Origin: Candidatus Polarisedimenticolia bacterium
GTDB taxonomy: Bacteria; Acidobacteriota; Polarisedimenticolia; Gp22-AA2; AA152
NCBI GenBank assembly: GCA_035764505.1
Contig: DASTZC010000114.1
Location: 1-41,016 of the forward strand
Direction: 5' to 3'
Length of the DNA: 41,016 nt
Shown piece after piece: positions 1 to 41,016 of the stretch (the stretch's first letter is position 1; each line of letters begins with the position of its first letter). Below the pieces are notes generated by a model. That model worked only from the letters and a program-made list of their open reading frames with translations. It was not told the origin of the DNA and did no database searches. The translations under genes were made by a program, and so were the position numbers.

Positions 1-898
1 GATGATAGCCACGCCGCTTGAGAAGCTGGTTGCGCGCCGCCACCTCCAGCAGGACCGAGAGATTCTTGCCCGGAGTCACCGGAATCTCGATGAAAGGGAG
101 CTGCAGGCCCAGCAGCGCGTGGCCCGGCTCGTCCATGCCCAGCCGCTCGTAGCTCTTCCCTTCCACCCAGCGCTCCAGGCGGACCACCAGCTCGATGTCC
201 TTGCGCTCGCGCACCGCCGCTACCCCGAAGAGATCCTTGATATTGATGATGCCGATGCCTCGCAGCTCCATGTGGAACTGGGTGAGCCGCGGCCCGGTCC
301 CGGTGAGCACCTCGTCGCGCCGGATGATCTCCACGACGTCGTCGCTGACCAGCCGGTGACCGCGCACCACCAGATCGAGCGCCGCTTCGCTTTTTCCAAC
401 GCCGCTGTCACCCAGAAGGAGCACGCCAAGGCCGTAGATGTCGAGCAGCACCCCGGGGATCGTCTGGCGCGGAGCGAGCTGGTCCTCGAGGAGCCTTCCG
501 AGCGCCTCCACCACCTCGGAGGTGGGGCGCGGGCTGGCGAACAGCGGTGTGGCGAAATGCTCCGCCAACCCCACGAAATCGGGCGAATAGGACAGTCCGC
601 GCGCCAGGACGAAGCAGGTCAAGCCGGCTTCGAACAATCCGCGCACCAGCCGCAGCCGCTGCGTATCAGAGAGCTGATCGAGGAACGAGATCTCCGAGAG
701 CCCCAGGATCTGCACGCGGCCCGGGCGGAGCTGATCCAGCGGCCCGGTCAGCGCCAGGCCCGCTTTCTGGATTCTCGGATGGGTGAGCTGCCGATCGAGA
801 CCGCCCCGGCCGGCCACCAGGACCAGCCCGATCTCGGCCAGCGTTTCGGAGAGAAGCTCACGGACCGGAATCGATGGCCCGGGAGGGGAGGATGACAC
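1..898 (-). CDS. hprK: HPr kinase/phosphorylase, C-terminus cut by window edge
   Basis: Bifunctional enzyme that phosphorylates or dephosphorylates a serine of the PTS carrier protein HPr; cytoplasmic. A GTG at 898 is preceded by AGGAAAGG about 5 nt upstream, and 299 codons are visible. The N-terminal domain starts PSIPVRELL. The catalytic domain has Walker A GDSGVGKS (residues 163-170), RGHRLVSDD (179-187) and the family signature ELRGIGIIN (211-219). It ends in VAARNQLLKRRGYH, so only some 10-20 residues should lie outside the window. Oddity: the family's conserved His-Gly just before the P-loop reads Pro-Gly (P148-G149). No HPr gene is in the window. It is divergent from the GAPDH-like gene. 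The family assignment is secure; whether both activities survive is not known. Confidence 0.93.
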   Translation of the reverse strand, partial: MSSSPPGPSIPVRELLSETLAEIGLVLVAGRGGLDRQLTHPRIQKAGLALTGPLDQLRPGRVQILGLSEISFLDQLSDTQRLRLVRGLFEAGLTCFVLARGLSYSPDFVGLAEHFATPLFASPRPTSEVVEALGRLLEDQLAPRQTIPGVLLDIYGLGVLLLGDSGVGKSEAALDLVVRGHRLVSDDVVEIIRRDEVLTGTGPRLTQFHMELRGIGIINIKDLFGVAAVRERKDIELVVRLERWVEGKSYERLGMDEPGHALLGLQLPFIEIPVTPGKNLSVLLEVAARNQLLKRRGYH

Positions 899-960
899 CG
901 GGACCTTTCCTGCGCCTCAAGGCGCGACATTGCCGGGGACTGCCAACGAGCGGCCCGGCC

Positions 961-991
961 ATTCTACTCCAGCGCGGCGAGCGGCTGTCAA
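961..991 (-). promoter_or_regulatory. Sigma70-type promoter of hprK
   Basis: On the minus strand, TTGACA (991-986) and TAGAAT (966-961) are separated by 19 nt. The predicted transcript starts near 954, about 55 nt before the GTG of hprK. The spacer is at the long end of the usual range. It lies back to back with the GAPDH promoter. Confidence 0.55.
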
Positions 992-1017
992 GGAACGCCG
1001 CCGCGCCGGAATTCCGC

Positions 1018-1046
1018 TTGACAGACTTGATGGCCCACGGTAGATT
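1018..1046 (+). promoter_or_regulatory. Sigma70-type promoter of the GAPDH-like gene
   Basis: TTGACA (1018-1023), a 17-nt spacer, then TAGATT (1041-1046). The transcript would start near 1053 and carry a leader of about 70 nt before the ATG at 1123. Confidence 0.6.
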
Positions 1047-1122
1047 TCCAGGCTGAACCTACTGAAAATCCGTGGGATAGAGGCCGGCACGCACCGTGCC
1101 CTCCACGCACCAAGGAGCAGGA

Positions 1123-2196
1123 ATGGCGACGAAAAAGGTGGTCCACGTGGTCGGCACGGGCACCATCGGCGAGCCTTTGATCGGACTTCTCTCCAGCATG
1201 AAGGAGCCGCTCGGAATCGACGAGGTGACCTTCCACAAGCGCACTCCCCTGACGACCGATCGTCCCAAGGTCCTCAACCTGATGAAGCGCGGCGCGCGAC
1301 TCGCGGTGGATGATTCGGCCCGCAAGGGTTTTCGTGATATCGGCATCGAGCCGGCCTACGAGCATCACGAGGCGCTGCGGCAGGCGTCGGTGGTCATCGA
1401 CTGCACCCCGTCCTCGGTCGGCTTGCAGAACAAGACGCAGTTCTACGAGAAGTATCGCGACACCACCCTGGGATTCCTGGCGCAGGGAAGCGAGTTCGGC
1501 TTCGGCAAGATGTACGCGCGCGGCATCAACGAGAGCGCCCTGGTGCGCGGCGAGGACCAGTTCATCCATATCGTCTCGTGCAACACCCACAACCTCTCGG
1601 TCCTCGTGGACGTCATCGCCCTGCAGGACGGCGGGCCCGAGAACCTGGTGGAAGGACGCTTCGTCTGCGTGCGGCGCGCCAACGACATCAGCCAGGACGG
1701 ATCCTTCGTCCCCTCGCCCCAGGTCGGCAGCCACAAGGACCCGCAGTTCGGCACGCACCATGCGCGCGACGCCTACCACCTGTTCGCCACGCTCGGCTAC
1801 CAGCTCAACCTCTTCTCGTCCGCCATGAAGATGAACACCCAGTACATGCACACCATCTGGTTCAACATCCGGGTGCGCAAGCCGACGACGGTGGAGGCGA
1901 TCAAGGCGCGCTTCGCTGCGGACGAGCGGGTCGCCCTCACCTACAAGAACACGGCGAACGTGGTCTTCTCCTTCGGGCGGGACTACGGGCACTTCGGCCG
2001 GATCCTGAACCAGACCGTCGTGGTGGTGGGGACGCTCGCGGTGCACAACGGCACCGAGGTGGTGGGCTTCTGCTTCACGCCGCAGGACGGCAACTCGACG
2101 CTGTCGAGCGTGGCCGCCACGGCCTGGTTCCTCTACCCGGACAGCTTCGAGAAGCGCATCGAGCCGCTGAACGAGTTCATCTTCCGGGAAGTCTGA
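1123..2196 (+). CDS. Type II (archaeal-type) glyceraldehyde-3-phosphate dehydrogenase homologue
   Basis: 357 aa. The ATG at 1123 follows AAGGAGCAGGA; an in-frame GTG at 1096 lacks such a site. An N-terminal Rossmann motif GTGTIG (11-16) precedes VVIDCTPSSVG (90-100) and the catalytic-type VSCNT with Cys153. Next come VRRAND (183-188), HHARDA (212-217), and MKMNTQYMH where archaeal enzymes have a PTT-x-MH segment. This order matches archaeal GAPDH (NAD(P)-dependent oxidation of glyceraldehyde-3-phosphate), not the common bacterial GapA family. Deviations: after CNT the archaeal Thr-Gly-Leu-x-Arg is His-Asn-Leu-Ser-Val, and the usual C-terminal VPENIDAIRA-like stretch is absent, so substrate and cofactor are uncertain. 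Single-gene unit, convergent with dgt. Confidence 0.75.
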   Translation: MATKKVVHVVGTGTIGEPLIGLLSSMKEPLGIDEVTFHKRTPLTTDRPKVLNLMKRGARLAVDDSARKGFRDIGIEPAYEHHEALRQASVVIDCTPSSVGLQNKTQFYEKYRDTTLGFLAQGSEFGFGKMYARGINESALVRGEDQFIHIVSCNTHNLSVLVDVIALQDGGPENLVEGRFVCVRRANDISQDGSFVPSPQVGSHKDPQFGTHHARDAYHLFATLGYQLNLFSSAMKMNTQYMHTIWFNIRVRKPTTVEAIKARFAADERVALTYKNTANVVFSFGRDYGHFGRILNQTVVVVGTLAVHNGTEVVGFCFTPQDGNSTLSSVAATAWFLYPDSFEKRIEPLNEFIFREV

Positions 2197-2308
2197 GCCG
2201 AGAAAGGCTGACCGGAACCGGGCGGAGGACTGGATCGACTAAGAGATCCCGATCAGTGCGGCTCGACCGGCCCTCTCACCTCCTGAAGACCCCCCCTGAG
2301 CGCTGTGC

Positions 2309-3388
2309 TCAAGTGAGCCGCGAAGGGCGATCCGACAGTCCCACCCAGGGGCGCGGCACGGCGATTTCCTCGAACAGCGTGATGGCGTAGCGGTCGGTCA
2401 TCCCGGCCACGAAGTCGAGCACCAGGCGCTCCTGGTGCCGCGATCCCTCCCGGGCGCTCTCTCCCAGGACGCCGGGCGTCTTGCGCACATGCTCCCAGAT
2501 GCGCATCAGGACATATTCCGCCTTGCGGAACTCGCGTAGGGACGCCTCGTTCCGGTAGACCCGATCGAAAAGGAAGGATCGCAGCCGGTTCAACGCCCCC
2601 AGCACCTCGCGGCTCATCTCGATGCGCTCCAGCCCCGCGCGCAGCGTCCGGTGCACCACGTCCTCGACCAGCGTGGCAATGCGCGCCGAAGAGGATCGAC
2701 CGAGGGTGTCCAGAACGCTGCGGGGCACGTCCCCGGGACGCAGCAGCCCGGCGCGGAAAGCGTCGTCCAAATCGGCGTTGGCATAGGCGAAGATGTCGGC
2801 GACTCGTACCGCCTGCCCTTCCAACGTGCGGGCACGCTTACGCGGGTCATCCGGCAGGATGCTCCCCTCCCCTTTCGAATGCTTGACGATCCCGTCGCGC
2901 ACCTCGGCGCTGAGATTGAGCCCCTTGCCGTCGTTCTCCAGGCGGTCCACCACGCGCAGGCTCTGGCGGTAATGCGAAAACCCGCCGCGCACCATCTTGT
3001 TCAGGACCTGCTCCCCGGCGTGGCCGAAGGGTGGGTGGCCCAGGTCGTGCGCCATGGCGACGGCCTCCGCCAGGCTCTCGTTGAGGCGCAGCGCCTTGGC
3101 GATGGTACGGGCGATCTGCGCCACCTCGAGCGTGTGGGTCAGGCGTGTACGGTAATGGTCGCCGGTGGGGGCGAGGAAGACCTGCGTCTTGTGCTTGAGG
3201 CGCCGGAACGCCTTGCAGTGGATGATGCGATCGCGATCGCGCTGGAAGCAGGGGCGGATTGGGTCGGGCGGCTCGGGGACGACGCGTCCGCGGGAGCGTG
3301 AGGAGAGGCAGGCGCGCGGGTGGAGGGTCTTCTCCTCGATCGTCTCCAGCATCTGGCGGATCCGGAGATCGCCCCTCTCGGGCCTCAA
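2309..3388 (-). CDS. dgt: dGTPase-like HD-domain triphosphohydrolase
   Basis: 359 aa. The family hydrolyses dGTP (or dNTPs) to the nucleoside and triphosphate. HD-domain metal ligands are visible: H85 (THTLEV), H114-D115 (AHDLGHPPFGH) and an Asp in the later VRVADIFAY segment. RDRDRIIHCKAFRRLKHKTQVF is the typical front of the type 2 dGTPase-like group. The start is a TTG at 3388 with AGGGG 10 nt upstream. An ATG at 3352 is possible but would drop the family's usual IRQ lead-in. It is the last gene of the fab-etf operon, 13 nt after etfA, which suggests co-transcription and not a link in function. Confidence 0.88.
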   Translation of the reverse strand: MRPERGDLRIRQMLETIEEKTLHPRACLSSRSRGRVVPEPPDPIRPCFQRDRDRIIHCKAFRRLKHKTQVFLAPTGDHYRTRLTHTLEVAQIARTIAKALRLNESLAEAVAMAHDLGHPPFGHAGEQVLNKMVRGGFSHYRQSLRVVDRLENDGKGLNLSAEVRDGIVKHSKGEGSILPDDPRKRARTLEGQAVRVADIFAYANADLDDAFRAGLLRPGDVPRSVLDTLGRSSSARIATLVEDVVHRTLRAGLERIEMSREVLGALNRLRSFLFDRVYRNEASLREFRKAEYVLMRIWEHVRKTPGVLGESAREGSRHQERLVLDFVAGMTDRYAITLFEEIAVPRPWVGLSDRPSRLT

Positions 3389-3401
3389 CGAGGAAGCACC
3401 C

Positions 3402-4388
3402 CTAAGATTGTCCCTTGAGCTTTCGGACTTCCTCCGAGAGCCGGGGAAGGATTTCGTAGAGATCGCCGACGATGCCGTAATCGGCCAGCTTGAAGATCGG
3501 GGCCTCGGGATCCTTGTTGATCGCGACGATCACTTTCGAGCTCGACATCCCCGCCAGGTGCTGGATGGCCCCCGAAATGCCGATGGCGACGTAGAGGTTC
3601 GGGGAAACGACTTTGCCCGTCTGCCCCACCTGGTACTGGTGATCGATCCAGCCGGCATCAACGGCGGCGCGCGAGGCGCCCATCGCGCCTCCCAGCGCCT
3701 TGGCCAGATCGCGGATGAGGGCGAAGTTCTCGGGCCCCTTCATGGCACGCCCCCCCGAGACGACGATCGAGGCCTCGGAGACATCCAGCTCGGCCCCTTC
3801 GCTCGCTTCCAGGCTGACCGTCCGGGCACGCAGCGCCGCCGGATCCCCCGGGATCTCGAGCTTCTCCACCGGTGCGCTGCCGGCGGGGACTTCCTCCATC
3901 CGGAAGACGTTGGGGCGCAGCGAGACGAAGATCGGACTTCCCTCGAAGACCACCGTGGCGATGGCCTTCCCCGAGTAGACGGGACGCTTGGCCTTCAGCT
4001 TCCCGGCTTCGACATCGAGATGCGTGCAGTCGGCGGCCAGCCCCGCTTCGAGCTTGGCGGCGGCGCGGGGCCCCAGGTCCTTGCCCATCGCGGTGGCGGA
4101 AAGAAAGACGATGCCGCAGCCGGTCTTGCGGACCGCGTCGGCGAGAAGCGCGGCGTAAATCTCGGGCTGGTAGAGCGCCACCTTCTCGTCGTCGGCCGCC
4201 AGGATCTTCTCGAGGCCCGGGGCGGCAATCGAGCCCATCTGCCCGGAGAAGCCCGCCCCGATCGCCAGGGCGATCAGCTTTCCCCCCAGCGCCTTGGCGG
4301 TCCTGGATCCCTCGGAAAGGGCCTCCAGCGACGGGCGCTTGATCTGACCGCCGCGGACCTCGATGAAAACCAGGACGTCGTTGGCCAA
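3402..4388 (-). CDS. etfA: Electron transfer flavoprotein, alpha subunit
   Basis: 328 aa. Large subunit of the soluble FAD-containing heterodimer that takes electrons from acyl-CoA and related dehydrogenases. The C-terminal FAD domain carries SGGRAMKG, a [18 protein letters not shown] stretch, [10 protein letters not shown] and [20 protein letters not shown], all diagnostic. The start is TTG at 4388, with TAGGAG 8-11 nt upstream. It should be translated right after etfB, but a 164-bp inverted-repeat element separates them. The subunit length is normal and the frame is intact. Confidence 0.95.
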
Positions 4389-4404
4389 GCGGAAACTCTC
4401 CTAA

Positions 4405-4568
4405 GTGTTGCGTATCAGAAATCGAGTTAACACCGAGGCCGTCGAGGCGCCCGGATCGCGAGGCGCGTTGAAGCGCCGCGTACCCATGCGGCAACGCAAG
4501 CGAGACGCAACGCAGCGAAACGGGATGGATCGGCGGCCGAATGTAACACGGTTTCTGGTACGCGACAC
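4405..4568. mobile_element. MITE-like element with 3-bp target duplication between etfB and etfA
   Basis: The 164-bp stretch is bounded by imperfect terminal inverted repeats of about 26 bp. The left end on the plus strand reads GTGTTGCGTATCAGAAATCG; the right end on the minus strand reads GTGTCGCGTACCAGAAACCG. Both continue into GTTA(A)CA. TAA flanks it on both sides (4402-4404 and 4569-4571). Removing the element and one TAA recreates ATT-TAG-GAG between etfB and etfA, giving a stop fused to the etfA ribosome site. The interior is GC-rich with a small hairpin (GGCGC-N6-GCGCC) and no gene. The etfB stop codon TAG uses the first base of the element. A 3-bp TWA duplication is typical of IS5/PIF-Harbinger-type transposition; that assignment is tentative. 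Confidence 0.85.
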
Positions 4569-5356
4569 TAAATGACCTTCGCTTCTTCGCGCAGCAGGCG
4601 CACCAGCTCATGCGCCGCAGCGGCCGGCTCCATGTCCTTCAGCATCTTGCCGGCGGTGCGCGCCGGCGGCAGCTCCAGCTTCTCCCAGCGGGTTCGCGCC
4701 CCGGCATGCCCCACCGTCGCCGGATCGATCCCCAGATCGGCGGCACCCAGAACCTTCATCTCTTTCTTCTTCGCCGCCAGGATCCCCTTGAGGGAGGCGT
4801 AGCGCGGCTCGTTCAATCCCTTCTGCGCGGTGACCAGGGCGGGGGTGGCTCCTTCGACGATCTCGTGCGCCCCTTCGATCTCGCGGTGGGCGCGGAAGCT
4901 TCCTTCCCCGACCTCAAGGTGGGTGACGACCGACACATGCGGCAGCCCCAGCAGCTCCGCGACGCGCGGTCCGATCTGGCCGCGGTCGGTCCCCACCGCC
5001 TGCTTGCCCATCAGGATCAGGTCGAAGGCCTCGGGCTTGAGCGCCGCCGCCAGGATGCGGGAGAGGCCGACGGCATCGGAGCCCTCGAAGGCCGCGTCCT
5101 TGAGGTGCACGGCCCGGTCCGCGCCCATTGCCAGCGCGGTGCGCAGGGAGGTGCCCGTGCGCTCGTCCCCCACCGAGAAGACCACCACCTCGCCGGTCTG
5201 CTTCTCCTTGATGCGCAGCGCCTCTTCCAGGGCGTACTCGTCGTAAGGGCTGATCACGAAGGTGACGCCCGCTGCGTCCAGGGAGCGGCCGTCGGCGGCG
5301 ACCTTGACCTTGGTCTCGGTATCGGGGACCTGTTTGATGCAGACGCCTATCTTCAC
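4568..5356 (-). CDS. etfB: Electron transfer flavoprotein, beta subunit
   Basis: 262 aa. Small ETF subunit, which binds AMP. It starts MKIGVCIKQVPDTE, has FVISPYDEYALEEALRIKE and the loop LMGKQAVGTDRGQIGPRVAE that forms the nucleotide/recognition region. The start is GTG at 5356, only 4 nt after the fabF stop, so translation is probably coupled. The final codon ATT is followed by TAG, whose G belongs to the inserted inverted-repeat element. Placement behind fabF suggests that electron transfer is co-expressed with fatty-acid synthesis. Confidence 0.95.
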   Translation of the reverse strand: MKIGVCIKQVPDTETKVKVAADGRSLDAAGVTFVISPYDEYALEEALRIKEKQTGEVVVFSVGDERTGTSLRTALAMGADRAVHLKDAAFEGSDAVGLSRILAAALKPEAFDLILMGKQAVGTDRGQIGPRVAELLGLPHVSVVTHLEVGEGSFRAHREIEGAHEIVEGATPALVTAQKGLNEPRYASLKGILAAKKKEMKVLGAADLGIDPATVGHAGARTRWEKLELPPARTAGKMLKDMEPAAAAHELVRLLREEAKVI

Positions 5357-5360
5357 CGTC

Positions 5361-6623
5361 TCACCTGCCTCGCGTCGGCGCGGTTCCGGAGTATTTCTTG
5401 AGGAGCAGCGATGCGTTGGTCCCGCCGAACCCGAAGGAGTTGTTCAGCGCGTAGGTCACGGTCTTCTTGCGCGACTGGTTGGGAACGTAGTCGAGATCGC
5501 ACTCCGGGTCGGGTGATTCGTAGTTGATCGTCGGCGGCATGATGTCATGGGCCACCGACAGCGCGGTGATCGCCGTCTCCAGCCCGCCGGCCGCTCCCAG
5601 CAGGTGCCCGGTCATCGACTTGGTCGAGCTGACCGCGACCTTGCGGGCATGCTCCCCGAAGACGCGGTGGATGGCGAGGGTCTCGACCTTGTCACCCGCC
5701 GGCGTGGAGGTGCCGTGGGCATTGATGTAGTCGATCGCCTCCGCTCCGACCCCGGCGTCCGCCAGCGCCGCGTGCATCACGCGCACCGGCCCGTCGCCAT
5801 CGGCGGATGGGGCCGAGACGTGGAAGGCGTCCCCGGTGAGCCCGTAGCCGACCAGCTCGGCATAGATGCGCGCGCCGCGCCTCTCGGCCAGGGAGGCTTC
5901 CTCCAGGATGACGATGCCCGATCCTTCCCCCATCACGAAGCCGTCCCGCAGCAAATCGAAGGGGCGGCTGGCTTTCTCGGGTGCGTCGTTGCGCGTCGAC
6001 AGGGCGCGCATGGCGCAGAACCCGCCCACTGCCAGCGGCGTGATCACCGCTTCCGTGCCGCCGCAGATCATGGCGTCGGCATCGCCACGCTTGATGATCT
6101 CGTACGAGTCGCCGATGCTGTGGCTGCCGGTGGCACAGGCGGTGGAGACCGCCAGGTTGGGCCCCTTGGCGCCGAAGCGGATCGACACCTGGCCCGAGGC
6201 CAGGTTGACGATCAGCCCCACGATGAAGAAGGGGGAGATGCGGTCCGGACCGCTTTCCAGCAGCGAAGCATGCTGCCGCTCGATCGAGGGCAGGCCGCCG
6301 ATGCCGGAGCCGATGTAGACGCCGACCCGCTCGGCGTTCGCCGGGGTAATCGCCAGGCCCGAATCGTCCATGGCGAGCTGGCTTGCGGCCAGCGCGAAAT
6401 GGATGAAGCGGTCCATCTTCTTGACGTCCTTCTTGGGAATGAAGTCTTCGGGGTTGAAGGCCTTCACCTCGCCCGCGATCCGGGAGGGATAGGCCGCGGC
6501 GTCGAACCGCGTGATGGGGCCGACGCCACTCCGGCCGGCAAGCAGCGCCGACCAGTTGGCCTCGGTCCCGACCCCCAGGGGGGAGACCATCCCGATTCCC
6601 GTGATGACGACTCGTCGTTGCAA
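5361..6623 (-). CDS. fabF: Beta-ketoacyl-ACP synthase II
   Basis: 420 aa. Elongating condensing enzyme of type II fatty-acid synthesis; joins malonyl-ACP to acyl-ACP. The Cys-His-His triad is visible: Cys163 in STACATGSHS, His in NAHGTSTPAGD and His in STKSMTGHLLGAAG. The C-terminal NNSFGFGGTNASLL is typical. Length and numbering match E. coli FabF closely. The start codon is TTG at 6623 (MQRRVVITG), 27 nt after the acpP stop. It lies in the conserved order acpP-fabF. Confidence 0.97.
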   Translation of the reverse strand: MQRRVVITGIGMVSPLGVGTEANWSALLAGRSGVGPITRFDAAAYPSRIAGEVKAFNPEDFIPKKDVKKMDRFIHFALAASQLAMDDSGLAITPANAERVGVYIGSGIGGLPSIERQHASLLESGPDRISPFFIVGLIVNLASGQVSIRFGAKGPNLAVSTACATGSHSIGDSYEIIKRGDADAMICGGTEAVITPLAVGGFCAMRALSTRNDAPEKASRPFDLLRDGFVMGEGSGIVILEEASLAERRGARIYAELVGYGLTGDAFHVSAPSADGDGPVRVMHAALADAGVGAEAIDYINAHGTSTPAGDKVETLAIHRVFGEHARKVAVSSTKSMTGHLLGAAGGLETAITALSVAHDIMPPTINYESPDPECDLDYVPNQSRKKTVTYALNNSFGFGGTNASLLLKKYSGTAPTRGR

Positions 6624-6650
6624 GGCTTCACCCCACCCGCGCCGGTACGA

Positions 6651-6881
6651 TCAGGCGTGGGCCTCGATGTACTTGACGGCTTCGCCGACGGTGGTGATCT
6701 TCTCGGCGTCCTCGTCGCTGATCTCAATCTTGAAGGCTTCTTCCAGGGCCATCACCAGCTCGACCGTGTCGAGCGAATCGGCGCCCAAATCGTTCACGAA
6801 GGAAGCCTCGGGGGTCACCTCCTCGGCGTCCACTCCCAGCTGCTCCATGATGATGTTCTTGACCTTTTCCTCGACGGTCAT
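6651..6881 (-). CDS. acpP: Acyl carrier protein
   Basis: 76 aa, acidic. Carries growing acyl chains on phosphopantetheine attached to Ser36 in [14 protein letters not shown]. The ATG at 6881 has a strong ribosome site (AAAGGAGGAC) 6-8 nt upstream. The 97-bp gap to fabG holds a TATAAT box, so acpP probably has its own promoter in addition to read-through from the fab operon. This would fit the high protein level usual for ACP. Confidence 0.98.
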
Positions 6882-6933
6882 TCCGCTGTCCTCCTTTGTA
6901 GGATCGATGCGCGCCGCTCGTCAGGGAGCGCGT

Positions 6934-6939
6934 ATTATA
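6934..6939 (-). promoter_or_regulatory. -10 box of a likely acpP promoter
   Basis: A perfect TATAAT lies on the minus strand (6939-6934), 53 nt before the acpP ATG in the fabG-acpP gap. No convincing -35 hexamer is seen at 16-18 nt, so strength is uncertain. Confidence 0.5.
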
Positions 6940-6978
6940 CATTTTCCGAGACGGGGGTCTCCGGGACCCGGACGGGCC

Positions 6979-7722
6979 TCATTCCATGTGGAGACCGCCG
7001 CTGACATTGAGCACGGTTCCCGTGACGTAACCCGCTTCCTCGCTCAGCAGGAAGCGCACGCTCTCGGCCACGTCCCGGGGAGTTCCCAGCCGGCGCAGCG
7101 GCACCTGGGACAGCAGCGCCTCGCGCGCGGCCGGCGGCAGATCGGCGGTCATGGCGGTCTCGATGAATCCCGGCGCGACGGCGTTGACGGTAATGCTGCG
7201 GCTGGCCAACTCGCGCGCCAGGGAGTGGGTGAAGCCGATCAGTCCCGCCTTGCTGGCGCAGTAGTTCGCCTGCCCGGGATTGCCCATCAGCGCCACCACC
7301 GAGCTGACGTTCACGATGCGCCCGTAGCGCGCCTTCATCATCATCGGCACCACGCACTTGGTGACCACGAAAGCGGCGGTCAGGTTGACCGCCAGGACGG
7401 CGTCCCAGTCCGGGCGCTTCATGCGCACCAGAAGCCCGTCGCGCGTCATCCCGGCATTGTTCACCAGGTGATCCACCCGCCCGAAGCGCCCGATTCCTTC
7501 CGTAATGCCTGCTTCAAGAGACACCGGATCGGCCAGGTCCAGCACCAGCGCCTCGGCCCGGACGCCGGTGGCGGTGCATTCCTCACACGTGCGCTCGAGA
7601 TCGCCCCTGGAGCGCGCCACCAGGAGGAGATCCGAGCCGCTGCCGGCCAGGAGCAGGGCGATCTCGTGCCCGATGCCGCGCGAGGCCCCCGTCACCAGCG
7701 TCACTCTTCCTTCGAAGCTCAT
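6979..7722 (-). CDS. fabG: 3-oxoacyl-ACP reductase
   Basis: 247 aa, short-chain dehydrogenase family. Reduces 3-oxoacyl-ACP with NADPH. The cofactor motif TGASRGIGHEIA is near the N-terminus. NNAG is followed by the catalytic Ser in VNVSSVVAL and Tyr-x3-Lys in YCASKAG. The C-terminus has GYVTGTVLNVSGGLHM. The ATG at 7722 overlaps the fabD stop by 4 nt (ATGA); the open frame extends upstream inside fabD but that part is not homologous. Co-translated with fabD. Confidence 0.96.
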   Translation of the reverse strand: MSFEGRVTLVTGASRGIGHEIALLLAGSGSDLLLVARSRGDLERTCEECTATGVRAEALVLDLADPVSLEAGITEGIGRFGRVDHLVNNAGMTRDGLLVRMKRPDWDAVLAVNLTAAFVVTKCVVPMMMKARYGRIVNVSSVVALMGNPGQANYCASKAGLIGFTHSLARELASRSITVNAVAPGFIETAMTADLPPAAREALLSQVPLRRLGTPRDVAESVRFLLSEEAGYVTGTVLNVSGGLHME

Positions 7723-8666
7723 GCGGGCTGCTCCAGCAGGGTCACGGTCTTCTCCAGGGAAGCCGGGTCCTCGACATTCGCGGTCCTGACCTCGGGGAGG
7801 ATGCGGCGCGCCAGCGAGCTGAGGACCCGGCCGGGGCCCACCTCGACGTAGGTCGTCGCTCCGCCCTCCGCCAGGGCGCGCATGCAGGCCTCCCAGCGCA
7901 CCGGCGCCGTGACCTGCTTGATGAGATTGTCCCGCGCCGCCGCGCCGGAGCTCAGCGGACGTGCGTCGACGTTGCTCACCAACGGGCAATCCAGATCGCG
8001 GAATTCGGCTTCTTCCAGGTGAGGGCGCAGCGCTTCCCGCGCCGGAGCCATCATCTCGCAGTGGAAGGGGGCGCTGACCGGCAACGGGATGGCCCGCTTG
8101 GCCCCACGCTCCGAAGCCGCCTTCACCGCCCGCGCCACCGCCGCGGCGGTTCCCGCGATGACGGTCTGGTCCGGGGAGTTGTAGTTGGCCGCGGCCAGCG
8201 TCTCACCGGCGGCTTCCTCCCGGCACAGCTGCTCCACCTGCGTCGCGGGCAGCCCCAGGATCGCGGCCATGCCTCCTTGTCCCACCGGCACCGCCTCCTG
8301 CATGAACCGGCCGCGGCGGCTCACCAGGCGCAGCGCGTCGGCAAAGCGCAGCGCTCCCGCGCTCACCAGCGCCGAATACTCTCCCAGGGAATGGCCGGCC
8401 ACGAAGGCGGGGACGATCCCCTTGAAGCGCAGCGCCCGCTCGCAGGCCAGGCTGGTGGCCAGAAGCGCCGGCTGCGTCAGCTCGGTGAGCCTCAGCTTTT
8501 CCTCCGGCCCCTCGAAGCAGATCGTGGAGAGAGGAAACCCGAGGGCCTCGTCAGCCTCGCGAAAGGTGTCACGGGCGCAGGAAAAAGCGTCCGCCATCAG
8601 GCGGCCCATGCCGACCGCCTGCGAGCCTTGCCCCGGGAATAGGAATACGACCCGTCCGGCCGTCAT
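7719..8666 (-). CDS. fabD: Malonyl-CoA:ACP transacylase
   Basis: 315 aa. Transfers malonyl from CoA to ACP. The N-terminal FPGQGSQAVGMG is the oxyanion region, GHSLGEYSAL carries the nucleophile Ser93, and APFHCEMM carries the partner His near residue 203. The C-terminus has TYVEVGPGRVLSSLARR. Length is normal for the family. It follows fabH by 21 nt and overlaps fabG by 4 nt. Confidence 0.96.
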   Translation of the reverse strand: MTAGRVVFLFPGQGSQAVGMGRLMADAFSCARDTFREADEALGFPLSTICFEGPEEKLRLTELTQPALLATSLACERALRFKGIVPAFVAGHSLGEYSALVSAGALRFADALRLVSRRGRFMQEAVPVGQGGMAAILGLPATQVEQLCREEAAGETLAAANYNSPDQTVIAGTAAAVARAVKAASERGAKRAIPLPVSAPFHCEMMAPAREALRPHLEEAEFRDLDCPLVSNVDARPLSSGAAARDNLIKQVTAPVRWEACMRALAEGGATTYVEVGPGRVLSSLARRILPEVRTANVEDPASLEKTVTLLEQPA

Positions 8667-8687
8667 CGTGTTGTCCTAAGCTTCGCG

Positions 8688-9710
8688 CTACCAGCGCAGG
8701 AGCGACGCTCCCCAGGTCAGACCCGCGCCGAAGGCGGCGAACAGGAGGATGTCTCCCGGGTGGACCCGCCCGGCGCGCACCGCCTCGTCCAGCGCGATCG
8801 GGATCGAGGCCGACGAGGTGTTCCCCACCTTGTCGATGTTGATGAACACCTGCTCGGGCTTCAATCCGAGCCGGTTGCCCACCGCCTCGATAATCCGGCG
8901 GTTCGCCTGGTGCGGGATGTAGAGATCGATGTCGGAGGCCGACAGCCCGCTGGCCGTGATCACCTCGCGGCTCACGTCCTCGATGCTGCGCACGGCGATC
9001 TTGAAGGTCTCGTTCCCTTTCATGCGTATGTAGTGCATGCGTTCCCGCACCGTCGCCTCGGAGGTCGGATACCGGGTGCCGCCCGCCGGGACGGTGATGA
9101 AATCGGCCATGGATCCGTCGGAGCGCAGACTGTTGGCCAGGATGCCGGCGGTCCCCTCGCGCGCCGTCAGGACCGTGGCGCCGGCCCCGTCGGCGAAGAT
9201 GATGCAGGTGGTGCGGTCCTTCCAATCGACGTACTTGCTCAACAGCTCGCCGCCGATGACCAGAGCATGGCGGTAGCCGCCGCCCGACAGGAAGCGGTCC
9301 GCCACGGCCAGCGCATAGATGTAGCCGGAGCAGCCGGCAGACAGGTCGAAGGCTGCGGCATGGCGCGAACCGAGATTGTCCTGGATGGTGCAGGCGGTGG
9401 ACGGGATCGGGCAGTCCGGGGTGACGGTGGCGCAGATGATCAGGTCGAGGTCTTCCCCCTTCACCCCGGCCATCTCCAGGGCCTTCGCTCCCGCCTGCGT
9501 GGCGTACTGTGAGAGGTATTCCCCTTCCCCGGCGATGCGCCGCTCCTTGATCCCGGTGCGCGTGGTGATCCAGTCGTCGGAGGTGTCGACCATGCTTTCG
9601 AGGTCGTGGTTGGTCAGGATTTTCGGAGGGAGGGCGGAGCCGGTGCCGGTCACCACGGCCCGCAGCCTCGACTGGTTGAGGCCTTCGACGGACGCGGAAG
9701 CGGGGCTCAT
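8688..9710 (-). CDS. fabH: Beta-ketoacyl-ACP synthase III
   Basis: 340 aa. Initiating condensing enzyme, acetyl-CoA (or branched acyl-CoA) plus malonyl-ACP. Catalytic residues are Cys127 in SAGCSGYIYAL, His267 in YIPHQANRRI and Asn297 in KVGNTSSASIP. DTSDDWITTRTGIKERRI is the typical front. The ATG at 9710 overlaps the plsX stop by 4 nt; this start gives about 15 extra residues before the usual beginning (VVTGTGSALP). Primer preference cannot be read from the sequence. Confidence 0.96.
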   Translation of the reverse strand: MSPASASVEGLNQSRLRAVVTGTGSALPPKILTNHDLESMVDTSDDWITTRTGIKERRIAGEGEYLSQYATQAGAKALEMAGVKGEDLDLIICATVTPDCPIPSTACTIQDNLGSRHAAAFDLSAGCSGYIYALAVADRFLSGGGYRHALVIGGELLSKYVDWKDRTTCIIFADGAGATVLTAREGTAGILANSLRSDGSMADFITVPAGGTRYPTSEATVRERMHYIRMKGNETFKIAVRSIEDVSREVITASGLSASDIDLYIPHQANRRIIEAVGNRLGLKPEQVFINIDKVGNTSSASIPIALDEAVRAGRVHPGDILLFAAFGAGLTWGASLLRW

Positions 9711-10729
9711 GCGGTCACCGATCGCATCCCATGGGAGCTCTCCTCGATTTCCTTGCGGATCTGCTCGTTGACGCCGCTTTCCACCGCCTCGCCCGCCACG
9801 CGCAGGGCGTTGCGGATGGCGCGCGGTGAGGAGCGGCCGTGGCTGATGATGGTGGTCCCCTTGACACCGAGCAGCGGCACGCCGCCGAACTCGGCATAAT
9901 CGACGCGCTTCTTGAATCCTTTGAAGGCCGGGCGCGACAGCACGTACCCCAGCCGCGTCCTCCAGGAGCGCGAGAACTCCTGCCTCAGGAAGTGGAACAG
10001 CGTCTCGGTAGCGCTCTCGACCGCCTTGAGCGAGACGTTCCCCGTGAATCCGTCGCACACGACCACGTCCGCGCTGCCGTCGAAGATGTCGTGGCCCTCC
10101 ACGTTGCCGATGAAGTTGATGCGCGATTCCTGCAGGAGCTTGAAGGTCTCCTTGACGGCGTCGTTCCCCTTGCCCGCCTCCTCGCCGTTGCTGAGCAGGC
10201 CGACCCGGGGTGAAGCAATGCGCAGCAGGTTCTTGGCGTAGATGTGGGCCATGATGGCCCACTGCAGCATGTGCTGAGGCTTGCTGTCGACGTTGGCCCC
10301 GACGTCGAGCCAGACGGTGGTTCCCTTGAGGTTTGGGACCACCGCCGCCAGCGCCGGGCGATCGACTCCGGAGACGGTGCCGAGGACGAACATGGCCGTG
10401 GCCATCACCGCTCCCGAGTTGCCGGCCGAGACCAGCGCGTCGGCGCCGCCGTCGCGCACCAGGTTGGCGGCGACACGCAGCGAGGAGTCCTTCTTACGGC
10501 GCAGCGCGGCAGCCGGCGATTCGTCCATGGAGACCGTCTCGCTGGCGTGCACGATCGTGACGGTGTCCGGGACCCGGGAATGCTTCTTCAGCTCTTTCTC
10601 GATCTCGTCCTGCCGGCCGACCAGCACGACCTGGCTGCCCAGCTCGCGGGCCGCCATCAGGGCGCCGGCCACGGTGTTCGCGGGCGCGAAGTCCCCTCCC
10701 ATCGCGTCCAGGGCGATTCTCGGCTTCAT
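9707..10729 (-). CDS. plsX: Phosphate acyltransferase PlsX
   Basis: 340 aa. Makes acyl-phosphate from acyl-ACP, the first step of the PlsX/PlsY route to phosphatidic acid; peripheral membrane protein. It begins IALDAMGGDFAP and has DALVSAGNSGAVMA, VGLLSNGEEAGKG and DGFTGNVSLKAVE, all family hallmarks. It sits between rpmF and fabH, the classic arrangement. Confidence 0.97.
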   Translation of the reverse strand: MKPRIALDAMGGDFAPANTVAGALMAARELGSQVVLVGRQDEIEKELKKHSRVPDTVTIVHASETVSMDESPAAALRRKKDSSLRVAANLVRDGGADALVSAGNSGAVMATAMFVLGTVSGVDRPALAAVVPNLKGTTVWLDVGANVDSKPQHMLQWAIMAHIYAKNLLRIASPRVGLLSNGEEAGKGNDAVKETFKLLQESRINFIGNVEGHDIFDGSADVVVCDGFTGNVSLKAVESATETLFHFLRQEFSRSWRTRLGYVLSRPAFKGFKKRVDYAEFGGVPLLGVKGTTIISHGRSSPRAIRNALRVAGEAVESGVNEQIRKEIEESSHGMRSVTA

Positions 10730-10780
10730 CCTCTGACCTCGAAGCGGATCGGGAGGATCGGCGGGCCCGTCACCGGCCCT

Positions 10781-10963
10781 CTAGACGTCCGCGACCTCGA
10801 TGACGTCGCGCCCTTTGTAGGTTCCGCAGTGGGGGCAGACCCGGTGCGGCAGCTTCTCTTCGTGGCACCGGGGGCAACGGGAGAGAGAGGGACGAGCCAG
10901 CGCGTCGTGGGCCCGGCGGCGATCTCTTCGGGCTCGCGAGTGTCTTCGTTTTGGATTGGGCAT
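10781..10963 (-). CDS. rpmF: 50S ribosomal protein L32
   Basis: 60 aa, very basic N-terminus MPNPKRRHSRARRDRRRAHD. Four cysteines (C30, C33, C43, C46) in CPRC and CPHC form the zinc ribbon of the Cys-containing L32 type. It lies 21 nt after yceD and 51 nt before plsX, the conserved yceD-rpmF-plsX-fab order. Confidence 0.96.
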   Translation of the reverse strand: MPNPKRRHSRARRDRRRAHDALARPSLSRCPRCHEEKLPHRVCPHCGTYKGRDVIEVADV

Positions 10964-10984
10964 TTGTCCGGCCTGAAAGGTTGG

Positions 10985-11497
10985 TTAGAGGGTGATCTTC
11001 GTCGTCAACGGTATCGATTCCTGCGGCTCCTCGGGGCAGTCGCAGGGCTGCGTGTTGCGATCGGCGCCGCACCGCGGACAGATTCCGCGGCACAACGGCT
11101 GGCACAACGGCTTCAGCGGAACGGCCAGAACGATCTGCTCGAGGGCCATCTCGCCGAGATCCACCCGGACCCCGTCGAAAGGCGTCAGCGCCACATCCTC
11201 TTCCACCAGCGCGTGCTCCGATTCGGGCCTGCCGAGCGGCCCGGGCCGGAAGATCCGATGGCAGGGCGCCTCCAGACTCAAGCGGAAAGGCGTCAGGCAG
11301 CGGCTGCAGTTCAGCGAGACATCCGCCTGCACTTTTCCCCGGAACTCGACATCGGAAGCCGTCTTGCGGAGCGACCCCAGGAGCCTCGCACTTTCAACTC
11401 GGGCCGTCTCACCACTTCCTTCGGGAAGCGGCGGCAGGCTCAGCGCGCGATCGATCTCCAGTCCAGCCGGGGGGATCTTGTTGACTTCAATGAACAA
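10985..11497 (-). CDS. yceD: YceD/DUF177 family protein
   Basis: 170 aa. A DUF177 protein, almost always upstream of rpmF; family members are linked to 23S rRNA accumulation. The metal-binding cysteines are NCSRC (C64, C67) followed by LCQPLCRGICPRCG and PCDC at the C-terminus. The start is TTG at 11497 with GGAGGGG 6-7 nt upstream; the promoter at 11520-11547 places the transcript start just above it. An upstream extension of the open frame crosses that promoter and is not used. First gene of the fab operon. Confidence 0.9.
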   Translation of the reverse strand: MFIEVNKIPPAGLEIDRALSLPPLPEGSGETARVESARLLGSLRKTASDVEFRGKVQADVSLNCSRCLTPFRLSLEAPCHRIFRPGPLGRPESEHALVEEDVALTPFDGVRVDLGEMALEQIVLAVPLKPLCQPLCRGICPRCGADRNTQPCDCPEEPQESIPLTTKITL

Positions 11498-11519
11498 ATC
11501 CGCCCCTCCGTGGGGCCGG

Positions 11520-11547
11520 ATTATAGCATGCAACGATCCGATGTCAA
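11520..11547 (-). promoter_or_regulatory. Near-consensus sigma70 promoter of the yceD-rpmF-plsX-fab operon
   Basis: TTGACA (11547-11542), a 16-nt spacer ending in TGC, then TATAAT (11525-11520). Both hexamers match the consensus exactly and an extended -10 (TGn) is present. The transcript would begin near 11513, about 16 nt before the yceD TTG. It is the strongest promoter seen in the window. Confidence 0.8.
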
Positions 11548-11571
11548 CGGGGTCGACCGGCGGCAAATAGC

Positions 11572-13077
11572 TCAGGACTCTACGTTTTTCATCTCCGAGA
11601 GTGCCTTGAGCGCCTCGCTGTGGGAGGGGGCTACCTCGACTGCTTTCTCGAAGCTCTTCTTGGCTTTGCGAAGCAAGTTGTGGGAGCGGTAGAAGGTCCC
11701 CAAGTGGACGAAGTGTTCGGCGTTCCAGGGGTCGATCTCGGCCGCCTTCAGCAGGCTTTGCTCGGCCCTTTTCTGCCATCGGTAATCGGGGTTGCGCAGC
11801 AGCGCCTGGCCCAGCAGCGAATGGTAGCGGGCGTCGGCGTCGTAGGCCTTGAGCGCCTGCTCGCAGTACTGGATGGCATTGTAGAAGTCCTTGGCCTTGA
11901 AGAACTCCCGGGCCTTGACATAGAAGAACTCCGAGCGCCTCGCCTGCTCTTCGAGCATTTCCTGCGTCTGGGTCTTGCTCAGCTCCTTGCGCTTGCTGAG
12001 CGTCTCCATGTCGAGCGTCGTCACCGACCCGGTGGAAGCGCCGGATTGCCGGGCCGAGCGCATGTGGCTCTGGGTCATGGCTAGGTAGGCTTCCAGCAGC
12101 TTCCCCTCGATGAGCATCAGCTCGTCGCGGTAGGCATCGCGCGTCTTCTTGAGGAACCGATCGCTCCGGAAAGCGTCCTTCCTCGTGTCGTAGGCCTTGC
12201 GAATCGTCTCGACGTCGGCGGTGGCGTCCACCCCCAGCACCGTCCAGGACTCTCCCGCCTGGAGGATGCGCCCCATCTCCTTGATCACGGCCGCCTCCCG
12301 ATCGAGGCGCTCCGTCTGCTCGCGATCGCCCGAGAGCAGGCTGCGCACCGCCACCGGCCCGGCCCCCAGGGGTGGGACGGTCTCGATGATGCCGAGCACC
12401 AGCAGGCAGAAAAGGAAGCGCATCGCGGTATCCTCCTCGGAAGGAGGGATCAGGGCGGCTATCTCGCCGATCCGGACCGTGCCGTCGACCCGCGACAGCG
12501 CGAAGCCCTGCACCGGATGCAGCGCCAGCTTCTCCAGCGGCAGGTAGAGGTTATCGCTCAGCTTGACCTTGCGATCGAGGCGGTGCAACGCCTCCCGCAG
12601 CGGCGCGAATCCCGCCATCGAGCGGATGCCGCGCATCAGGTACTCGAAGGTGAGCACCACGTCGGTCGAGAAGACCTCCCCCGACCCCGGGGGCGTCTCC
12701 AGGAAGGAGGACTCGCCCGATTCCCAGCGGAAGGTGGAGACCATCACCTGCTGGATCTGCGAGCGCATCCCCTGCTGCAGCTTCTCGAGGGGGACCTTTC
12801 CCGACTCGAACAGCCGGCGCGCCAGAGTCCAGTCGTCGCCTCGGACCCCCTCGAGCTGCGGGATGTCCTGGGCGTTCAGGGCCCGATCATGCAGCAGGAA
12901 ATCGATGAGCCCCTCATCCTCGAGGCTCGAGTCGGCGAAGAAGATCATCCCGCGATCGAAGTGGATCCGTTTGCGGACCTCCGGCCGGGAAAGGGTCAGC
13001 ACGCCGCTGCTCTCGGCAAGGAAGATGTCGCGGATGATCTCGACCAGCGTGGCAGGAATGAAAGGAGTGCTCACCAC
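11572..13077 (-). CDS. DUF4388 (PATAN-like) protein with J-like segment and TPR repeats
   Basis: 501 aa, no signal peptide or membrane segment. Residues about 1-190 match the DUF4388 pattern (LVEIIRDIFLAESSGVLTLSR, then HFDRGMIFFADSS). This domain is common in delta-proteobacteria and Acidobacteria next to signalling and motility genes. Residues about 275-335 resemble a J-domain fold (WTVLGVDATADVETIRKAYD) but lack His-Pro-Asp. Residues about 375-495 are TPR repeats (AIQYCEQALKAYDAD; AEQSLLKAAEIDPWNAEHF). The start is GTG at 13077 or the adjacent GTG at 13074. A promoter at 13148-13177 suggests it is transcribed apart from the kinases above it. A scaffold or adaptor role is likely; the partner is unknown. 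Confidence 0.8.
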   Translation of the reverse strand: MVSTPFIPATLVEIIRDIFLAESSGVLTLSRPEVRKRIHFDRGMIFFADSSLEDEGLIDFLLHDRALNAQDIPQLEGVRGDDWTLARRLFESGKVPLEKLQQGMRSQIQQVMVSTFRWESGESSFLETPPGSGEVFSTDVVLTFEYLMRGIRSMAGFAPLREALHRLDRKVKLSDNLYLPLEKLALHPVQGFALSRVDGTVRIGEIAALIPPSEEDTAMRFLFCLLVLGIIETVPPLGAGPVAVRSLLSGDREQTERLDREAAVIKEMGRILQAGESWTVLGVDATADVETIRKAYDTRKDAFRSDRFLKKTRDAYRDELMLIEGKLLEAYLAMTQSHMRSARQSGASTGSVTTLDMETLSKRKELSKTQTQEMLEEQARRSEFFYVKAREFFKAKDFYNAIQYCEQALKAYDADARYHSLLGQALLRNPDYRWQKRAEQSLLKAAEIDPWNAEHFVHLGTFYRSHNLLRKAKKSFEKAVEVAPSHSEALKALSEMKNVES

Positions 13078-13147
13078 TTCCTCGGAGCGGACGCTGGATT
13101 GCGCAGGACACCACCGGCGTGGAGAGCTGCTCGGATAGAGCGCGCGG

Positions 13148-13177
13148 ATGCTAGCACAGCGTTTTTTTGCCTGTCAA
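13148..13177 (-). promoter_or_regulatory. Promoter upstream of the DUF4388/TPR gene
   Basis: TTGACA (13177-13172), an 18-nt spacer ending in TGC, then TAGCAT (13153-13148), with an extended -10. The -35 box contains the TGA stop codon of the preceding receiver-kinase gene. Confidence 0.6.
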
Positions 13178-14345
13178 CGCGCCGCTTCCGTCGGCGCGGG
13201 TTCGCCGGGCGCGGAAGAGCCGGGCAGGGTGAAGAAAAAATTGCTGCCCGCGCCTGGCTGGCTCTCCACCCAGATCCTGCCGCCGTGGGCTTCCACCGCC
13301 AGCTTGCAGAAGGTCAGACCCAGCCCGGTGCCGCGCGCCATGCCGGCCTCATTGGGGGACGGCTCCCCGACGACGAACTTGTCGAACACCCGCGGCAGCA
13401 GCTGCAGAGGGATTCCCTCGCCGGTGTCGCGCACCCAGAAGCGCGCCCCCTCCCCTTCTGCGGCCGCGCCGACTTCCACCTTGCCACCCGTCGGCGTGTG
13501 CTTGAGAGCGTTGGAAAGCAGGTTTCCCAGGACGCGGGCGGCGAGGTCGGGGTCGGCCTCCACCTCGGGAAGGGAGTCCGGCAGGGCCGCGATCAGCTCG
13601 ACTCCCGCCTTGCGCGCCAGCCCTTCTCCCTGGCGCAGGCAGGAACGGATCAGATCCTCCGGGCGCAGGCGGCGCCGCTTCAGGGTGAGCTGGTCCTCCT
13701 CCATGCGGGCCACGTCGAGCAGTGTCAGGATCAGCCCCATCAGCTGGCGCGCGCTCTCCTGCGTGCGGGTCAGGATCTGCCGGAACGACTCGGCGGGCAT
13801 CCCCGGCCCCTGGATCTCCAGCAGCTGCAGGTTTCCCACGATGCCGGTCAACGGGTTCTTCAAGTCGTGGACCACCATCTGGGTCAGCTTCTCGCGCATC
13901 TGCTCCAGTTTCAGCAGCTCGCGGTTCTTTTCCTCGAGCTGGAGGCGGGTCTGCTCGACCTCGTCGTGCAGCGCTTTGGCGCGCAGGATGGTGCGCAGCT
14001 TGGCGAGCAGCTCCACCCGGTTGACCGGCTTCGACAGGAAGTCATCGGCGCCGATCTCCAGCGCCTGCACCTTCTCCTCCAGGGAGTTGAGCGCCGTCAC
14101 CATGATGACCGGCAGCAATCGCGTCTCGTAGCGCCCGCGAATCCGGCCGCAGACCTCGAAGCCGCTCATCCCCGGCATCATCACGTCCAGCAGCACGGCG
14201 TCGACCCGCTCGCGAGACAGGGTCCCGAGGGCCTCCTCGCCGTCGTGCGCGCTCAGGACCGGATAGCCGGAGGACTTCAGGATCGACTCCATCAGCCTGA
14301 GGTTCCTCGGGTCGTCGTCCACCACCAGGATCGTCGCCTGGGTCG

Positions 14346-14349
<4 letters not shown>
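13174..14349 (-). CDS. Receiver-histidine kinase (REC-HisKA-HATPase)
   Basis: 391 aa, soluble. The N-terminal receiver has DDD (11-13), phospho-acceptor Asp55 (LLDVMMPG) and Lys107 (FLSKPVN), all intact. A coiled coil (about 125-155) leads to the HisKA box VVHDLKNPLTGIVGN with His161. The HATPase domain has NLLSNALKHTP, DTGEGIP and GTGLGLTFCK. The ATG at 14349 overlaps the upstream hybrid-kinase stop by 4 nt. With a receiver in front of its kinase it can accept phosphate from another kinase, probably the hybrid kinase upstream, and work as a relay. The output partner is not visible. Confidence 0.92.
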
Positions 14350-16340
<1,991 letters not shown>

Positions 16341-16383
16341 CAAGGCCTCCCCCCCTCCGCAGCGAGGGGACCCGGGTCCCTCG

Positions 16384-17793
<1,410 letters not shown>

Positions 17794-17867
17794 CTTCGGG
17801 TTTTCCTTTCCTCCGAGGCCGGTCCCCGGACGTGGGGGGTGCACCTCTGTGAACTGTCGCGAAAAAC

Positions 17868-17884
17868 AGCAAGAAGTGTTCCAG
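17868..17884 (-). promoter_or_regulatory. Sigma54 (-24/-12) promoter of the activator/kinase operon
   Basis: On the minus strand, CTGGAACACTTCTTGCT (17884-17868). GG (-24) and GC (-12) are exactly 10 nt apart, and the match to the TGGCAC-N5-TTGCW consensus misses only one or two bases. The transcript would start near 17857, about 64 nt before the ATG at 17793. Confidence 0.75.
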
Positions 17885-17890
17885 GGTTTG

Positions 17891-17931
17891 GACACGGGGC
17901 GGCAGGTTGTCTAAGCCTCCATCGCCGTGTC
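17891..17931. repeat. Inverted repeat upstream of the sigma54 promoter, possible activator site
   Basis: Arms GACACGG (17891-17897) and CCGTGTC (17925-17931) are separated by 27 bp and lie just upstream of the -24 box. It could be an enhancer site for the encoded activator. The centre is only about 54 bp above the predicted start, closer than most enhancers, so this is tentative. The rest of the 336-bp gap (17794-18129) shows no gene. Confidence 0.35.
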
Positions 17932-18084
17932 GGAAGCGCGGCAGGTTCCGGGCGGATGCCGCGCGATCTTTGGAAGAAGAGGAGGGCGGGTGAAGCAAAA
18001 GGTAACGGAAGGTCGGCCCGGTTTCCCAGTCAGCCATCCGCCGCACCGTCAGGTCTCTGACAGGAAGGCGCGCCCGGGAGCGCG

Positions 18085-18093
18085 TGCTATATT
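18085..18093 (+). promoter_or_regulatory. Extended -10 element of the TPR gene
   Basis: TGCTATATT, an extended -10, lies 37 nt before the ATG at 18130. No -35 box is seen at normal spacing (a CTGACA is 25 nt away). Confidence 0.45.
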
Positions 18094-18129
18094 GAAAGAC
18101 GGCCTTAACCAGTCTTCGAAGAGGGGGAC

Positions 18130-19923
18130 ATGCGGGCAAGGCGCGTCATCGGAGCTCTACTTCCCATCCTGACCATCTCGTTCGCTCTGGCGGCCGGCGC
18201 CGAGATCCCCGTCAAGCCGGCCGAGAAGGATGCCGACCTGATGCAGGGTTTGTCGGAGCTGCACCAGGGACGCTTCAACCAGGGTCAGATGCGCTTCCGC
18301 TCCTTCCTGCAGCACTACCCTTCCGATCCCCGCGGCCATCTCTTCCTGGCTTTCTGCGAATGGTGGCGCCGCCTGCAGTCGGGCACCAAGGTGAGCAACG
18401 ACACCATGGAATACCACCTGGAGGAGGCGCTCCGGCTGGCCCAGGCCGAGGTGAACCTGTCTCCCGAGGATCCCGACGCACTGATGTCGCTGGGAACGGC
18501 CTACATCTTCCTGGCCCAGTACCGCGCCGCCGAAAAGCATATCTTCAAGGCCGCCTCGGCGGCCCGGAAGGGGAAAAGCCAGCTCGAGAAGGCGGCGCAG
18601 CTGCGTCCCGATCTGATCGATGCGCGCTTCGGGCTGGGGGCCTACAACTACTACGCCGACAAGGTCAATGTCCTGGTGAAGGGACTGCGGACGGTGCTCT
18701 TCCTTCCTGGGGGCGACAGCGCGCTCGGGCTCTCGCAGCTGGAGGAGGTGGCCCGCAACGGCCGCTACTTCCGAACGGAGGCGCAGCTGCTGCTGGCGGT
18801 GATCTACCAGGGAAAGCACGAGCACAAGTACCGCACCTCCTTGAGCCACCTGCAGACCGCCCTGGAGCTGAATCCCGGCTCGCCGATCATTCTCGGGAGT
18901 GTCGGTGAGCTGCAGATGCGCCTGGGCTACTACCCCGAGTCGCATGCCACGCTGCAGCAGGCCATCGCGGCGTCGCGCGGCGCGCACAATGCCGAGCAGG
19001 CCTCCTGGGCCCGCCTCCTGCAGGTGCAGCTCGCCGACTCGCTGGAGCTTTCGCTGCATGGCGCCGAGGCGCTGCGCGAGCTGTCCGCCGCCGTGCAGGG
19101 TCCCCCGCTCGAGACCGAGTGGCGTGCCCGCGCGCTGTCGGTCGGGGCGCGCGCCGCCTATCGCACCGGCGACCGCGAGGCCCTCGACAAGATCCTCGCG
19201 GCGCTGCAGGCAACGCCTCTCGAACGGGACGATCTGCGAGCTCGCTTCGGCAAACCCGCCTGGCAGGACCCGGCGATCGCACGCTCGCTGGCACGCATGG
19301 AGAGCGCGTCCCCCAAGGAAGCGTTGAGCCTGATCGACGGATTGCTGCTGAAGAACCCGACCTCGCCGGAGCTGCTGTTCCATCGGGGAAGGCTTGCCTT
19401 CCAGCAGCGCCAGTGGGAGGACTCGCGCGCCTATCTCGCCAAGATTCCCGACTCGCCGGAGCTGTCGGCTCCCTGGATCCTGGGCTGGAAGAACCTCTTC
19501 CTGGGACGCACCCGATGGCAGACCGGCCAGCGCGAGGCGGCGAAGCAGTTCTACAAGACCTCGCTGCAGGTGGACGGGTTCAGAGGGAAGGATCTGGCGC
19601 GCGCTCTTCTGGGACCCGAGGGGGAAGATCCGGCGATTTGGCCGGTGCAGATTTTCGCGTCAGGGCTTCATGCGCCGGAGGATGCGCGACACGTAGCCGC
19701 GCGTCTCCCGGTAGGGGGGGATGCCTTTGTAGCGGTCGACGGCATCCTCGCCGGCATTGTAGGCGGCCAGGGCGAGGGCCGTATCGTCGTAGCGGGCCAG
19801 CAGCTCTTTCAGGTAGCGGGTCCCTCCTTCGAGGTTCTGCCGCGGATCGAAGACATTTCCCACCTCGAAGCGGCGGGCGGTGTCGGGCATGAGCTGCATG
19901 AGCCCCATCGCCCCCTTCCTTGA
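18130..19923 (+). CDS. Secreted TPR-repeat protein, 3' end overlaps the convergent transglycosylase gene
   Basis: 597 aa as read. The ATG at 18130 follows GAGGGGG. A signal peptide (MRARRVIGALLPILTISFALAAG, cleaved near AAGA) predicts export. Tetratricopeptide-type helices follow (MQGLSELHQGRFNQGQM; SLGTAYIFLAQYRAAEKH; LSHLQTALELNPGSP; LLFHRGRLAFQQRQWED). Two conserved blocks, GLGAYNYYADKVNVLVKG and FLPGGDSALGLSQLEE, recall TPR proteins of Acidobacteria. The last 87 codons (after about residue 510) are antisense to the transglycosylase gene, have no TPR character and are probably an added tail after loss of an older stop. Function unknown; periplasmic protein interaction is likely. Confidence 0.8.
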   Translation: MRARRVIGALLPILTISFALAAGAEIPVKPAEKDADLMQGLSELHQGRFNQGQMRFRSFLQHYPSDPRGHLFLAFCEWWRRLQSGTKVSNDTMEYHLEEALRLAQAEVNLSPEDPDALMSLGTAYIFLAQYRAAEKHIFKAASAARKGKSQLEKAAQLRPDLIDARFGLGAYNYYADKVNVLVKGLRTVLFLPGGDSALGLSQLEEVARNGRYFRTEAQLLLAVIYQGKHEHKYRTSLSHLQTALELNPGSPIILGSVGELQMRLGYYPESHATLQQAIAASRGAHNAEQASWARLLQVQLADSLELSLHGAEALRELSAAVQGPPLETEWRARALSVGARAAYRTGDREALDKILAALQATPLERDDLRARFGKPAWQDPAIARSLARMESASPKEALSLIDGLLLKNPTSPELLFHRGRLAFQQRQWEDSRAYLAKIPDSPELSAPWILGWKNLFLGRTRWQTGQREAAKQFYKTSLQVDGFRGKDLARALLGPEGEDPAIWPVQIFASGLHAPEDARHVAARLPVGGDAFVAVDGILAGIVGGQGEGRIVVAGQQLFQVAGPSFEVLPRIEDISHLEAAGGVGHELHEPHRPLP

Positions 19924-20388
19924 GACGGCGTAGGGATCGAACTTCGACTCCGTCTCCACCAGAGCCTCCAGCAACTTCGGATCGACCTCCATGGACGCCG
20001 CCACCTGACGTATCAGGGCCCGGACTCCCGGCTCGGGATCCCAAGGGGAGATGTGCGGTATCTCCGTCGCCGCCTGGGGAGACTGCGGAGCGACGGCGGG
20101 CGGCGCGATGGGTGCCGGCGGGACCGGGACCGGCGCAGGGGTTGTGGATTTCGCGATGCCGCTGACCTGCATCGCCGGGAAAGCCAGCTCGCCCCCTCCT
20201 TCGAGGGTCACGATGATGCGCGAGCCTTCCATGCGATAGGAGGCAATCTCCAGGGTCCCGCCGCCGGTGAAGGTTACGACGTGGGATGCCTGCGAGGGAA
20301 CGGCGGCGAAGGCCGCGATGGCCACACCCATCCCCGCCATTCGAACCAAGCCCTGGAATCGACGGAAAGCTCTAAGCCCTTTGAGCAT
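19660..20388 (-). CDS. Lytic transglycosylase, SLT domain
   Basis: 242 aa. Cleaves the glycan strands of peptidoglycan. An n-region rich in Arg/Lys and a hydrophobic stretch (17-35, AFAAVPSQASH) form a signal peptide. A small beta region (36-80) and a Pro-rich linker (83-105) lead to the SLT domain. There, Glu147 in ETESKFDPYAVS is the catalytic residue, followed by GAMGLMQLMPDTA and LALAAYNAGEDAVDRY. The ATG at 20388 is only about 6 nt below the predicted transcript start, so the message may be nearly leaderless; ATGs at 20340 and 20331 are alternatives. The final 264 bp are also read in the opposite direction by the TPR gene. Confidence 0.93.
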   Translation of the reverse strand: MLKGLRAFRRFQGLVRMAGMGVAIAAFAAVPSQASHVVTFTGGGTLEIASYRMEGSRIIVTLEGGGELAFPAMQVSGIAKSTTPAPVPVPPAPIAPPAVAPQSPQAATEIPHISPWDPEPGVRALIRQVAASMEVDPKLLEALVETESKFDPYAVSRKGAMGLMQLMPDTARRFEVGNVFDPRQNLEGGTRYLKELLARYDDTALALAAYNAGEDAVDRYKGIPPYRETRGYVSRILRRMKP

Positions 20389-20400
20389 ATTGGCTCAGGA

Positions 20401-20429
20401 ATATTACGGTGAGCCCAGGGAAGGGTCAA
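20401..20429 (-). promoter_or_regulatory. Promoter of the lytic transglycosylase gene
   Basis: TTGACC (20429-20424), a 17-nt spacer, then TAATAT (20406-20401). It lies just after the mutL stop (20440), separating the transglycosylase from the mutL operon. Confidence 0.6.
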
Positions 20430-20439
20430 CCCCTATTTC

Positions 20440-22182
20440 TCAGCGACGGAGGAAGTTCTTCTCCAAAGCGTCGTGGCGAATCCTCAGGACGACCGGGCGG
20501 CCGTGGGGGCAGGTCATGGGCGAGGCCGCCTCCCCGAGGGCATCCAGGATGTAGGCCATCTTCTCGGAAGTGAGGGGATGATTGACCTTGACGGCCGCGT
20601 GGCAGGCGGCGGTGGCGGCGAGGCGGTCCATGCGGGCCTCGAAGGAGCCCGTGCCGGAGGCCCCGAGGTCATCCGCCAGATCGGCAACCAGGGAGGGCAG
20701 ATCGACGTCGGATAGAATCGCCGGAACCTCCCGCAGAAGCCAGGAATTCTCGCCGAAAGGCTCCAGAACGAAGCCGAGCTCCTCCAGCCTGGCCTTCCCT
20801 GAATGCAGCTTCTCGCTGCGCTCAAGCCCCAGATCCAGAGGCACCGGAAACAGCAGCGCCTGCCGCGGCACCTGGCGATCGCGTGCCTCGCGCAGCAGCC
20901 GCTCGTAGAGGATGCGCTCGTGGGCCGCGTGCTGGTCCACGATCACCAGGCCTTCCGAGTCAGAGGCCAGGATATAGCTATCGCGGTACTGGGCCAGCGG
21001 ACGCAGGCGCTCGCCGCGAGCGGCGGCCTCGGGCAGCGGGACTTCCGCGCCGGTATCTTGCGCCAAGGGGACGGGCGAGAAGGTCCAGGCGGCCGGCGTC
21101 TCGCCGACCAATTCGGAGTAAGCGGCGGAAGAACCCGCAGCCGGTGGAATGGAAGCGGTGGGCGCCTCGAGGCCGGCCAGGGGGACCATCGGGCGCTCGT
21201 TCTGCAGCGCGGCGCGGATCGCCCCGCGCACCAGCTCGAACATGCCGCCGGCATCGGCGAAGCGGACCTCCCACTTGGCGGGGTGCACGTTGAAGTCGAC
21301 CCGCTCCGGGGGCAAATCGAGGAAAACGAGAACGAAGGGGTAGCGGCCGCGAGGCAGCAGCGTCGCATAGGCCTGCAGGACCGCGCTCATCAGGCCGCGG
21401 TCGCGCACCGGCCGCCCGCAAACGAACAGGCGCACGTCGCGGGCGGCGGAGCGATGCAGCTCCGGCTTGGAGGCGAATCCCGCCGCCGACAGCGCCCCGG
21501 CATGCCGCGCGAAGGGAACCAGCTGCGCCGCGACCCCCTCGCCGAAGAGCTGGCGCACCCGCTCGGCGCGGCTGCGAGCCGGTGGCAGGTCGAGGATCGT
21601 GCGACCGGAGGAGGCGAGGGCCAGGCGGCGGTCGAAATGGGCCAGAGCCGCGCGCGACACCACGTCGAGGATCTGCTCCTGCTCCGTGGTCTCGGATTTC
21701 ATGAACTTGCGCCGTGCCGGCGTGTTGTAGAAGAGGTCGCGGACCACCACCGTCGTGCCGCGCGGATGGCCGACCTCCTCGAGGGGAGACCTCTCTCCTC
21801 CATCGACCCGCACCCGCTTTCCCCGCCCCGACTCGTCGGGACAGCTCTCGAGGAGCAGGCGCGAGACCGAGGCAATCGAAGGGAGCGCCTCGCCGCGAAA
21901 CCCAAGGGTCTTCAAATCGCCCAGATCCTCGATGCGCGACAGCTTCGAGGTGGCATGCCGCTGGACCGCCAGCTCGAGATCCTCGCTCTCCATCCCGTCG
22001 CCGTCGTCCAGGACCCGAATCTCCTCCAATCCGCCGCGAGCGATCTCCACCCGGATGGAAGCGGAGCCGGCATCCAGGGCATTCTCGATCAGCTCCTTGA
22101 CGACGGAGGCCGGCCGCTCGACCACCTCGCCCGCGGCAATCTGATCCGCCGTGCGCGGGTCCAGCTTCCGGATCTTCGCCAT
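20440..22182 (-). CDS. mutL: DNA mismatch repair protein MutL (endonuclease type)
   Basis: 580 aa. Couples mismatch recognition by MutS to strand removal. The N-terminal GHKL ATPase has IAAGEVVERPASVVKELIENALDAGS-type motifs, DDGDGM and TLGFRGEALPSI. FNVHPAKWEVRF closes the first half. The C-terminal half has DQHAAHERILYE, which fits the DQHA(X)2E(X)4E nuclease motif, plus ATAACHAAVKVNH and CPHGRPVVLR. It should therefore nick DNA, unlike E. coli MutL. The ATG at 22182 shares one base with the stop of the upstream M14 gene (TGATG). No mutS is in the window. Confidence 0.96.
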   Translation of the reverse strand: MAKIRKLDPRTADQIAAGEVVERPASVVKELIENALDAGSASIRVEIARGGLEEIRVLDDGDGMESEDLELAVQRHATSKLSRIEDLGDLKTLGFRGEALPSIASVSRLLLESCPDESGRGKRVRVDGGERSPLEEVGHPRGTTVVVRDLFYNTPARRKFMKSETTEQEQILDVVSRAALAHFDRRLALASSGRTILDLPPARSRAERVRQLFGEGVAAQLVPFARHAGALSAAGFASKPELHRSAARDVRLFVCGRPVRDRGLMSAVLQAYATLLPRGRYPFVLVFLDLPPERVDFNVHPAKWEVRFADAGGMFELVRGAIRAALQNERPMVPLAGLEAPTASIPPAAGSSAAYSELVGETPAAWTFSPVPLAQDTGAEVPLPEAAARGERLRPLAQYRDSYILASDSEGLVIVDQHAAHERILYERLLREARDRQVPRQALLFPVPLDLGLERSEKLHSGKARLEELGFVLEPFGENSWLLREVPAILSDVDLPSLVADLADDLGASGTGSFEARMDRLAATAACHAAVKVNHPLTSEKMAYILDALGEAASPMTCPHGRPVVLRIRHDALEKNFLRR

Positions 22183-23204
22183 CAGGCCTCCATCAGGTCG
22201 AGATGCTTGCGGCCGCCCGGGTCCTCGACGCAGTATTTCTCCACGGTCGGCAGGGTCTTCTCGAGCTTGGCGATGTGACAGATCGGATCGCCCGGCTGCA
22301 CCAGCGGAATCGTGGTGATACCGATCACCAGTCCCGTCAGGGGCGACTTGATGTCGGTCACCTCGCGCCCGAAGGGAGTGCTGACCTTGGCGACCTCCAT
22401 CCCCTCGTAGAGAAGATCGCCGGGACGCACGCGCAGGTCGAGGATGCCGCCGCGCTCGGCGCGAATCCATTCCGATACCTTGACGATCACCTGGAAGCGC
22501 GGTTCCTTGGCGGCATGCTCCACCATGCCGAGGTCCCCCAGGATGTTGCGTACCCCTTCCGCCCCGCGCTGCACCATGGAGCGCTGGAAACGGAAAGTCT
22601 CCCCCGCCTCCAGGATGATGGTGGGGATGCCGGCGCGCGTCGCCGCGGCGCGCAGCGTACCGCCCGCCGCCGGCTGGTCCATGATGATCTCGGTGCCGAA
22701 GGCCTTGGCCATCCGGCGCACCGTGTCGTTGTCGAGATCGCCGCGGATGTGCGCCAGGTTGGTGCGTCCCGCCCCGGCGGTGTGGAAGTCGATGCCGTAT
22801 TCGGCGCGCTGCACGATCTCGGTGAAGATCTTGTGGGCCACCCGCTGCGCCAGATTGCCCTCGGGGTTGCCGGGAAAGTAGCGGTTCAGGTCGCGCCTTC
22901 CCGGCAGGTAGCGCGAGTGGTTCAGGAAGCCCCAGCGGTTCAGCACCGGGGTGCAGAAGACCGTCCCTTTCAGCTTCGCCGGATCGAGCTCGGTCATGAT
23001 GGTGCGCACGATCTCGACGCCGTTGAGCTCGTCGCCATGGATGGCGGCGCTGAGGAACAGGCGCGGCCCCTCCAGCAGACCGCGCACCACGATCACCGGG
23101 ATGTTGACCGGCGTGGCGGTGTAGAACTCGCTGATCTTCAGGAGAATCTCCTGGCTCTCGCCCGGCGAGACCACCTTGCCGCCGATCTTCAGCTCTTCCG
23201 CCAT
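22182..23204 (-). CDS. AstE/AspA-type M14 zinc carboxypeptidase-like protein
   Basis: 340 aa. Succinylglutamate desuccinylase/aspartoacylase family. Zinc ligands are visible as His56 and Glu59 (AAIHGDE) and His141 (GIDFHTAG). The substrate-binding RDLNRYFPG follows near 104, and a Glu lies in ILEAGE. The C-terminal 100 residues form a barrel typical of the family (GGILDLRVRPGDLLYEG, SPLTGLVIG). Its start overlaps the 3' end of rimK by 16 nt. Proteins of this group next to RimK-type ligases are plausible removers of C-terminal or side-chain amino acids. The actual substrate is not known, and small-molecule deacylation remains possible. Confidence 0.88.
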   Translation of the reverse strand: MAEELKIGGKVVSPGESQEILLKISEFYTATPVNIPVIVVRGLLEGPRLFLSAAIHGDELNGVEIVRTIMTELDPAKLKGTVFCTPVLNRWGFLNHSRYLPGRRDLNRYFPGNPEGNLAQRVAHKIFTEIVQRAEYGIDFHTAGAGRTNLAHIRGDLDNDTVRRMAKAFGTEIIMDQPAAGGTLRAAATRAGIPTIILEAGETFRFQRSMVQRGAEGVRNILGDLGMVEHAAKEPRFQVIVKVSEWIRAERGGILDLRVRPGDLLYEGMEVAKVSTPFGREVTDIKSPLTGLVIGITTIPLVQPGDPICHIAKLEKTLPTVEKYCVEDPGGRKHLDLMEA

Positions 23205-24100
23205 GCTCCCCCACCCCGGCGGCGCGCGTAGCGCACCGCGTACTCCAGGATGATCCCCGCGATGTCCATCCCGGTGGCCTTCTCCAATCCCTCGAAGCCG
23301 ACCGAGGAGTTGATCTCCATCACCTTCGGCCCTTCATGCGATTCCAGCAGGTCGACCCCCGCCACCTGCAGCCCCATCGCCTGCGTGGCGTGCAAGGCCG
23401 CCTTGCGGTACTCCTCGTCGAGATCCACCAGCGCCGCGCCGCCGCCGCGGTGCAGGTTGGAGCGGAACTCGCCGAAGCGGGCCTGGCGGCGCATCGCCGC
23501 CACCACCCGGTTGCCCACCACCAGCGCCCGGATGTCCTTTCCTTCGGATTCGGCGACGAATTCCTGGATCAGAATCGTCTGCCCGAGCGACCAGAGGGTG
23601 TCCATCACCGACTGCACCGCCTGCTCGGTCTCGGCCAGGATCACCCCGATCCCCTGGGTGCCGCGGATCAGCTTGAGCACCACGGGGGGGCCGCCCACCG
23701 CCTCCAGCGCAGCGGAGATCTGGTGCGGCTCGCGCGCCATGACGGTTCGCGGGATGTCCACGTCCTTGCGCGACAGCAGCTGGAAGCAGCGCAGCTTGTC
23801 GCGCGAGCGCGCGATCGGCTGCGAGTTGTTCACGATCGGCACGCCCATCATGTCGAACTGGTTCACCACCGCCAGTCCGTGCTCGGTCACCGACGCACCG
23901 ATGCGCGGCAGCACCAGATCCATGCGCGGCAGCGGCCGGTCGGCGGCGCCGTAGTAGATCTGCGGCGTGCGCCTCGAGAGGACCAGGAAGCACTTCATCG
24001 GATCCAGGACCACCGGCTCGTGGCCCATGGCGTGGGCGGCCTCGATGAAGCGCCGGGTGGTGTACAGGGTCCTCTTCCGGGAGAGGATGGCGATTCTCAA
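23189..24100 (-). CDS. rimK: RimK-family ATP-grasp glutamate ligase
   Basis: 303 aa. The family adds glutamates to the C-terminus of ribosomal protein S6 or makes related peptide bonds. Features: N-terminal MRIAILSRKRTLYTTRRFIEAA, IVNNSQPIARSRDKL, ATP-grasp stretch VVLKLIRGTQGIGVIL, IQEFVAESEGKDIRALVVG and the metal site VMEINSSVGFEGLEKATGMD. The length matches E. coli RimK (300 aa). It lies 22 nt below ppdK and overlaps the M14 gene. The partial S6 gene at the right edge encodes a protein ending Gly-Glu-Thr-Glu, a reasonable substrate. Confidence 0.9.
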   Translation of the reverse strand: MRIAILSRKRTLYTTRRFIEAAHAMGHEPVVLDPMKCFLVLSRRTPQIYYGAADRPLPRMDLVLPRIGASVTEHGLAVVNQFDMMGVPIVNNSQPIARSRDKLRCFQLLSRKDVDIPRTVMAREPHQISAALEAVGGPPVVLKLIRGTQGIGVILAETEQAVQSVMDTLWSLGQTILIQEFVAESEGKDIRALVVGNRVVAAMRRQARFGEFRSNLHRGGGAALVDLDEEYRKAALHATQAMGLQVAGVDLLESHEGPKVMEINSSVGFEGLEKATGMDIAGIILEYAVRYARRRGGGAWRKS

Positions 24101-24122
24101 GCGGGAAGCTTTCCCTTTCCCC

Positions 24123-26852
24123 TCATCGCCGGGAGGCGAGGGCGGCCCGCGCGGCGGCCAGGCGCGCCACGGGGACCCGGTAGGGCGAGCAGCTCACGTA
24201 ATCGAGCCCCGCATCGTGGAAGAACTCCACGGAGGCGGGATCGCCTCCGTGCTCGCCGCACACCCCCACCTTGAGGCCCGGCTTTCCCTTGCGCCCTTCC
24301 TGCACGGCCATGCGGATGAGCCGGCCGATCCCCTCGCAATCGAGGCTCTGAAAGGGATCGTGCGGCAGGATGCCGCGCTCGACGTAGAAGGGCAGGTAGA
24401 CGCCGGCGTCATCGCGGGAGAATCCGAACCCGAGCTGCGTCAGGTCGTTCGTCCCGAAGGAGAAGAACTCGGCGATCTTCCCCACCTCCTCGGCGAGCAG
24501 GCAGGCGCGCGGGATCTCGATCATCGTGCCGATGCGCGCGTCGAGCGGGATGCGGGTCTCCTCGCTCACCCGCTGCTGGACGCGCGCCACCAGCGCCGCC
24601 ATCCGGCTGTACTCCTCGGTGATGCCGACCAGCGGGATCATCACCTCGGGAAAGACCTTCGTCCCTTCCTTGGTCAGCACGGCGGCCGCCTCGAAGATGG
24701 CGCGCGCCTGGACCTCGTAGATCTCGGGGTAGGTCAGACCCAGCCGGCAGCCGCGGTGCCCGAGCATCGGGTTGAACTCGTGCAGGCTCTCGACCTTCGC
24801 CCAGAGGCGATCCACGCCCGCGCCCATCTCCGCGGCGATCGCCTCCAGCGCCGCGCGGTCCTTGGGCAGGAACTCGTGCAGCGGAGGATCGAGGAGGCGG
24901 ATGGTGACCGGCAACCCCTCCATGGCCCGGAAGATCTCCACGAAATCCTGGCGCTGCATCGGCAGGAGCTTGGCCAGCGCCCGCCGGCGCTCCGTCTCGG
25001 TGTCGGAAAGGATCATCTCGCGCACCGCGGCAATCCGGTCCGCTCCGAAGAACATGTGCTCGGTGCGGCACAGACCGATCCCCTCGGCCCCAAAGGCGCG
25101 CGCCACGCGCGCGTCGGTCGGCGTGTCGGCGTTGGTCCGCACCCCCAGGGTGCGCGCCGCGTCGGCCCACTGCAGCAGCGTGCTGAAGTGCCGGAACACC
25201 TGCGAGTCCGACTCCTTCAGGGTCCGCTCCACCAGCACCTGGATCACCTCCGAGGGGATGGTGGGGAGCGAGCCCTTCAGCACCTCGCCGGTCGTCCCGT
25301 CGATCGAGATCGGCTGGCCTTCGCGAATCTCCTGGTCGCGGAAGCGCAGGATGCGCTGCTCCGGGTCGACCGTCAGATCGCCGCAGCCCACCACGCAGAT
25401 CTTCCCCATGCCGCGGGCCACCACCGCGGCATGCGAGGTCATGCCGCCGCGCGCCGTCAGGATCCCCTCGGCCGCCGCCATGCCGGCGATGTCCTCGGGC
25501 GAGGTCTCGAGGCGCACCAGGATCACCTTCTCGCCGCGCCGCGCCATCTCCACGACCCGCTCCGCCGACAGCACCGCGCGGCCCGAGGCGGCACCGGGGC
25601 CGGCGTTGAGCCCGCGCGCCAGCAGACGCCCCTCGGCCAGCGCCGCCGATTTGGCCGCCGGCTCGAAGATCGGCGCCAGCAGCTGAACCAGCTGCTCCGG
25701 ATCGACGCGCTGCACCGCCACGTTCGGCTCGATCAGCTTCTCCGCCACCATCTCCACGGCACAGCGCACCGAGGCGAAGCCGGTGCGCTTGCCGCGCCGG
25801 CTCTGCAGGATGAAGAGCTTCCCCTCCTCCACCGTGAACTCGATGTCGAGCATGTCCTTGTAGTGCCCTTCCAGGCGGGAGAAGACTTCCAGCAGCTGCC
25901 GGTGCGCCTCGGGCTGGACCTCCTCGAGCGATGCTCCGTCTCCCTTGCCGGTGACGCGGCACAACGGACGCGGCGTGCGGATTCCGGCCACCACGTCCTC
26001 CCCCTGCGCGTTGGGGAGGTACTCGCCGAAGGGGACCTTCTCGCCGGTGGCGGGATTGCGGGTGAAGGCCACGCCCGTGGCGGAGGTCTCGCCGCGATTC
26101 CCGAACACCATCGCCTGCACCGTGACCGCCGTCCCCCAGTCGTGCGGGATGCGGTGCAGCTTCCGGTAGGTCACGGCGCGCGCGTTGTTCCAGCTGCGGA
26201 ACACCGCCGCCACCGCGCCGTACAGCTGCTCCTTGGGGCCCAGCGGGAAGTCGACCCCGCCCACTCCCTTGACGATCGCCAGGAAGCGGCGCGACAGCTC
26301 CTGCAGGTCCTCCGCGGAGAGCTGCGAATCCTCCCCCGCGCCCCGGCGGGTACGGGTTTCTTCCAGGGCCTTCTCGAACAGGCCGCGGTCCACCTCCAGG
26401 ACGACGTCGGCATACATCTGGATGAGCCGGCGGAAGCAGTCCCACGCGAAGCGCGGGTTGGAGGTCAGCTTCCCCAGCCCTTCGGCGGACTGCGGCGACA
26501 GACCGAGGTTCAGGATCGTGTCCATCATCCCGGGCATCGACACCTGCGCGCCCGAGCGCACCGAGACGAGCAGCGGGTGCTGCGGATCGCCGAAGCGGCG
26601 CCCCAGCACTTTCTCGAGACGCTCCAGGGCCGACTCGATCTCGCCGGTGAGGCCATCCGTGATGCGATTTCCCTGGTCGAAGTATTCCAGGCAGGCCTGT
26701 GTCGTGATCGTGAAGCCGGGAGGGACGGGAATTCCGAGGCGGCTCATCTCCGCCAGATCGGCCCCCTTGCCGCCCAGCAGGCTGCGCAACCCGGCATGTC
26801 CGTCGGCCTGGCTCTCTCCGAAGAAGTAGACCCGCTTCGCCGTCTCAGCCAC
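24123..26852 (-). CDS. ppdK: Pyruvate, phosphate dikinase
   Basis: 909 aa. Interconverts pyruvate, ATP and phosphate with PEP, AMP and pyrophosphate. The N-terminal nucleotide domain begins KRVYFFGESQ, LLGGKGADLAEM. The phosphohistidine loop is ARGGMTSHAAVVARGMGK. The C-terminal PEP barrel has EGIGLCRTEHMFF, LDPPLHEFLP, FSFGTNDLTQLGFGFSRDD and the active-site CGEHGGDP. The start is GTG at 26852 with GAGGGGG 4-5 nt upstream; it overlaps the end of glyS by 8 nt. No dedicated PPDK kinase/phosphatase (PpsR type) is present nearby. Confidence 0.96.
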   Translation of the reverse strand: MAETAKRVYFFGESQADGHAGLRSLLGGKGADLAEMSRLGIPVPPGFTITTQACLEYFDQGNRITDGLTGEIESALERLEKVLGRRFGDPQHPLLVSVRSGAQVSMPGMMDTILNLGLSPQSAEGLGKLTSNPRFAWDCFRRLIQMYADVVLEVDRGLFEKALEETRTRRGAGEDSQLSAEDLQELSRRFLAIVKGVGGVDFPLGPKEQLYGAVAAVFRSWNNARAVTYRKLHRIPHDWGTAVTVQAMVFGNRGETSATGVAFTRNPATGEKVPFGEYLPNAQGEDVVAGIRTPRPLCRVTGKGDGASLEEVQPEAHRQLLEVFSRLEGHYKDMLDIEFTVEEGKLFILQSRRGKRTGFASVRCAVEMVAEKLIEPNVAVQRVDPEQLVQLLAPIFEPAAKSAALAEGRLLARGLNAGPGAASGRAVLSAERVVEMARRGEKVILVRLETSPEDIAGMAAAEGILTARGGMTSHAAVVARGMGKICVVGCGDLTVDPEQRILRFRDQEIREGQPISIDGTTGEVLKGSLPTIPSEVIQVLVERTLKESDSQVFRHFSTLLQWADAARTLGVRTNADTPTDARVARAFGAEGIGLCRTEHMFFGADRIAAVREMILSDTETERRRALAKLLPMQRQDFVEIFRAMEGLPVTIRLLDPPLHEFLPKDRAALEAIAAEMGAGVDRLWAKVESLHEFNPMLGHRGCRLGLTYPEIYEVQARAIFEAAAVLTKEGTKVFPEVMIPLVGITEEYSRMAALVARVQQRVSEETRIPLDARIGTMIEIPRACLLAEEVGKIAEFFSFGTNDLTQLGFGFSRDDAGVYLPFYVERGILPHDPFQSLDCEGIGRLIRMAVQEGRKGKPGLKVGVCGEHGGDPASVEFFHDAGLDYVSCSPYRVPVARLAAARAALASRR

Positions 26853-29007
26853 GCGTCCCCCTCGAGGAGGCGAGCGCCCCCGTCTCCCCTTCCAGGACCA
26901 TCTCCGCAAAATCCCCCACCCGCCGGAGCAGGAGCGAGATGCGGCGCAGCAAGGCGAGCCGCTTGCGCCGAATCTCTGCATCGGGATCCATGACCAGCAC
27001 CTTCTCGAAGAAGCGGTCCAGCGGGGCCCGCAACCCGGCCAGGACGCCCAGCGCCGCCGCATAGTCGCGCTTCTCCCAGAGCGGAGCGCAGCGTCGCTCG
27101 CAATCCTTCACCGCCTCGAGCAGCGCGCGCTCCTCCGGGGTGGTCAGCTTCTCGTCGCCCAGCGGCTCGACCTGCGCGTCGGCGAGGATGTTGCGCACCC
27201 GCCGGTACGACAGGCTGAGCGATTCGAAATCGGATTGCCCTTTGATGCCGTCGAGCGCCCGCGCCCGCTCCAGGGCATCGACCGGATCGTCCCCGCCGGT
27301 GGCCAGCGCCGCGCTCACCGCGTCGTAGCGCAGCTGGGCCCCTTCCTGGCAGACGAAGCGCAGCCTTTCCTCGAGGAAAGGGATCAGCCGCCCGATCCCG
27401 TCCTCGCGCGGCGCAATCCCCTGCTCGGCGTACAGCTCGGCGGCGCGGCGCTGCAGGCGTGAAAAGGAGAGATGCAGCCGCTGATCCAGAGCAGCCTGGA
27501 TCGCCGCCAGGGCGCTGCGCCTCAATCCGAGAGGATCCTTCGAGCCGGAGGGGATCCGGTTGAGCAGGAAGAAGCCGCACAAGGTGTCCATGCGGTCGGC
27601 GATCGCCAGGACCGCCGCCTCGCGGCTGGTGAACCCCTCGCGTGTGGCATCGCCGCCGGCGCCGCGGTACTGCTCCGAGATGGCGACGCACACCGCCTCC
27701 GGCTCCCCATCCTCGCGCGCGTACAATCCCCCCATCACTCCCTGCAGCTCCGGAAACTCCTTGACCATCAGGGTCGTCAGGTCCGACTTGCACAGCGAGG
27801 CCGCGCGCCGTACCGCCGCCAGGTCGACCGCCGTTCCCGCTTCGGCGAGATCGCCGGCCAGCGACCCCGCCAGCTCTCCAACCCGCTCCACTTTTCTTCG
27901 ATAATCCCCCAGGGTTGCCTCGAACTGGATGCGCTGCAGATCCGGGGTCCTCTCCGACAGGCCGCGCTTGCGGTCCTCTTTCCAGAAGAAATCGGCGTCG
28001 CGCAGGCGCGCGCGCAGGACCCACTCGTTGCCTTGACGGATGCCGGCGATCACCGCGGGATCGTCGGGACAGTTCAGCACCGCCACATAGTGCGGCGCCG
28101 GACGGCCGTCGGAGTGCCTCACCGGAAAGAACCGCTGGTGATGGATCATGGCGGTGGAGAGAACCTCCGCCGGCAGGGCCAGGAAGGCCGGATCGAAGCT
28201 GCCAAAGCAGGCCACCGGGTGCTCCACCAGACCGGCGAGGGTCTCCGACAGCGAGTCGGGAGCATCCAGCCTGCTGCCTTCCCCCACTCGGGCGCATTCG
28301 CGTCGCACCGCCTCCTGGATATGGCGGAGCCTGCGCGAGAAATCGACCATCACGCCGTGCTTTTCCAGGATCTCGACATACTCGCCGGCATCACCGATCT
28401 CGAGCATCCGCGAGCCCGAAAACCGCGGCCCAAGGGTTCGGCGCCCGGCCTTTATCCCGGCCACCTCGAAAGGAATGATCTGGCTCCCCAGCAGGCAGGC
28501 GATCCAGCGGATCGGCCGCGCGAAGCGGAAGCTCCCCGAGCCCCAGCGCATCGTTTTCGCGAACGGAATGCCGGAGACGAGATCGGGCAGCGCCTCGGAG
28601 AGGACTACCGCCGCCGGACGGCCCGTCTCCTTCTTGCGCGCCGCCAAGCACTCCCCCTTGGGAGTTCGCGTGCGATACACCTGATCCACCGTCGTCCCCT
28701 GGGCGCGCGCGAATCCTTCCAGGGCCCGGGTCGGCGCACCGGACTTGTCATAGGCGGCCTCGACGCGCGGACCGGTGACCTCCAGCTCGCGATCGGGCTG
28801 CCCTTCCAGCAATCCCGTGGCCCGCAGTGCGAGCCGGCGCGGCGTCCCCAGAAGCCCGGGATCGAAGCGCACGTCTCCCAGACGCGAGCGCTCCGTCAGC
28901 GCTGCGAACTCGCGCGCCAGCCAGCGCAGGGCGTCGAGGATCATCCCGTCGGGGATCTCCTCGCAGCCGATCTCGAGCAGGAACCAGCGGTCGGGGTGCG
29001 GGCTCAC
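26845..29007 (-). CDS. glyS: Glycyl-tRNA synthetase, beta subunit
   Basis: 720 aa. Partner of GlyQ in the alpha2beta2 bacterial enzyme; binds tRNA. Family marks: [13 protein letters not shown] at the N-terminus, [62 protein letters not shown] and FDSLS-like YRRVRNI near the anticodon domain. The start is GTG at 29007 in a GTGA overlap with glyQ; the open frame running further up inside glyQ is not homologous. It overlaps ppdK at its 3' end. Confidence 0.96.
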
Positions 29008-29894
29008 GGCGAATCTGCGGCGGAAACATTCCGCAGGAGCGGGAATCCGAGCTCTTCGCGGCGGCGCAGGTGCGCTTCGGCGCAGGCGCAGGCGATCTTC
29101 CGGACTCTCGCGATGTAAGCCGGCCGCTCGGTGGTGCTGACCGCTCCCCGGGCATCCAGCACGTTGAAGGTGTGCGAGCAGCGCAGGCAGAAATCGTAGG
29201 CGGGCAGATAGAGACCCACCTCGAGAAGCCGATAGGCTTCTTTCTCGAACTCCGTGAACCGCTGGGAGTGCAGCGCCAGGTCGGCCTCCTCGAAATTGAA
29301 GCGCGAGAACTGCGCCTCCTCCTCCCGCCGGATGTCGCCGTAGGTGCACGAACCGTTCCAGGGAAGATCGAAGACGTTCTCCACCCCGTTCAGGAACATG
29401 GCGATGCGCTCCGAGCCGTAGGTCAGCTCGGCTGAGACAGGCGACAGCTCCAGCCCTCCCGTCTGCTGGAAGTAGGTGAACTGCGAGATCTCCATGCCGT
29501 CCAGCATCACCTGCCAGCCCACCCCCGCCGCCCCCAGCGTCGGCGACTCCCAGTTGTCCTCCTCGAAGCGAACGTCGTGGCGCGCGGCCTGCACCCCGAA
29601 CGATGCCAGCGACGCGAGGTAGAGATCCTGCACGTCCGGAGGCGAGGGCTTCAGGATCACCTGGAACTGGTAGTGCCGGTAGACGCGGAACGGGTTCTCG
29701 GCGTAGCGGCCGTCGACCGGGCGCCGCGACGGGGAGCAATAGGCGGCCCGCCACGGCTCCGGACCGAGGACGCGGAAGAAGGTGTCGGGATGCATCGTCC
29801 CCGCCCCCACCTCCAGATCGTAGGGCTGCTGCAGGACGGCCCCTTGCCGGCCCCAGAACTCGGAAAGCGCCAGGACCAGCTCCTGGAAATTCAT
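29004..29894 (-). CDS. glyQ: Glycyl-tRNA synthetase, alpha subunit
   Basis: 296 aa. Catalytic class II subunit. It begins [20 protein letters not shown], with [56 protein letters not shown] and [18 protein letters not shown]. These are typical in order and spacing. The ATG at 29894 overlaps the recO stop by 4 nt. Confidence 0.97.
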
Positions 29895-30649
29895 GAGGCG
29901 GCCTTGTGCGGCGAGAGGAAGCGCTCGCTGCGGAAGCGGGTCTGTGTGAAGGCGGCCAGCGCGGAGGAGGCGAGATGACCCACCTGCCCCAAACCGGCGG
30001 CGTCCTGCCGCGCGCCGATCAGATGGGACGGATGCGAGCGCAGGATCGACTCCATCATGGCGGCGCCAGCCGCTTTCAGGGTCGTGCGCCCCGCCCCGGC
30101 GGGGGCGCAACGCACGCAGAAGGCCCCGCCCGACACCACGTCGACCACCATGCCGCGGCTGCCGAGCGCCGCGCCGCATTCCTGGCAGCTGCCCAGCTCC
30201 GGGAGCAATCCGTGCAGTCTCAGGGTCCAGACCTCGAAGTAGCGGCGGGCGACATCGCGCGAGAGCCCCTCGCGCAGGGCGCGGAGCAGCGACTCGAGGA
30301 GGCGGAAATAGTGAGGCTCCGGCTGCCGGTCGCGGGCGAAGAGGTCGGTCACCTCGGAAAGGTAGGCGAGCAGGCAGGCGGTGTCGAAATCCTCCTGGAG
30401 GCGGAACGCCGACTCCAGCAGATCGCAGGCGTCGAGTCGCGCGAGATCGGACGACTCGCGCTCGAACAGGGCGACCGAAACGCGGCTCCAGGGCTCCAGC
30501 GAGCTGCCGAACCGCCGGCGGCTCTTGCGTGCCGACTTCGCCAGGGCGCGGAGCTTCCCTTCCTCGCGCGTCAGGAGGGTGACGATCTTGTCGGCTTCGC
30601 CCAGAACCTGGCTTCTCAGGACGAACCCTTCGGCTCGAATCGGTGGCAA
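29891..30649 (-). CDS. recO: DNA repair protein RecO
   Basis: 252 aa from the TTG at 30649, which follows AGGAG by 9 nt and begins [22 protein letters not shown], the usual RecO front (OB fold). An ATG at 30721 in the same frame would add 24 residues but has no ribosome site and overlaps a -10-like TACAAT. The C-terminal half has a zinc site CQECG ... CVRC. RecO loads RecA together with RecR and RecF. The order era-recO-glyQ-glyS is widely conserved. Confidence 0.9.
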
Positions 30650-30719
30650 GGACCCGGCTCCTGTCGTGCTGGCGCGGCAAAGGCGGCGAGCCGACGCAAT
30701 GTTCCGCTTTGGGGGGGTC

Positions 30720-30728
30720 ATTGTAGCA
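30720..30728 (-). promoter_or_regulatory. Extended -10 site upstream of recO
   Basis: TGCTACAAT on the minus strand, about 70 nt above the recO TTG start. No -35 box is seen. It may give an internal start for recO-glyQS-ppdK. Confidence 0.35.
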
Positions 30729-30740
30729 CGGCGATGCGGC

Positions 30741-30756
30741 GGCCCCGGGCGGGGCC
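30741..30756. repeat. Strong GC hairpin just after era
   Basis: GGCCCC-GGGC-GGGGCC, a perfect 6-bp stem starting 4 nt after the era stop. No T run follows, so it is not a classic terminator. It may stabilise or attenuate the message between era and recO. Confidence 0.45.
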
Positions 30757-30759
30757 GGA

Positions 30760-31677
30760 TCACTCCGCGACGATGCCCAGCAGCCGCAGGATGGCGGGAT
30801 CGTCCCGCCATCGCTTGCGCACCTTCACCTGGAGGAAGAGATGGACCTCCGTGCCGAGGGCCGAGGCGATTCCGGCCCGCGCGCTCTGGCCGATCGCCTT
30901 CAGCATCTCGCCGCCGCGGCCGATCAGGATGCCTTTCTGCGAGTCGCGCTCCACCAGCAGCGTGGCTTCGATGCGTCGATCGCCCTGAGGGGTCGTCTCC
31001 ATTTTCTCCACCATCACGGCGACCGAGTGCGGCACCTCCTGGCGCGTGCGCACCAGCACCTGCTCGCGGATGAGCTCCGCGACCGCCAGATACTCCGGCA
31101 GGTCCGACAGGAACTCCTCCGGGAAGAGCGGCTCGCCCGGCGGAAGGCGCCGGGAGATCGCCGGCACGATGACCTCGCACCCCTCTCCCGTGAGGGCCGA
31201 GCAGGGAATGATCTCCTCCCAGGGATGCTTCGCGGAAGCCTCGGCGATCAGCGGCAGCAGCCGGTTGCGCGGCATCGCATCGATCTTGTTGATCACCAGC
31301 AGTGCGGGAGTGCCCGATTCCTTCAGGAGCTGTGTGACATAGGCGTCTCCGGGACCAAATCCCTCCGGTCCTTCGATCAGCATCGCCGCCAGATCGACCT
31401 CGGAGAGAACCTGGCGGGCGCGCTGCACCATCTCACGATTCATCCGGAACTCGGGCTTGTGAATTCCGGGAGTGTCGAGGTAGACGATCTCGGAGCCGGG
31501 CAGCCGTGAGACGGCGCGGATGACGACACGGGTCGTCTGAGCCACCGGTGAGACGATCGAGACCTTGGTCCCCACCAGATGGTTCAGGAGAGTGGATTTT
31601 CCGACGTTCGCGCGGCCGGAAAGCGAGACGAACCCGGCTCGGAAAGGCGCTGCTGAATCATCGGTCTCGTCACTCAT
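30760..31677 (-). CDS. era: GTPase Era
   Basis: 305 aa. Ribosome-assembly GTPase that binds the 3' end of 16S rRNA. G1 is GRANVGKST (the usual GRPNVGKST with Pro to Ala), G3 is DTPG, G4 is NKID, and TTR sits in switch I. The KH domain has [14 protein letters not shown] and [13 protein letters not shown]. The ATG at 31677 overlaps the ybeY stop by 4 nt. Confidence 0.97.
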
Positions 31678-32195
31678 CGCCGCTTCTCCACCGGATCTCT
31701 TCGCCGGCCGCTCGCATCGCCGGTGCGATCCGGCGAAATCTTCAGCCCCAGGATCTGCCTCGCCAGCCTCGTCTGCAGGCGGTTCATCCTGCCGTCATCG
31801 CTCTCGTGATCGTATCCGAGCAGGTGCAGCAGACCATGCAACATCAGAAAATGGACCTCCTCGCCCACCGACCAGCCTGCCGCGCGCGCCTGCCGCCGCG
31901 CCGCGGCCAGGGAGATGGCCAGATCGCCCAGATAGCCCGGTCCCTCCTGCGCGGGAAAGGAAAGGACGTCGGTGGGGCGATCCTTTCCGCGGAAGCGCCG
32001 GTTCAGGGAGCGCATCTCCCGATCCGAGGTGAACAGGATCGTCACTTCCGCCGAGCCGCCGCCCGCGGCCCGCAGACAGGCGCGCGCCAGCGCGGGAAGG
32101 GCCGTCAGGCCTGGAGGGCGGCAGCCGCTGCGACAGACCAGCTCGACCCCCGGACGCCGCGACGCCGTCCGACGCGCGGCAGGGCTGTCGGGCAC
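31674..32195 (-). CDS. ybeY: Endoribonuclease YbeY, rRNA maturation factor
   Basis: 173 aa. Zinc-dependent RNase of 16S rRNA 3' processing and ribosome quality control. The zinc motif is HGLLHLLGYDHESD (H-x3-H-x5-H). It is preceded by LNRRFRGKDRPTDVLSFP and GYLGDLAIS, both typical. The N-terminus (MPDSPAARRTASRRPG) is longer and more basic than usual. It starts 8 nt after phoH and overlaps era. The 7TMR-HD and kinase genes often inserted in this operon are absent. Confidence 0.94.
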   Translation of the reverse strand: MPDSPAARRTASRRPGVELVCRSGCRPPGLTALPALARACLRAAGGGSAEVTILFTSDREMRSLNRRFRGKDRPTDVLSFPAQEGPGYLGDLAISLAAARRQARAAGWSVGEEVHFLMLHGLLHLLGYDHESDDGRMNRLQTRLARQILGLKISPDRTGDASGRRRDPVEKRR

Positions 32196-32203
32196 AGGTT
32201 TCC

Positions 32204-33076
32204 TTAGAGGGAGGCCTTGCCGGGCCGGGTGCGGACCGGGCGGGCCGAGGCGGGCGACGGCTCGCCGTTGCCGTTGCGGTAGTTCTCGTAGGCCTTGATG
32301 ATCGACTGGACGAGCGGATGGCGGACCACGTCGCGATCGTTGAAATAGGCGAAGTGGATTCCCTCGATCGCCGAGACGACGCTCTGGGCCTCGATGAGCC
32401 CCGAGGTGCGCCCCGGAGGGAGGTCGATCTGGGTGATGTCGCCCGTGATCACGACCTTGGTGTTGTGGCCGATGCGCGTCAGGAACATCTTCATCTGCTC
32501 GGAAGTGGTGTTCTGGGCCTCGTCCAGGATCACGAAGCAGTCGTTGAGCGTGCGGCCGCGCATGAAGGCCAGCGGGGCGATCTCGATGATCCCTTTCTCC
32601 AGGAGCGCGCCCGCCTTCTCCCGCTCCATCATGGCGAACAGGGCGTCGTAAAGCGGGCGGAAATAAGGATCCACCTTCTCCGTCATGTCGCCCGGCAGGA
32701 AGCCCAGCTTCTCTCCCGCCTCCACGGCAGGTCGCGCCAGGATCACCCGGCTGACCAGCTTCTCGGTGAGCATCGAAACCGCCATGGCGACCGCGAGGTA
32801 GGTCTTCCCGGTCCCCGCCGGCCCGATGGCGAACACCAGATCGTGCGCCCGGATTGCTTCGATATAGAGACGCTGGTTCAGCGTTTTCGGGGTGATGGCG
32901 CGGCCCGGGGCCGCCTTCACCCGCCCCTGGCTGAAAAACTCCGCCAGCGTGGCTTCCGGGTTGTCGCGCAGCAGCCGCGCGGCGATCTCCACGTCCCCCT
33001 TGCGGAAGGCGTAGCCGCTTTCCAGCAGGTCCACCATCTGCAGGATCAGGCGCTCCGCGCGCTCCACGTCGCGCAC
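32204..33076 (-). CDS. phoH: PhoH-family ATPase, start uncertain
   Basis: 290 aa from the first canonical start codon, GTG at 33076. RNA-linked P-loop ATPase of the PhoH/YbeZ type that works with YbeY. Walker A GPAGTGKTYLA, Walker B VILDEAQNTTSEQMKMF, VVITGDITQIDLP and FNDRDVVRHPLVQ are all present. Homology plainly continues upstream in the same frame (VTIPEKLSAELFGPYDEN, then VRIAARGGEVHLSGP). Even so, no ATG, GTG or TTG exists between 33077 and the in-frame stop near 33306. The true start must be a rare codon, or the sequence has a local error. Operon head, followed by ybeY and era. Confidence 0.9.
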   Translation of the reverse strand: MRDVERAERLILQMVDLLESGYAFRKGDVEIAARLLRDNPEATLAEFFSQGRVKAAPGRAITPKTLNQRLYIEAIRAHDLVFAIGPAGTGKTYLAVAMAVSMLTEKLVSRVILARPAVEAGEKLGFLPGDMTEKVDPYFRPLYDALFAMMEREKAGALLEKGIIEIAPLAFMRGRTLNDCFVILDEAQNTTSEQMKMFLTRIGHNTKVVITGDITQIDLPPGRTSGLIEAQSVVSAIEGIHFAYFNDRDVVRHPLVQSIIKAYENYRNGNGEPSPASARPVRTRPGKASL

Positions 33077-33226
33077 CGGCCCGGAGAGATGGACCTCGCC
33101 GCCGCGCGCCGCAATGCGGACATTGGAGCCTTTCTCGATAGTGCGCAGGTTTTCGTCGTAGGGACCGAAGAGCTCGGCGGAGAGCTTTTCGGGGATGGTG
33201 ACGGTCCGGACGGACGGAGTGCTGAC
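33077..33226 (-). other. In-frame conserved PhoH N-terminus lacking a canonical start codon
   Basis: Fifty codons directly upstream of the phoH GTG. The last 42 read as the normal N-terminal domain of PhoH. A ribosome-site-like TGAGGAG lies 6 nt above a GTC codon (33226-33224) in the phoH frame, exactly where a start codon would be expected. The promoter at 33299-33328 leaves this region within the transcript. Confidence 0.7.
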
Positions 33227-33298
33227 GGGACGCTCCTCAGATTCGCGGCCCGCGCCGGGCTCGGCCTCCCCTGGTGAGGCGGGGTCGCGATCGATTTG

Positions 33299-33328
33299 AA
33301 ATTAGCATCCCGCTTCGCGGATTGTCAA
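33299..33328 (-). promoter_or_regulatory. Promoter of the phoH-ybeY-era operon
   Basis: TTGACA (33328-33323), an 18-nt spacer, then TAATTT (33304-33299). The transcript would start near 33292 with a leader of about 66 nt to the GTC codon. An out-of-frame ATG overlapping the -10 is upstream of the transcript. Confidence 0.6.
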
Positions 33329-33376
33329 CCTTCAACCGTACAAAAATTCGTGCGGGGAATGCCTCGGAGCCTGTGA

Positions 33377-35155
33377 TCAGGAATCTGCGGTATCGGGCAG
33401 GCTTACCCGGATGTGGAGGTCTTTCAGCTGCTTGTCTTCGGGCAGGCTGGGGGCCCCGCTCATCAGATCGACCGCGCTGTTGGTCTTCGGGAAGGCAATC
33501 ACGTCGCGGATGGAGGTCGAGCCGGTCAGAATCGCCACGGTGCGGTCCACCCCAAGGGCGATGCCGCCGTGGGGCGGCGCGCCCATGCGCAGCGCATGAA
33601 GCAGGAAGCCGAAGCGCTCCTCCGCTTCCGGAGGGGAGATGCCGAGGGCCCGGAAGACCCTGTCCTGGACATCACCGCGATGGATCCGGATGCTCCCCCC
33701 GCCGATCTCCTCCCCGTCGAGGACCAGATCGTAGGCCAGGGCGCGGACGCGCGCCGGGTCGCTCTCGAGGAGCTCCAGGTCGGCCGGCTGCGGTGAGGTG
33801 AAAGGATGATGGCAGCTCACGAGGCTCCCGTCTTCGGCCTTTTCGAACAACGGGAAATTGTGGACCCACAGGAGGTGGTGCTTTGATTCGTCCACCAGCT
33901 TCTCTCTCCGGCCGAGGTGCAGCCGGATGGCGCCCAGGATCTGGCTGGTGCGGTCGCGCACCCCGGCGGCCAGGACCACGAGATCCCCGCTCGATGCTCC
34001 CATGGCCTCCGCCAGCCGCCGGCATCCTTCCTCGCCGATCGCCTTCAGGTTGGAGGAGGTCAAAGCGTCGCTTCCGAGCCGGATCCAGATGAGCCCCTTG
34101 GAGCCGTATCCCTGCGCCAGGGCCACCAGGTCATCGATCGGCTTGCGCGGCCAGGCGCCTCCTCCTTGCACGCGCAGCCCCCGCACCACGCCTCCGGCGG
34201 CAACCGCTTCGGAGAAGACCCGGAACGGGGTCTGCGCCGCCACGGTCGAAACGTCCTGTACCTCGAGAGCGAAGCGGGTATCCGGCTTGTCGGAGCCGAA
34301 CCGGTCCATCGCCTCGCGGTAGTCGAGGCGCGGGAAGGGCGCCTCCACCTTCTCGCCGACCGCGCCGAAGATGGCCGCCATGAGCCCTTCGATGAGGGTG
34401 AAGATCGTCTGTGGCTCGGGGTACGACATCTCCAGATCGATCTGAGTGAACTCCGGCTGCCGATCGGCGCGCAGATCCTCGTCCCGGAAGCAGCGTGCCA
34501 CCTGGAAGTAACGGTCGAAGCCGGAGATCATGAGGAGCTGCTTGAAGATCTGGGGCGATTGCGGCAGGGAGTAGAAGCGTCCCGGGTTGACGCGCGAGGG
34601 AACCAGGTATTCGCGCGACCCCTCGGGAGTGGAGCGCGTCAGCATCGGCGTCTCGATCTCGAGGAAGCTCTGCGAATCCAGGTAGCGCCGCGTCTCCAGG
34701 AGGATGCGGTGCCGAGCCGCCAGAACCGATTGGGGCCGCCCGCGCCGCAGGTCGAGGTAGCGGTACTTGAGGCGCAGCTCCTCGCCCGCAGGGTCCTGGT
34801 CTTCCAGGGTGAACGGCAGCGGCAGACATTCGTTCAGGATCTCGGCTTCCCCGACCAGAACCTCCACCTCGCCGGTGGGCAGCGTGGCGTTGACGTTCTC
34901 GGGGGCACGCCGCACCACGCGCCCGCCGATTCCCAGGACGAACTCCGAGCGCAGCCGGTGCGCCAGGGCGTGCGCTTCGCGCGACACCTCGGGATTGAAC
35001 ACCACCTGGGTCATCCCGTAACGATCGCGCAGGTCGACGAAGATCAGCCCGCCGTGATCCCGCCGCCGGTGCACCCATCCGGTGAGGATCACCGACGATT
35101 CGGCGTCCGCCGGGCACAGATCGCCGCAGGTCTTCGTCCGGTGCCAGAACTTCAC
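33377..35155 (-). CDS. aspS: Aspartyl-tRNA synthetase
   Basis: 592 aa, bacterial-type class IIb enzyme with the GAD insertion domain. The OB-fold front is LTGWVHRRRDHGGLIFVDLRD. Motif 2 region FRDEDLRADRQPEFTQIDLEMS and motif 3 GGIALGVDRTVAILTG are complete, with the flipping-loop-like PEGSREYLVPSR. The start is GTG at 35155 in a GTGA overlap with hisS. Whether it also charges tRNA-Asn cannot be decided here. Confidence 0.97.
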   Translation of the reverse strand: MKFWHRTKTCGDLCPADAESSVILTGWVHRRRDHGGLIFVDLRDRYGMTQVVFNPEVSREAHALAHRLRSEFVLGIGGRVVRRAPENVNATLPTGEVEVLVGEAEILNECLPLPFTLEDQDPAGEELRLKYRYLDLRRGRPQSVLAARHRILLETRRYLDSQSFLEIETPMLTRSTPEGSREYLVPSRVNPGRFYSLPQSPQIFKQLLMISGFDRYFQVARCFRDEDLRADRQPEFTQIDLEMSYPEPQTIFTLIEGLMAAIFGAVGEKVEAPFPRLDYREAMDRFGSDKPDTRFALEVQDVSTVAAQTPFRVFSEAVAAGGVVRGLRVQGGGAWPRKPIDDLVALAQGYGSKGLIWIRLGSDALTSSNLKAIGEEGCRRLAEAMGASSGDLVVLAAGVRDRTSQILGAIRLHLGRREKLVDESKHHLLWVHNFPLFEKAEDGSLVSCHHPFTSPQPADLELLESDPARVRALAYDLVLDGEEIGGGSIRIHRGDVQDRVFRALGISPPEAEERFGFLLHALRMGAPPHGGIALGVDRTVAILTGSTSIRDVIAFPKTNSAVDLMSGAPSLPEDKQLKDLHIRVSLPDTADS

Positions 35156-36408
35156 CGTGCCAGCTCCTTCGCCAGAGTGTCGGGATCCAGCGGGACCTCG
35201 CGCTGCTCCCCGCCCGCCAGCGTCTTCAGCGTCACCGTTCCGCGGCGCAGCTCGTCGTCCCCCAAGAAGGCGAGATATCTCGCTCCGAGCCGATCCGCGC
35301 GCCGCGCCTGCGCCTTCAGACTCCTGCCGGGCGTCGGGTCCCACTCCGCCCAGAAGCCGCGCCGCCGGAGGTCGCGGACCATCGCCATGCCGCGCTCCGA
35401 GGCCGTCTCCCCCATGCAGGCGATGAAAACATCCGGACCCGCGTTCTGCGCCGGGTCTTCCGGCAGCGACAGGACGAGGCGGTCCAACCCGGCCGCGAAG
35501 CCGAATCCCCCCACCGTCGGCCCCCCCATCTCCTCCACCAGGGAATCGTAGCGGCCGCCTCCCAGCAGCGCGTTCTGCGCTCCCAGCGATGCCCCGAGCA
35601 CCTCGAAGGTGGTGCGCATGTAGTAATCCAGCCCGCGCACCAACAGCGGATCGATGCGGTACGGCACCTCGAGCCGATCCAGGCAGCGCTTCAGTGTCTC
35701 GAAGTGGAGGCGGCACGCCTCGTCCAGAGTGTCCAGGATGGTCGGCCCGTTCTCCAGGAAGCGCCGGCATCCCACCTTGCAGTCGAGGATGCGCAGCGGG
35801 TTCTCCCGGTAGCGGCGCTGGCAATCGGAGCACAGCTGGTCCACCTTGTCGGCCAGCGCTTCGCGCAGCTTCTCGCGGTACACCGGCCGGCATTTCTCGC
35901 AGCCCACCGAGTTGATCACCAGCGCGACCGGGTCGATCCGCAGCTCTTTGAGATACGCCATCGCCATCTCGATGACCTCGGCGTCCAGCGCCGCCGCGTC
36001 GGTTCCGAAGGCCTCCACCCCCACCTGGGAGAACTGCCGCATGCGTCCCTTCTGCGGTCGCTCGTAGCGGAACATCGGCCCCAGGTAGTAGAGACGCTCG
36101 GCATCCGGGCGCTGCAGCAGGTGGTGCTCCAGCACGGCGCGCACCACCGGCGCGGTGTTCTCGGGGCGCAGCGTCAGCGACCGGCCGCCGCGATCCTCGA
36201 AGGTGTACATCTCCTTGGTCACGATGTCGGTCGCCTCGCCGATGCCGCGCGTGAACAGATCGGTCGACTCGAAGATCGGGGTGCGGATCTCCCGGAAGCC
36301 GTAGCGGCGGAAGACGCGCCGCGCCGCCTCTTCGACGCGCTGCCAGCGCTCCGTCTCGCCCGGAAGGATGTCCCGGGTCCCTTTTACCGCTTGCATCGTC
36401 ATGGTCAT
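35152..36408 (-). CDS. hisS: Histidyl-tRNA synthetase
   Basis: 418 aa from ATG at 36408 (MTMTMQAVKGTRDILPGE). In-frame ATGs at 36402 and 36396 are possible, and the GTG at 36450 lies upstream of the predicted transcript start. Motifs: motif 1 RTPIFESTDLFTRGIGEATD, motif 2 TLRPENTAPVVRA and MFRYERPQKGRMRQF, then LVRGLDYYMRTTFE and GFGFAAGLDRL. The insertion domain has CEKC, CSDC and ILDCKVGC cysteines. Operon with aspS, divergent from the PQQ-repeat gene. Confidence 0.96.
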   Translation of the reverse strand: MTMTMQAVKGTRDILPGETERWQRVEEAARRVFRRYGFREIRTPIFESTDLFTRGIGEATDIVTKEMYTFEDRGGRSLTLRPENTAPVVRAVLEHHLLQRPDAERLYYLGPMFRYERPQKGRMRQFSQVGVEAFGTDAAALDAEVIEMAMAYLKELRIDPVALVINSVGCEKCRPVYREKLREALADKVDQLCSDCQRRYRENPLRILDCKVGCRRFLENGPTILDTLDEACRLHFETLKRCLDRLEVPYRIDPLLVRGLDYYMRTTFEVLGASLGAQNALLGGGRYDSLVEEMGGPTVGGFGFAAGLDRLVLSLPEDPAQNAGPDVFIACMGETASERGMAMVRDLRRRGFWAEWDPTPGRSLKAQARRADRLGARYLAFLGDDELRRGTVTLKTLAGGEQREVPLDPDTLAKELAR

Positions 36409-36438
36409 GGCGAATTCCCGAGGCGCAGGAGAGCGCGG

Positions 36439-36467
36439 AGAATAGCACACGCCTTACTGCCCCGCAA
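36439..36467 (-). promoter_or_regulatory. Promoter of hisS-aspS
   Basis: TTGCGG (36467-36462), 17 nt, then TATTCT (36444-36439) on the minus strand; the transcript would start near 36432. Confidence 0.45.
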
Positions 36468-36470
36468 AGC

Positions 36471-36500
36471 TGGAGACGTAGCGGCCGGCGCGGTTATACT
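36471..36500 (+). promoter_or_regulatory. Promoter of the PQQ-repeat gene
   Basis: TGGAGA (36471-36476), 18 nt, then TATACT (36495-36500). Good -10, weak -35; divergent from the hisS promoter. Confidence 0.45.
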
Positions 36501-36527
36501 CGGCGCGATTTGCATCTCGAGGAGCCT

Positions 36528-37715
36528 TTGAACAAGCCGTCCCGCCCTGCCTGGCAGCGCGTTTTCCCCGCCGTAATCGCGGCGTTCGTCTCTTTATTTC
36601 CACTCGCCCTTTCCCTGCGGGCCCAGGGGATCGATCCCTATACCGGGCGCGAGCGCGGCAGCCTTCCCATCGAGCCGATCGCTCCGCCGGTCCACCCGGT
36701 CGCCAACTCGCGCTTCACCGACGCCTGGCGCACCCCTCTAAGTGCGCCATTGAAAGGGCCCCTGCGCGATGCCGGCGGGCACTTGTTGGCGACCCTTCAG
36801 GACGGGAGCATCGTGGCGCTTTCCACCGACGGCTCGCAGGCGTGGCGACGCGAGCTCGGCGGTCGCCCCGCGGGAGGGGCGGTCATCGCTTCGACCGGAA
36901 TGATCGTAGCCGTCCTGGAGGACGGCAAAGCCTTCGGGCTCGATCCCGCCACGGGCGAGCAGCGCTGGAGCCTGGATCTGGCGGAGCCGGTCGCCGCGCC
37001 GCCCACCGGAACGCCGGACGAGATCTTCGTGACGCTGCGCTCGTCGAAGCTGGTCTGCCTTGGGAACAACGGCGCCGAGCGCTGGCGCGCACCGCTCACC
37101 TCCCCTCCTTCCGCTCCGGCGGCCGCCTGCCGTGGCTTTGCCGCGGTGGGCACCGAGGCAGGCATCGAAGCCTTCGAGAGGCAGTCGGGGAAGCCGCTGT
37201 GGGTGGCCAAGACCGGCGCGGCCGTGACCTCCGAGCCGCTCTGCCGGCGCAGCGCTCTCTTCTTCGGCACCGCCGACAACCGGCTGTGGGCCCTCAAGAA
37301 CAGCGGCCGTAAGAAGTGGAGCTATCCGGCCGGAGCGCGCTGCACCGCCCGCCCCTTCACCTACAAGGACAGGGTCTACTTCGCTTCCTACGACGATTAC
37401 CTCTATGCCTTGAAGGCGGGCAGCGGCAACCTTCTCCTGCGGGTGCGGATGAGCCACCGGCTCTCCGATGACGTCGAGTCGGCTCCCGACCGGATCTACC
37501 TCTCTCCCTACACCTCGGGCCATCTGGCGGTGCTGTCGCTTCCGGATCTGGTCCTGGCGGGAGAGTACCAGCTGGACATGGAAGGAGAGTGGTTCACCAC
37601 GCCGCCGCTGCGCAAAGAAGGACGGCTGTTCATCGGCTACGGCAGGGAAGAAGGAAGAGTGCTGGCGCTCAACGAGACGCTCGAGGAGCCGAAGCCGGCC
37701 CCCGCGTCTGAGTAA
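36528..37715 (+). CDS. Secreted PQQ-type beta-propeller repeat protein
   Basis: 395 aa from TTG at 36528, which follows GAGGAG; an earlier TTG at 36510 lacks a site. The N-terminus has Lys/Arg then a hydrophobic run ending SLRAQG, a signal peptide. The rest is a series of beta-propeller blades with the typical pattern of PQQ/BamB-like repeats: DGSIVALSTDGSQAWRREL, DGKAFGLDPATGEQRWSLDL, SSKLVCLGNNGAERW, DNRLWALKNSGRKKWSY, DDYLYALKAGSGNLL. No enzyme residues are recognised, so a periplasmic scaffold or binding role is more likely than a dehydrogenase. Its stop is 10 nt from that of the convergent leuB-like gene. Confidence 0.85.
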   Translation: MNKPSRPAWQRVFPAVIAAFVSLFPLALSLRAQGIDPYTGRERGSLPIEPIAPPVHPVANSRFTDAWRTPLSAPLKGPLRDAGGHLLATLQDGSIVALSTDGSQAWRRELGGRPAGGAVIASTGMIVAVLEDGKAFGLDPATGEQRWSLDLAEPVAAPPTGTPDEIFVTLRSSKLVCLGNNGAERWRAPLTSPPSAPAAACRGFAAVGTEAGIEAFERQSGKPLWVAKTGAAVTSEPLCRRSALFFGTADNRLWALKNSGRKKWSYPAGARCTARPFTYKDRVYFASYDDYLYALKAGSGNLLLRVRMSHRLSDDVESAPDRIYLSPYTSGHLAVLSLPDLVLAGEYQLDMEGEWFTTPPLRKEGRLFIGYGREEGRVLALNETLEEPKPAPASE

Positions 37716-37725
37716 CCGGCGCGCT

Positions 37726-38784
37726 TCAGGCCGGATGTCCTTCCAGAATCTCGCGCGTCACCGCGTCCCCCACTTCGCAGGTGCCGAGCGTCCCGCCCAG
37801 CTCCTTGGGGGTGCGCTGTGCGCGGATGCAGGAGACCACCGCCTGCTCGATGCGCCGCGCCTCCGCGTCGCGGCCGAGATGCTCCAGCATCAGGGCGGCG
37901 GTGAGGATGGCCCCCAGCGGATTGGCCACGTTCTGCCCCGCGTATTTCGGCGCCGAGCCGTGCACCGGCTCGAAGAGCGAGACGCGGCCGGGATGGATGT
38001 TCCCCGAGGCCGCCATGCCCAATCCTCCCTGGAGCTGCGCCCCCAGATCGGTGAGGATATCGCCGAACATGTTGCAGGTGACGATCACTTCGAACTGGGA
38101 GGGGTCTTTCACCAGCTGCATCGCCAGGGCGTCGACGTAGAGGTGGCGGGACTCGATCGACGGGTATTCCGCCGCCACCAGGCGAAAGACCCTCAGCCAG
38201 AGATCGTGCCCGTAGGTGAGGACGTTCGACTTGTCGGCCATCACCAGGCGCTTGCGGCCGCGGGCGACGGCGTACTCGAAGGCGTGCCGGATGATGCGCT
38301 CGACACCCTTGCGGGTGTTCAGGTCCTCCTGGATCGCCACCTCGTCGGCGGTCCCCTTCTTGAAGAATCCCCCCGTCCCCACGTAGAGGCCCTCGGTGTT
38401 CTCGCGGAACACCACGAAATCGACATCGGCGGGGGTCCTTCCCTTCAGCGGGCAGAGCCGCTCGTCCAGCAAACGGACGGGCCGATAGTTCACATAGAGA
38501 TCGAGGCCGAAGCGCAGACCCAGAAGAATGTCGGCGGCGTGCTTCATGTCGGGGACGCGCGGGTCCCCCAGCGCGCCGAGCAGAATGGCGTCGTATCCCT
38601 TGAGCCGATCCATGGCGCCGGCGGGAAGCGTCTCGCCCGTTTTCAGATAGCGCTCGGCGCCGTAGTCATAGTTTTCGAGGGCGATCGTCAGGGACGAGCT
38701 CTTCGACACCGCCTCGAGGACCTTCACCGCCTCGCGCGTGACGTCGATGCCGATGCCGTCTCCCGGGATGATGGCGATGCGCAT
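37726..38784 (-). CDS. leuB: Isopropylmalate/isocitrate dehydrogenase family enzyme, probably 3-isopropylmalate dehydrogenase
   Basis: 352 aa from ATG at 38784 (MRIAIIPGDGIGIDVT), with CAGGAAC upstream; another ATG at 38808 is in frame. NAD-dependent oxidative decarboxylase of beta-hydroxy acids. Substrate Args in YVNYRPVRLLDE, catalytic Tyr in RENTEGLYVG, Lys in MADKSNVL, metal Asps in MFGDILTDLGAQ, and the cofactor loop EPVHGSAPKYAGQNVANP. It resembles the actinobacterial-type LeuB and tartrate dehydrogenase group. No other leu genes are nearby, so the exact substrate is inferred. Confidence 0.85.
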   Translation of the reverse strand: MRIAIIPGDGIGIDVTREAVKVLEAVSKSSSLTIALENYDYGAERYLKTGETLPAGAMDRLKGYDAILLGALGDPRVPDMKHAADILLGLRFGLDLYVNYRPVRLLDERLCPLKGRTPADVDFVVFRENTEGLYVGTGGFFKKGTADEVAIQEDLNTRKGVERIIRHAFEYAVARGRKRLVMADKSNVLTYGHDLWLRVFRLVAAEYPSIESRHLYVDALAMQLVKDPSQFEVIVTCNMFGDILTDLGAQLQGGLGMAASGNIHPGRVSLFEPVHGSAPKYAGQNVANPLGAILTAALMLEHLGRDAEARRIEQAVVSCIRAQRTPKELGGTLGTCEVGDAVTREILEGHPA

Positions 38785-38837
38785 GCCGGTGTTCCTGGTT
38801 CCTCTCATGGGATGGGTGGCGTGGCGCGCGGCAGAGT

Positions 38838-39509
38838 CTATCCGATGCGCGCGGCGCGCGGCAACGGCACCGCTTCGGCTCCGGCGGCCAGCCGCGCCAG
38901 GCGCCGGCGGATGGCCTCCTCCTCGGGGATCAGCTTGGAGATCTTGGAAGTCCCGGCCTGGATGACCGGCACTTCCCCGCCGTAGGCGCGCGCCAGATTC
39001 GGGTCGGAATCGACGTCCACTTCCTCCACCTCGATCGGCAGCTCCCAGGCCGCCCGATCCAGGATGGCGCGCGCGTCATGGCAGAGGTGGCAATCGCGAC
39101 GCGTGTACAGCGTCACTTTCAGTCCGCCCCGGCGCTGGCGGCGCGCCACCCGGTGCGCCCCTTCGGCCACCCCCACCGCCAGCACCGATCCGAGCGCGTC
39201 GGAGAGAACATCCTTGACGCTGGCGTCGCGGTACGGCACGTGCTGCTGGTGGATTTCGTCGGAAATGGCGTAGGCCACCGCCAGCAGCACCGCCAGCAGG
39301 TAGCGTCGGGCCGGGACGCTGCGGCGCAGCCCTCCATTGAGGGCGCGGATCAGCAGAACGCAGAAGCCGAGATACTCTGTGGGATGGAGGATCCAGTCGG
39401 GAATTCCCCCCGGCACCGGGGGCTTGGATTGCGAGGAGAGGTAGTAGACGACCCCGGCGTACGCCATCACCGGGACCCACAGTCCCAGAGCGCGGACGCT
39501 GGGACTCAA
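38838..39509 (-). CDS. VanZ-like membrane protein fused to a glutaredoxin-like domain
   Basis: 223 aa. Residues 1-125 are VanZ-like with four hydrophobic segments and the family motif SDEIHQQHVPYRDASVKDVLSDALG-type (83-107). A short basic linker (VARRQRRGG) leads to a glutaredoxin-like domain (131-215) with LYTRRDCHLCHDA (Cys140, Cys143) and a GEVPVIQAG cis-Pro region. The linker places the redox domain in the cytoplasm by the positive-inside rule. The start is TTG at 39509, overlapping the preceding small gene by 4 nt. The role is unknown; membrane-linked thiol chemistry is an inference. Confidence 0.82.
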   Translation of the reverse strand: MSPSVRALGLWVPVMAYAGVVYYLSSQSKPPVPGGIPDWILHPTEYLGFCVLLIRALNGGLRRSVPARRYLLAVLLAVAYAISDEIHQQHVPYRDASVKDVLSDALGSVLAVGVAEGAHRVARRQRRGGLKVTLYTRRDCHLCHDARAILDRAAWELPIEVEEVDVDSDPNLARAYGGEVPVIQAGTSKISKLIPEEEAIRRRLARLAAGAEAVPLPRAARIG

Positions 39510-39694
39510 CGCGAGGTATTCAACGGGAAGGGAAACATGGCGTAGGCGATGAGGAGGGAGAGGACGACCATCGAAAGAAACAGGATCGCCATGATCTTGA
39601 AGCGCTCCCGCCGCTCGTTCTGGGTCAGGAAGGCGAAGAAGACCGAGACCAGGCCGGAGAAGACCACCATGTTCAGGAAATGCGACTGGAGCAT
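39506..39694 (-). CDS. Small two-helix membrane protein
   Basis: 62 aa from ATG at 39694, one base after the stop of the upstream gene. Two hydrophobic helices (about 5-22 and 35-55) are joined by a charged loop QNERRERFK. No family is recognised. Its tight packing between the DUF6677-like and VanZ-glutaredoxin genes (1-nt gap and 4-nt overlap) argues that it is real and made with them. Confidence 0.75.
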   Translation of the reverse strand: MLQSHFLNMVVFSGLVSVFFAFLTQNERRERFKIMAILFLSMVVLSLLIAYAMFPFPLNTSR

Positions 39695-39695
39695 C

Positions 39696-40139
39696 CTAGG
39701 ACTTCCTGCCGATGGCGATGTCAAAGGCGTCCAGGATGAGGAGCATATTCATCAGCCCCGCGGTGAGCAGATAAGTGGTGCCGTACTCGTCGGTCACCAT
39801 CGCCACCTTGCGGCGCATGTCGGCGAGCAGCGCCTGCGACTGAGGACTGTTCTCCTCGAGCGGCAGCTTGTAGGCCAGCCGATGGTAGGTGGCCCGGCGC
39901 GACAGGAGATCCAGGGGGCCGGTTGCCACGTTGGTGAGTGTCGCGAGGTAGGTCAGCGGCTGCTGGCGATCCGCGAGATAAGCCCGCCCCTCGTTGAGCA
40001 GCCCGAGCAGGAAGGTGGCGAAGACGACGCCGAAGAACACGCCGGCGCGCTTGCGCTTGCCGAGGTAGAAATGCCCCGCCCCGGGAAGGACCCACGCCAG
40101 GACGCACGCCAGAAACGCGGTGACGCCGCGGGATGGCAT
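39696..40139 (-). CDS. DUF6677/TM2-like membrane protein
   Basis: 147 aa. An N-terminal membrane segment carries ACVLAWVLPGAGHFYLGKRKRAG, the Pro-Gly-x-Gly-x-x-Tyr-x-Gly pattern of TM2-like proteins. A second helix (FFGVVFATFLLGLL), a soluble middle and a C-terminal helix (TYLLTAGLMNMLLILDAFDIA) follow. It resembles DUF6677 proteins of Acidobacteria and Planctomycetes; function unknown. The ATG is 7 nt after the rplI stop, and the final AAGGAG of rplI serves as its ribosome site. Confidence 0.78.
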   Translation of the reverse strand: MPSRGVTAFLACVLAWVLPGAGHFYLGKRKRAGVFFGVVFATFLLGLLNEGRAYLADRQQPLTYLATLTNVATGPLDLLSRRATYHRLAYKLPLEENSPQSQALLADMRRKVAMVTDEYGTTYLLTAGLMNMLLILDAFDIAIGRKS

Positions 40140-40146
40140 CCGACGA

Positions 40147-40590
40147 CTACTCCTTGACCACCCAGACCTTGACGCTGGCGGTGACGTCGTGATGCAGCTT
40201 CACCGCGACGTCGTAGATGCCGAGCGCCCGGATCGGCTCGTCGAGCAGGATCTTCCGCTTGTCGATCGAGAAGCCTTCCTTCTCCATCATCTCCGCGACG
40301 TCGGCGTTGGTCACCGAGCCGTACAGCGCCTCGTTCTCTCCCACCTTACGGACCGCGGTCAGCGACAGCTGCGAGATCCGGTCGGCCAGGGACTGCGCGT
40401 CCTGGCGCTCGCGCGATTCCTGCACCTCCCGCACCTTGCGCTCCTGCTCGATCCGCTTGAGGTTGGCGTCGGTGGCCTCGAACGCCAGCTTCTTCGGCAG
40501 CAGGTAGTTGCGGGCGAAGCCGTCCGCCACCTTCAAGATATCGCCGCGCCGGCCCAGCTTTTCCACGGTCTCCCGAAGCACGATGCGCAT
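40147..40590 (-). CDS. rplI: 50S ribosomal protein L9
   Basis: 147 aa. MRIVLRETVEKLGRRGDILKV and GFARNYLLPKKLA are the conserved N-domain. A long helix rich in Glu/Arg leads to the C-domain with GENEALYGSVTNADV and IRALGIYDVAVKLH. GGAGG lies upstream of the ATG at 40590. Usual order rpsF-rpsR-rplI. Confidence 0.98.
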   Translation of the reverse strand: MRIVLRETVEKLGRRGDILKVADGFARNYLLPKKLAFEATDANLKRIEQERKVREVQESRERQDAQSLADRISQLSLTAVRKVGENEALYGSVTNADVAEMMEKEGFSIDKRKILLDEPIRALGIYDVAVKLHHDVTASVKVWVVKE

Positions 40591-40603
40591 CGCTTGCGAC
40601 CTC

Positions 40604-40870
40604 CTAGTCCGCGGTGAACGGCAGCAGCGCGATGTTGCGGGCGCGCTTGATGGCCTGCATCAGCTCGCGCTGGTGCTTGGCGCAGGTTCCCGAGATGCGG
40701 CGGGGGAAGATCTTGCCGCGCTCGGGCGTGAAGCCCTGCAGCAGCCGGACGTCCTTGTAGTCGATGTAGGGAATCTTCTCTTCGCAGAACTTGCAGAACT
40801 TCTTCTTGCGGAAGAGGAACTTCTTGCGGAACTGCTTTTTTTTCGTTCGGTCCCTTTCCCTGGGATCCAT
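40604..40870 (-). CDS. rpsR: 30S ribosomal protein S18
   Basis: 88 aa with a very basic N-terminus. CKFC (about 26-29) and CAKHQRE form the zinc-binding version of S18. [21 protein letters not shown] and the C-terminal [12 protein letters not shown] are typical. It lies 13 nt before rplI. Confidence 0.98.
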
Positions 40871-40900
40871 CTGCCTGCCTTCCTCCGGCCCGCGGGGGCT

Positions 40901-41016
40901 CTATTCAGTTTCGCCGGGAGCCGTGGGCACCTCGGCGGCCGGCGCGGCGGCCGGCTCCGCGGGAGCCTCGGGGATGTCGTGGTCCAGGCGCACGGTGAGA
41001 TATTTGATGATGCGAT
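40901..41016 (-). CDS. rpsF: 30S ribosomal protein S6, C-terminal part only
   Basis: The last 38 codons are visible; the start lies beyond the right edge. RIIKYLTVRLD is the last strand of the S6 fold. An Ala/Pro/Glu-rich tail follows, ending APGETE. The tail length and final Glu recall S6 proteins that RimK extends with glutamates. It stands first in the rpsF-rpsR-rplI order. Confidence 0.92.
   Translation of the reverse strand, partial: RIIKYLTVRLDHDIPEAPAEPAAAPAAEVPTAPGETE

Follow-up and report, generated by a model that had tools for sequence, protein, structure and literature searches.

A mobile MITE family that favours CTAG targets separates etfB from etfA in an Acidobacteriota genome

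A precise insertion between etfB and etfA

How can a mobile element enter a two-gene junction and leave both reading frames unbroken? The etfBA locus, which lies downstream of a fatty-acid synthesis cluster in the window (the whole 41-kb stretch of DNA analysed), raises this question: etfB (4568 to 5356, minus strand; open reading frame, Pfam ETF) is parted from etfA (3402 to 4388, minus strand, with a TTG start; Pfam ETF and ETF_alpha) by a 164-bp non-coding inverted-repeat element at 4405 to 4568. Its outer 26 bp, the L-end repeat GTGTTGCGTATCAGAAATCGAGTTAA (4405 to 4430, plus strand) and the R-end repeat GTGTCGCGTACCAGAAACCGTGTTAC (4543 to 4568, minus strand), agree at 21 of 26 positions, the best 26-bp inverted repeat spanning 140 to 190 bp anywhere in the window; the next unrelated one scores 19. 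The element is short, has terminal inverted repeats and contains no transposase ORF or other coding capacity; it lies on the minus strand, with its R end first on the etfBA mRNA strand. Direct TAA repeats, attributed to target duplication, flank it at 4402 to 4404 and 4569 to 4571, and positions 4569 to 4570 are the TA of the etfB stop codon on the minus strand.

The etfB stop codon TAG (4570 to 4568) thus consists of the target TA plus the first G of the element, and the etfA ribosome-binding site GGAG (4398 to 4401, minus strand) is intact after insertion. With the element, 179 nt separate the etfB stop from the etfA start; minus the 164 bp and one TAA, the gap is 12 nt. The element went into the TA of the etfB TAG stop, which is remade because the element starts with G, and the second target copy preserves the TAGGAG ribosome site of etfA.

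The element is a dispersed, mobile repeat

The host's own genome (G000; 4.46 Mb in 288 contigs) contains 43 matches to the element, about 20 of them full-length, at 72 to 92% identity. There are about 40 or more elements in a genome of the same family (G003) and two full copies in one of the same genus (G001); no copy was found in G002. More distant members are present in G006 and matching ends in G012. Searches of plasmid and viral collections gave no match to the element, and an Etf search of viral contigs returned nothing.

The etfB-etfA junction is uninterrupted in the three nearest relatives, G001, G002, and G003. The G001 junction, CATTTAGGAG, which includes TAGGAG, is the same as that of the window after removal of the element and one TAA, and the closest named record, JAKEFJ010000029 (Acidobacteria bacterium PMV_2.74), has the same junction sequence as G001. 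Since the junctions of relatives are empty and one matches the reconstruction, the window element is an insertion. About 24 G003 contig ends (loci L229-L256) break roughly 136 bp into identical element copies, a sign of recent amplification and assembly collapse; the element ends in these copies have no mismatches and nearly all flanks are cTA, which indicates a recent burst. With copies at many sites, empty sites, and recent identical copies, the element is mobile.

A first-pass annotation of this DNA had described a precise MITE insertion with a reconstructable target, and its description is borne out to the base: the 164-bp length, the inverted-repeat ends, the TAA on either side, the TAG stop finished by the element's first base (4568) so that the split operon keeps both frames, and the tight junction restored by deletion. 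The further copies it asked for are present in G000, G001, and G003, and the empty etfBA site in G001, G002, and G003; the element is neither confined to this site nor lacking an empty allele, and a regulatory RNA is excluded (see below). The window element is a true MITE insertion, belonging to a new family but to an ordinary kind of bacterial mini-transposon.

Related and partial elements

Several variants accompany the 164-bp form. Elements of 57 to 219 bp (L159:5113-5185, L159:16279-16335, L157:765-983, and L142:75-287) have the same ends with middles that are different or internally deleted, and copies at L010, L014, L015, L020, and L021 carry an extra palindromic block of about 20 bp (TGGAGCGGCCATAGGCCGCGGCGCC) at one internal position. 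At L018, L022, L023, L027, and L028 we found partial matches covering about query positions 20 to 140, mostly without either terminal repeat; this core may be an independent repeat or represent decayed copies. Unpaired terminal-repeat matches in G000 and G003 were considered as possible long elements, and terminal-repeat scans with ORF lists revealed no transposon-like structure. Three of these matches (L129:3628, L133:2886, and L136:2921) belong to a second short repeat of about 100 bp (AACTGCCCTTACAGCCGACCGGCCAGAAGACGGCCGG...), which has only its outer end, TTA-GTGTCGCG (the hyphen marking the element boundary), in common with the MITE family.

Target duplication and the likely mover

Most of the 164-bp copies in G003 read cTA-GTGT...ACAC-TAg; because CTAG is palindromic, such flanks fit duplication of either TA or the 4-bp CTAG. 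Copies in non-CTAG targets (tTA..TAt, cTA..TAt, aTA..TAa, gTA..TAt, and aTA..TAc) have only TA common to both flanks, and at least six share TA alone (L155c, L157, L159 three times, and L175), a pattern that favours TA duplication and that duplicating all 4 bp of CTAG could not produce. TA duplication is seen family-wide, with TA/TA in most recent copies and strictly so in recent G003 copies. Minority forms extend one base beyond TA, as in the window copy (TAA/TAA) and L002 (TCA/TCA), and at L015, whose G003 orthologue ends in TAA, one flank is TA and the other A. Few copies in the host genome keep TA on both sides, though they match their consensus at up to 98%; there, the flanking TA has been lost more frequently than the element ends have diverged. 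The extra base and the scarcity of paired TA both count against the reading proposed below.

Duplication of TA is the rule for IS630/Tc1-mariner elements, and ISY100, an IS630 element that has been studied, likewise duplicates TA, some of its products having TA at one flank and A at the other (PMC2170065), the form seen at L015. An intact IS630-family element (G014:C19, locus L266; transposase NF033545, E 4.6e-81) is bounded on both sides by cTA-GTGTAGTGTT, that is, GTGT ends in CTAG. It resembles the MITE in having CTA-GTGT at both ends, a TA/CTAG target, and a host of the same bacterial class; however, the end similarity stops after about 7 to 9 bases, and it is not the parent element. We infer an IS630/Tc1-mariner-type transposase, and conclude that this is very probably a non-autonomous MITE family, spread in an Acidobacteriota group and most likely moved in trans by such an enzyme, that inserts at TA, mostly within CTAG, and duplicates TA.

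A MITE usually, though not necessarily, shares its ends with a full-length IS of its own genome. The full-length IS with the same ends that the first-pass annotation had suggested seeking was not found in G000 or G003; the host assembly has no DDE_3 (PF13358, IS630-type) transposase, and when terminal repeats were sought next to the transposases of G003, G002, and G012, none matched the ends of the element. Such absences are weak evidence, because draft assemblies often miss multi-copy ISs.

The annotation had instead favoured an IS5-like mover with a 3-bp TWA duplication. An IS5-family transposase making a 3-bp TNA or 4-bp YTAR duplication could move the same kind of MITE, and would account for the TAA/TAA and TCA/TCA flanks as well as the CTAG-flanked copies; MITEPsy1, related to ISPsy2 of the IS5 family, duplicates CTAG or YTAA (PMC3189936). 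We nevertheless regard it as improbable, in that the copies sharing TA alone do not follow a 3- or 4-bp duplication as a family rule, the host assembly has no PF01609 (IS5/IS4-type) transposase, and the G014 IS630 element, whose GTGT ends lie in CTAG, comes from the same class.

Insertion at stop codons

Among 47 full-length copies, 24 have a junction exactly at a gene's stop codon, nearly always as TA plus G, a count that rests on gene calls made for this analysis, which reproduce etfA and etfB. Stop codons account for 14% of TA outside coding sequence and for 54% (G000) or 24% (G003) of the free CTAG sites there, so that a special stop-codon targeting mechanism is partly rejected. CTAG is scarce, with 43 free sites in the host DNA examined, far below the estimate from base composition. 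A preference for CTAG, together with loss of insertions within genes, explains much of the stop-codon habit: all of it in G000, and part of it in G003. For two copies, that of the window and L011, orthologues confirm that the stop was there before the element.

Read along the ending gene, old stop-codon copies are R-end first in 18 cases and L-end first in one (two-sided binomial P = 8e-5), versus 8:6 for recent G003 stop-codon copies (Fisher P = 0.026 for old against recent); copies were sorted into old and recent by hand and the tests were devised post hoc, so these statistics are exploratory. The etfBA copy has the R-first orientation. In RNA form, 39 of 47 copies have the more stable fold on the L-first strand, the reason being that mismatches between the ends are G-U on that strand and A-C on the R-first strand. 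The contrast between old and recent copies suggests selection on transcript structure, and it is a reasonable inference that stop-codon insertions in the L-first orientation disappear with time. More speculatively, and with considerable doubt, stop codons may be a safe niche for the family: CTAG is rare outside stops, the first base remakes TAG, and selection would later leave only the weaker-hairpin orientation, giving many mRNAs a standard 3' extension.

Predicted consequences for etfBA

The window element has a strong predicted fold (z -4.8), and its long hairpin in the etfB-etfA mRNA (-74 kcal/mol) would break the prior 12-nt translational coupling. By likeness to ERIC and Correia elements (PMC2229807, PMC3049150), termination of etfB and initiation of etfA would probably no longer be tightly coupled; the hairpin could possibly be an RNase processing site, and EtfA might be lowered or uncoupled, with a possible change in the EtfB:EtfA ratio.

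It is unlikely that selection now maintains this copy, mobile in origin, as a regulatory hairpin that sets the ratio of EtfB to EtfA. The strong fold and the shift from 8:6 in recent to 18:1 in old stop copies, by which transcript orientation appears to matter, agree with such a role, but the bias equally fits purging of harmful insertions; moreover, a scan of the element for a sigma-70 promoter and an intrinsic terminator found neither, relatives do without the element at etfBA, and the window copy, about 6% off its consensus, shows no special constraint. A conserved, immobile regulatory RNA of the etf operon, suggested by a stable hairpin within the operon, can be dismissed: copies occupy dozens of unrelated places, the nearest relatives have an empty junction, and no Rfam hit with an E value of 1 or less fell on the element.

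Significance and comparison with known elements

Our analysis documents a MITE family that is mobile and seems to have been active recently, in a poorly cultured Acidobacteriota class, and describes concretely how an element that targets CTAG can enter operons with reading frames unbroken. The habit of landing at stop codons neatly illustrates the harmless spread of such elements. Should the orientation difference between old and recent copies be confirmed, it would allow selection on the hairpins that MITEs form in transcripts to be measured directly. On its own, the insertion at etfBA changes no known biology.

The closest parallels are other small bacterial repeats. RUP of Streptococcus pneumoniae (107 bp, with IS630-Spn1-type ends) is likewise short, non-coding, and intergenic, with TA at its ends and many copies, and is thought to be moved in trans by an IS630 transposase (PMC2229807), although its sequence and length differ and an IS with matching ends is known for RUP and was not found for the MITE. 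The Correia elements or NEMIS of Neisseria, at about 107 to 155 bp, are also similar, with 24-bp inverted ends, TA termini, and hairpin transcripts (PMC2229807), but are of other sequence and carry further DNA motifs, none of which we detected in the MITE. The effect of ERIC on upstream mRNA depends on its orientation (PMC2229807), and some BOX copies, like those described here, provide a gene's stop codon (36 cases, PMC3049150). Both are unrelated to the MITE in sequence, and the MITE stop codon is built from the target TA and the first base of the element.
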